From NCBI RefSeq assembly GCF_017356245.1, contig NZ_JAFMZZ010000001.1, positions 1,755,698-1,819,697 of the forward strand: 64,000 nucleotides of DNA, read 5' to 3'. Source of the DNA: Bordetella petrii (GTDB lineage Bacteria; Pseudomonadota; Gammaproteobacteria; Burkholderiales; Burkholderiaceae_B). Under the pieces are notes generated by a model. That model had not been told where the DNA came from. It did not search any database and saw only the letters and a list, made by a program, of their open reading frames with translations. Made by a program: the position numbers and the translations under genes. This document shows positions 1 through 64,000 of this stretch, one piece after another. Every line of letters starts with the position of its first letter. Position 1 is the first letter of the stretch.

Positions 1-505
1 CGCTGCGGATCGATTCCATCAGCGCGATGCCCAGGCTTTCCGCTTTCGCGCTGCCCGCAGTATCGTAGGGTTCTTCGGCGCGCAGATAGGCCGCGATGGC
101 GGCCTCGGACAGGGGGCGGAACCGGCAGTGCGTGACCACGTCGGCCTTTTCGACGCGCTTGCCGTCGGTAACCGCCAGCGCGCTGTGGAATTCCACCGCG
201 CGGCCGGCCAGTTCCCGCAATTGGGCCTGGGCGCGCGGGAAATCGCCCGGTTTGCCGATCGGCCGGCCGTCGACCGTGGCGACCTGGTCGGAGCCGATCA
301 CGATGCAGCCCGGATGCCGGCCGGCGATGGCCAGCGCCTTGTCCACGGACAGCCGCAGCGCCAGGTCGGCCGGGGCTTCGCCGGGGGCGGGGGTTTCGTC
401 GATATCGGGGGAAATCGCCTCGAACGGCAGGCGCAGGCGCGCCAGCAATTCGCGCCGGTAGCGCGAGCTCGAGGCCAGGATCAGGCGGTGTGGCAGATGA
501 GGCAT
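1..505 (-). CDS. maf: Maf family nucleotide pyrophosphatase (3' end cut by window edge)
   Basis: Reading leftward from ATG at 505 the protein begins MPHLPHRLILASSSRYRREL, the family's N-terminal substrate-binding loop with its run of serines, followed by SVDKA and a conserved IGSDQVA segment. Maf proteins hydrolyse non-canonical or methylated nucleoside triphosphates to monophosphates in the cytoplasm and are linked to septum control. About 168 codons are visible and the C-terminus lies outside the window. It diverges from the yceD-rpmF operon, which is the usual betaproteobacterial context. The short gap 506-561 must hold both promoters. Confidence 0.9.
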   Translation of the reverse strand, partial: MPHLPHRLILASSSRYRRELLARLRLPFEAISPDIDETPAPGEAPADLALRLSVDKALAIAGRHPGCIVIGSDQVATVDGRPIGKPGDFPRAQAQLRELAGRAVEFHSALAVTDGKRVEKADVVTHCRFRPLSEAAIAAYLRAEEPYDTAGSAKAESLGIALMESIRS

Positions 506-561
506 ACAAAGTTTGACGATGACACGTAAGTCACGGTATTATCTAACGTTTTGCGGGATTT

Positions 562-1182
562 TTGCAGGCTGTGCCCAACCCTAAGCTCGCCCATTCCATC
601 AATGCGGCGGCCGCCGATGCGGCTGTCGTGGATGCGTTCGGGCTTGCTCGCCAGGGCGGCGGCGTCCAGGGTACTGTACCCCTGGTGCGGCTGGCCAGGG
701 CGGTCGAGGGCCTGCCAGAGCAGCCTGCCGGCGAAGCCGGGCTGGTGGCCTGGTCGGTGCGCGGCGAAACCGGAACTGGCGCCGCCAAGACCGGCATCGC
801 CGCCGGCCAGCCGCTCTTGCACTTGCATGTGCGGGCCAATCCGGTACTGGTGTGCCAGCGTTGCAATGCCCCGTTTGTTTATGCGGTAGATTCCCGGACA
901 GTACTGCAGTTGGTCAAGTCTGAAGACGAGCTCGACGACGACCTGTCCCTTGAATCGCAAGACCCGGATCTTGCGGACTCGCTGCCCGAAAAGGTGGTGG
1001 GCTCGCATCGTTTCGATCTGTTGGCCCAGGTCGAAGACGAGCTCATCCTGAGCATCCCGTACGTGCCCAGGCATCCCGTATGCCCGGGCGCGCAGGCCGA
1101 AGACGGCGACGCCTCCCCGGCGCCCGCCGCCGGGCGTCCGTCGCCTTTCGCGGTGCTCGAACAACTGAAGCGCAAAGATTAG
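562..1182 (+). CDS. yceD: YceD/DUF177 family protein
   Basis: About 206 residues. The mid-region has the family's CQRCN metal-binding-like pair, continuing as LLAQVEDELILSIPYVPRH, and an acidic stretch lies between them. The gene stands directly before rpmF, as in most proteobacteria; the YceD family is linked to 23S rRNA/50S ribosome assembly. The start is uncertain: TTG at 562 gives MQAVPNPK, while GTG at 571 gives a protein three residues shorter and fits the family alignment as well. No good Shine-Dalgarno sequence precedes either. Only one CxxC pair is seen, so zinc binding is inferred. Confidence 0.88.
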   Translation: MQAVPNPKLAHSINAAAADAAVVDAFGLARQGGGVQGTVPLVRLARAVEGLPEQPAGEAGLVAWSVRGETGTGAAKTGIAAGQPLLHLHVRANPVLVCQRCNAPFVYAVDSRTVLQLVKSEDELDDDLSLESQDPDLADSLPEKVVGSHRFDLLAQVEDELILSIPYVPRHPVCPGAQAEDGDASPAPAAGRPSPFAVLEQLKRKD

Positions 1183-1233
1183 GTCAACATCGGGCCGCAT
1201 CGCGTACAATGCGGCCCGTTTCTAGGAGTCATC

Positions 1234-1416
1234 ATGGCTGTTCAACAAAACAAGAAGTCCCCGTCCAAGCGTGGCATGCATCGCTCGCACGATTTCCTGG
1301 GCAACCCGTCCACCGCGATCGAGCCCACCACCGGCGAAACCCATCTGCGCCATCACATCAGCCCCAACGGCTTCTATCGTGGCCGCAAGATCCTGAAGAC
1401 CAAGGCCGACGAATAA
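1234..1416 (+). CDS. rpmF: 50S ribosomal protein L32
   Basis: A 60-residue basic protein beginning [20 protein letters not shown], the diagnostic N-terminus of bacterial L32, and ending in a lysine-rich tail. CTAGGAG lies a short distance before the ATG. It is the second gene of the yceD-rpmF-plsX-fab series, which couples ribosome and membrane lipid synthesis genes. The four-cysteine zinc motif of some L32 forms is absent, as in other Bordetella-type L32 proteins. Confidence 0.97.
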
Positions 1417-1466
1417 CGCCGCGGCGGACTCGTCTTTCGCATTCACGGCAGCGCTGACCTGCACCC

Positions 1467-2531
1467 GTGATACGCATCGCCATCGACTGCATGGGCGGCG
1501 ATTTCGGCCTGCCCGTCACGATTCCGGCCGCGATCGAGTTCGCCCGGCAATTCCCGGATTCCCGGCTGTTGCTGGTCGGCCTGCCCGACGCCATCGAGGC
1601 GGCGCTGGCCGAGCACAAGGCCGCCCCGCGCGATCGCCTTGAAATCGTGCCGGCCACCGAGGTCGTCTCCATGGACGATCCGGTCGAGGTCGCCCTGCGT
1701 CGCAAAAAAGATTCCTCCATGCGGCTGGCCGCCCAGGCGGTCAAAGACGGCCGCGCCGACGCCTGCATCTCGGCGGGCAATACCGGCGCCTGGATGGCCA
1801 TCTCGCGCTATGTGCTCAAAACGCTGGACGGCATCGACCGCCCGGCCATCGCCACGTCCATTCCCAACCAGACCGGCCGCGCCACGACCGTGCTCGACCT
1901 GGGCGCCAACGTCGATTGCACCGCCGAGCACCTGCTGCAGTTCGCCATCATGGGCACGGCCCTGACCCAGGCGGTCGACCACCGTGACAACCCCACGGTG
2001 GGGCTGCTGAACATCGGCGAAGAAGTCATCAAGGGCAACGAAGTCGTCAAAGAGGCCGCCGAGCTGCTGCGCCGCAGCCCGCTGAACTTCCGCGGCAACG
2101 TCGAAGGCAACGACATCTTCAAGGGCACGGTCGACGTGGTGGTCTGCGACGGCTTCGTCGGCAACGTGGTGCTCAAGTCGGTCGAAGGCCTGGCGAAAAT
2201 GCTGTCCAGCGTGATCCGTGAAGAATTCAAGCGCAACCTGGTCACGCTGCTGGCCGGCGCCATCGCCAAGCCGGTGCTCAACCGCCTGCGCAATCGCGTC
2301 GACAACCGCCGCTACAACGGCGCGGCCCTGCTGGGCCTGCGCGGCGTGGTAATAAAAAGCCACGGCTCGGCCGACGTCTACGCCTACGGCTTCGCCCTGC
2401 AGCGCGCACGCGAGGCCGTGGTGAGTAAACTGCAAGAACGCACTGCCCAGGCCGTGGCGCTGATCACCCAGCGCGTCCAACTGGGCGAGGCCGCTGCCGG
2501 CGAGCCCGAGGCGGCCGGGGATACCGTTTGA
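1467..2531 (+). CDS. plsX: Phosphate acyltransferase PlsX
   Basis: 354 residues from a GTG start ([14 protein letters not shown]). The N-terminal DCMGGD motif and the central GEEVIKGNE and [12 protein letters not shown] segments are hallmarks of PlsX. The enzyme converts acyl-ACP to acyl-phosphate on the inner face of the membrane, feeding PlsY in phosphatidate synthesis. Its stop codon overlaps the fabH start by one base, so the two are probably translationally coupled. Length is normal for the family. Confidence 0.96.
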
Positions 2532-3517
2532 TGGGTACCGCAATGACATATGCCGTGATCGCCGGCTCGGGCAGCTTCCTGCCCGAGCGGGTCGTGTCCA
2601 ACGACGAACTGGCCGCCGAGCTGGCCACCCGCAATATCTCCACGTCCGACGAATGGATCGTCGAACGCACCGGCATCCGCCAGCGCCACCTGGCCGAACG
2701 CGGCGTCACCACCAGCACCCTGGCCACCGAAGCGGCCCGGCGCGCGCTGGCCGACGCCGGCGTGCAGGCCTCCGAGGTCGACCTGATCATCGTGGCCACG
2801 TCCACGCCCGATTACGTCTTTCCCAGCACGGCCTGCCTGGTGCAGGCCAATCTGGGCGCGAAAGGCGGCGCGGCGTTCGACGTGCAGGCCGTCTGCAGCG
2901 GCTTCGTCTATGCGCTCAGCACGGCCGATGCGTTCGTGCGGGCCGGCCGGGCGCGCTGCGCGCTGGTCATCGGCGCCGAAGTCTTCTCGCGCATCCTCGA
3001 CTGGAACGACCGCGGCACCTGTGTGCTGTTCGGCGACGGCGCCGGCGCGGTGGTGCTCAAGGCGGCAAGCCAGCCGGGCATCCTGGCGGCCCAATTGCAT
3101 GCCGATGGCTCGCAGACCAAGATCCTGTGCGCGGCCGGCAATGTGGCCTATGGCGACGTCACCGGCGACCCGTTCCTGCGCATGGACGGCCAGGCAGTGT
3201 TCAAGCAGGCGGTCACGGTGCTCGACCGTTCCGCGCGCGATGTCTGCGCCGAGGCGGGCGTCGACGTCGCCGAGCTCGATTGGTTGGTGCCGCATCAGGC
3301 AAACGTCCGCATCCTGAATTTCCTGGCGCGCAAGCTGCACGTGCCGACTGAAAAAGTCGTGATCACCGTCGATTCGCATGCCAATACCTCGGCGGCCAGC
3401 GTGCCGCTGGCCCTGGATGCGGCCCGCCGCGACGGCCGGGTCAAGCCGGGCCACCTGGTGCTGATGCAGGGCGTGGGCGGCGGTTTCACCTGGGGCTCGG
3501 TCCTGGCGCGCATGTAA
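2531..3517 (+). CDS. fabH: Beta-ketoacyl-ACP synthase III
   Basis: 328 residues from ATG at 2531; a later ATG at 2543 ([10 protein letters not shown]) would remove four residues and cannot be excluded. The catalytic triad is visible: C122 in AVCSGF, H255 in PHQANVR and N285 in SHANTSAAS. FabH condenses acetyl-CoA with malonyl-ACP to start type II fatty acid synthesis. The TGATG overlap with plsX argues for the 2531 start. It is followed 77 bp later by fabD. Confidence 0.96.
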
Positions 3518-3594
3518 CGCCGGTCGCGGCCCCTGGGGGCCCGGGCCCGTTGTCGGGTATCCTCACCGATTCTGAAATCAGTCGATACATCATC

Positions 3595-4530
3595 ATGAAA
3601 ATCGCGTTTGTCTTTCCTGGTCAGGGTTCGCAGTCGGTCGGCATGCTCGATGCCTGGGCTGGCAATGCGGCCGTGGCCGATGTCGTGGCTCGCGCGGGCC
3701 AGGCGCTGGGCCAGGACCTCGGCGCCCTGATCGCGCAAGGGCCGGCCGATCAGCTCAACCTCACCACCAATACGCAGCCGGCGATGCTGACGGCCGGCAT
3801 GGCGGTGTTCGCCGCCTGGCGCGCCGCCGGCGGCGCGATGCCGGCCGTGATGGCCGGGCACAGCCTGGGCGAATATGCCGCCCTGACCGCCGCCGGCGCG
3901 CTCGGCCTCGAAGACGCGGTGCGCCTGGTGCGCGTGCGGGCCGACGCCATGCAGGCGGCAGTGCCGGTCGGCGCAGGCGGCATGGCCGCCGTGCTGGGCC
4001 TGGACGATGACGCCGTGCGCGCCGCCTGCGCGCAGGCCGCCCAGGGCGAAGTGGTCGAAGCCGTGAATTTCAACGCGCCCGCGCAGGTGGTCATCGCCGG
4101 GCACAAGGCCGCCGTCGAGCGCGCCTGCGAAGCCGCCAAGGCGGCCGGCGCCAAGCGCGCCCTGGTGCTGCCCGTGTCGGCGCCGTTTCATTCCAGCCTG
4201 CTGCGGCCCGCCGCCGACGTGCTGGCCGGCGCGCTGGCGCAGGCCGCGGTCGCCGCGCCGCAAGTGCCGGTCATCAACAACGTCGACGTGGCCTCGCCCG
4301 CCGACCCGGCCGCCATCCGCGATGCCCTGGTACGCCAGGCCTGGCATCCCGTGCGCTGGGTCGAAACGCTGCGGGCCATGAAGGCGCAGGGCGTCACCCA
4401 TGTGGTCGAATGCGGCCCCGGCAAAGTGCTGGCCGGCTTGACCAAGCGCATCGACAGCGAACTTACCGGCCTTTCGATCACCGATCCGGCTTCTCTCGAA
4501 GCCGCGCTGGCTGCCCTCGGCCAGAACTGA
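3595..4530 (+). CDS. fabD: Malonyl-CoA:ACP transacylase
   Basis: 311 residues starting MKIAFVFPGQGSQ, the canonical FabD N-terminus, so the ATG at 3595 is preferred to an upstream in-frame start. The nucleophile S90 lies in GHSLGEY and the partner histidine H199 in SAPFHSSLL. The enzyme moves malonyl from CoA to the ACP encoded by acpP downstream. The 77 bp before it, after fabH, contains a GC-rich run but no clear terminator. Confidence 0.97.
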   Translation: MKIAFVFPGQGSQSVGMLDAWAGNAAVADVVARAGQALGQDLGALIAQGPADQLNLTTNTQPAMLTAGMAVFAAWRAAGGAMPAVMAGHSLGEYAALTAAGALGLEDAVRLVRVRADAMQAAVPVGAGGMAAVLGLDDDAVRAACAQAAQGEVVEAVNFNAPAQVVIAGHKAAVERACEAAKAAGAKRALVLPVSAPFHSSLLRPAADVLAGALAQAAVAAPQVPVINNVDVASPADPAAIRDALVRQAWHPVRWVETLRAMKAQGVTHVVECGPGKVLAGLTKRIDSELTGLSITDPASLEAALAALGQN

Positions 4531-4576
4531 CACGACATGTCCCGCCCCTCGGGGCGGGCGTCACCACGGAACTGAC

Positions 4577-5332
4577 ATGGACAAACAATCGGCAGAACTG
4601 CAAGGCAAAGTAGCCCTGGTAACCGGCGCCACGCGCGGCATCGGCAAGGCCATCGCCCACGAACTCGCGGTGCGCGGCGCCGTGGTGGTGGGCACCGCCA
4701 CCAGCGAATCGGGCGCGCAGGCCATCAACGAGGCGCTGGCCCCGCTGGGCGGCCGCGGCGTGGTGCTCGATGTTACCGACGCCCAGGCCTGCGATGCCCT
4801 GATCGACGCGCTGGGCAAAGAAACCGGCGGCGGGCCGCACATCCTGGTCAACAATGCCGGCATCACGCGCGACAACCTTGCCATGCGCATGAAAGACGAC
4901 GACTGGTCGGCCGTCATCGACACCAACCTGGCGGCGGTCTTCCGCCTGTCGCGCGCGGTTTTGCGCGGCATGATGAAGGCCCGCTGGGGTCGCATCATCA
5001 ACGTGACCTCGGTCGTGGGCGCCAGCGGCAACGCCGGGCAGGCCAACTACGCGGCCGCCAAGGCCGGCGTGGCCGGCATGTCGCGCGCGCTGGCGCGCGA
5101 GCTGGGCAGCCGCAACATCACGGTCAATTGCGTGGCGCCGGGCTTCATCGATACCGACATGACCCGCGCGCTGGGCGAATCCCAGACCGCCGCGCTGCTG
5201 CAGCAGATTCCGCTGGGGCGCCTGGGTTCGCCCGTTGACATCGCGCAGGCGGTGGCCTTTTTATCTGGCCCCCAGGCGGGTTACATTACTGGAACCACCC
5301 TGCACGTCAACGGCGGGATGTACATGCAATAA
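4577..5332 (+). CDS. fabG: 3-oxoacyl-ACP reductase FabG
   Basis: 251-residue short-chain dehydrogenase/reductase. The nucleotide-binding motif TGATRGIG is at about residues 17-24, NNAG at 92-95, and the catalytic Ser145, Tyr158 and Lys162 are all present. It carries out the NADPH-dependent reduction of 3-oxoacyl-ACP in the elongation cycle. It sits between fabD and acpP as in other betaproteobacteria. A 6-bp GC hairpin (5333-5350) follows the stop but has no T run, so read-through to acpP is likely. Confidence 0.96.
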
Positions 5333-5418
5333 GGCCGCCCCAGAGCGGCCGTTATGGGGCACGCCGGGGTCTTACAGTCATTTTTGTCACGGCCAGGCGT
5401 TTGCATTCCTCTGCGCTT

Positions 5419-5430
5419 GGCTATAATTCG
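5419..5430 (+). promoter_or_regulatory. Probable acpP promoter -10 region
   Basis: GGCTATAATTCG contains a perfect TATAAT hexamer about 35 bp before the acpP start codon and about 90 bp after fabG. No convincing -35 hexamer was found at 17 bp upstream. It would let acpP be transcribed independently of the long fab message, as is seen in many bacteria. Confidence 0.5.
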
Positions 5431-5457
5431 CGGGATTTTTCCCAATTGGAGATCTGC

Positions 5458-5697
5458 ATGGAAAGCATCGAACAGCGCGTCAAGAAGATCGTCGCTGAAC
5501 AACTTGGCGTCAACGAAGCCGAGATCAAGAACGAATCCTCCTTCCTTGACGACCTCGGTGCCGATTCGCTCGACATGGTTGAACTGGTCATGGCGCTCGA
5601 AGACGAATTCGAGACCGAGATCCCCGACGAAGAGGCCGAAAAGATCACCACCGTGCAGCAAGCGATTGATTACATCAATTCGCACGGTAAGCAGTAA
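5458..5697 (+). CDS. acpP: Acyl carrier protein
   Basis: 79 residues, very acidic, beginning [16 protein letters not shown]. The phosphopantetheine attachment serine S37 lies in the invariant GADSLD motif. AcpP carries growing acyl chains for all fab enzymes of this cluster. The ATG at 5458 follows GGAGATCTGC; an in-frame ATG at 5401 lies within what looks like the gene's own promoter region (GGCTATAATTCG near 5419-5430) and is rejected. A strong separate promoter here fits the high expression of acpP. Confidence 0.97.
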
Positions 5698-5880
5698 GCT
5701 AAGCCTGTATTCTCCCGGACGCCACGCCGCCTTGCGGGCGCGGCCGGGAACGGGGGCGGTTTCAGGAGCGCCGTGCGGTCCGTGCGCGGAAGCATCATCA
5801 TGATGTTTCCGCGGCCGGGCGGGCCGCATGGGCGGCGCATCCGAAAACCGCCTTTCTTTTGTCTGTTTTAGGAGTCCTCC

Positions 5881-7110
5881 GTGAAGCGACGAGTCGTCAT
5901 CACCGGCCTGGGTATCGTATCGCCCGTGGGCAACGACATCTCCAGCGCCTGGGACAATATCGTCAACGGACGTTCCGGCATTGGCCGCATCACCCGTTTC
6001 GACCCCTCGGCCATCACCACGCACATCGCGGGCGAGGTCAAGGATTTCGACGTCACCCAGTACCTGCCCGCCAAAGAAGCGCGCCAGATGGATACTTTCA
6101 TCCATTACGGCATGGCAGCCGGCATCCAGGCCTGGCAGGACAGCGGCATCGAGGTCACCGAGGCCAATGCCGAGCGCATCGGCGTCATCGTCGGCTCGGG
6201 CATCGGCGGCCTGCCCCGCATCGAAGAAACCCAGACCGAGCTGCTGGCCAAGGGCCCGCGGCGCATTTCTCCCTTCTTCGTGCCGGGTTCGCTGATCAAC
6301 CTGATCTCGGGCCAGTTGTCCATCCGCTTCGGCATGAAGGGCCCCAGTTACGCCGTCGTGTCGGCCTGCACCACCGGCCTGCACTGCATCGGCGACGCCG
6401 CCCGCCTGATCGAATACGGCGATGCCGACATCATGCTGGCCGGCGGCGCGGAATCCACAGTGTCGCCGCTGGGCATCGGCGGTTTTGCCGCCATGCGGGC
6501 GCTGTCCACGCGCAACGACGACCCCACCACCGCATCGCGCCCCTGGGACCGCGACCGCGACGGCTTCGTGCTGGGCGAGGGCGCGGGCGTGCTGGTGCTT
6601 GAAGAATACGAACACGCCAAGAAGCGCGGCGCGCGCATCTACGGCGAATTCGTGGGCTACGGCATGAGCTCCGACGCGCACCACATCACCGCGCCCGACA
6701 AAGACGGCCCGCGCCGCGGTGTGCTGAATGCCCTGCGCAACGGCGGCATCAATGCCGACGAGGTCGACTACGTCAACGCGCACGGCACGTCCACGCCGCT
6801 GGGCGACAAGAACGAGTCCGACGCCCTGAAACTGGCGTTCGGCGATCACGCCAGGAAGCTGGTGGTCAATTCCACCAAGTCCATGACCGGCCACCTGCTG
6901 GGCGCTGCCGGCGGCATCGAGGCGGTGTTCACCACCCTGGCCCTGTACAACCAGAAGTCGCCGCCCACGATCAACATCTTCAACCAGGATCCCGAATGCG
7001 ACCTGGACTACTGCGCCAACGAGGCCCGGGACATGAAGATCGACGTGGCGATTTCCAATTCCTTCGGTTTTGGCGGCACCAACGGCTCCATGGCCGTTCG
7101 CCGGATCTGA
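5881..7110 (+). CDS. fabF: Beta-ketoacyl-ACP synthase II
   Basis: 409 residues from GTG, with TTAGGAGTCC just upstream. Active-site Cys163 lies in SACTTGLH, and the two histidines are H301 (NAHGTST) and H338 (MTGHLLG), giving the C-H-H set of elongating condensing enzymes. FabF elongates acyl-ACP with malonyl-ACP. It ends two bases before the possible start of the next small gene. The 183-bp gap after acpP (5698-5880) shows no gene. Confidence 0.96.
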   Translation: MKRRVVITGLGIVSPVGNDISSAWDNIVNGRSGIGRITRFDPSAITTHIAGEVKDFDVTQYLPAKEARQMDTFIHYGMAAGIQAWQDSGIEVTEANAERIGVIVGSGIGGLPRIEETQTELLAKGPRRISPFFVPGSLINLISGQLSIRFGMKGPSYAVVSACTTGLHCIGDAARLIEYGDADIMLAGGAESTVSPLGIGGFAAMRALSTRNDDPTTASRPWDRDRDGFVLGEGAGVLVLEEYEHAKKRGARIYGEFVGYGMSSDAHHITAPDKDGPRRGVLNALRNGGINADEVDYVNAHGTSTPLGDKNESDALKLAFGDHARKLVVNSTKSMTGHLLGAAGGIEAVFTTLALYNQKSPPTINIFNQDPECDLDYCANEARDMKIDVAISNSFGFGGTNGSMAVRRI

Positions 7111-7111
7111 T

Positions 7112-7609
7112 TTGGACGACCGCCGGGATCTCGGCCGCCGGACGCTCTGCGTGCCGGTGCGCCGCCCGAGCCACCTGACGCTGTTGGGCCGTGCGGCCGT
7201 TGCAGGCGGCGCCGCCTGCGTGGCCGCCGCGGCGTGGTGGCAGGCCGGGCCGCAAGGCCTGGCCGTCCTGGCCGGCACGGCGGGGGCCCTCGCGGGCTTG
7301 CGGCGCGCGCTGGGCCGCCGGCGGCCGGCGGGCCGCGGTCCGGTCCGGGCGATCCGGGCGGTAGCCGGCAGCCGCCGCTGGCAGGTCCGTGTGGAAAGCC
7401 GCTGGCACCCGGCCACCCTGCGCGATGCCCGGCGCGGCGCCTGCTGGCTTGATTTGCGCTTGCAGCCCGATCCCGCCGCAGGGCGGGCGGTTACAAATTA
7501 CCGGGTCGCCGTGTGGCGGCCCAGTGTGTCCCCGGCCCGCTGGCGCCGGCTCTGCCTGCTGGCAGGGGCGGCGCAGCGCCTGGACACGCCAGCCCCGAGG
7601 CCCGCATGA
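7112..7609 (+). CDS. Conserved hypothetical protein between fabF and rpoE
   Basis: Up to 165 residues if started at TTG 7112; GTG at 7151 is another candidate. The protein is rich in Arg and Ala, with an Ala/Val/Leu-rich stretch around residues 25-65 (GRAAVAGGAACVAAAAWW, then GLAVLAGTAGALAG) that could form one or two membrane segments, and a C-terminal beta-rich part with several Trp. Its stop overlaps the rpoE start (ATGA at 7606-7609), which points to translational coupling. A position before rpoE in betaproteobacteria is often taken by a small YgfX-like membrane protein, but I do not recognise a family with confidence. Confidence 0.6.
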   Translation: MDDRRDLGRRTLCVPVRRPSHLTLLGRAAVAGGAACVAAAAWWQAGPQGLAVLAGTAGALAGLRRALGRRRPAGRGPVRAIRAVAGSRRWQVRVESRWHPATLRDARRGACWLDLRLQPDPAAGRAVTNYRVAVWRPSVSPARWRRLCLLAGAAQRLDTPAPRPA

Positions 7610-8205
7610 GCGAGCGCGACATCGACGCCGAACTGGTCGCCCGCGTGCAGCGCGGCGACAAAAAGGCTTTCGACCTGCTGGTGCTCAAGTACCAGCGCAA
7701 GATCCTGCGCCTGCTGGGGCGCATGATCCGCGATCCGGCCGAAATCGAGGACGTCGCCCAGGAGGCCTTCATCAAGGCCTACCGGGCGCTGCCGCAGTTC
7801 CGGGGCGAAAGCGCCTTTTACACCTGGCTGTACCGTATTGCGGTCAACACGGCCCGCAACTGGCTGGCCTCGGCCGGGCGCCGTCCCAGCGCGCCCAATG
7901 CAATCGAGACCGAAGACGGTGAAACTTTTAACGAAACAGACAACCTAACCGATATCAGCACGCCGGAATCCATGATGGCCAGCCGCGAGATCGCCGAAAC
8001 TGTCAACGCGGTCATCGAGGAATTGCCCGAAGAGCTCCGGACCGCTATCGTGCTGCGTGAAATCGAAGGTATGAGTTACGAAGACATCGCCCAGAGCATG
8101 GGTTGCCCGATTGGTACCGTGCGTTCGCGCATTTTCCGTGCCCGCGAAGCCATTGCCACCCGGTTGCGCCCCCTGCTGGACACCGATGCCGAGCGTCGTT
8201 GGTAA
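7606..8205 (+). CDS. rpoE: RNA polymerase sigma factor RpoE (AlgU/sigma-E type)
   Basis: 199 residues starting MSERDIDAELVARVQRGD. Region 2 holds the typical YQRKILRLLGRMIRD and DVAQEAFIKAYR segments; region 4 ends with LREIEGMSYEDIAQSMGCP and a GTVRSRIFRARE helix. This is an ECF sigma factor for envelope stress. The gene is followed by its anti-sigma factor rseA and by rseB and mucD, so regulated proteolysis of RseA is the expected control. The ATG is chosen for its overlap with the previous stop. Confidence 0.96.
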   Translation: MSERDIDAELVARVQRGDKKAFDLLVLKYQRKILRLLGRMIRDPAEIEDVAQEAFIKAYRALPQFRGESAFYTWLYRIAVNTARNWLASAGRRPSAPNAIETEDGETFNETDNLTDISTPESMMASREIAETVNAVIEELPEELRTAIVLREIEGMSYEDIAQSMGCPIGTVRSRIFRAREAIATRLRPLLDTDAERRW

Positions 8206-8217
8206 GGAGCGGCAGTC

Positions 8218-8718
8218 ATGCAATCAACAGTCAAATCCTTGGCAGACACCGATATATCCCTGGAAGAATCGGTATCGGCCTGGATGGACGGCGAAGCGTC
8301 CGAAGATATTTTTCCCGATCTCGCCACTGTGCAAGGCCGTCGAACCTGGGACACCTACCACCTGATCGGCGACGCGCTGCGCAACGCCGATCTGGCCGTC
8401 AGCCCCAGCGCCAGCTTCCATGCGCGCCTCTCGCGGGCGCTGGACGCCGAGCTGCCCATCGTCGCCCCGCAGCGGCGCCGTTCGCCGCTGCGCATGGGCC
8501 TGTCCGGCCTGGCCGTGGCCGCGGCCGTGGCCACGGTCGCCTGGGTGGCGCAGCCCTACATCATGGGCGGCTCCAGCCGCCCCGCCGAAACCCGCGTGCT
8601 GGCCGATGCCTCGTCCTCTGAAGCGCCGGGGCTGCGCGATTACCTCGAGGCGCACCGCCAGATGGCGGGCCCCAGCGCCGTGCGCCAGGTCTCGTTCGAT
8701 GCCGGAGCCGGACGTTGA
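8218..8718 (+). CDS. rseA: Anti-sigma-E factor RseA/MucA
   Basis: 166 residues. The N-terminal anti-sigma domain is typical (LEESVSAWMDGEASED, then WDTYHLIGDALRN). A single transmembrane stretch lies near residues 92-112 (MGLSGLAVAAAVATVAWVA), and a short periplasmic tail follows. It should hold RpoE at the inner membrane until cleaved under stress. It follows rpoE by 12 bp and overlaps rseB by four bases. The periplasmic part is short compared with E. coli RseA, as is usual in betaproteobacteria. Confidence 0.92.
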   Translation: MQSTVKSLADTDISLEESVSAWMDGEASEDIFPDLATVQGRRTWDTYHLIGDALRNADLAVSPSASFHARLSRALDAELPIVAPQRRRSPLRMGLSGLAVAAAVATVAWVAQPYIMGGSSRPAETRVLADASSSEAPGLRDYLEAHRQMAGPSAVRQVSFDAGAGR

Positions 8719-9773
8719 TCGCACAGCTGCAGCAGTTCTGTCGACCGGTACTGGGCCGGGCACCCTGGGGCCGCCGGCCCGCGCAAGGGGCCGGATGGGC
8801 CCTCACCGCCGTCTTCCTGGTGGCCCTGGCGGCCGCCCACGAGGCCGCCCGGGCCGCCGAGCCCGCCCAGGGCGACGCTTCGATCCAGCTGCTCTACGAC
8901 ATCCAGCAGGCCGCCCGCAAGCAAGACTACGCCGGCGTCTTCCTGTACCAGCAGGGCGAGGTCATCCAGTCGTCGCGCCTGGTGCACGTCATCGATGGCA
9001 CCGGAGAGCGCGAGCGCCTGGAAATCCTGGACGGCCAGCCGCGCGAATACCTGCGCCACAACGACGAAATCCAGTGCCTCATTCCCGAGCGCAAGACCGT
9101 GCTGATGGAACCGCGCCGCGGCGACCGCTTCCCGGGCCTGCTGCTGGGCAATCCCACTGACCTGGCGCAGCACTACAGCATCCGCACCGAAGACAAGCTG
9201 CATCGCGTGGCCGACCGCCAGTGCCGCATCATCACCATCGAGCCGCGCGACGGCCTGCGCTATGGCTATCGCCTGTGCGCCGACGTCGACACCAACCTGC
9301 TGCTCAAGGCCCAGACGATCGACGTCGACGAGGGCGTGGTCGAACAGGTGTCCTTCACCTCCATCCGCGTGGGGGGCAAGGTCGATTCCTCTGAATTGGC
9401 GTCGCGCTGGAGCACACGCGACTGGAAAGTGCTGCAGCCGCGCATCGAGCCCACCGACCTGGCCGCCCAGGGCTGGCGCATTCCCGCGCCCAAGGGTTTC
9501 GTGGCCGTGATGCAGGTCAAGCGCTCGATGGGGCACAGCAATGTGAACCAACTGGTGCTTTCCGACGGGCTGGCGGCCATTTCGGTATTCATCGAGCCGT
9601 ACGACACGGGGCACGGCCATCCCCTGTCGGCGGGGGCGGCGCGCCGTGGCGCCATCAATATCTATGGCACGCGAATTGCCGACTTCTGGCTGACCGCCCT
9701 GGGTGAAGTGCCGGCCGCGACGCTCGAGCAATTGGCCACTTCCACCGAATACGTGCCAGTACCCTCTCAATAA
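8715..9773 (+). CDS. rseB: Sigma-E regulatory protein RseB/MucB
   Basis: 352 residues from a TTG start that overlaps the rseA stop. An N-terminal hydrophobic segment (WALTAVFLVALAAAHEAARA, about residues 28-47) is a signal peptide. The lipoprotein-like lipid-sensing domain follows (QDYAGVFLYQQGEVIQSSRLVH, EYLRHNDEIQC), then the C-terminal domain. RseB binds the periplasmic part of RseA and shields it from DegS-type cleavage. The start is inferred from the overlap; no other start keeps the signal peptide at the N-terminus. Confidence 0.92.
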   Translation: MIAQLQQFCRPVLGRAPWGRRPAQGAGWALTAVFLVALAAAHEAARAAEPAQGDASIQLLYDIQQAARKQDYAGVFLYQQGEVIQSSRLVHVIDGTGERERLEILDGQPREYLRHNDEIQCLIPERKTVLMEPRRGDRFPGLLLGNPTDLAQHYSIRTEDKLHRVADRQCRIITIEPRDGLRYGYRLCADVDTNLLLKAQTIDVDEGVVEQVSFTSIRVGGKVDSSELASRWSTRDWKVLQPRIEPTDLAAQGWRIPAPKGFVAVMQVKRSMGHSNVNQLVLSDGLAAISVFIEPYDTGHGHPLSAGAARRGAINIYGTRIADFWLTALGEVPAATLEQLATSTEYVPVPSQ

Positions 9774-9820
9774 CAAGAAACCTGCAAAAAAAAGGTTTGG
9801 GGAATTTTCGGAGTTCTCTC

Positions 9821-11293
9821 ATGCAAACACTTTCAGTGTCGACTCTTTTTTTCCGGCGCTTTTTCCTGGTCCTGATGGCCAGCGTCATGCTGGCAGGGGC
9901 CTATGGGCCCGCGCAAGCCCAGCCTTCCGCACCGCCCACGGTGGTGCTGCCCGATTTCAGCGGCATCATCGCCAAGGCCGACCCGGCCGTGGTCAACATC
10001 CGCACCACCGCCACCGTGCCAGTCCGCTCGCCCGGGGGCGGCAACGACCCCTACGAGCTGTTCCGCTGGTTCTTCGGCCCCGATTTCCAGCCGCCCGGCA
10101 TGCCGCCGCAACCGCAGCAGCCGCAGCCGCGCCAGGCTCCCGAAGAGCGCAAAGTGCCGCGCGGCGTGGGTTCGGGTTTCTTCATCTCCGATGACGGCTA
10201 CATCCTGACCAACAACCATGTGGTCTCCGACGCCGCCGACATCTACGTCACCCTGACCGACGGGCGCGAGTTCAAGGCCAAGGTCATCGGCACCGACGAA
10301 CGCACCGACGTGGCCCTGATCAAGATCGACGCCAAGGGCATGGTGGCCCTGCCGATCGGCGATCCCAAGCAGCTCAAGAAAGGGCAGTGGGTGCTGGCCA
10401 TCGGTTCGCCGTTCGGCCTGGATTCCACCGCCACCTCGGGCATCGTCAGCGCCATCGGCCGCGATACCGGCGAATACCTGCCGTTCATCCAGACCGACGT
10501 GGCCGTCAACCCGGGCAACTCGGGCGGCCCTCTGCTCAACCTGAACGGCGAAGTGGTCGGCATCAACTCGCAGATCATTTCCCGCAGCGGCGGCTTCATG
10601 GGCATTTCGCTGGCCATTCCCATCGATGAAGCCATGCGCGTGGCCGACCAGCTGCGCGCCAGCGGCAAGGTTACGCGTGGCCGCATCGGGGTGCAGATCA
10701 GCGAAGTCGGCAAGGACGTGGCCGAGGCCATCGGCCTGCCCAAGGCCGAAGGTGCGCTGGTCAGCAACGTCGAATCCGACGGCCCGGCCGACGACGCCGG
10801 CGTCAAGCCGGGCGACGTGATCACCTCGTTCCATGGCGAATCCATCAAGCGCTGGTCCGACCTGCCGCGCATCGTCGGCGAAACCAAGCCGGGCACCCGC
10901 ACCGAAATGGAAGTGTGGCGCCGCGGCAAGACGGTGACCCTGTCGGTCAAGGTGGGCGAGCTCACCAACACCGCGGCGGCCTCGTCCGACAAGGCCCCGG
11001 CCGAACCCGAGCACGCCGGCAATGCGCTGGGGCTGCGCGTGGTCGACGTGCCGGCCGATGTGCAGCGCAAGCTGGGCATCAAGGGCGGGGTGCAGGTGCG
11101 CGCGGCCGACGGCGTGGCCGGCGCGGCCGGCCTGCAGCCGGGCGATATCGTGCTCGCGGTCAACAACACCGACGTGACCGGCGCCGAGCAGTTCAACAAG
11201 CTGGTCGACAAGCTGCCCAAGGGCAAGGCGGCCGGCCTGCTGGTGCGCCGCGGCGACCAGACGCAGTGGGTGGCGGTGGAGCCCGGGAAGTAG
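9821..11293 (+). CDS. mucD: Do-like periplasmic serine protease MucD/DegP
   Basis: 490 residues with a signal peptide (cleavage near AQA, residues 31-33). The trypsin-like catalytic triad is H133 (TNNHVV), D163 (RTDVAL) and S234 (NPGNSGGP). Two PDZ domains follow, at roughly 270-360 and 395-480. A proline/glutamine-rich loop (about residues 90-110) lies before the protease core, corresponding to the flexible LA loop. It degrades or chaperones misfolded envelope proteins, and closes the sigma-E operon. ATG 9821 is preferred to an upstream in-frame TTG because GGAG stands 8-10 bases before it. Confidence 0.94.
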   Translation: MQTLSVSTLFFRRFFLVLMASVMLAGAYGPAQAQPSAPPTVVLPDFSGIIAKADPAVVNIRTTATVPVRSPGGGNDPYELFRWFFGPDFQPPGMPPQPQQPQPRQAPEERKVPRGVGSGFFISDDGYILTNNHVVSDAADIYVTLTDGREFKAKVIGTDERTDVALIKIDAKGMVALPIGDPKQLKKGQWVLAIGSPFGLDSTATSGIVSAIGRDTGEYLPFIQTDVAVNPGNSGGPLLNLNGEVVGINSQIISRSGGFMGISLAIPIDEAMRVADQLRASGKVTRGRIGVQISEVGKDVAEAIGLPKAEGALVSNVESDGPADDAGVKPGDVITSFHGESIKRWSDLPRIVGETKPGTRTEMEVWRRGKTVTLSVKVGELTNTAAASSDKAPAEPEHAGNALGLRVVDVPADVQRKLGIKGGVQVRAADGVAGAAGLQPGDIVLAVNNTDVTGAEQFNKLVDKLPKGKAAGLLVRRGDQTQWVAVEPGK

Positions 11294-11357
11294 TCCCACC
11301 CCCGAAGCGCTGCGCGCTTTCCACCTCGCGGCTGGCAGGCCGCTCGGATTCGCCAGG

Positions 11358-11387
11358 CATAGAACAGTCCTCAAGGGCTGTTCTATG
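11358..11387. repeat. Strong hairpin downstream of mucD
   Basis: CATAGAACAG at 11358-11367 pairs with CTGTTCTATG at 11378-11387; with an inner G.U and two GC pairs the stem reaches 13 bp around a TCAA tetraloop. No T run follows, so it is not a standard intrinsic terminator. It could stabilise the mucD message or be an intergenic repeat. Confidence 0.6.
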
Positions 11388-11423
11388 TCCGGGCTCATCC
11401 CCCTCAAGGGGGGCGACGCTGGC

Positions 11424-11447
11424 GGCACCTGCGGAGCCTGACACCTG
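11424..11447 (+). repeat. Palindromic intergenic repeat, copy A (partial)
   Basis: GGCACCTGCGGAGCC followed by TGACACCTG matches the central part and one arm of the repeat seen in full at 56778-56807. Only one GTGTC-type arm is present. It contains the GGCAC-CT-GCGGAG core that the IS110 element at 37140 targets. It lies in the 355-bp gap between mucD and lepA (11294-11648), which otherwise holds the hairpin at 11358 and the lepA leader. Confidence 0.55.
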
Positions 11448-11530
11448 CCAAAACCCCGCCTGGGCGGACACGTGCAGCCCAGGGGAAAACACGGTGAGGC
11501 AGGCGGGCGACGTTATGTGGCGCGAACCCG

Positions 11531-11582
11531 TATAAAATAGCCAGTTGCCGCAAAAGGGGGCGCGATGCGCCCCCTCGTTTTT
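11531..11582 (+). promoter_or_regulatory. lepA promoter -10 with terminator-like leader hairpin
   Basis: TATAAAAT at 11531-11538 is a good -10 element. It is followed at 11556-11574 by an 8-bp GC hairpin (GGGGGCGC, loop GAT, GCGCCCCC) and then TCGTTTTT at 11575-11582, the shape of an intrinsic terminator. The hairpin would sit within the first 45 nt of the lepA transcript, so it may attenuate lepA, or it may end transcription coming from mucD. No clear -35 hexamer was seen. Confidence 0.5.
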
Positions 11583-11648
11583 GGCCTGTCGCCGTGGCGC
11601 CGCTCGCGCCTGTGTCCGCGCGTGTTTTGTCCCTAATAAACCCACCTT

Positions 11649-13442
11649 ATGCAGCATATCCGCAATTTCTCCATCATCGCCCACATCGATCACGGCAAAT
11701 CGACCTTGGCCGACCGCCTGATCCAGCGTTGCGGCGGGTTGGCGGCGCGCGAAATGTCCGCCCAGGTGCTGGACTCCATGGAAATCGAGCGCGAACGGGG
11801 CATCACCATCAAGGCCCAGACCGCCGCGCTGCAATACCTGGCCCAGGACGGCAAGACCTACAACCTGAATCTCATCGACACCCCGGGGCACGTCGACTTC
11901 TCGTATGAAGTCAGCCGTTCGCTGTCCGCCTGCGAAGGCGCCCTGCTGGTGGTCGATGCCTCGCAGGGCGTCGAGGCCCAGACGGTGGCCAACTGCTATA
12001 CCGCCATCGAGCTGGGCGTCGAAGTGCTGCCGGTGCTCAACAAGATGGACCTGCCGCAGGCCGATCCCGACGCCGCGCGCCAGGAAGTCGAAGATGTCAT
12101 CGGCATCGACGCCTCGCACGCCGTGCTGGCCAGCGCCAAGACGGGCATGGGCATCGACGAGATCCTGGAAACCATCGTGGCCCGCGTGCCCGCGCCCCAG
12201 GGCAAGCCCGACGGCGCGCTGCAGGCCCTGATCATCGATTCGTGGTTCGACAACTACGTCGGCGTGGTGATGCTGGTGCGCATCATCAATGGCGTGCTGC
12301 GGCCCAAAGACAAGATCCTGCTGATGGCCTCGGGCGCCACCCACCTGTGCGAACAGGTCGGCGTGTTCACGCCCAAGTCGCAGCCGCGCAGCGAGCTGTC
12401 GGCGGGCGAGGTCGGCTTCATCATCGCCGGCATCAAAGAACTGGCCAATGCCAAGGTGGGCGACACCATCACCCTGGCCGGCAAGCCGGCCGATGCGCCG
12501 CTGCCGGGCTTCAAGGAAGTCAAGCCGCAGGTGTTCGCCGGCCTGTACCCGGTCGAAAGCTCCGAATACGACCAGCTGCGCGATTCGCTCGAAAAGCTCA
12601 AGCTCAACGACGCCGCGCTGATGTTCGAGCCCGAGGTTTCGCAGGCCCTGGGCTTCGGATTCCGCTGTGGTTTCCTGGGCCTGCTGCACATGGAAATCGT
12701 GCAAGAGCGCCTGGAACGCGAATTCGACATGGACATCATCACCACCGCGCCGTCGGTGGTGTACGAGGTCGAGCAGCGCGACGGCAGCATCGAAACCATC
12801 GACAGCCCTGCGCGCATGCCCGAAGTGGGCAAGATCACCGACATCCGCGAGCCCATCGTCAAGGTCACGCTGTTCATGCCTCAGGAATACGTGGGGCCGG
12901 TCATGACGCTGTGCAACAACAAGCGCGGCATCCAGATCAACATGAGCTACCACGGGCGCCAGGTGCACCTGACCTACGAGATACCGCTGGCCGAAATCGT
13001 GCTCGACTTCTTCGACAAGCTCAAGTCGGTGTCGCGCGGCTATGCCTCGATGGACTACGAATTCCTGGAATACCGTTCGGCCGACGTGGTGAAGGTCGAC
13101 CTGCTCATCAACGGCGACCGGGTCGATGCGCTGGCCATGATCGTGCACCGGGCCAATGCCCGCTACCGCGCCCGCGACGTGGTCACGCGCATGCGCGGCC
13201 TGATCCCGCGCCAGATGTTCGATGTGGCCATCCAGGCCGCCATCGGCGCCGAAGTCATCGCGCGCGAGAACGTCAAGGCGCTGCGCAAGAATGTGCTGGC
13301 CAAGTGCTACGGCGGCGACATCACCCGCAAGAAAAAACTGCTTGAAAAGCAGAAGGCCGGCAAGAAACGCATGAAGCAGGTAGGCAGCGTGGAAATTCCG
13401 CAGGAAGCATTCCTGGCCATTCTGCAAGTAGAAGACAAGTAG
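11649..13442 (+). CDS. lepA: Elongation factor 4 (LepA)
   Basis: 597 residues, the normal length. The N-terminal GTPase has AHIDHGKST (residues 11-19), DTPGHVD and NKMDLP. The LepA-specific C-terminus ends in the basic [17 protein letters not shown] helix. EF4 is a ribosome-associated translational GTPase that back-translocates or remodels stalled ribosomes. It heads the lepA-lepB-rnc-era-recO set, with only 19 bp to lepB. Confidence 0.97.
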
Positions 13443-13461
13443 CGATAAAAAGGCGTTTTAC

Positions 13462-14346
13462 ATGAGCTGGAACTTTGCACTGATACTTTTCGTGCTGCTG
13501 GTGGTAACCGGCATCATCTGGGTGCTCGACGTGGCCATGCTGCGCCGCCGCCGTGCGCAGCTCGCGCAGGCGGCGGCCGACGGCGTCGATACCACGTACG
13601 CCTCCGATCCCCAGGAAGCCGCGCGCCTGCGCCAGGAGGCGGCCGCGGCGGCCGGGCGCATCCCGTGGTGGGTGGAATACGCTGTCAGCTTCTTTCCGGT
13701 GATTCTGTTCGTGTTCGTGCTGCGCTCTTTCGTGGTCGAGCCGTTCCGCATTCCGTCGGGCTCGATGCTGCCCACCCTGCAGTCGGGCGACCTGATCCTG
13801 GTTAACAAGTACAGCTATGGCATCCGCCTGCCCATCGTCGACAAGAAAATCATCGACATCGGCTCACCGCAACGCGGCGACGTGGTGGTGTTCCGCTATC
13901 CGGTGGACCCGACCGTCGACTACATCAAGCGCATTGTCGGGCTGCCGGGCGACGAGGTCGCCTACGTCGATAAAAAGCTCTATGTGAACGGCCAATTGGT
14001 GCCGCACCAGCGCGACGGCGAGTATTTCGAGCCCGACCGGGTGTCGTACATTGCCCAATATAAAGAGAAATTGGGCGAAGTTAACCACGATATCCTGCTT
14101 GATGAAGGCAAATCGCAGATTTACGGGCCCATCTGGAAGTTTCCGGGGCTGAGCAACTGCGAGTACGCCCGTAATGGAGTACGCTGCAAAGTACCCGAAG
14201 GCCATTATTTCGCCATGGGCGACAACCGGGACAATAGCGCCGACAGCCGCTACTGGGGGTTCGTCCCTGACGCTAATATCGTCGGGAAGGCATTCTTCAT
14301 CTGGATGAACTTCAGCGATCTCAGCCGTATCGGCAGCTTTAACTGA
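13462..14346 (+). CDS. lepB: Signal peptidase I
   Basis: 294 residues. Two membrane segments lie at about residues 4-24 and 72-90. The catalytic Ser101 is in IPSGSMLPT and the general base Lys156 in [12 protein letters not shown]; the conserved [14 protein letters not shown] box is near the C-terminus. It removes signal peptides from exported proteins at the outer face of the inner membrane. It is immediately followed by rnc with one base between stop and start. Confidence 0.97.
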
Positions 14347-14347
14347 C

Positions 14348-15106
14348 ATGTCCCTCGCCACGCTGGAAGCCCGCCTGGACCACCGCTTCGGTAACGCCGC
14401 CCTGCTCGAGCAGGCGCTGACGCACCGCAGCCACAGCGCTCGCCACAACGAGCGCCTTGAGTTCCTGGGCGATTCCGTGCTGAATTTCGTCGTGGCGGCC
14501 ATGCTCTTCGAACGCTTTCCCAAACTCGACGAAGGCGACCTGTCGCGCCTGCGGGCCAACCTGGTCAAGCAGGCCTCGCTGGCAGACATCGGCCAGCGGC
14601 TCGAGCTGTCGCAGTACCTGCGGCTGGGCGAGGGCGAACTCAAGAGCGGGGGCTTTCGCCGCCCGTCCATCCTGGCCGACGCGGTCGAGGCCATTTTCGG
14701 GGCGGCGTTCCTGGATGGCGGCTTCGACACGGCGCGCAAGGTAATCGTGCGGCAATACCAGCCGGTATTGGCCAGCGTCGATCCCAAGACGCTGGGCAAA
14801 GATGCCAAGACGCTGCTGCAGGAATTCCTGCAGGGGCGCAAGCTGGCCCTGCCGCTGTACACCGTGGTGGCCACGCACGGCGCGGCCCACAGCCAGCAGT
14901 TCGAGGTCGAATGCGCCATTCCGGCGCTCGAGATCAAAGTCGTGGCGCCCGGCGCCAGCCGGCGTGCCGCTGAACAATCGGCCGCCAAGCTGGCGCTCGA
15001 GGCCGCGCAGGCGGCCAGCCCCGCGCGCGCCGCGCGCAAGCCGGGCAAGGCCCGCAAGGCCGCGCAATTGTCACTGCCCGTGGCAGTGGCCCAAGAGGTC
15101 AAATGA
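14348..15106 (+). CDS. rnc: Ribonuclease III
   Basis: 252 residues. The signature [11 protein letters not shown] (residues 35-45) supplies the Mg-binding Glu38 and Asp42, and the second acidic cluster is in [16 protein letters not shown] dsRNA-binding domain follows ([10 protein letters not shown] ... [16 protein letters not shown]), with an Ala/Lys-rich tail about 30 residues long. It processes rRNA precursors and double-stranded RNA. The stop overlaps the era start (ATGA), as in most proteobacteria. Confidence 0.97.
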
Positions 15107-15993
15107 GCGAATCCCCTTTCCGAACCGGCTTCATTGCCGTGGTCGGGCGCCCCAATGTGGGCAAATCCACCCTGACCAACGCCTTGATCGGCTCGAAGAT
15201 CTCCATCGTTTCGCGCAAGGCGCAGACGACGCGGCACCGCATCCATGGCGTGCTTACCCGCGAACGCGAGCAGTTTGTATTTGTCGACACCCCGGGGTTC
15301 CAGACGCGCCACGGCGGCGCCATGAACCGCATGATGAACCGCGTGGTCACCCAGGCCCTGGCCGAGGTCGACGTGGTGGTGCACGTGGTCGAGGCGGGCA
15401 AATGGACCGACGGCGATGCCAAGCTGCTGCCCCTGCTGCCCGATGCGAAGCGCACCATTCTGGTGGTCAGCAAGATCGACGCCGTGAAGCGGCGCGACGA
15501 CCTGTACGCCTTCGTGTCCAGGATCGTGGCGCAGCACCCCTACGATGCCGTGGTGCCGGTCAGCGCCCTGAAGTCGCAGCAGCTCGACCAGTTGCTGGAT
15601 GAAATTGCCGCGCGCCTGCCCGAAGGCGAGCCGCTGTTCGAGGAAGACACGCTTACCGACCGGCCGATGCGCTTTATTGCCGCCGAGCTGCTGCGCGAGA
15701 AAATCTTCCGCCTGGTCGGCGACGAACTGCCCTATGGCTGCACTGTCGTCATCGAGCAATGGGAAGAAACCGACAAGGGCTTGCGCGTGGCGGCCTGCGT
15801 GGTGGTCGAGCGCGACAGCCATCGCCCCATTCTGCTGGGAGCCGGCGGCGTGCACATGAAGCGCATCGCCACCGAGGCGCGCCAGGACATCGCCAAACTG
15901 GTCGACAAGCCCGTGCATCTCGAGGTGTACATCAAGGTGCGCAAGGGCTGGTCCGACCGCGAAAGCGCGCTGCGCGACCTGGGCTATGAGTAG
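15103..15993 (+). CDS. era: GTPase Era
   Basis: 296 residues. The P-loop GRPNVGKST is at 15-23, DTPGFQ is the G3 motif, and SKID the G4 motif. The C-terminal KH domain contains [18 protein letters not shown]. Era binds the 3' end of 16S rRNA and acts in 30S maturation. It overlaps both rnc and recO, so the three are translationally linked. Confidence 0.97.
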
Positions 15994-16573
15994 AAGGGCG
16001 CACCGCGTCCAGGACTGTGCCGCCTATATGCTCCACGCCACCGCGTGGCGCGAAACTTCATTGATCGTTCAGAGCTTTTCCCGCGAGCACGGTTGCGTGG
16101 CGCTGGTGGCCAAGGGCGCCAAGCGCCCCTATTCGGTGCTGCGGCCCGTGCTGTCGGCGTTCCAGCCCCTGCTGCTGTCCTGGAGCGGCGCCGGCGAAGT
16201 CAAGACACTGACCCGGGCCGAAGTGGCCGGCCTGCGGCCGCTGGCCGGCGCGGCCCTGATGTCGGCCTGGTACATGAACGAATTGCTGCTGCGCCTGCTG
16301 CCGCGCGAAGACGCGCACCCCGCGCTGTTCGACGCCTACGACACGGCGCTGCAGCAGCTGGCGGGCGGCACCCGGGCCGCCGGGGCGCTGCGCCGCTTCG
16401 AGTGGACATTGCTGCGCGAAACCGGCTATGGCATCGACCAGGAAGCGCCGGATTTCGATGACCCGGCCATCGAGCCCGCCTTGCGGCGCGACCTGCGCGA
16501 GCGCCTGGCCGCCAACCTGGCGGGACGCCCGCTGGCCACCCGGCGGGTGCTGCTGGACTTGCAGAAACTGTAG
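15986..16573 (+). CDS. recO: DNA repair protein RecO (short form)
   Basis: 195 residues; RecO proteins are usually about 230-250. The N-terminal OB-fold (VQDCAAYMLHATAWRETSLIVQSFSREHG) and the following helices are normal up to FEWTLLRETGYGID. There the segment that normally continues for some 40 residues is missing, and the sequence goes straight to a RecO-like C-terminal helix (RRDLRERLAANLAGRPLATRRVLLDLQKL). The frame is open throughout. RecO loads RecA with RecR in RecF-pathway repair. The start overlaps era by eight bases. Confidence 0.85.
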   Translation: MSRRAHRVQDCAAYMLHATAWRETSLIVQSFSREHGCVALVAKGAKRPYSVLRPVLSAFQPLLLSWSGAGEVKTLTRAEVAGLRPLAGAALMSAWYMNELLLRLLPREDAHPALFDAYDTALQQLAGGTRAAGALRRFEWTLLRETGYGIDQEAPDFDDPAIEPALRRDLRERLAANLAGRPLATRRVLLDLQKL

Positions 16574-16586
16574 CCGGCGCGCCGGC

Positions 16587-17255
16587 TCAGGGCGTTTTCG
16601 ACAGGGCCGGCACCCATTGCAGTTGCCAGCCGTCCCGGATCTTGTAGACATCCAGCGTTACATAATTGCCCGAGCCCGCGGTAACCAGCGTGACCGCCAG
16701 TTCGGGCTGCCCGTCGCCATCCATGTCTTTGAGTTCCGCTTGGCGCAGCTCGCCGTCGCGCGGGCGGATCAGGCCGTCGGCATAGTCGCCGGCCGACAGA
16801 TCGCGGTACAGGCGCACGCTGTAAGTGCCGATGGAAGCAGGTTCTCCGGGCTCTTGCGCCACCACCAGCGCCGCCGGCGCCGCCGCCAGGGGCACGACGA
16901 TGGGCGCCGGGGCGGCGGCATCGGCCGGGCTGGGCGAGCCGGCCCACTCGACCACGCTGGCGCGGCTGCTGCGGCGATCGACCAGGCACAGCATGGTTAC
17001 CGCCGCGCCCTGCATGTGCGCCTGGGTGGCGCGGCCGCGGATCAGCAGGGCGGTCTGGCCGGACGGGTCGTCGAACTGCATGGGGGTGCCGACCTGCTCG
17101 GTCTGCGCCAGCCCGGACGCCTGGGCGCACAGGCGCAGCGCCTTGTCTTCTTGCTGCTGCCAGGCGGCGGGCGAGCTGGCTTGCGCGGCGGGCAGGGCGA
17201 GCAGGGCGGTGACGGAGAAACAGATCAGGGCAGGGCGGCAGGGAGAAAGCGGCAT
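16587..17255 (-). CDS. Putative periplasmic lysozyme inhibitor (PliI-like)
   Basis: 222 residues from ATG 17255, which places a clean signal peptide (ALICFSVTALLALPAAQA) at the N-terminus; longer in-frame starts would bury it. The C-terminal ~85 residues read YSVRLYRDL, RDGELRQAELKDMDGDGQPEL and SGNYVTLDVYKI. This resembles the PliI family of periplasmic inhibitors of invertebrate-type lysozyme, including an SG-x-Y element like the reactive loop. The middle is Ala/Pro-rich. The gene is convergent with recO. The family call rests on motif resemblance only. Confidence 0.6.
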   Translation of the reverse strand: MPLSPCRPALICFSVTALLALPAAQASSPAAWQQQEDKALRLCAQASGLAQTEQVGTPMQFDDPSGQTALLIRGRATQAHMQGAAVTMLCLVDRRSSRASVVEWAGSPSPADAAAPAPIVVPLAAAPAALVVAQEPGEPASIGTYSVRLYRDLSAGDYADGLIRPRDGELRQAELKDMDGDGQPELAVTLVTAGSGNYVTLDVYKIRDGWQLQWVPALSKTP

Positions 17256-17348
17256 GCGGGCCTCTGGTCGGGGGAAAGGGATATCCTGTCGTGTAGCACG
17301 CGCCATGCCATGGTGTCCACGCCGCCCGGCACCGATAGACGCCAGGCG

Positions 17349-17373
17349 AAAAAAGGCCCGCACATGGCGGGCC
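17349..17373 (-). terminator. Intrinsic terminator of the BI-1 family gene
   Basis: On the minus strand GGCCCGC and GCGGGCC (17367-17373 and 17355-17361) form a 7-bp stem with a 5-nt loop, followed by six T residues. It lies about 23 bp after the stop of the gene ending at 17396 and before the PliI-like gene. Confidence 0.8.
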
Positions 17374-17395
17374 CCAGGATGCCGACGGATACGGG

Positions 17396-18106
17396 TTATT
17401 CGCGATTGCCGCCGAAGATGCCCAGCAGCATCAGCAGGTTCGAGAAGACGTTGTACACATCCAGGTAGATGGCCAGGGTGGCGGACACGTAGTTGGTTTC
17501 ACCGCCGTTGACCACGCGCTGCAGGTCGACCAGCATGAAGGCCGAGAAAATGACCACCGCCAGCACCGAGATGGTGAGCATCAGGGCGGGCATCTGCAGG
17601 AAGATGTTGGCCAGCGCCGCCAGCAGGATGACCACCGCGCCGGTGAACAGCCATTTCTGCATGCTGGACAGGTCGCGCTTGATGGTGGTGGCCAGCGTGG
17701 CCATGGTGCCGAACACCACGGCGGTGCCGCCGAAGGCCGTCATGACCAGCTGCGCGCCGTTGCCCATGCCGAGCACGAAGCCCAGCAGGCGCGACAGCAT
17801 GATGCCCATGAAGAAGGTGAATGCCAGCAGCAGCGTCACGCCCAGCGAGCTGTTCTTGTTTTTCTCGATGGCGAACATCAGGCCGAAGGCGCCCACCAGG
17901 AAGACGATGGCCGACAGCCCGGGGCTGGCCATCATGATCTGGTTCACGCCGGTGTACAGGCCCACCGCGGCACCCAGCACGGTGGGGATGAGCGACAGCG
18001 CCAGCAGCCAGTACGTATTGCGCAGCACCTTGTTGCGGACGACTTCGCCCGGCGCGCCGGCATAGCTGCCGGAGCGGTTGAAGGGGGAAGGACGGTATTC
18101 GTTCAT
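17396..18106 (-). CDS. Bax inhibitor-1/YccA family membrane protein
   Basis: 236 residues with seven predicted hydrophobic helices (for example YWLLALSLIPTVLGAAVGLY and LVDLQRVVNGGETNYVSATLAIYLDVYNVF). The last helices hold the conserved D...NGGE...YLD.YN.F pattern of the BI-1 family. Members act in the inner membrane, and YccA relatives modulate FtsH; some family members leak calcium. The function here is inferred from the family only. It has its own terminator. Confidence 0.88.
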   Translation of the reverse strand: MNEYRPSPFNRSGSYAGAPGEVVRNKVLRNTYWLLALSLIPTVLGAAVGLYTGVNQIMMASPGLSAIVFLVGAFGLMFAIEKNKNSSLGVTLLLAFTFFMGIMLSRLLGFVLGMGNGAQLVMTAFGGTAVVFGTMATLATTIKRDLSSMQKWLFTGAVVILLAALANIFLQMPALMLTISVLAVVIFSAFMLVDLQRVVNGGETNYVSATLAIYLDVYNVFSNLLMLLGIFGGNRE

Positions 18107-18220
18107 GGACGGCTCCTGATTGCGGCAAAAGGGGATTGCCCAATGGGGTTAGATGGGTAGGATACCTTACAGTTCCCTGAAAAATCCACTTGGGCGGGCC
18201 GGGGCGGGCGGGCGCCGGCT

Positions 18221-18592
18221 TCAGCCCGGGCGCACGCCGCGCACGGCGCGCTCGATCAGGGCGGGCAGTTCGGCTTCGAGGCGGGCGCGCAGGCCGGCGG
18301 CGGCGTCGTCCAGGGCGCGCTGCAAGGCCTGTTCCAGCTCGGCCTGCAGGGCGGCCCGCAGAACGGCATCGCCGGCGGCGCCCGCGGCGGTGCTCCAGGC
18401 GGCCTGGGGCAAACCCGCGCCGCCGGCGGCATCCGCCCGCGCCTCGGGGCCAGGGCGGTCGGCCACCTGGGTCAGCACGGGCAGGTCGGCGCCGTGCGCG
18501 CTGCCGGCCTGCGCGGCGCCGGAATCGGGCGCCAGCGTGGGCTCGGCCCGCTGCGTCAGGGTGGGGATGCCGGGGTCTGAATAATGGGGCAT
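18221..18592 (-). CDS. Hypothetical protein downstream of holC
   Basis: 123 residues from ATG 18592 (MPHYSDPGIPTLTQRAEPTL). The N-terminal half carries two related PTLTQ/PVLTQV stretches. The C-terminal half is an Ala/Leu/Glu-rich amphipathic helix, possibly coiled coil. It starts 17 bp after holC and lies in the same direction as pepA-holC, so it is probably co-transcribed. No family is recognised. The low-complexity composition makes the protein call less sure than its neighbours. Confidence 0.65.
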   Translation of the reverse strand: MPHYSDPGIPTLTQRAEPTLAPDSGAAQAGSAHGADLPVLTQVADRPGPEARADAAGGAGLPQAAWSTAAGAAGDAVLRAALQAELEQALQRALDDAAAGLRARLEAELPALIERAVRGVRPG

Positions 18593-18609
18593 GGGGCTCC
18601 TGGGGCGGC

Positions 18610-19056
18610 TTACGCCGTGCGGCCCGCCAGATCGTGGCTGTGAGGGGCGTGGCCGGCGGACTGGTAGCTGCGCCAGCGCTGGCGCGCCGCCTGGCGGTCG
18701 GCGGGGTCGTCGGAGACGATTTCCAGCACACGCGCAAATCCATCGTAGCCCGGCGGGCAATCGTCGTCGAGGTTGAGCAGCCAGAGCTCGCCGGCTTCGC
18801 CGCCCGCCGCGGCGGGCTGGGGAGGCGCGGCGGTAAGAATGACCGGCGTGTCGGCGGCCAGGGGGTCGGACGCCAGCACGTGCGGCACGAACGAGGTGTC
18901 GTCGAACGCCCACAGCATGCGGTCGAAGGCCGCCAGGCGCGCGCCGTCGGCGCAGTACACGACCAGCCGCTGGCCCGCCTGGTAACGCTTGCGGGCGGCC
19001 TGGCAGGCGGCCCGCAGGCGGTCGGCGGCGCCGAAGGCGAAGTCGATGCGCGTCAT
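18610..19056 (-). CDS. holC: DNA polymerase III subunit chi
   Basis: 148 residues starting [19 protein letters not shown]. The family features are visible: ACQAARKRYQAGQRLVVYC, LDRMLWAF-like (FDRMLWAFDD), FVPHVL, and the C-terminal ARQRWRSYQSAGH. Chi links the clamp-loader psi subunit to SSB at the replication fork. ATG 19056 is preferred to a TTG two codons upstream. It follows pepA by 16 bp, a pairing conserved in proteobacteria. Confidence 0.92.
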   Translation of the reverse strand: MTRIDFAFGAADRLRAACQAARKRYQAGQRLVVYCADGARLAAFDRMLWAFDDTSFVPHVLASDPLAADTPVILTAAPPQPAAAGGEAGELWLLNLDDDCPPGYDGFARVLEIVSDDPADRQAARQRWRSYQSAGHAPHSHDLAGRTA

Positions 19057-19072
19057 CGGCAAAGCCGGGCCG

Positions 19073-20569
19073 TCAGGCCTGGTCGAGCAGGAACTGCATC
19101 AGCAGGGGCACCGGGCGGCCGGTGGCGCCCTTGTCTTTGCCGCTGCGCCAGGCGGTGCCCGCGATGTCCAGGTGGGCCCAGCGATAGGCCTTGGCAAAGC
19201 GCGACAGGAAGCAGGCCGCCGTGACCGAGCCGGCCGGCGGGCCGCCGATGTTGGCCACGTCGGCGAAATTGGACTTGAGCTGATCCTGGTAGGCGTCGTC
19301 CATGGGCATGCGCCAGGCGGTGTCGAGCGCCTGCCTGCCGGCCGCCAGCAGCGCATCGGCCAGCGCGTCGTCTTGCGAGAACAGGCCGGTGTTGATATGC
19401 CCCAGCGCCACCACGCAGGCGCCGGTCAGCGTGGCGATGTCGACCACGGCCGAGGGCTTGAAGCGTTCGGCGTAGGTAAGGGCGTCGCACAGCACCAGGC
19501 GGCCTTCGGCGTCGGTGTTCAGGATTTCGATGGTCTGGCCCGACATGCTGGTGACGATGTCGCCGGGCTTGTTGGCCTTGCCGCTGGGCAGGTTCTCGCA
19601 GGCGGCGATCAGGCCCACCACGTCGACGGGCAGTTCGAGTTCGGCCAGCGCGCGGAACGTGCCTAGCACGCTGGCCGCGCCGCACATGTCGTACTTCATT
19701 TCGTCCATGGTGGCGGCGGGCTTGAGCGAAATGCCGCCGGCATCGAAGGTGATGCCCTTGCCCACCAGCACCACCGGCCCGGCCTTGGCTTTCTTGGCGG
19801 GCTTGCCGGCGTGGCGCAGCACGATGAAGCGCAGCGGTTCGTCGGATCCGCGCGCCACCGACAGGAACGAGCCCATGCCCAGCGCCTCGACCTGCTTGCG
19901 ATCGAGCACTTCGACCTTCAGCGACTTGAATTCGCGCGCCAGCTTCTTGGCGGTGTCGCCGAGATAGGTGGGGGTGCAGACGTTGCCGGGCAGGTTGCCC
20001 AGGGTGCGGGTGAGTTCCATGCCGTTGGCGATGGCGCCGCCTTCGCGCAGGCCTTGCTGGGCCTGCGCGGTTTCGCCGCGCTCGACCACTTGCACGATTT
20101 TCTTGAGCTTGGGGCGGGCGTCGCGGTCGGGTTTGCCGAACGTGGCATCGTAATGATAGGTGGCGGCGCCGGCGGCGATGGCTGCCGAGCGGGCCCGGGC
20201 CCGGATGCCGGTGTCGGCGATGGGGTTGCCGGCCAGCGTGGAGACGGCTTCGGCCACGCGGGCGGCCACGCACGCCGAGGCAAAGCCCTGTTCGGCGGTG
20301 GCATGGGCGCGCGCGTTGTATTCGCTTTGCTTGCCCAGGCCCACCAGCACCACGCGCTGCGCCGACACGCCGGGCAGCGCGCGCAGCACCAGCGTGGCGC
20401 CGGCGCGACCGCGGAACTCGGCCTTGACGACATGGCGCACGGCATTGTTGCTGGCGCGATCGATGACATCGGCGGCGGGGCTGAGTTCGCCGTCGGCGTA
20501 TACGCCCACGGCCAGCGCGGCGGTCTTGATCTGGTGCAGGGAAGCGGTGCTCTGTGTGCTAAATTCCAT
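19073..20569 (-). CDS. pepA: Leucyl aminopeptidase
   Basis: 498 residues from ATG 20569 ([15 protein letters not shown]). The M17 family signature NTDAEGRL and the metal-binding segments [14 protein letters not shown] and DMCGAASV are intact. PepA is a hexameric two-metal cytosolic aminopeptidase; in some bacteria it also binds DNA as a repressor or recombination factor. It is divergent from lptF with 54 bp between the start codons, which must hold both promoters. Confidence 0.96.
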
Positions 20570-20623
20570 GGAGGATTCCCGTGTGCGTGGTGCAGTGCGG
20601 TTGATTATCCCGCATATTCTCAC

Positions 20624-21724
20624 ATGTCTCTATTCAAACGGTCTGTCGTCGCCGAGATCACCAGTCACGCGGGCGTGGTCTTTTCCACGCTGGTAGTGGT
20701 GTGGCTCAGCGTGCTGCTGGTGCGCCTGCTGGGCGAAGCCGCCGGCGGCACCATCGGCGCCGACGTGGTGCTGGGCCTGGCGGCCTTTTCCACGATCACT
20801 GCGCTGCCTACGGTACTGGCCGTGTCGTTGTTCATCGCGGTGCTTACTACTGTTACGCGCAATTACCGCGAATCGGAAATGGTGGTGTGGTTCGCCAGCG
20901 GCCTGTCGCTGGCGGACTGGCTGCGTCCGGTGCTGCGCGTGGCGGTGCCGGTGGCGGGGCTGGTGGCGGTGCTGACCCTGGTGGCCTCGCCCTGGGCCTA
21001 TCGCCAGATCGCCGAATACCGCGAACGCTTCGAGCAGCGCTCCGATCTGTCCAAGGTCACCGCGGGCCAGTTCGCCGAGTCGGGCGAAGGCGAGCGCGTA
21101 TTCTTCGCCGAAGAGCCCACCCAGGCCACCGACGAACTGGGCAATGTGTTCGCGCGTGAAACCGGCCCCGAATGGCACAGCGTCATGACGGCCAGCAGCG
21201 CGCGCGTCGAAACCGAACCCAACGGCGACCGCTTCCTGGTGCTGGGGCGCGGCCATCGCTATGACCTGAAGCCGGGCACGCCCGAGATCCGCCTGGTGGA
21301 TTTCGCCAAGTACGGCGTGCGCCTGGAAAGCAAATCGGGCGACCCCATGGCCGAGGCGCGCGCCGCGGCCGAGCGGTCCAGCAAGGCCCGCCCCACGATG
21401 CAGCTGATTGCCGACGACACCGACAGTTCATGGTCGCAGATCATGTGGCGGATATCGATGCCGCTGGCGGCCCTGAACCTGGCGCTGCTGGCCATTCCGC
21501 TGGGCGCCGTGAACCCGCGCCTGGGCCGTTCGGGCGACCTGCTGATCGCCGGGCTGGTGGGCCTGCTGTACATGAACGTCATCAACCTGTCGCGCGCCTG
21601 GATCAGCAGCGGCAAGCTGCCGTTCGGCGTCGGCGTGTGGGTGGTGCACGCGCTGGTGCTGGCGCTGGCGGCCTACCTGCTGATGCGCCGCCTGCGCGTA
21701 AAGGCGCCGCGCCAGCCATCGTGA
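20624..21724 (+). CDS. lptF: LPS export permease LptF
   Basis: 366 residues from ATG 20624 ([17 protein letters not shown]). A YjgP/YjgQ-type permease: three N-terminal membrane helices to about residue 110, a periplasmic beta-jellyroll in the middle ([21 protein letters not shown]), and three C-terminal helices. LptF with LptG and LptB2 extracts LPS from the inner membrane. The usual partner lptG is not next to it here: a convergent LysR gene follows after 13 bp. Confidence 0.93.
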
Positions 21725-21737
21725 TGCCCACGGGGTT

Positions 21738-22658
21738 TTACGGCAGATAGCGCATGCCGCCCTGGCGGCCCGCCAGCAGCGGGGCGTTGCGCACCACCGA
21801 GCGACGCATGAAATCCCACAGCACCGACATGCGCTTGAGCTTGTGCAGGTCTTCGTGGCAGTACATCCAGAAGCTGCGCGTGATGGCGATGTCGTCTTCC
21901 AGCACCGGCACCAGGCGCGCGTCCTGCGCGGCGATGAAGCAGGGCAGGATCGCCAGCGAGCGGCCCTGCAGCGCGGCATGGTACTGCGCCACCACGCTGG
22001 TGCTGCGCAGCACCACCCGGCTGTCGGGCAGCAGATCTTCCAGGTAGCGCAGCCGCTCGCTGAACAGCAGTTCGTCGACATAGCCGATGAAAGTGTGGCC
22101 GGCCAGGTCGGCGCGCGCCGCAATGGGGGCGTGGCGCGCCAGGTAGCCGGGGGTGCCGTACAGGCGCAGGGTGTAGTCGCACAGCTTGGTGCATACATAC
22201 GGACCGCGCTGCGGGCGCTCGATGGTGATGGCCAGGTCGGCCTCGCGCTTGGACAGGCTGACAAAGCGCGGCACCGGCAGGATGTCCAGCGTGATGTGCG
22301 GATAGCGGCGCTGGAAGTCGGCCGCCAGCGGCGTCAGCACATAGCTGCCGAAGCCTTCGGTGGCCCCGATGCGCAGGTGGCCCGACAGGGCCTGACCGAT
22401 GCCCGACAGGCTCTCGCGCGCGGTCTGCACCGCGCTTTCCATCTGTTCGGCATAGACGAACAGGCGCTGCCCGTCGTCGGTCAGCACGAATCCGGTGCTG
22501 CGCGATTTTTCGAACAATAGCGAATCGAGCTCGGCTTCCAGCGCGCGGACGCGGCGCGCCACCGTAGTGTGTTCCACCCCCAGTTTGCGGGCCGCCGCGC
22601 TGACGCGCTGGGTGCGGGCCACTTCCAGAAAATAGCGCAGGCTGTCCCAGTCCAGCAT
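21738..22658 (-). CDS. LysR family transcriptional regulator
   Basis: 306 residues from ATG 22658 (MLDWDSLRYFLEVARTQ), with AAGGAAACCGTC upstream. The winged-helix HTH is clear (SAAARKLGVEHTTVARRVRALEAEL). The HTTVARRV recognition helix is of the subgroup often adjacent to dehydrogenase or transport genes. The effector-binding domain follows. It is divergent from the solute-binding protein/mmsA pair, its likely target. Confidence 0.9.
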   Translation of the reverse strand: MLDWDSLRYFLEVARTQRVSAAARKLGVEHTTVARRVRALEAELDSLLFEKSRSTGFVLTDDGQRLFVYAEQMESAVQTARESLSGIGQALSGHLRIGATEGFGSYVLTPLAADFQRRYPHITLDILPVPRFVSLSKREADLAITIERPQRGPYVCTKLCDYTLRLYGTPGYLARHAPIAARADLAGHTFIGYVDELLFSERLRYLEDLLPDSRVVLRSTSVVAQYHAALQGRSLAILPCFIAAQDARLVPVLEDDIAITRSFWMYCHEDLHKLKRMSVLWDFMRRSVVRNAPLLAGRQGGMRYLP

Positions 22659-22679
22659 GACGGTTTCCTTGTTTATTTG

Positions 22680-22696
22680 TGCACAATGAATGTGCA
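22680..22696. promoter_or_regulatory. Inverted repeat in the divergent LysR promoter region
   Basis: TGCACA at 22680-22685 and TGTGCA at 22691-22696 form a perfect dyad with a 5-nt spacer, 22 bp upstream of the LysR start and about 107 bp before the solute-binding protein gene. The position suits a LysR-type binding site. The operator role is inferred. Confidence 0.45.
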
Positions 22697-22802
22697 ATTT
22701 GTGCTGTTGCTTGATGATTTTTACACATCTACACTAGATCAGCCGGCCAGCCCCCGCGGGCGGCCCGGCTACAACCACACGAATAATCACCGGAGACACA
22801 AC

Positions 22803-24020
22803 ATGACACTGCACGCTCGCGGGCTGGCCGCCGGTTTCTGCCTGGGCGCCATGCTGGCAGGCCCCGCCATGGCGGCCGACAAGCCGCCGGTCAAGATCGG
22901 CATCCTGACCGACATGTCGGGCACTTACGCGGCCATGGGCGGCGCCGGTTCGGTGGCGGCGGCGCAACTGGCTATCGATGACTGCCTGGCCGCGGAATGC
23001 AAGGGCATGAAGATCGAGCTGGTGTCGGCCGACAACCAGAACAAGGCCGACGTGGGGGCGGCGCGGGCGCGCGAATGGTTCGACCGCGACGGCGTGACCG
23101 CCATTGCCGACCTCACCAATTCCGCGGTGGCGCTGGCAGTGCAGGGCATTGCCCGCGAGAAGAACAAAGTGGTGATGTTCTCCGGCCCGGCCACCACCGC
23201 GCTGACCAATAAAGAATGCTCGCCGCTGGGCTTTCACTGGATGTTCGACACGTACTCGCAGTCGGCGGGCGGCGCCAAGGCCACGGTGCGCGCCGGCGGC
23301 AAGTCCTGGTATTTCATTACGGTGGATTACGCCTTCGGGCATTCGCTGGAAGCCGACACGGCCAAGGCGGTCAAGGGCCTGGGCGGCTCGGTGGTGGGTT
23401 CGGTGCGCCATCCGTTGAACGCGCCCGACTTCGCCTCGTACCTGCTGCAGGCGCAAAGCTCCAAGGCGCAGGTGGTGGCGCTGGCCAACGGCGGGCAGGA
23501 CACGGTCAACGCCGTCAAGCAGGCGCGCGAATTCGGCATTGTCGAAGGCGGCCAGCGCCTGGTGTCGCTGCTGATCTTCCTGTCCGACCTGCGCGCCCTG
23601 GGCCTGGAGAACGCACAGGGGCTGTCTTATGTAGACGGCTTCTACTGGGACTACGACGACGGCACGCGCGCCTGGTCGAGCCGTTTCGAGAAGGCGTTCC
23701 GCGGGCTCAAGCCCACCATGACGCAGGCCGGCGTGTATTCCAGCGTGCTGCACTACCTGCGCGCGGTGGCCGCCAGCGGCACCACCGACGGCCGCAAGGT
23801 GGCCGACAAGATGCGCGAGCTGCCGATCAAGGACCCGATCATGCACAACGCCAGCATCCGGCCCGACGGCCGCGTCATCCACGACATGTATCTGTACGAG
23901 GTCAAGAAGCCGGGCGAATCCAAGGGCGGCTGGGATTATTCCAAGCTGGTCGCCACCATCCCGGCCGACGAGGCCTTCCAGCCGCTGGCGGACTCGACCT
24001 GCCCGCTGCTGAAGCAGTAA
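22803..24020 (+). CDS. Branched-chain amino acid-type ABC transporter substrate-binding protein
   Basis: 405 residues with a signal peptide ending AMA (residue 24). The mature part starts DKPPVKIGILTDMSGTYAAMGG, the standard opening of LivJ/Leu-Ile-Val-binding folds, and continues with NKADVGAARAREWFD and VDYAFGHSLEAD. It would bind a small organic ligand in the periplasm. No permease or ATPase gene is nearby, so it must use a transporter encoded elsewhere. CCGGAGACACAAC is the ribosome-binding region. It precedes mmsA by 75 bp. Confidence 0.88.
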   Translation: MTLHARGLAAGFCLGAMLAGPAMAADKPPVKIGILTDMSGTYAAMGGAGSVAAAQLAIDDCLAAECKGMKIELVSADNQNKADVGAARAREWFDRDGVTAIADLTNSAVALAVQGIAREKNKVVMFSGPATTALTNKECSPLGFHWMFDTYSQSAGGAKATVRAGGKSWYFITVDYAFGHSLEADTAKAVKGLGGSVVGSVRHPLNAPDFASYLLQAQSSKAQVVALANGGQDTVNAVKQAREFGIVEGGQRLVSLLIFLSDLRALGLENAQGLSYVDGFYWDYDDGTRAWSSRFEKAFRGLKPTMTQAGVYSSVLHYLRAVAASGTTDGRKVADKMRELPIKDPIMHNASIRPDGRVIHDMYLYEVKKPGESKGGWDYSKLVATIPADEAFQPLADSTCPLLKQ

Positions 24021-24095
24021 AACGGTTGCCAGGGGCGGGCCGCGCAGGCCTGTCCCGGGGGCCGGCAGTATCCCGCAATCTATGAGGAGCAACCC

Positions 24096-25589
24096 ATGAG
24101 TGAAGTCCCCAGCGTACCGCTACTGATCGGCGGCAAGCTCGTGCAATCCAAGACGACTGAATGGCGCGACGTGATCGATCCGGCCACGCAGCAGGTGGTC
24201 GCCCGCGTTCCCTTCGCCACGCGCGAGGAGCTGGACCTGGCGGTGTCCAATGCCAAAGAAGCCTTCCAGTCGTGGCGCAATGCCGGGCAGGGCGCCCGCA
24301 TGCGCGTCATGCTGAAGCTGCAGCAGCTGCTGCGCGAAAACACCGGCAAGCTGGCCGAGATGATCACCCGCGAGCACGGCAAGACCCTGCCGGATGCCGA
24401 GGGCGAAGTCGGCCGCGGCCTGGAAGTGGTCGAGCACGCGTGCGCGATCGCCAACCTGCAGCTGGGCGAGTATGCCGAAAATGCCGCCGGCGGCATCGAT
24501 GTCTACACCCTGATCCAGCCCCTGGGCGTGTGCGCCGGCATCACGGCGTTCAACTTCCCGGTCATGCTGCCGTGCTTCATGTTTCCCATTGCCGTGGCGT
24601 GCGGCAATACCTTTGTGCTCAAGCCGTCCGAGCAGGACCCGACGTCTTCGCTGTTCCTGGCCCAGCTGGCGCTCGAGGCCGGCCTGCCGCCGGGCGTGCT
24701 GAACGTGGTGCACGGCGGCCCCGAGATCGCCAACGGGCTGTGCGAACACCCCGACATCAAGGCCGTGTCGTTCATCGGGTCTACCCGCGTGGGCTCCGAG
24801 ATCTACCAGCGCGCCTCCAATGCCGGCAAACGTTGCCAGGCCATGATGGGCGCCAAGAACCACTGCGTGATCCTGCCCGACGCCGACCCCGAAGTGGCGC
24901 TGAACCAGCTGCTGGGCGCGGCCTTCGGCGCGGCCGGCCAGCGCTGCATGGCCGCCTCGGTGGCGGTGCTGGTGGGCGAGGCGCGCAATTGGCTGCCCGA
25001 CTTCGTCGAACGCGCCAAGGGCCTGAAGGTCAATTCCGGCACCGACCGCAAGGCCGACCTGGGGCCGCTGGTGTCGCCCAATGCCAAGAAACGCGTCGAA
25101 AGCCTGATCCAGAAGGGCGTGGACGAAGGCGCCAAGCTGCTGCTCGACGGGCGCAACCTGAAAGTGCCGGGCTTCGAGCAAGGCAACTTCGTAGGCCCCA
25201 CGGTGTTCGACGGCGTGACGGAAGACATGACCATCTACACCGAAGAAATTTTCGGCCCCGTGCTCAGCGTAGTGGGCGTCGACACCCTGGAAGAGGCGGT
25301 GGCGTTCATCAACCGCAACCCCAACGGCAACGGCGTGGCGCTGTTCACCCAGGACGGGGGCGCGGCCCGCTACTTCCAGAACAACATCGATGTGGGGCAG
25401 GTGGGCATCAATATTCCCATTCCCGTGCCGGTGGCCTGGTTCAGCTTCACCGGCTCGCGCGGGTCGAAGCTGGGCGACCTGGGGCCGAACGGCAAGCAGG
25501 CCGTGCAGTTCTGGACGCAGACCAAGACCGTGACCGCGCGCTGGTCGGCCCATGGGCGTACGGTGAACACCACGATCTCGATGCGCTGA
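24096..25589 (+). CDS. mmsA: CoA-acylating methylmalonate-semialdehyde dehydrogenase
   Basis: 497 residues. The aldehyde dehydrogenase catalytic Cys284 lies in AAGQRCMAAS, and the FNFPVMLPCFMFPIA and LKPSEQDP segments are those of the MmsA subgroup that acylates CoA. It makes propionyl-CoA or acetyl-CoA from methylmalonate or malonate semialdehyde, in valine, inositol or beta-alanine breakdown. GAGGAGC lies just before the ATG. The propionyl-CoA product may connect it with the PrpE-like gene nearby, but they are not in one operon. Confidence 0.92.
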   Translation: MSEVPSVPLLIGGKLVQSKTTEWRDVIDPATQQVVARVPFATREELDLAVSNAKEAFQSWRNAGQGARMRVMLKLQQLLRENTGKLAEMITREHGKTLPDAEGEVGRGLEVVEHACAIANLQLGEYAENAAGGIDVYTLIQPLGVCAGITAFNFPVMLPCFMFPIAVACGNTFVLKPSEQDPTSSLFLAQLALEAGLPPGVLNVVHGGPEIANGLCEHPDIKAVSFIGSTRVGSEIYQRASNAGKRCQAMMGAKNHCVILPDADPEVALNQLLGAAFGAAGQRCMAASVAVLVGEARNWLPDFVERAKGLKVNSGTDRKADLGPLVSPNAKKRVESLIQKGVDEGAKLLLDGRNLKVPGFEQGNFVGPTVFDGVTEDMTIYTEEIFGPVLSVVGVDTLEEAVAFINRNPNGNGVALFTQDGGAARYFQNNIDVGQVGINIPIPVPVAWFSFTGSRGSKLGDLGPNGKQAVQFWTQTKTVTARWSAHGRTVNTTISMR

Positions 25590-25677
25590 GGTCTGTCACG
25601 CATCTGTCGCAGCAGGCCGCCAGCGGCGGCCTGCATCCCGCCTTGTGTCCCTCTAAACTTATATCTATAAATAATAT

Positions 25678-25703
25678 AGAACAGGTTCTTTATTACTTAT
25701 AAT
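25678..25703 (+). promoter_or_regulatory. Promoter and palindrome before the CysB-like gene
   Basis: The AT-rich stretch 25650-25705 stands out from its GC-rich surroundings. It has TATAAT at 25698-25703 and a 12-bp palindrome-like AGAACAGGTTCT at 25678-25689, which would cover the -35 region. The gene start follows 24 bp later. The same 12-mer lies before glpK at 58358-58369. Confidence 0.5.
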
Positions 25704-25726
25704 TGGCCGGTCTATCAGGGGCCACC

Positions 25727-26671
25727 ATGAACCTGCAGCAATTCCGTTTTGTGCGCGAGACCATCCGGCGCGACTTCAACCTGACCGAAGCCGCCCGCAT
25801 GCTGTATACCTCGCAGCCCGGCGTGTCGAAGGCCATTATCGAGTTCGAGGACGAACTAGGCATCAAGATTTTCGAACGCCATGGCAAGCGCATCAAGGGG
25901 CTGACCAAGCCCGGCCTGGCCGTGTCGCAGGTCATCGACCGCATCATGCGCGAAGTCGACAATCTGAAAAAAGTCAGCGATGAGTTCGCCCGCCGCGATG
26001 AAGGGGGCCTGGTCATTGCCTGCACCCATACACAGGCGCGCTATCTGCTGCCGCGCGTCATCCCCGGGTTCCGCAAGCAGTTTCCCAAGGTGCACCTGTC
26101 GCTGGCCGAAGGCAGCCCGGGCCAGTTGGCCGAGATGGTGCTGCACGAACAGGCCGACCTGGCCCTGGCGACCGAGTCGCTGGCCCTGACCCCCGGGCTG
26201 GCCACCCTGCCGGTGTATGCCTGGGAGCACACCGTGGTGGTGCGGCCCGACCATCCGCTGGCCGAACTCACCAGCAGCGCGGCCAAGAACCTGACGCTGG
26301 CGCAACTGGCCGAGTACCCCATCGTGACCTACGACCGCGCTTTTACCGGCCGCAGCACCATCGACGAGGTGTTCGCCAGCCAGGGCATCCATCCGGACAT
26401 CGTGCTCGAAGCCATCGACGCCGACGTCATCAAGACCTACGTGGACGTCGGCCTGGGCATCGGCATCATCGCCGGCGTGGCCTACGATCCGCGCCGCGAC
26501 GGCAACCTGGTGGGCCTGCCGGTGGGCCACCTGTTCGGCACGCATACCACGCGCGTCGGGGTGAAGGCCGGCGTGTTCCTGCGCGACTACGTCTACACCT
26601 TCCTGGAAATGATGGCGCCTGCGCTCACCCGCCAGGTGGTTACCGAGGCGGTGCAGGGCCATGGCGCCTGA
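25727..26671 (+). CDS. cysB: CysB-family LysR transcriptional regulator
   Basis: 314 residues starting MNLQQFRFVRETIRRDFNLTEAA. The HTH YTSQPGVSKAIIEFEDELG and the following KRIKGLTKPG are diagnostic of CysB/Cbl, the regulators of sulfur assimilation and sulfonate use that respond to O-acetylserine or adenosine phosphosulfate. Ligand-domain residues such as CTHTQARYLLP also fit. It could be a second copy (Cbl-like) rather than the master CysB. It ends in an intrinsic terminator. Confidence 0.85.
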   Translation: MNLQQFRFVRETIRRDFNLTEAARMLYTSQPGVSKAIIEFEDELGIKIFERHGKRIKGLTKPGLAVSQVIDRIMREVDNLKKVSDEFARRDEGGLVIACTHTQARYLLPRVIPGFRKQFPKVHLSLAEGSPGQLAEMVLHEQADLALATESLALTPGLATLPVYAWEHTVVVRPDHPLAELTSSAAKNLTLAQLAEYPIVTYDRAFTGRSTIDEVFASQGIHPDIVLEAIDADVIKTYVDVGLGIGIIAGVAYDPRRDGNLVGLPVGHLFGTHTTRVGVKAGVFLRDYVYTFLEMMAPALTRQVVTEAVQGHGA

Positions 26672-26692
26672 ACCGCCTGCCTGCCCCATCCC

Positions 26693-26719
26693 GCCCGGCC
26701 CCAGGCCGGGCTTTGTTTT
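26693..26719 (+). terminator. Intrinsic terminator after the CysB-like gene
   Basis: GCCCGGCC at 26693-26700 pairs with GGCCGGGC at 26704-26711 around a 3-nt loop, followed by TTTGTTTT. It starts 22 bp after the stop codon. Confidence 0.85.
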
Positions 26720-26794
26720 GGGGGCCCGGTGAACGATGCTATGCCAGGGCAGGGGCCGATTAAAATAATTAAATAAGAACCGATCTCATTTGTG

Positions 26795-26824
26795 TTGACT
26801 AAAAAATAGGAATCATTATCATTA
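26795..26824 (+). promoter_or_regulatory. Promoter overlapped by a Fur box, before DUF2325 gene
   Basis: TTGACT at 26795-26800 and TATCAT at 26817-26822 are spaced 16 bp, giving a good sigma-70 promoter. The overlapping TAGGAAT-C-ATTATCA (26807-26821) matches the 7-1-7 Fur consensus TGATAAT-N-ATTATCA at 11 of 14 arm positions, with the right arm perfect. Bound Fur-iron would cover the -10. This predicts expression under iron limitation. Confidence 0.7.
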
Positions 26825-26856
26825 ACTCCAGTTCTCAACGATCTGGAGTACATATC

Positions 26857-27168
26857 ATGGCAGCAGCGCTTAGCGCAGTGGTGGTGGGCGCCGACAGGCT
26901 GGGGAATATTCCGGACCTGTTGAAGGGCCACAATATTTCGATCACGCACCATATCAGCGGGCGTGATCCTTCGCACCAGAAGAAGACGCTGCAGCTGCCC
27001 TCGGGCACGCAACTGGTCATTCTGCTGACCGACTTCCTGGGGCACAACGTGATGAAGACCTTCCGCCACGCGGCCCAGCGCGGCGGCATCCGGGTGGTGG
27101 CGTGTCGGCGGTCGGTATGCAGCATGCAGCAGGCTCTGCAGCAATGCGGCCTGTGCTCGATGCACTGA
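26857..27168 (+). CDS. DUF2325 domain protein, probably iron-regulated
   Basis: 103 residues starting MAAALSAVVVGADRLGNIPDLL. The fold looks like a small alpha/beta domain with the family's GADRLGNIP opening, LVILLTDFLGHNVMK and a cysteine-containing C-terminus (CRRSVCSMQ, then CGLC). The function of DUF2325 proteins is unknown; the cysteines could bind metal or a cluster, which is inference. The upstream Fur-box promoter suggests a role in iron limitation. The gene ends in a terminator shared with the convergent gene. Confidence 0.8.
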   Translation: MAAALSAVVVGADRLGNIPDLLKGHNISITHHISGRDPSHQKKTLQLPSGTQLVILLTDFLGHNVMKTFRHAAQRGGIRVVACRRSVCSMQQALQQCGLCSMH

Positions 27169-27180
27169 TCAAGGTAAAGG

Positions 27181-27206
27181 CGGCGGCTCTTTGAGCCGCC
27201 GTTTTT
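27181..27206 (+). terminator. Intrinsic terminator of DUF2325 gene
   Basis: CGGCGGCTC (27181-27189) and GAGCCGCCG (27193-27201) form a 9-bp stem with a TTT loop, followed by a run of five T (27202-27206). It lies between two convergent genes and overlaps the last codon of the minus-strand gene. Confidence 0.88.
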
Positions 27207-27816
27207 ATTGGCTGGTGTCGCCGGGGGCCGAGGCCAGCAGGCCGCCTTCCAGGCGGCGAGCGCCGTTGTAGCGCTTGGCCCAATAGGCCAGTGTCATTTT
27301 CTCGATGCGCACCACGCCGCCTGAACTGGGCGAATGCACGAAGCGGTTGTCGCCCAGATAGATGCCCACGTGCGAATAGCGCCGGCCCAGGGTGTTGAAG
27401 AACACCAGGTCGCCGGGCTGCAATTGCTTCCTGTCGATGGCGGTGCCCATCAGCGCCATGGCCGAGCTGTTGCGGGGCAGTTTCAGGCCCAGCGCGTGCT
27501 GGGCCGAATAGACGACCAGGCCGCTGCAGTCGAAGCCGGTGTCGGGCGACGAGCCGCCATAGCGGTAGCGCACGCCCAACTGATCCAGGGCCTCGTCGAT
27601 GAGCGGGTTGGCGATGGCCTGCTGCCGTTCGCGGCTGAGCTTGCGCGTCACCAGCGAGCCGATCGGGTCGTCGGACCGGGCGGCCCAGGCCGCGTCCTGC
27701 GAATCGAGCGCGCCGCTGTCGGCGCCCGGGCGGGGGGCCGCGCAGCCCGCCAGCAGTACGCACAGCGCGACGACAGCCAGGCCGGCGTGCCGGCGGGTGA
27801 GGCCGGAGCCCTGCAT
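27205..27816 (-). CDS. NlpC/P60 family lipoprotein, cell-wall peptidase
   Basis: 203 residues from ATG 27816; an upstream ATG at 27846 adds ten residues. The N-terminus is a lipoprotein signal with the lipobox LLAGC (Cys25). The NlpC/P60 domain fills the C-terminal part, with catalytic Cys97 in FDCSGLV, His149 in YSHVGIY and a third polar residue His161. These enzymes cut D-Glu-DAP type peptide bonds in peptidoglycan. It is probably anchored in the outer membrane. It is divergent from the PrpE-like gene. Confidence 0.9.
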   Translation of the reverse strand: MQGSGLTRRHAGLAVVALCVLLAGCAAPRPGADSGALDSQDAAWAARSDDPIGSLVTRKLSRERQQAIANPLIDEALDQLGVRYRYGGSSPDTGFDCSGLVVYSAQHALGLKLPRNSSAMALMGTAIDRKQLQPGDLVFFNTLGRRYSHVGIYLGDNRFVHSPSSGGVVRIEKMTLAYWAKRYNGARRLEGGLLASAPGDTSQ

Positions 27817-27946
27817 ATGGAGTACGCGCGTAGATTGCCGGTGCATGCCTGCCCGAGCGGAGCGCCATGCCCCGCGGATGCTGGTGGAATTGGCGCGATT
27901 CTAGCAAATGCCGATGTTTGCAACGGTTGCCCGGCCCAGGCCGGGC

Positions 27947-27980
27947 CCGTGCGACCTGGGGAATTCCCCAGGTCGCACGG
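27947..27980. repeat. 34-bp perfect palindrome
   Basis: CCGTGCGACCTGGGGAA at 27947-27963 is followed directly by its exact reverse complement at 27964-27980, with no unpaired centre. It lies in the 258-bp gap between the NlpC/P60 gene and the PrpE-like gene, 95 bp before the latter's start. No T run follows, so it is not a typical terminator. It could be a dimeric regulator site or a strong RNA hairpin. Confidence 0.85.
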
Positions 27981-28074
27981 CAAGCCTGATGCAAGCTTTG
28001 CCCGCCACAATAAACCCCGGCAGGGGACAAAGAAGCCCCCAACGGAGAGCAAGCCCGTGCAACCGGAGGCAAGC

Positions 28075-29964
28075 ATGCAAAAAACCCGCGATTTCCATCG
28101 CCGTTCCATCGACGACCGCGACGCGTTCTGGCGCGCCGAGGCCCAGCGCATCCATTGGGAAACCCCTTTCGGGCAGGTGCTGGACTATTCCCGGCCCCCA
28201 TTCGCCCGCTGGTTCGTGGGCGGGCACACCAATCTTTGCTACAACGCGGTCGACCGCTGGCTGCCGCAGCAGGCCGACCAGCCCGCCCTGATCTGGGTGT
28301 CCACCGAGGTCGAGCGCGACATCACCTACACGCGCCGCCAGTTGTACGACGAGGTCAATGCGGTGGCCGCCATGCTGCGGGCGCAGGGCGTCGGCCGCGG
28401 CGACCGGGTGCTGCTGTACATGCCCATGGTGCCCGAGGCGGTATTCACCATGCTGGCCTGCGCGCGCCTGGGGGCGGTGCATTCGGTGGTGTTCGGCGGT
28501 TTTGCGTCGGTGAACCTGGCGCAGCGCATCGACGACGCCGCGCCGAAGGTCATCGTGTCCGCCGACGCCGGCTCGCGCGCCGGCAAGGTGGTGCCGTACA
28601 AGCCGCTGCTCGACAAGGCCCTGGGCCTGTGCGCCCGGCCGCCGGGCTCCGTCATTGTGCTCGACCGCGGCCTGGCGCCCTGTGAACGCCAGGCCGGCCG
28701 CGATCTCGACTACGCCGGGCTGCGCGAGCAGCACAGCGGCGAGCAGGTGCCCGTGCAGTGGCTGGAATCCTCCGAGCCCAGCTACATCCTGTACACCTCC
28801 GGCACCACCGGCAAGCCCAAGGGGGTGCAGCGCGACGTCGGCGGCTACGCGGTGGCGCTGGCCGCGTCCATGGAATACCTGTTCGACGGCAAGCCGGGCG
28901 ACACCTATTTCTGTACCAGCGACATCGGCTGGGTGGTGGGGCATTCGTACATTGTCTATGGGCCGCTGATCGGCGGGCAGGCCACCATCCTGTACGAAGG
29001 CACGCCGGTGCGCCCCGACGGCGCCATCTTGTGGCAATTGGTCGAGCGCTTCGGGGTCAACACGCTATTTTCGGCGCCCACCGCGGTGCGCGTGCTCAAG
29101 CGCCAGGCGCCCGAGCTGTTGTCGCGCCACGACCTGTCGTCGCTGCGCGCGGTATACCTGGCCGGCGAGCCGCTCGACGAGCCCACCGCGCAATGGATCT
29201 CGCAAGGGCTGGGCAAGCCCATCATCGACAATTATTGGCAAACCGAATCGGGCTGGCCGATCCTGTCGGCCCAGCCGGGGGTCGAGCGCGTGCCCACGCG
29301 CTTCGGCAGCCCGTCGTTTCCCGTGTTCGGCTTCGATGCGCGCATCGTCAGCGAAAGCACCGGCGCCGACCTGGGCCCGGGCGAAAAGGGCGTAGTGGCG
29401 ATTGCGCCGCCGCTGCCGCCGGGCGCCATGTCCACTATCTGGGGCGACGACGAGCGCTTCGTGCAGACCTACTTCACCTCCATTCCCGGGCGCCAGCTGT
29501 ATTCCACCTTCGACTGGGGGCGCGTCGACGACGACGGCTACTGGTTCATCCTGGGCCGCACCGACGATGTCATCAACGTGGCCGGCCACCGGCTGGGCAC
29601 GCGCGAAATCGAAGAGTCCATCAACAGCCACCAGAGCATCGCCGAGTGCGCCGTGGTAGGGGTGGCCGATGCGCTGAAGGGGCAGGCGGCGGTGGCGTTC
29701 GCGGTGCTGAAAGACCCCGACGCGGCGGCCGGCCCCGATGCCGCGCGGGCGCTGGAAGGCGATATCATGCGCGTGGTGGAAGAACAGCTTGGCGCCGTGG
29801 CCCGGCCCGCGCGCATCCATTTCGTGGCCGCGCTGCCCAAGACCCGTTCGGGCAAAGTGCTGCGCCGGGCCATCGTGGCCCTGTGCGAAGGACGCGACCC
29901 CGGTGATCTCACCACCATCGAAGACCCCTCATCACTCGAACGAATCAAGGAATCGCTGCCATGA
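28075..29964 (+). CDS. prpE: Acyl-CoA synthetase, PrpE-like propionyl-CoA synthetase
   Basis: 629 residues from ATG 28075, preceded by GGAGGCAAGC. The AMP-binding motif YTSGTTGKPKG and the C-terminal KTRSGKVLRR with its catalytic, acetylatable lysine are present. Motifs such as [20 protein letters not shown] and YWQTESGWPI are typical of PrpE/AcsA3-type synthetases. It activates propionate or a similar short acid with ATP and CoA. It overlaps the next gene by four bases, starting a three-gene operon. Confidence 0.85.
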   Translation: MQKTRDFHRRSIDDRDAFWRAEAQRIHWETPFGQVLDYSRPPFARWFVGGHTNLCYNAVDRWLPQQADQPALIWVSTEVERDITYTRRQLYDEVNAVAAMLRAQGVGRGDRVLLYMPMVPEAVFTMLACARLGAVHSVVFGGFASVNLAQRIDDAAPKVIVSADAGSRAGKVVPYKPLLDKALGLCARPPGSVIVLDRGLAPCERQAGRDLDYAGLREQHSGEQVPVQWLESSEPSYILYTSGTTGKPKGVQRDVGGYAVALAASMEYLFDGKPGDTYFCTSDIGWVVGHSYIVYGPLIGGQATILYEGTPVRPDGAILWQLVERFGVNTLFSAPTAVRVLKRQAPELLSRHDLSSLRAVYLAGEPLDEPTAQWISQGLGKPIIDNYWQTESGWPILSAQPGVERVPTRFGSPSFPVFGFDARIVSESTGADLGPGEKGVVAIAPPLPPGAMSTIWGDDERFVQTYFTSIPGRQLYSTFDWGRVDDDGYWFILGRTDDVINVAGHRLGTREIEESINSHQSIAECAVVGVADALKGQAAVAFAVLKDPDAAAGPDAARALEGDIMRVVEEQLGAVARPARIHFVAALPKTRSGKVLRRAIVALCEGRDPGDLTTIEDPSSLERIKESLP

Positions 29965-30368
29965 AGACCAAACCCGCGTTGACCTCCGAAGACGTCAAGA
30001 AAGTGCTGGCCGCCGCCGAAGCGCACGCCGTGAAGAACGGCTGGGCGGTGGCCATCGCCGTGGTCGACGACGGCGGGCATCTGATGGGCATGCTGCGGCT
30101 CGACGGCGTGGCGCCCATTTCCAGCCGCATCGCGCCCGCCAAGGCGCAGACGGCCGCGCTGGGCCGGCGTGAATCGCGCCTGTACGAAGAGTCCATCAAC
30201 AGCGGCCGCTATTCGTTCCTGTCGGCGCCCCTGCTCGAGGGCATGCTCGAAGGCGGGGTGCCGATCCAGGCCGGCGGCGAGGTGGTGGGCGCGGTGGGCG
30301 TGTCGGGCGTGAAATCGTCCGAAGACGCCGAGATCGCGCGCGCCGGCATCGCGGCCCTGGGCCTGTGA
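29961..30368 (+). CDS. GlcG/HbpS family protein (heme-binding-like, DUF336)
   Basis: 135 residues starting MKTKPALTSEDVKKVLAAAEAHA. Conserved family segments are VAIAVVDDGGHLMGMLRLDG and the C-terminal GGVPIQAGGEVVGAVGVSG, typical of GlcG/HbpS. Members bind heme or cobalamin-like ligands, or small acids; the role is not settled. No signal peptide is seen, so it should be cytoplasmic. It overlaps both the PrpE-like gene and the transporter gene, so the three proteins are probably made together. Confidence 0.85.
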   Translation: MKTKPALTSEDVKKVLAAAEAHAVKNGWAVAIAVVDDGGHLMGMLRLDGVAPISSRIAPAKAQTAALGRRESRLYEESINSGRYSFLSAPLLEGMLEGGVPIQAGGEVVGAVGVSGVKSSEDAEIARAGIAALGL

Positions 30369-31711
30369 CGCATCCCCTGCCGCCCGAGCCGGGTTCCGCG
30401 CCGGCGGCCCGGCCGGCATCCGGGCCAATGGCCAGCCTGCTCAACCCCGGTGTGGCGCGCCGCGAGGTCTGGGCCTGGGCCATGTACGACTTCGCCAATT
30501 CCGGCTACACCACGGTCATTCTTACCACCGTGTTCAGCACGTATTTCGTCGGCGTGGTGGGCCAGCGGGCCGACTGGGCCACGCTGGCCTGGACGGCGGC
30601 GCTGTCGCTGTCGTACCTGGCCATCATGCTGACCATGCCCACCCTGGGCGCGCGCGCCGACGCGCGCGCGGCCAAGCGGCGCCTGCTGTACACCAGCACG
30701 GCCGGCTGCGTGGCGGCCACGCTGGTGCTGACCCAGGCGGGGCCGGGCGATGTATGGCTGGCGCTGGCGGCGGTGGCCGTGTCCAATTACTGCTATTGCA
30801 TCGGCGAGTCGGTGGTGGCGGCGTTCCTGCCCGAACTGGCGCGTCCCGACGCGCTGGGCCGCGTGTCCGGCTGGGGCTGGAGCTTCGGCTACTGCGGCGG
30901 CATGCTCACGCTGGGCCTGTCGCTGGCGGCGGTCACGGTGGGCGAGGCGCGCGGCCTGTCGGCGCAGCAATATGTGCCGTGGGTCATCGTCATTACCAGC
31001 ATCATGTTCGCGCTGGCGGCCCTGCCGTCGTTCTTCCTGCTGCGCGAACGGGCCACGCCGCATGCCATCGCCGTGCGCGCGCCCGACATGCTGCGGCGGC
31101 TGGCCGCCGCGTGGCACGACACGGGCGCGCACTACCCCGAGTTCCGCCGCCTGCTGATGTGCGGAGCCTGCTACCAGGCCGGCATCGCGGTGGTCGTCAC
31201 CCTGGCGGCGGTGTATGCCGAACAGGTAATGGGCTTTACCTTGCCGCAGATCATGCTGCTGGTATTCACCGTGAACATCGGCGCGGCAGTGGGGGCTTTC
31301 GGCTTCGGCTACCTGCAGGACCGCATCGGCCACAAGCGGGCCCTGGGCATTACGCTGGCCGGCTGGATCATCATGGTGCTGGTGGCCTATGCGGCCGTCA
31401 CCGCGCCGGTGTTCTGGGCCGCGGCCATCCTGGCGGGCTTGTGCATGGGCACCAGCCAGAGCGCGGGCCGGGCCATGGTCGGGGCCCTGGCGCCGCCGAC
31501 CCGCCTGGCCGAATTCTTTGCCCTGTGGACCTTCGCCGTGCAGCTGGCCGCGGTGGTGGGGCCGCTGACCTACGGCCTGGTCACCTGGCTGACCGCCGGC
31601 AACCACCGGCTGGCCATCCTGGTCACCGGCATATTTTTCGTGGGCGGCCTGGCGCTGCTGGCGCGCGTCGACATCGGCCGCGGCCTGGCCCGGCGCGCCC
31701 TGCACGGTTGA
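30365..31711 (+). CDS. MFS transporter, UMF1/Atg22-like family
   Basis: 448 residues from a GTG overlapping the previous stop. About twelve hydrophobic helices are seen. The N-terminal EVWAWAMYDFANSGYTTVILTTVFSTYF is the signature of the UMF1 (Atg22-like) branch, and LGRVSGWGWSFGYCGGML is also conserved. Substrates of bacterial UMF1 proteins are mostly unknown. In this operon it may import or export an acid handled by the acyl-CoA synthetase, which is inference. Confidence 0.85.
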   Translation: MTHPLPPEPGSAPAARPASGPMASLLNPGVARREVWAWAMYDFANSGYTTVILTTVFSTYFVGVVGQRADWATLAWTAALSLSYLAIMLTMPTLGARADARAAKRRLLYTSTAGCVAATLVLTQAGPGDVWLALAAVAVSNYCYCIGESVVAAFLPELARPDALGRVSGWGWSFGYCGGMLTLGLSLAAVTVGEARGLSAQQYVPWVIVITSIMFALAALPSFFLLRERATPHAIAVRAPDMLRRLAAAWHDTGAHYPEFRRLLMCGACYQAGIAVVVTLAAVYAEQVMGFTLPQIMLLVFTVNIGAAVGAFGFGYLQDRIGHKRALGITLAGWIIMVLVAYAAVTAPVFWAAAILAGLCMGTSQSAGRAMVGALAPPTRLAEFFALWTFAVQLAAVVGPLTYGLVTWLTAGNHRLAILVTGIFFVGGLALLARVDIGRGLARRALHG

Positions 31712-31879
31712 AGCGGCCGCATGGCGCCGGCTGGTATTCTTATGGATGCACGCCGGCGTACGCCCCGGGCGGGCCGCTCCAGCCCGCCTGCTGCGTAAGG
31801 TGCCCGTAAGAGCGCGGCGATACGGTTGGGCATAGGCAGCCACCGCCATACCCACAAATCACGAACCCGGAGACAAATC

Positions 31880-33859
31880 ATGTCCAATACCATCGAATCC
31901 GTCCTGGTCGAAACGCGCGTGTTTCCTCCGCCCGAACGCGCCGCACAAGGTGCGCGCATCGGCAGCATGGACGCCTACCGCGCGCTCTGCCAGGAAGTCG
32001 AACAGGATTTCGACGGTTTCTGGACGCGCCAGGCCCGCGAAAACCTCACCTGGTCCAAGCCTTTCACGCAGGTGCTCGACGAATCCGACGCGCCGTTCTA
32101 CCGCTGGTTCGGCGATGGCGAACTCAACGTGTCGGCCAACTGCCTCGATGTCCACCTGGACAACGGCAATGCCGATAAAACCGCCATCATCTTCGAGTCC
32201 GACGACGGCAAGGTCGACAAGGTCACCTACCGCGAATTGCTGGCGCGCGTGTGCCGCTTGGCCAATGGCCTGAAGTCGCTGGGCTACAAGAAGGGCGACC
32301 GCGCCATCATCTACATGCCCATGTCCATCCAGGCCGTGGTGGCCATGCAGGCCTGCGCGCGGCTGGGGGTGACGCATTCGGTGGTGTTCGGCGGCTTCTC
32401 GGCCAAGAGCCTGCAGGAACGCATCGTCGACGTGGGCGCATCGCTGGTCATCACCGCCGACGAGCAGGTGCGCGGCGGCAAGACCATCCCGCTGAAGCCG
32501 GCCGTCGAAGAAGCCATCGGCATGGGCGGCTGCGACGCGGTCACCAAAATCGTCGTCTACAAGCGCACCGGCGGCAATGTGCCCTGGAAAGACGGCCGCG
32601 ACCTCTGGATGCACGACGTCGAGGCCGGCCAGTCCGACACCTGCGAGCCGGTGCCGGTCAATGCCGAGCATCCGCTGTTCATTTTGTACACGTCGGGGTC
32701 CACCGGCAAGCCCAAGGGCGTGCAGCATTCCTCGGGCGGCTATCTGCTGTGGGCCCTGCTCACGGTGAAATGGACCTTCGACGCCCGCCCCGACGACGTC
32801 TACTGGTGCACGGCCGACGTGGGCTGGGTCACCGGCCACACCTATATCACCTACGGCCCGCTGGCCGCGGGCCTGACGCAGATCGTCTTCGAGGGCGTGC
32901 CCACCTATCCCGACGCCGGCCGCTTCTGGGACATGATCGCGCGCCACAAGGTCACCACGTTCTACACGGCGCCCACCGCCATCCGCTCGCTGATCAAGGC
33001 GTCCGAAGGCACGCCCGCCGCGCATCCGCGCAACTACGACCTGAACAGCCTGCGCATCATCGGCACCGTGGGCGAGCCCATCAACCCCGAGGCCTGGATC
33101 TGGTACCACAAGAACGTCGGCCAGGAACGCTGCCCCATCGTCGACACCTGGTGGCAGACCGAAACCGGCGGCCACATGATCAATCCGCTGCCCGGCGCCA
33201 CGCCCACCAAGCCCGGCTCGTGCACCTTGCCGCTGCCCGGCATCGCGGCCGCCGTGGTCGATGAAACCGGCGCCGATGTCGAGCCCGGCAATGGCGGCTT
33301 CCTGGCCATCAAGCGGCCCTGGCCCGCCATGATCCGCACCATCTGGGGCGACCCGGAACGCTTCAAGAAAAGCTATTTCCCGCCCGAGCTGCGCGGCTAT
33401 TACCTGGCCGGCGACGGCGCGCAGCGCGATGCCGACGGCTACTTCTGGATCATGGGCCGCATCGACGATGTGCTGAACGTCTCGGGCCATCGCCTGGGCA
33501 CCATGGAAGTCGAATCGGCGCTGGTGGCGCACGAACTGGTGGCCGAGGCCGCCGTGGTGGGCCGCCCCGACGACACCACCGGCGAAGCCGTGGTGGCCTT
33601 CGTGGTGCTCAAGCGCGCGCGTCCCGAAGGCGACGAGGCGCTGGCCATCGCCAAGCAGCTGCGCGACTGGGTCGGCAAGGAAATCGGCCCCATCGCCAAA
33701 CCCAAGGACATCCGCTTCGGCGACAACCTGCCCAAGACCCGCTCGGGCAAGATCATGCGGCGCCTGCTGCGCGTGGTGGCCAAGGGCGAGCAGATCACGC
33801 AAGACGTTTCCACGCTCGAAAACCCCGCCATCCTCGACCAACTGTCCAAGTCGGTCTGA
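31880..33859 (+). CDS. acs: Acetyl-CoA synthetase
   Basis: 659 residues from ATG 31880 ([20 protein letters not shown]). The adenylation motif [19 protein letters not shown] and the C-terminal [13 protein letters not shown] with the regulatory lysine are intact, as is the Acs-specific [13 protein letters not shown]. It converts acetate, ATP and CoA to acetyl-CoA by way of acetyl-AMP. It has its own leader (31712-31879; no gene seen there) and an intrinsic terminator. Pat-type acetylation of the lysine is the family's usual control. Confidence 0.95.
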
Positions 33860-33912
33860 GGCCGTGGCCGCGGCGCGCCGCGCGGGGCGCGCCCAGGAGT
33901 ATCATCGGATCC

Positions 33913-33953
33913 GCCCGTCCCGGTTGACGCCGGGACGGGCGTTTTTTCTTTTT
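33913..33953 (+). terminator. Intrinsic terminator of acs
   Basis: GCCCGTCCCGG (33913-33923) pairs with CCGGGACGGGC (33930-33940) around a 6-nt loop, then GTTTTTTCTTTTT. This is the strongest terminator in the window and separates acs from the transporter gene at 33968. Confidence 0.93.
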
Positions 33954-33967
33954 CCACGAGTTTCCCC

Positions 33968-34849
33968 GTGAGCCGCAGCAACTTCGACCGGACAGGGCTG
34001 GCCCTGATGTTCACCACCATCCTGGTGTGGGCGGGCAGCTGGGTGTCGATGAAGCTGATCGTGCCGTACATCGCGCCCTTCCAGTTCGTGGCGGTGCGCT
34101 ACCTGGCCGGCAGCCTGGTGCTGTTCGCGCTGCTGGTGGCGCTGCGGCGGCCGCTGGCCATGCCGCCCTGGCAACTGACCCTGCTGACGGGCCTGACCCA
34201 GACAGCCGCGTTCCAGATCCTGGTGCAGATTGCGCTGGTCACCGGCGGCGTGGGCAAGGTGTCGCTGCTGGCCTACACCATGCCGTTCTGGGTAGTGGTG
34301 TTTGCCTGGGCCCTGCTGGGCGAAAAGCCGACGCCGCGGCATGGCGCCGGCTTTGCGCTGGCCGCGGCCGGGCTGGTGTGCTTCCTGGAACCCTGGGGCG
34401 GCATGGGCGATGCCGGGGCGGTGCTGCTGGCCCTGGCTGGCGGCCTGTGCTGGGGCCTGGGCACCGTGCTGTCCAAGCGCATGTTCGATCGCCATGCTCC
34501 CGACCTGATGACCTTCACCGCCTGGCAGATGCTGCTGGGCGGCGCGCTGACCGTGCCGGCCGCGCTATGGGTGCCGCACGCGCCGGTGCAGTGGGTTTGG
34601 CAATTGTGGGCCGGCATGTTTTACATTGTGCTGGTTGCCACCGCGGTGGGCTGGCTGTTGTGGCTGTCGGTGGTGCGGCGCGTGCCCGCGTCGATCGCCG
34701 GCCTGTCCAGCCTGGGGGTGCCCATCGTGGCCACGCTGCTGGCCTGGCTGTTGCTGGGCGAGCAGCCCACGCTGGTCGAGATGGCGGGCATGGCGCTGAT
34801 ACTGGGCGGGCTGTGGGTAGTCAGCCGCGCGGCGCGGCGGCCGGCATAG
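33968..34849 (+). CDS. DMT superfamily transporter (EamA domain)
   Basis: 293 residues from GTG 33968. Ten hydrophobic helices form two EamA repeats (for example GLALMFTTILVWAGSWVSMKL at the start and PIVATLLAWLLLGEQPTLVEMAGMALILGGLWVV at the end, the classic end-of-repeat pattern). Such proteins export amino acids, metabolites or drugs across the inner membrane; the substrate cannot be told. It sits 57 bp before threonine aldolase, with which it may be co-transcribed. Confidence 0.88.
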   Translation: MSRSNFDRTGLALMFTTILVWAGSWVSMKLIVPYIAPFQFVAVRYLAGSLVLFALLVALRRPLAMPPWQLTLLTGLTQTAAFQILVQIALVTGGVGKVSLLAYTMPFWVVVFAWALLGEKPTPRHGAGFALAAAGLVCFLEPWGGMGDAGAVLLALAGGLCWGLGTVLSKRMFDRHAPDLMTFTAWQMLLGGALTVPAALWVPHAPVQWVWQLWAGMFYIVLVATAVGWLLWLSVVRRVPASIAGLSSLGVPIVATLLAWLLLGEQPTLVEMAGMALILGGLWVVSRAARRPA

Positions 34850-34906
34850 ATTTCTTTGCGAAGGCGGGCCGCTGCTCGCCCGGATACTGAAACCTCTGGA
34901 GCACTT

Positions 34907-35917
34907 ATGATCGATTTGCGCAGCGATACCGTCACGCGGCCCACCGCCGCCATGTTGCAGGCCATGGCGGCTGCGCCGGTGGGCGACGACGTCATGGGCG
35001 ACGACCCCACGGTGCAGCGCCTGCAGCAGACCCTGGCCGAGCGCACCGGCAAGGAAGCCGGCCTGTTCTTTCCGTCGGGCACGCAAAGCAACCTGGCCGC
35101 CTTGATGGCGCATTGCGGCCGCGGCGACGAATACCTGGTGGGCCAGCTCGCGCACACCTACAAGTACGAAGGCGGCGGCGCCGCAGTGCTGGGCAGCATC
35201 CAGCCCCAGCCCATCGAGCATGCCGCCGACGGCACGCTGCCGCTGGACAAGCTGGCCGCGGCGGTCAAGCCGCAAGGCGATCCGCATTTCGCCCGCACCC
35301 GTTTGCTGGCGCTGGAAAACACCTTCCAGGGCAAGGTCATTCCGGCCGGCTACATCGACCAGGCCGCGGCCTTCGCGCGCGAGCATGGCCTGGGTCTGCA
35401 CCTGGACGGTGCCCGCGTGTTCAACGCGGCGGTCGCCTCGGGGCGCCCGGTGCAGGACGTTTGCGCGCCGTTCGACAGCGTGTCGATCTGTTTTTCCAAG
35501 GGCCTGGGGGCGCCGGTAGGGTCCGTGCTGGTGGGCAGTCGCGCCCTGATCGATGCGGCGCGCCGCTGGCGCAAGGTGCTGGGCGGCGGCATGCGGCAGT
35601 CCGGCGTACTGGCGGCTGCCTGCCTGCATGCGCTGCAGCACCATGTCGAACGGCTGGCGCAAGACCACGCCAACGCGCAATTGCTGGCCGAAGGCCTGGC
35701 CGGCGTCGAGGGCGTGCGGGTGCTGGCGCAGAACACCAACATGGTGTTCGCCGAATTCGCCCCCCAGGATTGCGAGCCCCTGTCGCGCGCGCTGCAAGAG
35801 CAGGGCATCCTGATGCGCGCCGTCTATGGCGGGCCGACCCGGCTGGTGACACACCTGGACCTGTCGGCCGACGACATCCGCAAGACGGTTGCCGCGATCA
35901 AGGCATATTTCGCCTGA
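34907..35917 (+). CDS. ltaE: Low-specificity L-threonine aldolase
   Basis: 336 residues from ATG 34907 (MIDLRSDTVTRPT), the standard N-terminus. The PLP-binding Lys198 is in CFSKGLGAPVGS, Asp168 in HLDGAR, and the active-site His83 in QLAHTYKYE. The enzyme splits L-threonine or allo-threonine to glycine and acetaldehyde. TCTGGAG precedes the ATG. The acetaldehyde could feed acetate use by acs upstream, though no operon link is seen. Confidence 0.93.
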   Translation: MIDLRSDTVTRPTAAMLQAMAAAPVGDDVMGDDPTVQRLQQTLAERTGKEAGLFFPSGTQSNLAALMAHCGRGDEYLVGQLAHTYKYEGGGAAVLGSIQPQPIEHAADGTLPLDKLAAAVKPQGDPHFARTRLLALENTFQGKVIPAGYIDQAAAFAREHGLGLHLDGARVFNAAVASGRPVQDVCAPFDSVSICFSKGLGAPVGSVLVGSRALIDAARRWRKVLGGGMRQSGVLAAACLHALQHHVERLAQDHANAQLLAEGLAGVEGVRVLAQNTNMVFAEFAPQDCEPLSRALQEQGILMRAVYGGPTRLVTHLDLSADDIRKTVAAIKAYFA

Positions 35918-35957
35918 GCGCGGGCCGGCCACGCCGGTGTCAGTGCTTTGCCGTGCG

Positions 35958-37049
35958 CTACGCGAGCGAAAAGCGCGGCACACGCGCATTCGGCAAGGGC
36001 AGGTAACCCAGCCCATGCAGCAGTGTGGCGGGGTCCAGGCCCCCATCCAGCAGATGCGCCACCGCCTGGCCGGCCGACTGCAGCGCGGTCGAGCCGCCTG
36101 GGCAGGCATGGCGGCCGGCCCCGAAGGTCCAGGGCGCATCGCCAGGCTCGGCCGCGCCGGCCGCGGCCAGCACCAGCAGCACCGTGGCGCCAGCGGGCAG
36201 GGTATGGCCGTCCAGCAAGATGGGCGCATCCAGATAGCGCCGGGTATTGTGCACCGGCGGGTCCCGCTGCGCGGTGCGCGCGGCCGCGCACTGGCACAGC
36301 GCCGCATCGCGGCGGGCCGCCGCGGCCAGGCCCGGGTCGCGGCCCAGGGCCACCAGGGTATTGCCGATCAGGCCCGCGCCGGCCTCGCACGACTGGAACA
36401 GCAGGCCGATCAGATTGGCGGCGATCTCGGCCGGCGCGATGCCGGCCCGTGCCGCGTGGCCGCGCAACAGGGCCAGCGGCGTGCTGTCCGCTTGCGCATC
36501 CAGGTGCGCGGTCATGCCGGATTGCAGGCGCGCCGCCGCCGCATGGCCCGCTGCCCGCTGGCCGGCGCTTGCCGCCGGACCCAGTGCGGCGCGAAACTGC
36601 CGCACGTCGTGGGCGCAGGCCGGCATGGCATGCGGCGCCAGCCCCAGACGGCCGGCCATCGCGTATACGGGGGCATCGAACAGGAAATCGTCCAGCGCGG
36701 GCAACGTGCGCGGCGCCGCGGGCCAGCACGGCGGCGGGGCGGCCAATGCGCGCAGGCAGTCCGCCAGCAAGGGCTTCAGGCTTGCGTGGCCGGCATCGTC
36801 GCGCATGCGCGCGTAGCGGCCGAACAGCAGGCCCGCCGGGCCATCGCGCAAGGCGGGCGGCACGGGTTGCGCGGCCGGCCGCACCCGGGCGGCGGGATGG
36901 CCCAGCACGGCGCGAATCGATGCCGGCGCGCTGGCCACCCATAGTTCCAGCCTGTCGTCGTAGTACAGCGGCCGCTCGCGCGCGAGCTTCCGGTAGTACG
37001 GATAGGGGTCGGGGTGCGAGGGGGCCTGGATGGGGTCGGTGGGATGCAT
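35958..37049 (-). CDS. Cytochrome P450-like protein with degenerate motifs
   Basis: 363 residues, short for a bacterial P450 (about 400). The heme-ligand loop FGAGRHACPG is intact with Cys316, and the N-terminal YPYYRKLARERPLYYDDRLELW is family-typical. But the K-helix ExxR reads RTAQ at 258-261, just before DPPVHNTRR. The I-helix segment (218-230, QSCEAGAGLIGN) lacks the usual Thr. The meander before the heme loop is about a dozen residues shorter than normal. No frameshift or stop interrupts it. It may be a non-canonical P450 or an early pseudogene. No redox partner gene lies beside it. Confidence 0.8.
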   Translation of the reverse strand: MHPTDPIQAPSHPDPYPYYRKLARERPLYYDDRLELWVASAPASIRAVLGHPAARVRPAAQPVPPALRDGPAGLLFGRYARMRDDAGHASLKPLLADCLRALAAPPPCWPAAPRTLPALDDFLFDAPVYAMAGRLGLAPHAMPACAHDVRQFRAALGPAASAGQRAAGHAAAARLQSGMTAHLDAQADSTPLALLRGHAARAGIAPAEIAANLIGLLFQSCEAGAGLIGNTLVALGRDPGLAAAARRDAALCQCAAARTAQRDPPVHNTRRYLDAPILLDGHTLPAGATVLLVLAAAGAAEPGDAPWTFGAGRHACPGGSTALQSAGQAVAHLLDGGLDPATLLHGLGYLPLPNARVPRFSLA

Positions 37050-37120
37050 GGCGACACTATGCGGCGGCGGCCGGCTGCGATGTTTCGATGCAGCTCGAAA
37101 GATCGGGCTTGATTCGCGAC

Positions 37121-37139
37121 CAGGTGTCTGACTCCGCAG
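37121..37139 (+). repeat. Palindromic intergenic repeat, copy B, left half split by the IS
   Basis: CAGGTGTCTGACTCCGCAG. Joined to GTGCCAGACACCG at 38358-38370 it restores one repeat of 32 bp that differs at only three positions, without gaps, from the intact copy at 48361-48392. The last two bases, AG (CT on the minus strand), are the core dinucleotide of the insertion. Confidence 0.85.
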
Positions 37140-37154
37140 ATACCGTCTTGGCGG

Positions 37155-38138
37155 TCAAGGGCTTAAGGCGTAATCAGAGCGATATGGAGTGCGGCTCTTG
37201 AGTACGCCGAAGCATAAGTGAGCGAGCTTTCGCATGGCCGCGCCCAGCGCGGCCATTTTGCTTTTACCCGCGTTGAGCAAGCGAGCGTAAAGCGCCTGTA
37301 TATGCGGGTTGTGCCGTACCGCGACGACCGCTGCCATGTAGAGCGTGGCCCGTACTCGCGCCGGGCCGGTCTTGGATAGACGAGGCCGGCCATTCAGGCT
37401 GCTGCCCGATTGGCGCTGCACCGGTACAACGCCTAGATAAGCGGCCAGCGCCTGCGGTGAGTCGATGCGCCGGTTATGCATGATCGACAGAATGGCATTG
37501 CCGGTCTGCGGGCCAACGGCCGGGATACTGCTCAATAGCTCCCGGTCTCCCTTCAGGTCGGGGTGGCGATCGATGTGGTCGTCAATGGCGCGCTCCAGGC
37601 GCTTGATCTCTTCACGCAGGAACGCCACGGTCTTGGCGATCGAACCGGCCACCAGCTCCGGAGAGCGGCCAAACTCGCTTTTCTCCTGGCGGTTGAGCTC
37701 GCGTTGCAGGTCTTTGGCCAAGGCTTCACGCCGGGCCAGCAGTGCACGCAATTGCCGCGCATGCAGCGGCGCGGGCTGCCAAGCCGGTGGGCGCACTACC
37801 TGGCCGTAGCGGGCCAGCATGTAGCTGTCGATCTCATCGGTTTTCGAGCGCACCGCCAAGGCGCGGGCAAAGTCGCGTGCCTGTGCCGGATTGATCATCG
37901 AAACCGTGGTTCCTGCGTCGTGCAATGCCGTGCCGGCCTGCTCATGGTAGGGGCCGGTCGGCTCAAGCACGGCGTGCAATTGCTCCGGTGTAGCGCCTTG
38001 CTTGGCGCACCAGCCCACCAAGGCCTGGATGCCCGCGGCCGTGTTGGGCACCACTTTGGTCTTGCGCTTGTCGCCTTCGGCGCTCAGCAAGGCACAATTG
38101 AGCTTCGCCTTGGAGACGTCAATTCCTAGAAAAAACAT
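37155..38138 (-). CDS. IS110 family transposase (DEDD recombinase)
   Basis: 327 residues. The RuvC-like N-terminal domain carries the four acidic residues Asp7 (GIDVSK), Glu59 (LEPTG), Asp101 and Asp104 (SKTDEIDSYML). A coiled-coil-like region spans about 125-190. The C-terminal Tnp_20 domain (IPAVGPQTGNAILS, LGVVPVQRQSGSSLNG) holds the candidate nucleophilic serine at 244 or 246. All key residues are intact, so the enzyme may be active. IS110 recombinases use a bridge RNA to pair donor and target DNA. The stop codon overlaps the -35 hexamer proposed for the circle-junction promoter. Confidence 0.95.
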   Translation of the reverse strand: MFFLGIDVSKAKLNCALLSAEGDKRKTKVVPNTAAGIQALVGWCAKQGATPEQLHAVLEPTGPYHEQAGTALHDAGTTVSMINPAQARDFARALAVRSKTDEIDSYMLARYGQVVRPPAWQPAPLHARQLRALLARREALAKDLQRELNRQEKSEFGRSPELVAGSIAKTVAFLREEIKRLERAIDDHIDRHPDLKGDRELLSSIPAVGPQTGNAILSIMHNRRIDSPQALAAYLGVVPVQRQSGSSLNGRPRLSKTGPARVRATLYMAAVVAVRHNPHIQALYARLLNAGKSKMAALGAAMRKLAHLCFGVLKSRTPYRSDYALSP

Positions 38139-38172
38139 AGACTTGGGCTCCTCAAAAAGAATCCCCTCAACC

Positions 38173-38340
38173 CACTGTGCCCACTTACCTTGTACATGCA
38201 GGGTCCTGGCCCTAGGCTACCGTTCAGTGTTCAGCTGGCTTACAGGGGGCGGTTCCGGGGCTTCATCTGCGGAGCAAAGTCCACGCTTTCGGTGCCAGAA
38301 CAAGCTCACCGGAACCGCTGTGGTGATAGCTAATCACCAC
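38173..38340 (-). ncRNA. Predicted IS110 bridge RNA
   Basis: Non-coding, read on the minus strand upstream of the transposase. It starts with a hairpin GTGGTGAT-TAGCT-ATCACCAC (38340-38320). Next a 10-bp stem (38318-38309 with 38258-38249) closes a 50-nt loop: its 5' side has TCTGGCACC (38299-38291) and its 3' side CTCCGCAG (38274-38267). These match the left and right halves of the target repeat around the CT core. A second stem (CACTG 38229-38225 with CAGTG 38177-38173) closes a loop with ACGGTA (38223-38218) and TACAAG (38194-38189), matching the element's own right and left ends. This is the layout known for bridge RNAs. Length is about 168 nt. Folding was done by eye. Confidence 0.8.
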
Positions 38341-38357
38341 AAGTGCCAAGATACAAG

Positions 38358-38370
38358 GTGCCAGACACCG
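38358..38370 (+). repeat. Palindromic intergenic repeat, copy B, right half
   Basis: GTGCCAGACACCG, the half of the repeat that was separated from 37121-37139 by the insertion. It is followed by about 28 bp of unique DNA and then by the intact copy C. Confidence 0.8.
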
Positions 38371-38398
38371 TACGGTTAAGGCAGTCGCTGCACACTTC

Positions 38399-38429
38399 GG
38401 TGTCTGACACCCTGCGGGAGTCAGACACC
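38399..38429. repeat. Palindromic intergenic repeat, copy C
   Basis: Perfect 10-bp arms GGTGTCTGAC and GTCAGACACC around an 11-nt centre ACCCTGCGGGA. All 31 bp are identical to copy D at 44179-44209. A further degenerate arm pair (GAGACACCCGGGAGTCAGAC, from 38434) follows directly, so the repeats come in tandem pairs. It lies between the IS element and the end of the aromatic hydroxylase gene. Confidence 0.88.
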
Positions 38430-38472
38430 TGCCGAGACACCCGGGAGTCAGACTCCTGCCGCGGGGCGGGCC

Positions 38473-39669
38473 TCACCCCAGGCAGTTTTCCACCTTCCAT
38501 CCGTACAGCCACTGCAGTCCTTCATAGAACTGCGCCTGCGTCTTTCCCTCCCACAGGCTGTTGCGCACTTGCCGCTCGACGCCCTGGGCGTGGTAGATGC
38601 GGCCCATTTCGCGGGTGGACCACACCACCCGCGCGCTGCGCGGGATGCGCACCGATTCGTACAGCCGGAAGGCCGCCTGCAGGTCGCCGTCACAGGCCTT
38701 GACGGCCTGCCCCAGCGTGGCCGCGTCTTCCAGCGCCATGCAGGCGCCCTGCGCCATGTATTGCGTCATGGGGTGCGCGGCGTCGCCCAGCAGGGTGGCG
38801 CGGCCCTGGCCCCAGTGGTCGACGGGTTCGCGGTCGGCCGTGGCCCAGCGCCGCCATGAGGTCGGACGGTCCAGCATCTGGTGCGGGCGCGGATGGACGC
38901 CCTGGAAATAGCTCAGCACTTCTTCCTTGCTGCCGTCGCGCACCCCCCATTCCTCCTGCTCGCGGCTGTGGAAGGTGACCACCAGGTTGTACTGCTGGCC
39001 GCCGCGCAGGGGATAGTGCACCAGGTGGCAGCGCGGCCCGGCCCACAGCACCGGCGCATTGATGCGCAGCTCGTCGGGCATGTTGTCGCGCTCGACCACC
39101 GCGCGGTAGACCACGTGGCCGGTCACGCGGGCGGCGTCGCCCACCAGGTGTTCGCGTATCACCGACTTGACCCCGTCGCAGCCCAGCACGGCATCGGCGC
39201 GGTAGCGCCGGCCCTGCGTGTCCTGCACCTCGACCTGCGCGCCGTCCTGGCGCAGGCCGGTGATCTGGGTCGAGGTGTGGAACTGGATCAGCGGGTCGCG
39301 CTGCACGGCTTCCAGGATGGACTGGTGAATGTCGGCCCGGTGGATGACCGCGTACGGGCCGCCGAAGCGCTGCCTGAACGCCTCGCCGGTGTCGATGCGC
39401 ACCACTTCCTGGGCATCCACGGCATCCATCATGATGATGTGGTCGGTGAACACCGCGCGGCTGCGCGCGGTCTGACCGACGCCCAGGGCGTCCAGCGCCG
39501 CGAAGGCATTGGGCCCCAGCTGGATGCCGGCGCCGATTTCGCCGATGTGGCTGGCCTGTTCCAGCAACTGCACCGCGATGCCCTGGCGGGTCAGCGCCAG
39601 GGCGGCCGCCAGGCCGCCGATGCCGCCGCCGACCACAATGGCCGATTGCGTGCCCGTCGTGTCGCTCAT
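38473..39669 (-). CDS. FAD-dependent aromatic hydroxylase, probable 3-hydroxybenzoate 6-monooxygenase
   Basis: 398 residues. The Rossmann FAD motif VVGGGIGGLAAALALTRQG is at the N-terminus, the DG motif GCDGVKSVIRE is mid-protein, and GDAAHPMTQYMAQGACMALEDA is the second FAD motif. The sequence pattern is that of single-component hydroxylases of the salicylate/3-hydroxybenzoate type. With gentisate 1,2-dioxygenase, a fumarylpyruvate hydrolase and an isomerase in the same cluster, conversion of 3-hydroxybenzoate to gentisate is the best fit. Substrate is inferred. It is the last gene of the minus-strand cluster. Confidence 0.8.
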   Translation of the reverse strand: MSDTTGTQSAIVVGGGIGGLAAALALTRQGIAVQLLEQASHIGEIGAGIQLGPNAFAALDALGVGQTARSRAVFTDHIIMMDAVDAQEVVRIDTGEAFRQRFGGPYAVIHRADIHQSILEAVQRDPLIQFHTSTQITGLRQDGAQVEVQDTQGRRYRADAVLGCDGVKSVIREHLVGDAARVTGHVVYRAVVERDNMPDELRINAPVLWAGPRCHLVHYPLRGGQQYNLVVTFHSREQEEWGVRDGSKEEVLSYFQGVHPRPHQMLDRPTSWRRWATADREPVDHWGQGRATLLGDAAHPMTQYMAQGACMALEDAATLGQAVKACDGDLQAAFRLYESVRIPRSARVVWSTREMGRIYHAQGVERQVRNSLWEGKTQAQFYEGLQWLYGWKVENCLG

Positions 39670-39730
39670 GTCATGCTCCTGCTGTCTTGCGAGGTTCCGC
39701 GCGGGAACCGATGAAAAGGGGCGGGCCGCG

Positions 39731-41083
39731 TCATGCCGGCTCGCCCAGGAACGCGCCCCGGCGGCGCAACTGGTCCTGCAGGGCCGCGGCGGGCAGCTGG
39801 CGCAGCGCCACGCCGGCGCGCAGCGCCAGCGCCGCGGCGGTGCCGGCGGCCTCGCCCATCACGAAGCAGCTGCCGCTGACGCGCGCGGCCGACTGGCCTT
39901 CGTGCGTCATGCCGGCGCAGCGGCCGGCCACCAGCACGTTGGGCGCGGCGCCGGACGCCAGGCGCGGCACGATCATGCGCAGCGGCAGCTGGTTGTAGCC
40001 GCGCGACTGCGGTATGGGCGGCCACACCCACTGCACGTCGCCGGCCACATGGATTTCCAGCGGCCAGCCATTGACGCCGATGCTGTCCGGGAAGTCGGCG
40101 CAGCCCAGCACGTCGTCGCGGCTGAGCATGTACTCGGCCACGATGCGGCGGGTTTCGCGTATACCCAGCTGCGGGGCGATGTCCAGCACGTAGGCGCGCT
40201 CGAACCCGGGTACCCGCGCCCGCAGGAACGCCAGGTAGTCGACGATCTGCCGGCGGCCTTCCAGTTCGCCCGCCGACAGCGACAGCGCGTCGGTGCCGTC
40301 GGCGGCCGAGCCGTCGGGATTGCTGAGCTGGGTCACGTTGACGCGCCACTCGTAATCGTGTTTCTGGGGGCGCACAATGGCGCCGCGCCGCGGAAAGCGG
40401 AACTCGCCGCTGGCCTCGGCCTCGTCCATCAGCCGCGGAATGATCTTCCAGGCTTCGCGGGCGCGTTCGCCGTCGACGTTGCCCACCTTGAACATCAGCG
40501 TGGGGTACATCATGTGGCCCTGGCCGTCGCCTTTCTCGAACGGCAGGCCGGCCCACTGGGCGATATCGGCGTCGCCCGAGCAGTCGATGAATACGCGGCC
40601 GCGCACCGCGCGCGGGCCCGACTTGGTTTCCAGCAGCAGGGCATCCACCGCGCCGTCGGCGCCGCGCGCCACGCCGGTGGCCAGCGCGTGGAACAGCACC
40701 TGCGCGCCACTGTCGCGCAGCAGGCCATCGGCCGCGCACTTGAAGGCCGATACGTCGTAGGCCTGGGCGTGGATCTTGCCCAGGATCAGGTGCGGCTCGT
40801 TCAGGCCGTCCAGCGCGCGCATGCGGTCGAGCAGCTCGTCCGCCATGCCGTGCACTACCTGCCGGATATCGCCGTGCACATTGGCGTGCAGGCCGCAGAA
40901 ATTGGAAACGCCCGCCGCCGTGCCCATGCCGCCCAGAAAGCCGTAGCGTTCGGCCAGCAGCACGCTGGCGCCGTTGCGCGCGGCGCTGGCGGCCGCCAGC
41001 AGGCCGGCCGGCCCGCCGCCCAGCACGACGACGTCGTACTCGCCGTGTACTGGTATCTGGCGCGGGGGTTCGGTGACGAACAT
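39731..41083 (-). CDS. FAD-dependent oxidoreductase (FAD_oxidored type)
   Basis: 450 residues from ATG 41083, chosen because AAGGAGCCTCCG lies directly upstream. The N-terminus has the dinucleotide-binding motif YDVVVLGGGPAGLLAAASAARNG; VFIDCSGDADIAQWAG and the C-terminal NVLVAGRCAGMTHEGQSAARV are typical of the FAD_oxidored family (PF12831-like). Members reduce or dehydrogenate small organic acids; the substrate is unknown. It lies in the gentisate cluster between the hydroxylase and a Bug protein, with spacing of about 60 and 20 bp. Confidence 0.75.
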   Translation of the reverse strand: MFVTEPPRQIPVHGEYDVVVLGGGPAGLLAAASAARNGASVLLAERYGFLGGMGTAAGVSNFCGLHANVHGDIRQVVHGMADELLDRMRALDGLNEPHLILGKIHAQAYDVSAFKCAADGLLRDSGAQVLFHALATGVARGADGAVDALLLETKSGPRAVRGRVFIDCSGDADIAQWAGLPFEKGDGQGHMMYPTLMFKVGNVDGERAREAWKIIPRLMDEAEASGEFRFPRRGAIVRPQKHDYEWRVNVTQLSNPDGSAADGTDALSLSAGELEGRRQIVDYLAFLRARVPGFERAYVLDIAPQLGIRETRRIVAEYMLSRDDVLGCADFPDSIGVNGWPLEIHVAGDVQWVWPPIPQSRGYNQLPLRMIVPRLASGAAPNVLVAGRCAGMTHEGQSAARVSGSCFVMGEAAGTAAALALRAGVALRQLPAAALQDQLRRRGAFLGEPA

Positions 41084-41106
41084 CGGAGGCTCCTTGGGTG
41101 CGTGCA

Positions 41107-42093
41107 TTACTGGGCCTGGATGCCCAGCTGCTTGATCAGCGGCTTCCAGCGCCGCAGTTCATCATCCATGTAGGCGCGGAATTCGGCCGGCGTGTCGCCC
41201 ACCGGATCCATGTACTGCGCGCGCAGGCGCTGCTGCACGGCCGGGTCGTGGATGGCCTGGATCAGCGCGTCGGCGAGTTTCTTCCGGATATCGGCGGGTA
41301 CCTTGGACGATACGACAAAGCCGATCCAGGCCGAGCCTTCGATGCCCTTCACGCCCACTTCGCCCAGCGTGGGAATATCGGGCAGCAGCGCCGAGCGCTT
41401 CGACGAGGTGACGGCCAGCGCTTTCAGGCGGCCGTCTTTCACCATGGGCATCACGGCGATGGGCGGCAGCGCGGCGAATTGCGTGTCGCCGGCGATCACC
41501 GAGCTCAGCGCGGCTGGCGACGAGGGGTAGGGCACGTGCACCGCCTTGGCGCCAATGCGCTGCAGCATCAGCTCGACCGACAGGTGCGATACCGTGCCCG
41601 CGCCCGGCGACGGGAAGTTGTACTGGTCGGGGTGCTGCTTCAGCGCGTCGAGCAGCTGCGCGATGCTGGTGATGCCCGACTTGGCCGGCACGACCAGCAC
41701 GTTGGGCTGGTGCACGGCCAGCGTCAGGGCGGCCAGGTCTTTGAAAGGGTCATAGGGCAGCTTGTCGAACAGCACGGTATTGTTGACCAGCGGGCCGGTG
41801 ATGGACACCCCGAAGGTATAGCCGTCGGGCTTGGCGTTGGCGATGGCGAAGGTGCCGATGTTGCCGCTGGCGCCGGGCTTGTTCTCGACCACCACGGTCT
41901 GCCCCAGGATGCTGCCGGCCTTGTCGCCGACGATGCGCGCCACCTGGTCGGGGCTGGAGCCGGGGCCGAACGGCACCACCAGCTTCAGGGGCTGGGCCGG
42001 CCAGCCGGCCGCATGCGCCGTGGCCAGCGGCATCAGTATCAGTACGGTGCTCAACAGTCGGCGGCGCCAGCCGCTGGCGATCAAATCATGCAT
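41107..42093 (-). CDS. Bug family (TctC-like) periplasmic solute-binding protein 1
   Basis: 328 residues with a signal peptide ending ATAHA. The mature part begins GWPAQPLKLVVPFGPGSSPDQVARIV, and KPGASGNIGTFAIANAKPDGYTFG is the Bug family hallmark. These proteins bind carboxylates for tripartite tricarboxylate transporters. No TctA or TctB membrane gene is nearby. It overlaps the chorismate-mutase-fold gene by eight bases. Given its operon, an aromatic or dicarboxylic acid ligand is likely. Confidence 0.9.
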   Translation of the reverse strand: MHDLIASGWRRRLLSTVLILMPLATAHAAGWPAQPLKLVVPFGPGSSPDQVARIVGDKAGSILGQTVVVENKPGASGNIGTFAIANAKPDGYTFGVSITGPLVNNTVLFDKLPYDPFKDLAALTLAVHQPNVLVVPAKSGITSIAQLLDALKQHPDQYNFPSPGAGTVSHLSVELMLQRIGAKAVHVPYPSSPAALSSVIAGDTQFAALPPIAVMPMVKDGRLKALAVTSSKRSALLPDIPTLGEVGVKGIEGSAWIGFVVSSKVPADIRKKLADALIQAIHDPAVQQRLRAQYMDPVGDTPAEFRAYMDDELRRWKPLIKQLGIQAQ

Positions 42094-42466
42094 CAGGGTC
42101 TCCCGTTGGTGTCATTTTTTTGAAGTAGTGCTGCTCGTTGGCGATGAAGGCCGCCACCATGGCGCGGTAGGCGGCCTCGACCACGTCCTCCAGGTTCTCG
42201 AACCCCTGGTCGTGGCGGCGCGCCAGCTCGCGTGCCCGCACAAAGACTTCGGCCTGGCGCGCCGGCGCGCTGACCTGGAACGCATCGCGCTTGAAGCGCG
42301 CCGCGTCCTTTACATACATGGCGCGCTCGGCGATCAGCCGCACGATCGCGTCGTCGAGCCGGTCGATGTGCGCGCGCACCTCGCCCAGGCTGGCGCACAG
42401 CGGGCGATAGGCCGGGTCGTCGTACCGGCGCAGCGGGCCGGATGCGGGGTCGGGTTCGGTGGCCAT
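42086..42466 (-). CDS. Chorismate mutase type II fold protein, PchB-like
   Basis: 126 residues from ATG 42466 (MATEPDPASGPLRRYDD). The all-helical CM_2 fold is visible: VRAHIDRLDDAIVRLIAERAMYVKDAARFK, then RQAEVFVRARELARRHDQG and YRAMVAAFIANEQHYF. The pattern is close to isochorismate pyruvate lyase (PchB), which makes salicylate, and to secondary chorismate mutases. Its place in a catabolic cluster is unusual and its reaction there is not known. It overlaps the Bug gene downstream and is 24 bp upstream-coupled to the isomerase gene. Confidence 0.8.
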   Translation of the reverse strand: MATEPDPASGPLRRYDDPAYRPLCASLGEVRAHIDRLDDAIVRLIAERAMYVKDAARFKRDAFQVSAPARQAEVFVRARELARRHDQGFENLEDVVEAAYRAMVAAFIANEQHYFKKMTPTGDPDA

Positions 42467-42490
42467 GGCGTGTCTTCGCAAGAGGCCGGC

Positions 42491-43129
42491 TCAGCCGGCG
42501 TAGTCGGGCTGACGCTGCGGGGCGGCCGCCTGGAAGGCCGGCTGCTCGCTGCAATGCGCGTACACGCGCATTGCGTGCGGATAGGCCGCCAGGTCGCAGC
42601 CCATGCGCTGCGCATTGGCGATCTGCGGCACCAGGCAGCAGTCGGCCAGCGTGGGCGCCGCGCCGAAGCAATAGGGGCCGCCGCCGTGGCGCGCCAGCAG
42701 GGCCTCGACCGTGGCCATGCCTTCGCGGATCCAGTGGCCGTACCAGGCGTTCTTCTGTTCGTCGGTCGCGCCCAGCACATCCTGCAGATAGCGCAGGATG
42801 CGCAGGTTGTTCACCGGGTGCATGTCGCAGGCAATGGCGTACGACAGCTCCAGTACGCGCGCGCGCTGCTCCGGGTCGGCCGGGATCAGGCGCGGTTCGG
42901 GGTGCCGGGCATCCAGGTAGTCGATGATGGCCAGCGACTGCCCCAGCGCCAGGCGGCCGTCGTCCAGCAGCGGCACGTTGGCCGACGGATTGCGCGCCAC
43001 ATAATCCGCGGCGCGGTGCTCCAGTTTGCGGATATTGACGGGCACGTAGTCGTACGGCAGGCCCTTGAGCGCCAGCGCGATGCGCACGCGGTACGAGGTG
43101 GAACTGTTGAAGAAGCTGTGCAGTTGCAT
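42491..43129 (-). CDS. Maleylpyruvate/maleylacetoacetate isomerase (zeta-class GST)
   Basis: 212 residues starting MQLHSFFNSSTSYRVRIALALKG. The SSTSYRVRIAL motif is the zeta-class glutathione-binding segment with its catalytic serine. NVPLLDDGRLALGQSLAIIDYLD is the thioredoxin-fold end. In this cluster the fitting reaction is glutathione-dependent isomerisation of maleylpyruvate, the gentisate dioxygenase product, to fumarylpyruvate. The related MaiA acts on maleylacetoacetate, and sequence alone does not separate the two. Confidence 0.88.
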   Translation of the reverse strand: MQLHSFFNSSTSYRVRIALALKGLPYDYVPVNIRKLEHRAADYVARNPSANVPLLDDGRLALGQSLAIIDYLDARHPEPRLIPADPEQRARVLELSYAIACDMHPVNNLRILRYLQDVLGATDEQKNAWYGHWIREGMATVEALLARHGGGPYCFGAAPTLADCCLVPQIANAQRMGCDLAAYPHAMRVYAHCSEQPAFQAAAPQRQPDYAG

Positions 43130-43162
43130 GGAAGTCTACTGGGGGTGGCGGATGGGAGCGGT

Positions 43163-44128
43163 TCAGTCGGCGCTGATGCCGGTGCGCGTGATGATGTCGT
43201 CCCAGCGCTTGGCGTCCTTGGCGACCAGCGCGCCGAACTCGGCCGGCGTGGAGGTGGCGGGCACCATGCCCTGGGCGTCGAACGCCTTCGCGGTGGCGGG
43301 GTCTTGCAGGATGACGTTGATGGCCTGGTTCATGCGCCCCACGATCGCCTCGGGCGTGCCGGTTGGCGCGAACAGGCCGTACCACATGTCCACGTCGGCG
43401 CCCTGCAGCCCGGCCTCGGTCAGGGTCGGCACGTCGGGCAATTGCGGCAGGCGCTTGGGGCTGCCGGTGGCGATGACCTTCAGCTTGCCGGCCCGCACTT
43501 GCGGCAGCGCCACGTGCACCGGCAGGAACATATAGTCCAGCCGCCCGCCCAGCATGTCGGTGACGGCCCCGGCGGTGCCCTTGTAGGGCACGTGCAGCAT
43601 GCTGGTATGGGTGCGGTCCAGGAACAGCGCCATCGACAGGTGGTGCGGCGTGCCCACGCCGGGCGTGCCGTAGGTGAGCTTGCCGGGCGCGGCCTGGGCG
43701 GCCTTGACCACGTCGGCCACCGTCTTGGCCGGGTTGGAGGGATGCGTGACCAGCAGCAGCGAGCCCCATGAGGTCTGGCCGATGGGCGCCAGGTCTTTCA
43801 GCGGGTCGAAGTGCAGCTTGCCCTTGTACAGGCTGCTGTTCATGACCAGCGTGTTCACGGTAACCAGGAAGGTGTAGCCGTCGGGTTCGGCGCGCGCGGC
43901 TTTTTCGGTGCCGATATTGCCGCTGGCGCCGGCCAGGTTCTCGACCACCACCGGCTGGCCCAGCGCCTGGGGCAGATGGGCGGCCAGCTGGCGGGCGATC
44001 AGGTCGATGCCGGTGCCGGGCGTGAAGGGCACGACCAGCGTGATGGGACGCTCGGGCCAGGCGGCGTGGCTGGCCGTGGCGGCCAGCGCCAGGGCCAGCG
44101 CGGCCATGGCGCGGATCAGGATGTTCAT
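43163..44128 (-). CDS. Bug family (TctC-like) periplasmic solute-binding protein 2
   Basis: 321 residues from ATG 44128, with AAGGAGAGACAA as ribosome-binding site. The signal peptide is MNILIRAMAALALALAATAS. The mature part begins AAWPERPITLVVPFTPGTGIDLIARQL, and NLAGASGNIGTEKAARAEPDGYTF is the family motif. It is clearly distinct from the first Bug protein (41107-42093), so the cluster may take up two different acids or the two may differ in affinity. It starts downstream of repeat copy D. Confidence 0.9.
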   Translation of the reverse strand: MNILIRAMAALALALAATASHAAWPERPITLVVPFTPGTGIDLIARQLAAHLPQALGQPVVVENLAGASGNIGTEKAARAEPDGYTFLVTVNTLVMNSSLYKGKLHFDPLKDLAPIGQTSWGSLLLVTHPSNPAKTVADVVKAAQAAPGKLTYGTPGVGTPHHLSMALFLDRTHTSMLHVPYKGTAGAVTDMLGGRLDYMFLPVHVALPQVRAGKLKVIATGSPKRLPQLPDVPTLTEAGLQGADVDMWYGLFAPTGTPEAIVGRMNQAINVILQDPATAKAFDAQGMVPATSTPAEFGALVAKDAKRWDDIITRTGISAD

Positions 44129-44178
44129 TTGTCTCTCCTTGCCTTGCATGTAGTTATGGGGCGCTGCCTTGCTACTAA

Positions 44179-44209
44179 GGTGTCTGACACCCTGCGGGAG
44201 TCAGACACC
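44179..44209. repeat. Palindromic intergenic repeat, copy D
   Basis: All 31 bp identical to copy C: arms GGTGTCTGAC and GTCAGACACC. It lies in the 107-bp gap between the Bug-2 gene and the PhzS-like gene, both read leftward. A further GGACACCTG arm follows at 44224. It could form a strong hairpin in the operon message, separating the pathway genes from the transport genes. Confidence 0.88.
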
Positions 44210-44235
44210 GAAGCAGGATGCCCGGACACCTGCCA

Positions 44236-45495
44236 TCACAAAAACGATGCCCGCGCCTTCAGGCTGGCCGGATCGAAGCCGGCCACCTGCTTGTAGCGGT
44301 GCGAGATGCCTTCCAGCTCTTGCCGGCTGATGACGTCTTCGATGCGCTGGTAGGGGCGGTCGCCCGAGCGCTCATACACTTCGCGCAGGATCGCGTCGGG
44401 CGGGTTGCTGCGGTTGGTGAGCACCACGCGCGTGGTGGCCTCGACCCGCACGCGGTCGTATTCCTGCAGGGCCGCGTTGCCCAGGCCCAGGTGCTTGAGC
44501 CGCCCAGCCAGGAAGCGGGCGTCGATCACCGCCTGGCCCGCGCCGTTCGAGCCGCGCGGCACCATGGGGTGGGCGGCGTCGCCCAGCAGCGTCACGCGTC
44601 CGCGGGTCCAGGTGGGCAGCGGGTCCTGGTCCACCATGGGGTATTCCAGAATCGAGTCGGCGTTGCGGATCAGCGCCGCCACATCCAGCCAGTCGAACTG
44701 CCAGCCGGCGAAGGCCGGGTAGAAGTCTTCCAGGCGGCCGGCGCGGGTCCAGTCGCGCTGGGCCGGCACGGGCGATTCGATTTCCGCCACCCAGTTCACC
44801 AGCTGGTTGCCTTCGGCGTCGATGGCGTCGCGTATCGGGTAGATGACCATCTTGCCGCCGGCCAGCCAGCCCGCGCGCACCATGCTGGCGCCGCTGAGAA
44901 ACGCCGGGTGGCGGGTCACGCCGCGCCACATGTTCACGCCCGAATAGCGCGGCGCGCCCTCGTCGGGATAGAACTGCTTGCGCACGGCCGAATGGATGCC
45001 GTCGCAGCCCACCGCGATGGCGCCGCGCACCGGCGGCAGGGCTTCGCCGGCGCCATTGGCCAGGTGCACGGTGACGCTGTCGGCGTCCTGGTCGACGCGC
45101 ACGCAGCGGCTGTCGGTGACCACGCTGTCGGCGCCCAGGCGTTCGCGCACCGCGGCCAGCAGCGCCATCTGCAGGTCGCCGCGATGGATCGAGTATTGCG
45201 GCCAATCGTAGCCGGCCGCCTTGCCCGCCGGCTCGCTGTAGATGAACTGGCCATGGCGGGTGAAGAAGATGGATTCTTTGGTATGCACGCCCAGGGCGTC
45301 CAACGCCGGCAGCAGCCCCAGCTCGTCCAGTTCGCGGGCGGCGTGTGGCAGCAGGTTGATGCCCACGCCCAGCGGCTGGATCTCGGCCACGGCTTCGAAG
45401 ACGCGGCAGCCGATGCCCGCCTGGTGCAGGCTCAGGGCCAGCACCAGGCCGCCCACGCCGGCCCCGATGATGATGACGTCGGTATCGGTCTTCAT
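44236..45495 (-). CDS. FAD-dependent monooxygenase, PhzS-like
   Basis: 419 residues. VIIIGAGVGGLVLALSLHQAGIGCRVFEA is the FAD-binding N-terminus, YSIHRGDLQMALLAAVRERLG and VGCDGIHSAVRKQF follow, and GDAAHPMVPRGSNGAGQAVIDA closes the FAD site. The pattern, including MWRGVTR and the GVGIN(L)LP segment, is that of PhzS-type flavin monooxygenases. These hydroxylate or oxidatively decarboxylate an aromatic acid. It is directly upstream-linked to the fumarylpyruvate hydrolase gene (3-bp gap). The substrate here is not known; another ring acid that yields gentisate is possible. Confidence 0.8.
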   Translation of the reverse strand: MKTDTDVIIIGAGVGGLVLALSLHQAGIGCRVFEAVAEIQPLGVGINLLPHAARELDELGLLPALDALGVHTKESIFFTRHGQFIYSEPAGKAAGYDWPQYSIHRGDLQMALLAAVRERLGADSVVTDSRCVRVDQDADSVTVHLANGAGEALPPVRGAIAVGCDGIHSAVRKQFYPDEGAPRYSGVNMWRGVTRHPAFLSGASMVRAGWLAGGKMVIYPIRDAIDAEGNQLVNWVAEIESPVPAQRDWTRAGRLEDFYPAFAGWQFDWLDVAALIRNADSILEYPMVDQDPLPTWTRGRVTLLGDAAHPMVPRGSNGAGQAVIDARFLAGRLKHLGLGNAALQEYDRVRVEATTRVVLTNRSNPPDAILREVYERSGDRPYQRIEDVISRQELEGISHRYKQVAGFDPASLKARASFL

Positions 45496-45498
45496 GGG

Positions 45499-46197
45499 TC
45501 AGGCCACCCGCACGCGCAGCGGTTCCAGCCCCTCGACGCCGCCTTCCATCAGGTCGCCCGCCTTGACCGGGCCCACGCCCTCGGGCGTGCCGGTGTAGAT
45601 CAGGTCGCCCGGCTCCAGGCGGAAGTAGTTCGACAGATAGGCGATGGTCTCGGCCACCGACCAGATCAGTTTCGAGGTGTCGCTGCGCTGCCGGTCCTGG
45701 CCGTTGACCTGCAGCCAGATCGCGGCGCGCGACAGGTCGCCCGCGTCGGCCGCGCGGTGCAGCGGCGCGATCGGCGCGCTGTGGTCGAAGGCCTTGCCCA
45801 GTTCCCAGGGGCGGCCCGCTTCGCGCATTTTCATCTGCAGGTCGCGGCGCGTCATGTCCAGGCCCACGGCATAGCCCCAGACGTGGTCCAGCGCCTGTTC
45901 GGCCGGAATGCGGGCGCCGCCCTTGCCTATGGCCGCCACCAGCTCGATTTCGTAGTGATAGTTGGCGGTTTCGGGCGGATACGGGATTTCCAGCGTGGCG
46001 CCGGCTTCGGCCGGCACCACCGCGTCGGCCGGCTTGCAGAAGAAGAAGGGCGGCTCGCGATCGGGGTCGAAGCCCATTTCGCGGGCATGCGCGGCGTAGT
46101 TGCGGCCCACGCAGTAGACGCGGCGCACGGGGTAGTGATCCTGGCTGCCGACAACCGGCACGGCGACCGGGGCGGCGGGGGCAAAGACATAAGACAT
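45499..46197 (-). CDS. Fumarylpyruvate hydrolase, FAH family
   Basis: 232 residues. [16 protein letters not shown] and [12 protein letters not shown] near the N-terminus, [15 protein letters not shown] (metal-binding Glu pair), and the C-terminal [22 protein letters not shown] are diagnostic for the fumarylacetoacetate hydrolase family. In a gentisate pathway it splits fumarylpyruvate into fumarate and pyruvate. The gene lies between the PhzS-like monooxygenase and gentisate dioxygenase, spaced 3 and 36 bp, so all three are likely on one message. Confidence 0.9.
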
Positions 46198-46233
46198 GTA
46201 TGAACCTTGGTTAGAGCGGAATGAACAGGCGGG

Positions 46234-47286
46234 TCAGCCTTCGCGCGACTCGCGCAGCAGGCCCAGGGCGGCTTGCACCGGCCGGTCGGAATAGCTGAAC
46301 AGGGTGGCGTCTTCCAGCGCGCCCAGCTGTACGGGCAGCCACGAGGGCGCCACGAAGATGTCGCGCGGGCCGAACTCGAACTGCTGGTCGCCGATGCGCG
46401 CCGTGCCGCGGCCCTCGACCACGCTGTACACGGTGGAGTCGGTGCTGCGGTAGGTCTTGCCGTGGAATCCGGCCGGCAGGAACTGCATGAAGGTGGCCAT
46501 GGTGGGCATGGGATAGCCGCCGGTGGCCGGGTTGACGTAGCGCAGCTTCACGCCGTCCCAGGCATCCAGCTCGCCGTGGCGGTACAACTGGTCCAGCGCT
46601 TCGCGGCTGCGTTCGTAGGGGTAGTTGAAAATCGGCGACGAGCCGCTGGCCGGCTGGTAGCGCACCGGCGCCATGTTGTGGCCGAAGCGCGCGGTGCTGT
46701 CGCCTTCGGGGCGGCTGACCGGCTGCGTGGCGGCGGGGTAGTTCTCGGCGAAGCCGGCATCCAGGAAGCGCAGCAGCGGGATGTCCAGGCCGTCCAGCCA
46801 GATCACCGGTTCGCCGCCGTCGGCGGCTTCCAGGTTGCCGTGGTCGTGCCAGGTCCAGGACGGCGTGATGATGAAGTCGCCGGGGTGCATGGTGGTGCGC
46901 TCGCCGTTCACGGCGGTATAGGCGCCCTTGCCCTCGACGATGAAGCGCAGCGCCGATTGCGTGTGCCGGTGGCTGGGGGCGATTTCGCCCGGCAGGATCA
47001 GCTGCAGCCCGGCGTACAGGGTCTGGGTGATGCTGGCCTGGCCCGCCAGGCCGGGGTTTTCCAGGATCAGCACGCGGCGCACGGCTTCTTCGGCGCTGAT
47101 CAGCGTGCCGGATTCCAGCACGTCGGCGCGCACGTCGTCGTACTTCCAGAGGGCGGGCAGGCAGCGCGACGCGGGCTGGCGCGGCACCAGGTTGTGCAGC
47201 GATTCCCACAGCGGCGCCATGTGCTTGCGGGCGATGCGGGTGTAATAGGCGGCGCGGGCGTCGGCGGAAGTGGGGCCGTCGGGCAT
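46234..47286 (-). CDS. Gentisate 1,2-dioxygenase
   Basis: 350 residues from ATG 47286, with GGAGACACCC upstream. It is a bicupin. The N-terminal cupin has the iron ligands His106 and His108 in [12 protein letters not shown] and a third histidine in WHDHG (residue 147 or 149). The C-terminal cupin has [33 protein letters not shown]. The enzyme opens the gentisate ring with O2 to maleylpyruvate. It is the first gene of the minus-strand cluster, next to the divergent LysR gene. Confidence 0.93.
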
Positions 47287-47390
47287 GATGGGTGTCTCCG
47301 GGTTCCGGCCGGCCTGGCGGCCGGCTGCTGACATGTTGTTTTGGCCATTATGAAGCCGCCAGCCATGTCGAAAAAAATGAAATAAACTTA

Positions 47391-47404
47391 TTATTCATAC
47401 ATAA
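47391..47404. promoter_or_regulatory. Candidate LysR-box between gentisate operon and regulator
   Basis: TTAT-N6-ATAA is a perfect dyad containing a T-N11-A arrangement (47392 and 47404). It lies in the AT-rich 138-bp divergent region 47287-47424, 20 bp before the LysR start. The remaining AT-rich part (47370-47390) probably holds the operon promoter. Confidence 0.5.
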
Positions 47405-47424
47405 AACAATATGGCGGGAGACTC

Positions 47425-48354
47425 ATGGACTGGACCCACCGGCTGCGCCTGCGCAACCTGAAAATGCTGCTCAGCCTGGCGCAGACCCGCAATATCAGCC
47501 ATTCGGCGGCCATGCTGAACACCACCCAGCCAGGCCTGTCGAAGTGGCTGAAAGACCTGGAAGAAGACATCGGCCTGCCGCTGTTCGAGCGCCACGCGCG
47601 CGGGCTGCGGCCCACGCCGTACGGCGAGGCCCTGATCGCGCACGCCCAGCGCATCGATGCCCAGCTCGACCGCGCCAGTGGCGACATGGCGGCGCTGCGC
47701 GAGGGCGGCGGCGGGCGGGTGGTGATCGGCGCTTCCGGCGCGTCCGCCTCCGACACCGTGCCGCTGGCGGTGGTGCGCCTGCTCGAACGCATGCCGCAGG
47801 CGCGCGTGAAGCTGGTCGAAGGCACCACCGACCGCCTGCTGGCACAGCTGGCGCAAGGCGACCTGGACATCGTGGTGGGCCGCTATGCGCCCGAGCACCA
47901 CGACCCCGCCGTGCAGTCCGAGGCCCTGTACCTCGAGCCCGTGCACCTGGTGGCGCGTCCGCGCCATCCGCTGCTTGCCAAGGCATCGGTGCAGTGGGCC
48001 GACGTGCAGGCGTACCGCTGGATCCTGTGGCCCAAGGGCACGCCGATCCGCAATGCGCTGGACACGGCGCTCGAGGCGGTGGGGCTGTCGGCGCCGGCCG
48101 ATGCGGTGGAATCCAATTCGGTCACCGTCAATCTCACCCTGATCAATAACAGCGACCTGATCGGCGTGGCCTCGCACCGCGCCGCCCTGCGTTTTTCGCA
48201 CATGAACGCGATGCGCATCGTGCCGTTGCGCCTGTCGGGTTTCGGATCGGTGGCCATGTACTGGCGCCGCGAGACCTTCCTGCCGGCCGCGGTAGAGGCC
48301 GCCATGGCCTGCCTGCGCCAGGCCGTGGCCGACCACGCCCCGGCCAGCCGCTGA
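47425..48354 (+). CDS. LysR family regulator of the gentisate cluster (GbpR/PcaQ-like)
   Basis: 309 residues. The HTH is NISHSAAMLNTTQPGLSKWLKDLEEDIG, whose TTQPGLSKWLKDLE form is common to the GbpR/PcaQ branch that controls aromatic and sugar catabolism. RHARGLRPTPYGEALIAHA ends the wing. The effector domain follows. Being divergent from gentisate dioxygenase, it is the likely activator of that operon and of itself. GGCGGGAGACTC precedes the ATG. Confidence 0.9.
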   Translation: MDWTHRLRLRNLKMLLSLAQTRNISHSAAMLNTTQPGLSKWLKDLEEDIGLPLFERHARGLRPTPYGEALIAHAQRIDAQLDRASGDMAALREGGGGRVVIGASGASASDTVPLAVVRLLERMPQARVKLVEGTTDRLLAQLAQGDLDIVVGRYAPEHHDPAVQSEALYLEPVHLVARPRHPLLAKASVQWADVQAYRWILWPKGTPIRNALDTALEAVGLSAPADAVESNSVTVNLTLINNSDLIGVASHRAALRFSHMNAMRIVPLRLSGFGSVAMYWRRETFLPAAVEAAMACLRQAVADHAPASR

Positions 48355-48360
48355 GTTGCC

Positions 48361-48436
48361 CAGGTGTCCGGCTCCGCAGGAGCCAGACACCGACGTGCGC
48401 CGACGGTACCGTGCCTGACACCTGCGCAGTCAGGCA
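48361..48436. repeat. Palindromic intergenic repeat, copy E (tandem pair)
   Basis: The first unit, GGTGTCCGGCT and AGCCAGACACC (48363-48391), is followed by a second, TGCCTGAC and GTCAGGCA (48412-48436). On the minus strand the first unit has TGGCTC-CT-GCGGAG, one base away from the IS110 target. It lies between the LysR gene and the type VI cassette in the 270-bp gap 48355-48624. Confidence 0.85.
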
Positions 48437-48484
48437 TCTGATGCACTCCGATTCGCTCGGCAGTTGTATGCGTTCGCAAATTCT

Positions 48485-48513
48485 GTAACCGCGCCCCAGG
48501 AGGGCGCGGTTAC
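48485..48513. repeat. 12-bp perfect hairpin upstream of vgrG
   Basis: GTAACCGCGCCC (48485-48496) and GGGCGCGGTTAC (48502-48513) form a perfect 12-bp stem with a 5-nt loop. No T run follows on the plus strand, and TTTGCGAACGC precedes it. It may be a terminator-like structure for the LysR gene or a message-stabilising hairpin. It lies 111 bp before vgrG. Confidence 0.7.
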
Positions 48514-48624
48514 GTTTCGGCGTACTGAAGCATTGCCGTCATCCTGCCTGCCTAGCATCGTCCCCGGGGCCGCCTTGGGCCCGCCGCGCGACCTTGCGCC
48601 GCCTACGGACTACAGACAGCAGAC

Positions 48625-51009
48625 ATGGACAACGTCATTTCGCTTCAACGCCGCACCGTCGTCGCCCGCTCGCCGCTGCCCGACGACATGCTGGCGTTCC
48701 GCGGCATGGTGGGCCATGAGGCCCTGTCGCAGCTGTTCGAGCTGGACATCGACCTGGTGTCGCCGTCGCATTCGCTGGACATGAAGCAGCTGCTGGGCAA
48801 GCCGTTGACACTGGACATCCAGGCCGCCGGCGGCCTGCGCTACCTGAACGGCCACATCACCCGCTGCAAGCTGGCCGGCCGCGAAGGTCCGACCTCGCGC
48901 CTGTACCGCTACCGCGCCACGGTGCGCCCCTGGCTGTGGTACCTGACGCAGACCTCGGACAGCAAGATATTCCAGAACAAGAGCGTGCCCGACGTGATCC
49001 GCGAGGTGCTGGCCGAATACCCCTTCCCGGTGGAATTCAAGCTGGCCGGCAGCTACCGCAACTGGGAATACTGCGTGCAGTACCAGGAGACCGACTTCGC
49101 CTTCATCAGCCGCCTGATGGAGCACGAGGGCATCTATTACTGGTTCCGCCACGGGGCCGGCCAGCATACCCTGGTGCTGACCGACGACGTGACGCAGCAC
49201 GAAAACTGCCCGGGCTACGACACCATCCCGTACTACGGCCCCGACCGCGTGACCGTGCCGCAGCAGGAATACATCTCCAGCTGGGAAATCGCCGAACAGA
49301 TCACGCCGGGGGCGTTCGCCACGTCGGACTACCACTTCAAGACGCCCGGGGCCGACCTGCAGGCGCGCCGCAACAACCCGGGCGGCTACGACCACAGCGA
49401 CCTGGAAATGTACGAATGGCAGGGCGGCTACACCAACCCGGCCGACGCCGAGCGCTACACGCGCATCCGCCTCGAAGAGCTGCAATGCCGGCAAGAGCAG
49501 ATCAACGGCGCCTGCAACGCGCACGGCATGGCGCCCGGCTACCTGTTCACGCTGCGCAACCACCCGCGCCAGGCCGAAAACCGTGAATACCTGATCGTGT
49601 CGGCGCACTACCGCATCCAGGAAGCGGGCGAGGCCAGCGGCCTGGACGCCGCGGTGTTCGACGTGGGCTTCACGGTGCTGCCGTCCGCCACGCCGTTCCG
49701 CGCGCCGCGCGTCACGCCCCTGCCGCACACGCATGGCCCGCAGACGGCGCGCGTGGTGGGCAAGGCGGGCGAGCAGATCTGGACCGACAGCTACGGCCGC
49801 ATCAAGGTGCAGTTCCACTGGGACCGCTACGGCCAGAAGAACGAAAACAGCTCGTGCTGGGTGCGGGTGTCCAGCCCCTGGGCGGGCGGCGGCTTCGGCG
49901 GCATCCAGCTGCCGCGCGTGGACGACGAGGTCATCATCGACTTCATCGGCGGCCATCCCGACCGGCCCATCGTCATCGGCCGGGTCTACAACGCCAGCAA
50001 CATGCCGCCCTGGGAGCTGCCCGGCAACGCCACCCAAAGCGGCTTCCTGAGCCGCTCGCGCGACGGCACGCCGGGCAACGCCAATGCGCTGATGTTCGAA
50101 GACAAGCCGGGCGGCGAGCTGGTATGGCTGCATGCCGAACGCGACCTGACGTCGGAAGTCGAGGGCAACGAGCTGCACAACACCGACGGCACCCGCACCA
50201 CCACCGTCGGTTCGAACGACACCACCATGATCGGCACCCTGGGCGGCGGCAACCGCGACATCACCGTGCACGGCACCGACCGCCTGCAGGTCGACAGCAC
50301 CCGTACGGTCAATGTCGACGGCGCTGAAACGTACACCGTCAAGCAGCAGCGCACGGTGCACGTGACCGACGGCCTGATGAAGGAAGAGTTCGACAAGGGC
50401 CTGAACACCACCGTCGCCGCCAACGGCGAGATCCGCAACATCACCGGGCTGTTCGACGAAACACTCAACGACGGCGAGACGCGCCTGGTGACCGGCACGT
50501 TCGATGAAACGCTGGACGGCAACGTGACCCAGACCATCAAGGGCGGCGGCACGTTTACCGAGACCATCACGGCCAACCACATCCACGACCTGACCGGTAC
50601 CCAGGACTCGACCATTACCGGCGCGGTCACCCATACGGTGAACGGCACCTTCACCAAGACCGTGACCGACCCGCTGACGGTCAATGCCGACACCAGCATG
50701 ACGGTCAATACGCCCAGCTGGACGGTCAGCGGCGCCAAGCAGGCGTTCTGGACCGGCAACCTTGTGCGGGGCACGCCGGCGCGCGCCACCGTGGTGCTGG
50801 CGGCGGCCGACCTGTGGGGGGTGCGGCAGCAGGTGTACGCCGGCATCAACTCGCAGTGGTCCACGGTGAAGCTCGACCTGGCCGCCTTCAAGAACGGCGA
50901 CCAGGGGTTCGAGTTCGGCGGCGCCGCCACGCAGATCAAGGGCATCGGGGTGCAGATCAAGAGCGGGGTGGCCGGCATCATCTCGCGGGTGGCCAATATT
51001 TTCCCATGA
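48625..51009 (+). CDS. vgrG: Type VI secretion tip protein VgrG
   Basis: 794 residues. The gp27-like part spans about 1-370 (MEHEGIYYWFRH, ETDFAFISRL). The gp5-like OB domain follows (SYGRIKVQFHWDRYG, RVSSPWAGGGFGGIQLPRVDDEVIIDFIGG). Threonine/valine-rich beta-helix repeats run to about 700 (TRTTTVGSNDTTMIGTLGG and similar). The last 85 residues, from about 710, do not look like a known VgrG extension and end GVAGIISRVANIFP. VgrG trimers cap the Hcp tube and carry effectors. No core T6SS genes are in the window, so this is an orphan vgrG module. It begins 14 bp upstream of a small membrane protein gene. Confidence 0.93.
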   Translation: MDNVISLQRRTVVARSPLPDDMLAFRGMVGHEALSQLFELDIDLVSPSHSLDMKQLLGKPLTLDIQAAGGLRYLNGHITRCKLAGREGPTSRLYRYRATVRPWLWYLTQTSDSKIFQNKSVPDVIREVLAEYPFPVEFKLAGSYRNWEYCVQYQETDFAFISRLMEHEGIYYWFRHGAGQHTLVLTDDVTQHENCPGYDTIPYYGPDRVTVPQQEYISSWEIAEQITPGAFATSDYHFKTPGADLQARRNNPGGYDHSDLEMYEWQGGYTNPADAERYTRIRLEELQCRQEQINGACNAHGMAPGYLFTLRNHPRQAENREYLIVSAHYRIQEAGEASGLDAAVFDVGFTVLPSATPFRAPRVTPLPHTHGPQTARVVGKAGEQIWTDSYGRIKVQFHWDRYGQKNENSSCWVRVSSPWAGGGFGGIQLPRVDDEVIIDFIGGHPDRPIVIGRVYNASNMPPWELPGNATQSGFLSRSRDGTPGNANALMFEDKPGGELVWLHAERDLTSEVEGNELHNTDGTRTTTVGSNDTTMIGTLGGGNRDITVHGTDRLQVDSTRTVNVDGAETYTVKQQRTVHVTDGLMKEEFDKGLNTTVAANGEIRNITGLFDETLNDGETRLVTGTFDETLDGNVTQTIKGGGTFTETITANHIHDLTGTQDSTITGAVTHTVNGTFTKTVTDPLTVNADTSMTVNTPSWTVSGAKQAFWTGNLVRGTPARATVVLAAADLWGVRQQVYAGINSQWSTVKLDLAAFKNGDQGFEFGGAATQIKGIGVQIKSGVAGIISRVANIFP

Positions 51010-51022
51010 CGAGGCGGGCGCA

Positions 51023-51430
51023 ATGAGCAATGTGGGGTGGTGGCTGGCCGGGACAATCGCCACCGTGGTGTTCATCGGCTTTGTGGCGATGATCGTGCGC
51101 GAAAACGCGCGGCCCTTCGAGCAAGAGCGCAAACTGGCCGCCCAGCTGGCGCAGACAGGGCAGCCCGCCGCGGCCACGGTGCTGGCGCTGGAACGCCAGC
51201 CGGGCGGCCGGCCGTTCGCCCTGCCTGTGAAGCTGAGCCTGCGCTTCGCCGACGCCGACGGCCGCGAACAAGAGGCCGACCTGCAGATGTACATCGACCG
51301 CGAGTTGCTGGCGGGCTTCATGCCCGGGCAGACCGTGCACGTGCGCTACGACCGGCAGCACCCGGCCCGCATCGCGGTGGACCGGCAGCTGACGCCCACG
51401 GAAGTGCCCGCCGCCTGGCGCGGCAAGTAG
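51023..51430 (+). CDS. Small membrane protein, DUF3592-like
   Basis: 135 residues. One N-terminal membrane helix (WWLAGTIATVVFIGFVAMIV, residues 6-25) is followed by a soluble beta-rich domain (AAATVLALERQPGG ... GQTVHVRYDRQHPARIAVD), a pattern like DUF3592 domains. The domain probably faces the periplasm. Such proteins are often found in T6SS vgrG islands, but the role is not known. It lies 14 bp after vgrG and 14 bp before the DUF2169 gene, so it belongs to the same operon. Confidence 0.75.
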   Translation: MSNVGWWLAGTIATVVFIGFVAMIVRENARPFEQERKLAAQLAQTGQPAAATVLALERQPGGRPFALPVKLSLRFADADGREQEADLQMYIDRELLAGFMPGQTVHVRYDRQHPARIAVDRQLTPTEVPAAWRGK

Positions 51431-51444
51431 CCGCGCCGCTCGAT

Positions 51445-54072
51445 ATGAAAATCGTCAAACCTTTGCGCCTGGGCGTGATGAGCCGGCCCTACGTGATGCG
51501 CGGCCGCGCCAGGCTGGGCGTAAGCGTGCTGGCGCTGGCCAGCCTGGACGGCGCGGCCCTGCTGCAGCCCGAAGCGGATCTCTGGACCCTGGTCGGCGAG
51601 ATGCTGGGCGACGACGGCGTGCTGGACCTGGGCGTGCCCAAGCCCTGCGCCGAGTTCCTGGTCAGCGGCAGCGTCTACACCGCGCACCAGCCCCAGCGCA
51701 GCGCGTGCGTAGCGCGGGTGCGCGTGGGCAGCCTGCAGAAGAGCCTGATGGTGATGGGCGACCGCTATTGGCTGGACCAGCGCGCCACCGACCCGCTGCC
51801 CTACGACGCCATGCCGCTGGACTGGCGCCACGCGTATGGCGGCCCCTCGTATCCCGACAACCCGCACGGGCGCGGCGCCGACGAAGAAACCATCAACGGT
51901 GTGCGCACCCGCCGCCTGCCCAACATCGAGCCGCTGGACGGCCGCATGGCGCGCCCCGACCAGCGCCCGGAGCCGGCCGGCTTCGGCCCGGTGTCGCCCA
52001 TGTGGCCGCGCCGCTTCCGGCGCGCCGGCGACTATCACGACAGCTGGCTGGACCAGGGCGCCCGCGGGTTCCTGGATACCCTGGACCCGCACTTTTTCAA
52101 CGCCGCGCCGCCCGACCAGTGGTGGCCCGGGCAGCCCGAGCTGGCGCCCGGCGCCGATTACGAAATCTGGAATATGCATCCGCGCCGGGCCTGTGTGGAA
52201 GGCGTGCTGCCGGACTGGCGCGCGCGCTGCTTTCTGCGGCACGCCGAGAGCCAGGCGCTGCAAGCGCTGGACTTGCGGCTGACCACGGCCTGGCTGTTTC
52301 CGGATCGCGACCGCGTGGTGCTGATTTACCAGGGCGCCACCGACATTGCCGAAGACGACGGCGCCGATGTGGACCTGCTGATGCCTGCCCTGGACACGCC
52401 CGATGCCATGCGGCCGCAGTCCCATTACGAAAGCGTGCTGGCCCGCCGGCTCGACCCCGACTACGGTCCGCTGCACGTACTGCTGGACGACGAGCTGCTG
52501 CCCGAGGCGGCGCTGGGGCCCTGGGAATCGCTGGACAAGTGGAACCCCATGAACAGCCCGCTGAACCAGAACCAGCGGGCGCGCGCGGCGTCGATGCGGG
52601 CGCGCATGCGCGACGAGGCGCGCGCCGCGGGGCTGGATGCTTCGGCCTTCGATGTGCCCGAGCCGCCCGGGTTCGCCACGCCCACCCTGCAGGAACTGCC
52701 CGGCCTGGCCAGGCACGCGCGCCATGCCGCCGAAGAGGCGCGCATCGACATGCTGCATGCCCGCCGCCAGCTGGCCGGGCAACTGCGGGCCGAGGCCGGC
52801 AACATGCCGCCCGGCATGACGCCCGACTCGCTGCTGGACGGTGCGCAGGCGGGCGCGGCGCCGGGCGGGCCGCCCACGCTGTACGGGCAGCCGGGCCTGG
52901 CCACGCTGCAGGAACTGGCCGCCGGGCAGCCCCTGGGGCAGGGCGATGCCACGCTGGACGGCGCGTCGATGCGCGCCATGATGGCGCGCGCCGATGGCCA
53001 GCTGCGCGACATGTATTTGCGCGGCGCGCATCTGCAGCGCCCCGCCGAAGCGGCCCGGCCGGCCCGGGCCGGCCGCCTGCGGCGCCGCGTCCAGGCCCTG
53101 CTGGCCGGCAGCCGCGACCTGTCGGGGCTGGACCTGACCGGCGCCGACCTGTCCGGGCTGGACTTGAGCGGCGCGCGCTGCGTGGGCACCTGGTTCGAAT
53201 GCGCCGACCTGTCGGATGCGCGCCTGGACGGCGCCGACCTGACCCGGGCCGTGCTGGCGCGCGTGCGGGCCGCGGGCGGTTCATGGCGCAAAACGATACT
53301 GCAGCATGCCAACCTGGGCGGCGCGGCGCTGGTGGATACGGACTTGCGCGAGGCCAGTGTGGGCCATTGCGAGCTGGCCGGCATCCGGCTCGAGCGCTGC
53401 GATCTTGCCGGCCTGGTGATGAAAGACTGCCACCTGCCCGGCGCCGAACTGATCGGCTGCCGCTTCGATGGCGCGGTGCTGGATACCGTGACCTTCTGGC
53501 AGCAGACGCGGCTGACAGACCTGGCGTTTACCGATGCCCGCATGGCGCGGGTCACCTGGGTGGACTGCGTGCTGGACGGGGTGGCCTTCGAGGGCGCCCA
53601 ACTGCTGCGCTGTTCGTGGGTGCAGTCGGTGTGCGAAAGGCCGGCCGACTGGACGCGCGCGCAGCTGACGACGTGCTGCGTGGTGCTGACCGACCTGGAC
53701 GAGGCGGTTTTCGCGGGCGCCACCCTGCACGAATCCAGCCTGCGCAACATCGGCCTGGCCGGCGCCGATTTCACCGGCGCGCGGCTGCAGCGCTGCGACC
53801 TGTCGGGCGCCGACCTGCAGGACGCCTGCCTGGCCGGCGCGCGCGGCGATGAGTCGCTGTTCATTCGCGCCAGCCTGAGCGGCGCCGACCTGTCCGATGC
53901 CGACCTGAAGAATGCCCTGCTGCACAAGGCCGACCTGACGCAGGCCGATTTGCGCGGCGCCAATCTGTTCCGCGCCGACCTGGCGCAGGCGCGGCTGGAC
54001 GACACCACCGACACGCGCGGCGCGTACGTGCACTTGGCCAATACCCGGCCCGCCGCGAGGCCGGCCGCATGA
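51445..54072 (+). CDS. DUF2169 and pentapeptide-repeat protein, T6SS effector adaptor
   Basis: 875 residues from ATG 51445 (MKIVKPLRLGVMSRPYV). The DUF2169 domain fills about 1-300 (YDAMPLDWRHAYGGPSYPDNPHGRG and FGPVSPMWPRR are conserved). A helical linker of about 250 residues follows. From about residue 555 to 865 the chain is a pentapeptide-repeat beta-helix (DLSGLDLTGADLSGLDLSGA and many similar units). DUF2169 proteins act in type VI islands as adaptors that help load DUF4150 effectors on VgrG. It overlaps the next gene by four bases. The start gives the normal N-terminus of the family. Confidence 0.88.
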   Translation: MKIVKPLRLGVMSRPYVMRGRARLGVSVLALASLDGAALLQPEADLWTLVGEMLGDDGVLDLGVPKPCAEFLVSGSVYTAHQPQRSACVARVRVGSLQKSLMVMGDRYWLDQRATDPLPYDAMPLDWRHAYGGPSYPDNPHGRGADEETINGVRTRRLPNIEPLDGRMARPDQRPEPAGFGPVSPMWPRRFRRAGDYHDSWLDQGARGFLDTLDPHFFNAAPPDQWWPGQPELAPGADYEIWNMHPRRACVEGVLPDWRARCFLRHAESQALQALDLRLTTAWLFPDRDRVVLIYQGATDIAEDDGADVDLLMPALDTPDAMRPQSHYESVLARRLDPDYGPLHVLLDDELLPEAALGPWESLDKWNPMNSPLNQNQRARAASMRARMRDEARAAGLDASAFDVPEPPGFATPTLQELPGLARHARHAAEEARIDMLHARRQLAGQLRAEAGNMPPGMTPDSLLDGAQAGAAPGGPPTLYGQPGLATLQELAAGQPLGQGDATLDGASMRAMMARADGQLRDMYLRGAHLQRPAEAARPARAGRLRRRVQALLAGSRDLSGLDLTGADLSGLDLSGARCVGTWFECADLSDARLDGADLTRAVLARVRAAGGSWRKTILQHANLGGAALVDTDLREASVGHCELAGIRLERCDLAGLVMKDCHLPGAELIGCRFDGAVLDTVTFWQQTRLTDLAFTDARMARVTWVDCVLDGVAFEGAQLLRCSWVQSVCERPADWTRAQLTTCCVVLTDLDEAVFAGATLHESSLRNIGLAGADFTGARLQRCDLSGADLQDACLAGARGDESLFIRASLSGADLSDADLKNALLHKADLTQADLRGANLFRADLAQARLDDTTDTRGAYVHLANTRPAARPAA

Positions 54073-55148
54073 TGACGCCCGCGGCGCTGCGCGAGCGCAT
54101 CAAGGGCGGCGAGGTGCTGTCCGATATCGATCTGCGCGGCCTGGCGCTGGACGGCCTGGACCTGGCGGGCGCAGTGATGCACCGCTGCGACCTGAGCGGC
54201 GCCACCCTGGCCGGCGCCGACCTGCGCGACAGCTGCTTCAGCGAATGCCGCATGAACCAGACCGACTGGCGCGGCGCCGATGCCAGCGAGTGCGCCTTTT
54301 TCCGCTGCGAGCTGGAGCAGGCCGATTTTCGCCAGGCCGCGTGCGCCGCAACCGCTTTCGTCGAATGCCGCGCGCCGCGCATCGACTTCAGCGGCACCAC
54401 GCTGAGATCCTGCCATTTCACGCAGACGGTGCTGACGGGCGCGCGGCTGGAAAGCGCGGTGCTGCACGAAGGCTCGTATTCCGAATGCCCGCTGGACGAG
54501 GCCAGCTTCGCGCACGCCCGCATGGAGAAGGTGACCTTCGTGCGCGCCGACCTGCGCCGTACGCGCCTGGCCGGCGCGGCGCTGGACAAGACCGTGTTCA
54601 TCGAAAGCGACCTGACCGGCCTGGCGCTGCCCGGCCAGACGCTGGAAGGCTGCCAGTTCATCGACGCGCGCATGGATGGCTGCGACCTCAGGCAAGCGAA
54701 ACTGGCGCAGGCCAATTTCAAGGGCGCATCGCTGCGCCGGGCGCGCCTGAGCGGCGCGCGCGCGGACCGGGCCCTGTTCGTGCAGGCCGACCTGACCCAG
54801 GCCGATGCCGCCGGCGCGTCGTTCGAGCAAAGCGTGTGGCCCGATGCCTGCCTGGATGGCGCCGTGCTCAGCGGCGCCAACCTGACCCAGGCGGTGCTGC
54901 ATCGCGCCCGCTGCGCCGCCACGCGTTTTGACGGGGCGCGCCTGGTGTATGCCGATTTTTCGTATGCCGACCTGCGCGACGCCGACCTGCGGCACGCGCA
55001 GCTGCAGCGCACGCAGCTGCACCGCGCCCTGGCCGACGGGGCGCGCTGGAGTTCGCGCGACGGCATCCTGGACAACGACCCGGCACTGTACGAAGCCGAA
55101 CTGTGGTCGGCGCGCCGCGGGTCTTCCTTCCCCGCGCGCGAGCGCTGA
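54069..55148 (+). CDS. Pentapeptide-repeat protein
   Basis: 359 residues, nearly all pentapeptide repeats (A/C)(D/N)LxG from about residue 20 to 335, such as LDGLDLAGAVMHRCDLSGA and ADLTQADAAGASF. They should form a right-handed quadrilateral beta-helix about 60 coils of five residues long. It follows the DUF2169 protein with an ATGA overlap. Its repeats resemble those of the DUF2169 protein's C-terminus, so the pair may have arisen by duplication and may dimerise or stack. Function unknown; an adaptor or chaperone for the effector is likely from its position. Confidence 0.88.
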   Translation: MMTPAALRERIKGGEVLSDIDLRGLALDGLDLAGAVMHRCDLSGATLAGADLRDSCFSECRMNQTDWRGADASECAFFRCELEQADFRQAACAATAFVECRAPRIDFSGTTLRSCHFTQTVLTGARLESAVLHEGSYSECPLDEASFAHARMEKVTFVRADLRRTRLAGAALDKTVFIESDLTGLALPGQTLEGCQFIDARMDGCDLRQAKLAQANFKGASLRRARLSGARADRALFVQADLTQADAAGASFEQSVWPDACLDGAVLSGANLTQAVLHRARCAATRFDGARLVYADFSYADLRDADLRHAQLQRTQLHRALADGARWSSRDGILDNDPALYEAELWSARRGSSFPARER

Positions 55149-55177
55149 CAGGCCCCAGCACAACAAAGGAAAACCGC

Positions 55178-56113
55178 GTGTTCGCCGACTGCCAGCTCAT
55201 GGGAATGGATCTAGCCTTTCCCGACATCTGCAAGACGCCGCCCGTATTGCTGCCCATTCCTTATCCCAATTTCGCGATCGGGCCGATGGCGATTCCCAAT
55301 GTGTGGAACACGCTGTTGATGATGATGCCGGCGCACAATCTGCTGACCACCATCCCGATGACCAACGGCGACAACGCCGGCCTGGCGCTGGGCCTGATTT
55401 CTCAGACGGTCATGTCGCAGGCGCGCCGGGTGACCTGCGTGCCCAATGTGCTGTTCGGCTGCATTCCCGCCACGCGCCTGACGTGCCTGACCATACAGAA
55501 CACCATCAACACCATGGGTATCCGCGCGCTGCCCAGCCAGTTGAAGGTGGTACTGCTGGGCGGGGGCGGCGGCGCGGGCCGCGGAGCGAAGGGGGCCAAG
55601 GGCGGCACGCCGGGCCGCGGCGTGCGCACCGGCAGGCTGGCCACCCGGTCGGCCAAGTCGGGCAAGAGCGGTTCGGCGCCCAAATCGGGGTCGGCGCCCA
55701 AGAGCAACGCGTCGAGCGCGTCGCGCCCGGCGTCCAGGTCCGGCCAGGCCGGCAAGCCCGGGCAGGCCGGAAAATCCGCCAAGCCGGGCGGGCAGAAGGG
55801 CGATCCGCGCTACAAACGCGGCAAGTTCCGCAAAGGCGTGCGCGACAAGGCCTGGGATGCCGCGAAGGGCAAGGACGGCAAGGTGCGCGATCCCGTGAGC
55901 AAGAAGGTGATGAAAAAAGACGAGCCCTGGGATATGGGCCACAAGCCGGGCTACGAGCACCGCAAGCATGTCAGGAGCGCGGCCGAACGCAATATCGATC
56001 GCAAGCAGTTTCTTGATGAATACAATGAACCATCCCACTACCGGCCCGAGCTGCCCAGATCCAACCGCAGCCACCAGGGCGAACTGAAAACGGACGACTA
56101 TTTTGGCTTCTGA
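55178..56113 (+). CDS. T6SS effector: DUF4150 PAAR-like domain plus GH-E nuclease toxin
   Basis: 311 residues from GTG 55178 (AAAGGA upstream). The N-terminal 125 residues are a DUF4150/PAAR-like domain (MDLAFPDICKTP, PIPYPNFA, TTIPMTNGDNAG, CIPATRLTC). A Gly/Ala/Ser/Lys-rich linker of about 80 residues follows. The last 105 residues are very basic and carry the HNH/EndoVII-fold GH-E motif: Gly254-His255 in WDMGHKPGYE and Glu260, followed by EYNEPSHYRPELPRSNRSHQGE. Such domains cut DNA or RNA in target cells. The next gene overlaps by 11 bases and is the expected immunity gene. Confidence 0.88.
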   Translation: MFADCQLMGMDLAFPDICKTPPVLLPIPYPNFAIGPMAIPNVWNTLLMMMPAHNLLTTIPMTNGDNAGLALGLISQTVMSQARRVTCVPNVLFGCIPATRLTCLTIQNTINTMGIRALPSQLKVVLLGGGGGAGRGAKGAKGGTPGRGVRTGRLATRSAKSGKSGSAPKSGSAPKSNASSASRPASRSGQAGKPGQAGKSAKPGGQKGDPRYKRGKFRKGVRDKAWDAAKGKDGKVRDPVSKKVMKKDEPWDMGHKPGYEHRKHVRSAAERNIDRKQFLDEYNEPSHYRPELPRSNRSHQGELKTDDYFGF

Positions 56114-56705
56114 CGCTTCTACCCCCGTTTCGCCGCAGCGCAAGGCCGTGGCACGCCACGCGCTGGCGGTGTTTGAAGGCACGCCGGTGGTGCACGCCTA
56201 CCACCATGACGAGATCGACATGTCGATCGACATCCTGGCGGTGGACGACAGCCCCGACGACGGTCTGGTGTCGTATTCCACGCTGGGCCTGTTCGAGGCC
56301 GAGCTGCGCCACGACGACGGCGACCCGCTGGAAACGCGTGTCGAGCTGTGCGCCGAGGCGCCGCAAGAGCAGGACTTGTGGGGCAACATTCTCAGCACGG
56401 CCGCGTTCGGCCTGATGCGCGACGGCGCGGCCGTCATGCCGGGCAGCGCGCTGCCGGGCTGCGTGGGCGAATACTACCCCGAGGCCAGCGTGCCGCATCT
56501 GTACTTGTGCGTGCCGTTTTCATGGCAAGACGGCGAATTCCGCCGGCTGGAACTCGACGGGCAGGTCGTCAACTGGCTGCAGGGTTTTCCCATCAGCGAC
56601 GCCGAACTGGCCTATCTGGAAGAGCAGGGCGCCGAGGCCTTCGAAGACCTGCTGCTGGAGCACGATCCCGACCTGTACGACCTGGAGCGCGACTCCGTCG
56701 TGTGA
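56103..56705 (+). CDS. SUFU-family immunity protein
   Basis: 200 residues from a TTG that lies inside the toxin gene's last codons; no ATG is available before the conserved region. The sequence fits the suppressor-of-fused (SUFU) fold: DIDMSIDILAV-like start of the fold (EIDMSIDILAVDDSPDDG), YSTLGLF, TRVELCAEAPQE, LYLCVPFSWQDGEFRRLEL and the end YDLERDSVV. SUFU-domain proteins are common immunity partners of polymorphic nuclease toxins. It is strongly acidic, opposite to the basic toxin, which favours a neutralising complex. The fold call is by pattern. Confidence 0.8.
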   Translation: MASDASTPVSPQRKAVARHALAVFEGTPVVHAYHHDEIDMSIDILAVDDSPDDGLVSYSTLGLFEAELRHDDGDPLETRVELCAEAPQEQDLWGNILSTAAFGLMRDGAAVMPGSALPGCVGEYYPEASVPHLYLCVPFSWQDGEFRRLELDGQVVNWLQGFPISDAELAYLEEQGAEAFEDLLLEHDPDLYDLERDSVV

Positions 56706-56707
56706 GA

Positions 56708-56807
56708 GCCAAGATACAAGGTGTCTGGCGCCGCGGGTGCCAGACACCGAAGCGGGCAGAGGCTGTCTCGATCGTACGGTGTCAGGCACCTTGCGGAGCC
56801 TGACACC
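56708..56807. repeat. Palindromic intergenic repeat, copy F (tandem pair)
   Basis: Two perfect units: arms GGTGTCTGGC (56720-56729) with GCCAGACACC (56739-56748), and GGTGTCAGGC (56778-56787) with GCCTGACACC (56798-56807). Before the first unit stands GCCAAGATACAAGGTG (56708-56723), all 16 bases identical to the IS110 left end plus flank at 38345-38360. It lies between the immunity gene and convergent glpK, in a gap of 129 bp. Confidence 0.88.
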
Positions 56808-56834
56808 TGGCGGCGCGGACGGCCGCCGGCGCCG

Positions 56835-58355
<1,521 letters not shown>

Positions 58356-58413
58356 GGAGAACCTGTTCTAGAGCCTGTTGACGCTAACAAGAGCCGTGCA
58401 CGATGTGCCGGCC

Positions 58414-59844
58414 CTATCCCTGCAGCTGGGCCCCGGCGGCGGGCGACAGCCTGCGGAACGACAGCAGCGAGGCCGCGCACAAACCGCCGATGACCAGAAA
58501 CGCGACCACCGTGTCGCCGATGGCGACATGGTCGGCGCCCCGCGCGGCCATGCTGATATTCAGCGTGACCGCGGCCACCCCCACGCCCAGGCTGATGCCC
58601 AGCTGCTGGGCCATGGCCGCGAAACTGCTGGCGCTGCTCATGCGCTCGGGCGGGATATCGGCATAGGTTAGCGTATTTACGCCGGTGAATTGCAGCGACC
58701 GGAAGAAGCCGCCAGCCAGCAGGATGCCGATCAGCAGCCATACCGGCGTGGTGGCCGTGAAGGCCGCGCAGGCCACGATGAACAGCCCCGTGAGCACGGC
58801 GTTGACGGTAAGCACGCGGCGGAAACCGAAGCGCTGCACGATGGGCGTGGCCACGAATTTCATCAGCAGCGCCCCGGCGGCGCTGGCGAAGGTGATCATG
58901 CCGGCCGAGAACGGCGTCAGGCCGAAGCCCACCTGCAATTGCACGGCCAGCAGGAACGGCATGGCGCCCACCGCGAAGCGGCACAGGTTGCCGCCCAGCA
59001 CCGAGATGGCGAAGGTGGGTTCGCGCAGCAGGGTCAGGTCGAGGATGGGGTGGGCGGCCCGCTTGGCGTGCTGCACATAAAGCACGCCGCACAGCAGGCC
59101 CAGGGCGGCCAGGCCGGCCACCGCCAGCGGCGGGATCAGGCTGTGTCCCAGGGCCTCGAAGGCGCTGACCAGCGTGGCCAGGCAGACGGCGCTGAGCAGG
59201 AACCCCAGCCAGTCCAGCCGGGGCGTGGAAGCCTCGCGGATCTCGGGCACGTAGCGCCGCACCAGGGCAATACCCAGGATACCGATAGGGATATTGATCA
59301 GGAAGATCCAGTGCCACGACATGTACGTCACCATGAAGCCGCCCAGGGGCGGGCCGATCACCGGGCCCAGCAGCGCGGGGATGGACAGGAACGACATGGC
59401 CTTGAGCAGGTCTTGTTTGGGCACCACGCGCAGCAGGATGATGCGGCCCACCGGCACCATCATGGCGCCGGCGATGCCCTGGGCGATGCGGGCCAGCACC
59501 AGGTGGGTGAGGTTCTGCGACAGCGCGCAGGCCACCGAGCTGAGCGTGAACAAAGCGATGGCCGCCATGAAGACGCGCCGCGCCCCGTAGCGGTCGGCCG
59601 CCCAGCCGCTGACCGGCACGAACACCGCCACGGCCAGCAAATACGATGTAATGGCCACGTTCAGCCGCACCGCGGTCGAGCCCAGCGCCTGGGCCATTAC
59701 GGGCAGGGCCGTGGCCACCACGGTGGAGTCGAGCATTTGCATGAAAAGCGCGCACCCGACGATGAAGGGAATCATCCGGGCCGCGCGGGCGGTGTCCTGG
59801 GAAGGAGAAGAAGGTGAGGGCGAACTGGCGGTGTCGGCAGGCAT
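58414..59844 (-). CDS. MFS drug exporter, DHA2 family (14-helix, MdtD/EmrB-like)
   Basis: 476 residues. Motif A (VSGWAADRYGARRVFM) and motif C (SIPALLGPVIGPPLGGFM), together with the N-terminal CALFMQMLDSTVVATALPVMAQAL, mark the DHA2 drug:proton antiporters, close to MdtD. About 14 hydrophobic helices are seen. Export of drugs or siderophores across the inner membrane is the family role. It ends 58 bp upstream of the glpK start, in the same direction. No adaptor or TolC-type gene is nearby. Confidence 0.88.
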   Translation of the reverse strand: MPADTASSPSPSSPSQDTARAARMIPFIVGCALFMQMLDSTVVATALPVMAQALGSTAVRLNVAITSYLLAVAVFVPVSGWAADRYGARRVFMAAIALFTLSSVACALSQNLTHLVLARIAQGIAGAMMVPVGRIILLRVVPKQDLLKAMSFLSIPALLGPVIGPPLGGFMVTYMSWHWIFLINIPIGILGIALVRRYVPEIREASTPRLDWLGFLLSAVCLATLVSAFEALGHSLIPPLAVAGLAALGLLCGVLYVQHAKRAAHPILDLTLLREPTFAISVLGGNLCRFAVGAMPFLLAVQLQVGFGLTPFSAGMITFASAAGALLMKFVATPIVQRFGFRRVLTVNAVLTGLFIVACAAFTATTPVWLLIGILLAGGFFRSLQFTGVNTLTYADIPPERMSSASSFAAMAQQLGISLGVGVAAVTLNISMAARGADHVAIGDTVVAFLVIGGLCAASLLSFRRLSPAAGAQLQG

Positions 59845-59941
59845 GTCGGCAGGGGACAGAGGGGCCGGTCGATTGTAACGCCGACGGCCGGCCGGGGCTG
59901 AAGTAAACTTGCGTGATCCGCAACCTGTTCAAATCGGTGCC

Positions 59942-60130
59942 ATGGCCAGCAATTACGAATCCGAAATCACCCGCTTCCTGAAGGCGTACAAGGCGTCGCA
60001 TCCCGACGTCGAGCAGCGCCAGCGCGAAGGCCGCGCCCGGCTCTGGGACAAACCGCAGAATACCGAGCTGCTCGAAGGCTTCCGCGCCGGCCGCGTGCCG
60101 CAAAAGCCGTACGTGTATCAGGCCGACTGA
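59942..60130 (+). CDS. DUF3460 family small protein
   Basis: 62 residues from ATG 59942 (MASNYESEITRFLKAYKASHPDVE). The rest, QRQREGRARLWDK and GRVPQKPYVYQAD, matches the DUF3460 pattern found only in betaproteobacteria, nearly always upstream of scpA. It is charged and probably helical. Function unknown. An in-frame ATG at 59909 would add 11 residues but lies before the likely Shine-Dalgarno region. Confidence 0.85.
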   Translation: MASNYESEITRFLKAYKASHPDVEQRQREGRARLWDKPQNTELLEGFRAGRVPQKPYVYQAD

Positions 60131-60139
60131 TACCGCGCG

Positions 60140-61913
<1,774 letters not shown>

Positions 61914-62029
61914 CGGGCAAGCGGGGCGCCGGCTCCGCGCAGAATCATGTCCTGTCAGGTTTGACAGCTATATGGCCCCACGCGGCCCTGGCAGACTGCC
62001 CAGCAATCCGACCTTGCAAGAGACCTTCC

Positions 62030-62269
62030 ATGCAGGATTCTTCCTTGCCACCCGGCGGTGGCGCGGCGGGCCGGCTCACTCCGCGCGAGCAGCAGGTCGT
62101 GTCTTACCTGACGGCGGGCAAGCCCAACAAGGTGGTCGCCATCGAACTGGGCATTTCGCTGCGCACCGCCGAAGCGCATCGCGCGCGCATTTTCCGCAAG
62201 CTGGGCGTGCGCAACACGCTTGAACTGGCCTGCACTCTGTGCCGCCACGGCGGGCACTCACGATCCTAA
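62030..62269 (+). CDS. Stand-alone LuxR-type DNA-binding protein
   Basis: 79 residues from ATG 62030. It is almost only a GerE HTH: LTPREQQVVSYLTAGKPNKVVAIELGISLRTAEAHRARIFRKLGVRNTLEL, with no receiver or ligand-binding domain. The H-R-A-R-I-F-R-K-L-G-V pattern is that of FixJ-like response regulators, so this may be a detached output domain. It overlaps the 3' end of the convergent IclR gene by 12 bp. In-frame upstream starts (61961) would add a low-quality stretch. Confidence 0.8.
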   Translation: MQDSSLPPGGGAAGRLTPREQQVVSYLTAGKPNKVVAIELGISLRTAEAHRARIFRKLGVRNTLELACTLCRHGGHSRS

Positions 62270-63043
62270 TTCGCCGGTAATGCGCGAGGCCTCGTGCCTG
62301 AGCTGGCTGGCGATTTCCTTGCGGCGCTGCGGGTCCATGCGTCCGTAGTGGGCCGCCACACTGATCGCGGCGATCGGCTGCCTGGCCAGGTATACCGTCA
62401 CCCCCACGCCATACATGCCCTTGAGCAGATGGCCGGGATTGAATGCATAGCCGCGCTGCCGCGCATCTTGCACGGCCTGCATCAGCACATCGCCGGTCAC
62501 GGTAGGGTACGGCGCCAGCCGCGCACTGTTGCGGCGCAGTACGTTGCGCACCTCGTCGTCTTCCAGCGCGGCCAGCAGTGCCAGACTGCCCGAGCCCACG
62601 CCCAGAGGGCGTCGGGTGCCCACATTCTGCGTCAGCACTTTGACCGGAAACGCGCCTTCCTTGCGGTCGATGCATACGGCATCCAGGCCGCTGCGGATGG
62701 TCAGCATGACTGTGTCGCCGGTGGCCTGCGCCAGCCGTTCCAGCGACGGCCGGGTCACCGCGCGTATGTCCAGGCGATTGGCCGCGCGTTCTCCCAGCGA
62801 CAGGAATTCAAGCCCCAGGTAGTACACCCGGCTGCCGGCGGCCTGCTCGACGAAGCCTTCATGGGTCAGCGATTTCAGCAGCCGGTGCAGCGTGCCCTTG
62901 CTCAGGCCGCTTTGGGCCTGCAGGTCGGAAAACCGCATTCCCGATGATGATGCGTTGAAAGACAGCATGCGCAGGATATCCAGCGCGCGCTTGACGCTCT
63001 GGACAGTGTCTCCGTTGGCGCCTTGCTCGATGGTGCGCCCCAT
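62258..63043 (-). CDS. IclR family transcriptional regulator
   Basis: 261 residues from ATG 63043 (MGRTIEQGANGDTVQSVKRALDILRML). The winged HTH is LQAQSGLSKGTLHRLLKSLTHEGFVEQ. The C-terminal effector domain has YYLGLEFLSLG and LGVGSGSLALLAALEDDEV. IclR proteins control catabolism of acids and aromatic compounds. It is divergent from the acyl-CoA dehydrogenase at 63189 and probably regulates it. Confidence 0.92.
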   Translation of the reverse strand: MGRTIEQGANGDTVQSVKRALDILRMLSFNASSSGMRFSDLQAQSGLSKGTLHRLLKSLTHEGFVEQAAGSRVYYLGLEFLSLGERAANRLDIRAVTRPSLERLAQATGDTVMLTIRSGLDAVCIDRKEGAFPVKVLTQNVGTRRPLGVGSGSLALLAALEDDEVRNVLRRNSARLAPYPTVTGDVLMQAVQDARQRGYAFNPGHLLKGMYGVGVTVYLARQPIAAISVAAHYGRMDPQRRKEIASQLRHEASRITGELGS

Positions 63044-63188
63044 TTTCTCCAACCCCGGTTTTGCATGTCGGTACTGGAGTTCCGTCTGGCGGAACTTTTG
63101 CGCAGTTTACGCCTTTTTGCGAGGGGCGGCCGCTAGATTTCCCTCGACCGGCCGTCCGTGAGCAGGCGGCCCGCATGGTGGAGGAGCA

Positions 63189-64000
63189 ATGCAGATTCAA
63201 CAGCCCTATGACTGGAGCCGCGGCTTGTGGCGGGACACAGTGGACGCGGCTTTCCTGGACGGCCTGCGCGCGGCCGTGGCCGCCGAAGTGCTGCCGCGGG
63301 CCGACGCGATCGACCGCGACGACGTATACCCCGTGGATGTGATCAAGGCGCTGGCTGCGCAGGGCTACACCAGCATGACCCTGCCAACCCGCTGGGGCGG
63401 CGCCGGCAGCAGCTACGGCCTGTGCGCGGCCCTGTTCGAAGAGGCTTCGTATGCCAGCGCCGCCGTGGGCATCAGTCTGATTACCATCCTGCAGGCCCAG
63501 AACCTGATCCAGGCGTTTGCCGACGAATCGCTCAAGGCGCGGGTGCTGCCCGAGTTCCGGCAGGGGCTGATTACGTCGTACGCCCTGACCGAGGCCAATC
63601 ATGGCAGCGACATCCGCAGCCTGGACACCAAGGCGGTTCGCACGGCCGGCGGCTGGCGGCTGACCGGACGCAAGTCGTTCATCACCTCGGGGTCGGCGGC
63701 CGAGGCGTACATCATCCTGGCGCAGACCGACGTGGGCGTATCGACCTTCTTCGTGCGCCGCGACATGCCGGGCGTGTCCACACAGATGGGCCCCAGCGCC
63801 AGCACGTTCGGGCTGCGCAACGGCCCGCATGTGGACCTGTTGCTCGATGGCGCCGAAGTGCCGGCCGACCACCTGGTGGGCCAGGAAGGCAAGGGTGTGC
63901 GGCAGGCGGTGACCGTGCTGGATTTCTCGCGCACCATGGCCGCGGCGATCAGCACAGGCATCGCGCGCGCCGCATTCGACCGGGCGCTGGATTTCGCGGC
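63189..64000 (+). CDS. Acyl-CoA dehydrogenase family protein (cut by window edge)
   Basis: 270 codons are visible from ATG 63189 (GAGGAG just upstream): MQIQQPYDWSRGLWRD. The family signature YALTEANHGSDIRSLDTKAV (FAD-site A/T-E-x-x-GSD) and GRKSFITSGSAAEAYI are clear. The C-terminal domain with the catalytic base lies beyond the window. It oxidises an acyl-CoA thioester to the enoyl-CoA using FAD. The divergent IclR regulator suggests substrate-induced expression, perhaps of a degradation operon to the right. Confidence 0.9.
   Translation, partial: MQIQQPYDWSRGLWRDTVDAAFLDGLRAAVAAEVLPRADAIDRDDVYPVDVIKALAAQGYTSMTLPTRWGGAGSSYGLCAALFEEASYASAAVGISLITILQAQNLIQAFADESLKARVLPEFRQGLITSYALTEANHGSDIRSLDTKAVRTAGGWRLTGRKSFITSGSAAEAYIILAQTDVGVSTFFVRRDMPGVSTQMGPSASTFGLRNGPHVDLLLDGAEVPADHLVGQEGKGVRQAVTVLDFSRTMAAAISTGIARAAFDRALDFA

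Follow-up and report, generated by a model that had tools for sequence, protein, structure and literature searches.

The non-coding segment at 38175..38342 on the minus strand of the window (the whole 64 kb stretch of DNA that was analysed) is, judging from its sequence, predicted fold and guide complementarity, almost certainly a bridge RNA, and the IS110-group element to which it belongs is probably IS1663 or closely related to it. The earlier note on this DNA had placed a bridge RNA on the minus strand upstream of an IS110 transposase, and this was borne out by the fold, by covariation, by a covariance model (R1) and by the guides. On sequence alone, the mechanism of IS621 very likely extends to this Bordetella element, and guide complementarity explains the presence of the element in a genome-wide hairpin repeat.

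A complete IS110-group element with a long non-coding left end

The complete insertion sequence occupies 37138-38357 of the window and is read, like all of its features, on the minus strand. Its gene (37155..38138) encodes a transposase (the bridge recombinase of the IS110 group) of 327 aa, with an ATG start and a TGA stop. The protein contains both IS110 domains (Pfam PF01548 and PF02371) and scores 216.3 bits against the NCBIfam model NF033542, 'IS110 family RNA-guided transposase', for which the cut-off is 140. A sequence search of the PDB with the transposase returned two distinct chains, IS621 (E 1.8e-58) and ISCro4 (E 5.5e-60), and residues D7, E59, D101, D104 and S244 lie within D-E-D-D-S motifs that aligned with both. 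The five residues were assigned as catalytic by their place in the aligned motifs and not by converted PDB chain numbers, and the functions of their IS621 counterparts are those given in the available text of PMC11208158.

The element is bounded by CT cores on the left (38356..38357), where other copies have the same junction, and on the right (37138..37139). Between these cores and the gene lie a non-coding left end (LE) of 217 nt (38139..38355) and a right end (RE) of 15 nt, which runs from the stop codon to the core (37140..37154). This layout, in which a long non-coding region precedes the transposase gene and a short RE follows it, is that of the IS110 group. Membership of the IS1111 group, in which the RNA and the non-coding region lie downstream of the gene, was considered and rejected, since just 15 nt are found downstream here and the RNA is upstream.

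Once RE and LE join in a circle, a predicted sigma-70-like junction promoter would form from a -35 box, TTGACC (37153..37158), and a -10 box, TATCTT (38348..38353), at a spacing of 17. It agrees with the consensus at 9 of 12 bases, a count read from the sequence without a shuffled control. Across 19 joined ends the same score was 8 or 9 in 13 and 6 or 7 in 6.

The left end is predicted to fold as a bridge RNA

The extent given for the bridge RNA is that of the model match, and its ends are approximate. It starts with a 5' hairpin (38320..38340) that was recognised from the fold and whose TAGCTA apex is conserved in the alignment. This is followed by the target-binding stem-loop (38249..38318), which consists of an outer stem, an internal loop and an inner hairpin (38276-38289), and by the donor-binding loop, the inner hairpin of which is helix 5 (38200..38213). 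The RNA thus has the 5' stem-loop and two stem-loops with internal loops that characterise bridge RNAs, with the exception of the outer stem of the donor loop, which does not resolve in the alignment.

The alignment and model R1 comprise the window element and 12 relatives, found in Bordetella-like genomes and as far afield as Pseudomonas, Salinisphaera and Oceanobacter; IS621 was excluded. The RNAalifold consensus of these 13 sequences contains 22 pairs, of which 20 show compensatory changes, and leaves the left and right target guides (LTG and RTG) unpaired in one internal loop. In the target-binding stem-loop, compensatory change was found in 14 of 14 pairs of helix 3 and in 4 of 4 pairs of helix 4, while in helix 5 100% of cells were paired, with two of the four pairs changed on both sides and two invariant. 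With the 5' hairpin added, the structure has 30 pairs, 23 of which show change on both sides, and 91.2% of cells are paired compared to 37-48% when it is slid by one to three columns. The outer pairs of the 5' hairpin are poorly aligned (62.5% of cells). Folded by itself, the window sequence has a minimum energy of -64.6 kcal/mol (z -2.07), a moderate gain in that 5 of 200 shuffles were equal or better. In this fold, four bases of the LTG pair with the final bases of the RTG plus the first of the adjoining handshake dinucleotide, and the target loop is half-closed. The expectation that the fold exposes the guides therefore holds for the 13-sequence consensus, in which they are open, and only in part for the isolated minimum-energy fold, in which they are partly paired.

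On the window, R1 gave a single match (38342-38175, 150.5 bits), which follows by construction since the sequence is in the training set. The full search set consisted of the window and 28 loci (168,024 bases, for which E-values are rough), and R1 gave 23 matches among these 29 sources, one per source. Among the matches outside the training elements is IS621 (E. coli NN5, locus L113), whose bridge RNA R1 matched over the full model length, with 28.7 bits and an E-value of 4.6e-7. Six of the 29 sources were without a match (L009, L011, L082, L004, L031 and L012), of which L004 and L031 are right-end pieces. Rfam 15 gave no matches at the gathering score in the window and, within 37100-38420, none with an E-value of 1 or less. 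The check with a bridge-RNA covariance model that the earlier note had proposed was passed with our own model, which also matches IS621; Rfam 15 is without a matching family.

Four guides match the target and the ends of the element

The guides of the window element are arranged on the RNA in the order LTG, RTG, left donor guide (LDG), right donor guide (RDG). The LTG, TCTGGCACC (38291..38299), consists of TCTGGCAC and the C of the core and equals the left flank GGTGTCTGGCAC-CT, and the RTG, CTCCGCAG (38267..38274), is the reverse complement of CT-GCGGAG. In the donor loop, the LDG ACGGTA (38218..38223) equals the RE sequence ACGGTA(T)-CT, and the RDG TACAAG (38189..38194) is the reverse complement of CT-TGTA. 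Every letter of these four segments was found where the earlier note had put it. A point that the note blurs is that the LDG has a mismatch at the position adjoining the core on its left (G versus T).

Our analysis adds the handshake dinucleotides, which were absent from that note. AT, which follows the RTG in the target loop (38265..38266), corresponds as reverse complement to the AT that precedes CT in the donor, and GT, which follows the RDG in the donor loop (38187..38188), corresponds likewise to the AC that precedes CT in the target; their counterparts are the handshake guides of IS621, as described in the accessible part of PMC11208158.

In a control set of 20,000 dinucleotide-shuffled versions of the RNA, the LTG 8-mer was present in 46 and the RTG 8-mer in 51, and the shorter donor guides were present more often (LDG 6-mer in 486, RDG 6-mer in 1,009). 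All four guides in order were found in none of the 20,000, in line with the claim that four guides in the known order are unlikely by chance.

In related elements, guides vary together with flanks and ends

Left ends could be read by pattern at 35 loci. The LTG test included 21 of these and excluded 13 further copies of the same elements as well as L009; genome G003, which has both in-register and out-of-register copies, was represented by the in-register copy L005. When the offset was left free, LTGs matched their own left flank at 6.57 of 8 positions, compared to 4.75 for the flanks of other elements. In a fixed register the values were 6.33 and 3.47; restricting this test to a single element from each lineage (14 elements) gave 6.57 and 3.39. 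Addition of L078, which itself matches at 6 of 8, gave 6.32 versus 3.42 for 22 elements, and replacement of L005 by the out-of-register copy L024 gave 6.1 versus 3.42. In each LTG test, the observed value was reached by 0 of 100,000 permutations. Individual fits in the fixed register were weak for L070 (3/8), L059 (4/8) and L064, L054 and L066 (5/8 each).

RTGs of 19 elements matched their own right flank at 4.0 of 6 positions versus 2.17 for other flanks (0 of 100,000 permutations). Because Massilia-type elements share one RTG, the test was rerun with one element per lineage (12 elements), which gave 3.92 versus 2.3 and a value reached by 6 of 100,000 permutations. L032 and L061, which have no right end, were excluded from the RTG test, and the right flank of L036 was taken from L039, a copy in the same genome. 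Weak fits, with 2 of 6 right-target bases, were seen for G003, G005, L034, L049 and L053. The RTG was located by a conserved AGAT, and the AT handshake in those elements is therefore not independent evidence. Two loci with a candidate left end, L009 and L071, are without AGAT at the RTG position and were left unscored; R1 matched L071 at 101.8 bits and left L009 unmatched. L028 showed no left end by pattern.

The donor guides vary as well. The LDG switches between ACGG and ATGG together with ACGG and ATGG in the RE in 19 of 19 elements that have an RE, and the RDG varies as CAAG, TAAG or CGAG together with CTTG, CTTA or CTCG in the LE (the row of L059 was read by eye). Thus, as in known bridge RNAs, LTG and RTG match and covary with the target strands, while LDG and RDG match the RE-core-LE donor. 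The agreement between guide and own flank in related elements, which the earlier note's account demanded, was confirmed for the LTG in 21 and for the RTG in 19 elements, apart from the weak fits given above.

The target is an abundant REP-like hairpin

Three full copies in the window's own genome (G000) interrupt the sequence GGTGTCTGGCAC-CT-NCGGAGYCAGACACC. Uninterrupted, this target is a perfect hairpin of 29 bp (-12 kcal/mol, z -5.25). A degenerate pattern with at most 2 mismatches gave 48 + 55 target matches in the own genome and 0 in a reversed control. The target is a REP-like hairpin that is present in more than 100 copies in the genome. It is probably the published "Bor" repeat of Bordetella, for which the available text of PMC1590033 describes stem-loops of 26-30 bp that lie near coding regions, are over-represented and resemble REPs. 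We equate the two because size, REP-like shape and host fit, a comparison made by description and not by consensus sequence.

The intact sites of the own genome comprise short-loop sites, of which 7 have TCTGGCAC, 20 TCTGACAC and 30 TCAGGCAC, and 54 long-loop sites with TCTGACACC. Of the own-genome left flanks, 4/5 are exactly TCTGGCAC and one (L125) is TCTGACAC. At least four exact TCTGGCAC in five draws from the four site classes has a P of about 2e-4, the classes being of our own choosing among variants that include others. The right flanks of own copies differ, being GCGGAG or TCGGAG. In G005, where the guide is TCTGACAC, the short-loop sites include 44 with TCTGACAC and none with TCTGGCAC.

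In places, two copies of the target hairpin stand in inverted orientation with about 58 bp between their starts, as at 713805-713891 (starts 713805 and 713863), 723305-723392 and 2106112-2106198 of contig C1 of G000. Such pairs resemble the paired REPs (BIMEs) of E. coli. In relatives of the element from Deefgea, Janthinobacterium and Pseudomonas (L033, L034, L053, L055 and L056), the left flanks are GCCCAACCT or G(C/A)CCAACCT and lie, by eye, within apparent hairpin repeats, so that REP-like targets may be general in the branch that contains these genera.

The window copy carries halves of two target sites

The left half of the target hairpin at the window copy, GGTGTCTGGCAC (38358..38369), was assigned to a site between a monooxygenase gene and a TctC-receptor gene (site A), and the right half, GCGGAGTCAGACACC (37123..37137), to a different site, gene X / 363-aa ORF (site B). 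As the target is a hairpin, its arms help to pair a left with a right flank, and a copy can thereby report a rearrangement of the chromosome or of the assembly. The arms of the window copy are mismatched (left GGTGTCTGGC, right GTCAGACACC). The FAD-monooxygenase gene to its left adjoins a TctC-type receptor gene (Pfam PF03401) in G001, G004 and G006, and the two genes are about 1.7 kb apart in G003; in the own genome, the receptor gene is instead met at L003 (contig C4), a different copy, on its right side. The 363-aa ORF that lies on the right of the window copy, and for which Pfam gave no match, adjoins the counterpart of the gene flanking L125 in 5 of 5 well-matched relatives (L153-L157). 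Since the mismatch of the arms and the synteny in relatives agree, the two flanks of the window copy evidently descend from two different insertion sites, and the copy sits at a rearrangement (recombination between identical copies) or at an assembly junction.

When the flanks are re-paired, site A reads TCTGGCAC-CT-GCGGAG and agrees with guides and core at 16/16 positions, and site B reads TCTGACAC-CT-GCGGAG and agrees at 15/16. L001, a copy with matching arms, has TCTGGCAC-CT-TCGGAG (15/16). The inferred target survives because the re-paired flanks are identical to it or one base off: the flanking target given in the earlier note is correct as a sequence, but it had been read across a chimeric copy of two sites.

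In the single-contig genome G003, copy L030 has unlike half-sites (long-loop left, short-loop right), which suggests that recombination between copies does occur. In the own genome, L120, L125 and the right-end piece L004 each end exactly at a single N (G000 C1:3489997, 3408281 and 2304067), which makes a draft-assembly error a live possibility for the window copy. These three truncated copies are probably scaffold joins across the repeat, and the genome would thus have at least five left-end insertion sites. R1 found at least five bridge RNAs there (150 of about 500 candidates were scored), and three full transposases are present. L120 and L125 were considered as stand-alone (orphan) guide RNAs and rejected, as each stops at a single N and most likely marks an assembly gap.

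An exact orthologous empty site, with which the IS110-family trait of duplicating no target bases outside the core could be compared, was not found, as the relatives keep the gene pairs adjacent but not the exact hairpin. Site A has the long-loop form in G001 (L132) and another variant in G004 (L131), and for site B no hairpin was found in the examined stretches of five relatives (L153-L157). The uninterrupted repeat elsewhere in the own genome has the expected sequence.

An offset between guide and core in G003

G003, which is probably B. petrii, has six full copies of an element whose protein is 89% identical to that of the window element. L005 is fully in register, and L081 matches at 7/8 with a right flank, TCATACC, that is unlike the repeat. 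The remaining 4/6 copies (L024, L030, L079 and L080) have TCTGACACC-CT, with one extra C between the LTG match and the core; L024, the sole scored copy of these four out-of-register ones, has a fixed-register LTG score of 3/8. The TCTGACAC guide of G003 is followed by G, and the guides of the own and G005 elements are followed by C. The offset reflects either tolerated bulging or a change of the flank after insertion. We put forward only tentatively, as a somewhat doubtful extension, that bridge RNA and REP-like repeats drift together, with a guide register that is not fixed and tolerance of a one-base bulge between guide and core. If this were true, a single guide substitution could shift the element between repeat subfamilies. 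The elements of related genomes, with their slightly different guides and different site choices, constitute a natural test of mismatch and register tolerance.

Alternative readings of the left end

The structured left end might be a mere 5' leader, or a small RNA that regulates the transposase, with incidental matches to flanks and ends. The segment does border the gene on its upstream side and has a predicted fold (z -2.07), and the small RNAs of ISPpu9 were earlier thought to modulate recombinase expression, as related in the available text of Durrant et al. (PMC11208160). However, there is no reason for a leader to carry target guides that track the flanks of relatives (21 elements for the LTG, 19 for the RTG), and the donor guides vary with RE and LE; we consider this reading very improbable. 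It is scarcely credible that the ends are misplaced, such that the matching flanks belong to the element and the RNA matches itself. Although the left flank GGTGTCTGGCAC is common to the three full own copies, the same hairpin class is found uninterrupted more than 100 times, the own right flanks vary between GCGGAG and TCGGAG, L125 has TCTGACAC on its left, and the flanks are quite unlike in relatives whose ends are similar.

Insertion sites could also be chosen by hairpin or cruciform shape instead of RNA pairing, with the guide matches persisting as a relic. The target is indeed a perfect hairpin (-12 kcal/mol, z -5.25), and several IS families are drawn to REP-type repeats according to the consulted portion of PMC1525189. 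Choice by shape is nevertheless improbable, given that own copies prefer exact TCTGGCAC over commoner variants of the same repeat and that the left flanks of other elements, compared by sequence, are unlike each other and unlike the window hairpin.

Proposed mechanism and relation to known elements

For the preferred reading, a bridge RNA that guides the transposase, the following course is proposed. The element would excise and its ends join, whereby RE and LE would form the promoter TTGACC-N17-TATCTT, excision and expression being modelled on IS621. Transcription of the LE from this promoter would yield a bridge RNA some 170 nt long, made up of the 5' hairpin and the target and donor loops, which the transposase, by homology to IS621, is expected to bind. 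The target loop would then pair with both strands of TCTGGCAC-CT-GCGGAG and the donor loop with the RE-CT-LE junction. Top strands would be exchanged at CT, assisted by the handshake bases, which are present in both loops, and the element would enter the hairpin loop in one orientation. With a target repeat of more than 100 copies, the host offers many sites.

As described by Durrant et al. 2024 (PMC11208160) and Hiraizumi et al. 2024 (PMC11208158), IS621 of E. coli resembles the window element in transposase domains, catalytic motifs and the position of the bridge RNA in the left end, as well as in the 5' hairpin, target loop, donor loop, guide order, CT core, handshake bases and junction promoter. 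Furthermore, both targets are REP-type palindromes, IS621 using the REPs of E. coli (PMC1525189, consulted portion). The two differ in sequence and guides, the target of the window element is a Bordetella-type repeat, and the window system is known from its sequence. In addition, the RTG of the window element is complementary to 6 bases beyond the core, whereas that of IS621 covers 4 bases according to the sections available of PMC11208160.

Six IS1663 copies are reported for B. petrii in the available text of PMC2572626. Because G003 has six copies of the 89% identical element, the window element is probably IS1663 or close kin, an identification drawn from copy number. No description of the sequence or guides of an IS1663 bridge RNA was found among the matches listed in a search of the open-licence literature. 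The earlier note had held that this RNA and its guides are not described, and no guide RNA sequence was found in print within that search. However, IS1663 targets have already been computed in the seekRNA paper (PMC11187229), the accessible part of which reports a survey of IS110-family targets with more than 7,000 unique IS1663 insertion locations, and bridge RNAs have already been predicted for 85.7% of the IS110-group elements examined by Durrant et al. 2024 (PMC11208160, sections available).

In E. coli NN5, the left end of IS621 opens with a tandem repeat of its first 72 bp (L113, 1687-1830). The second 72-bp copy begins right after a CT inside the LTG of the first copy, and this LTG, taken as DNA, resembles a left target. 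Two joined pieces were seen in all five E. coli matches listed, of which the sequence of NN5 alone was read.
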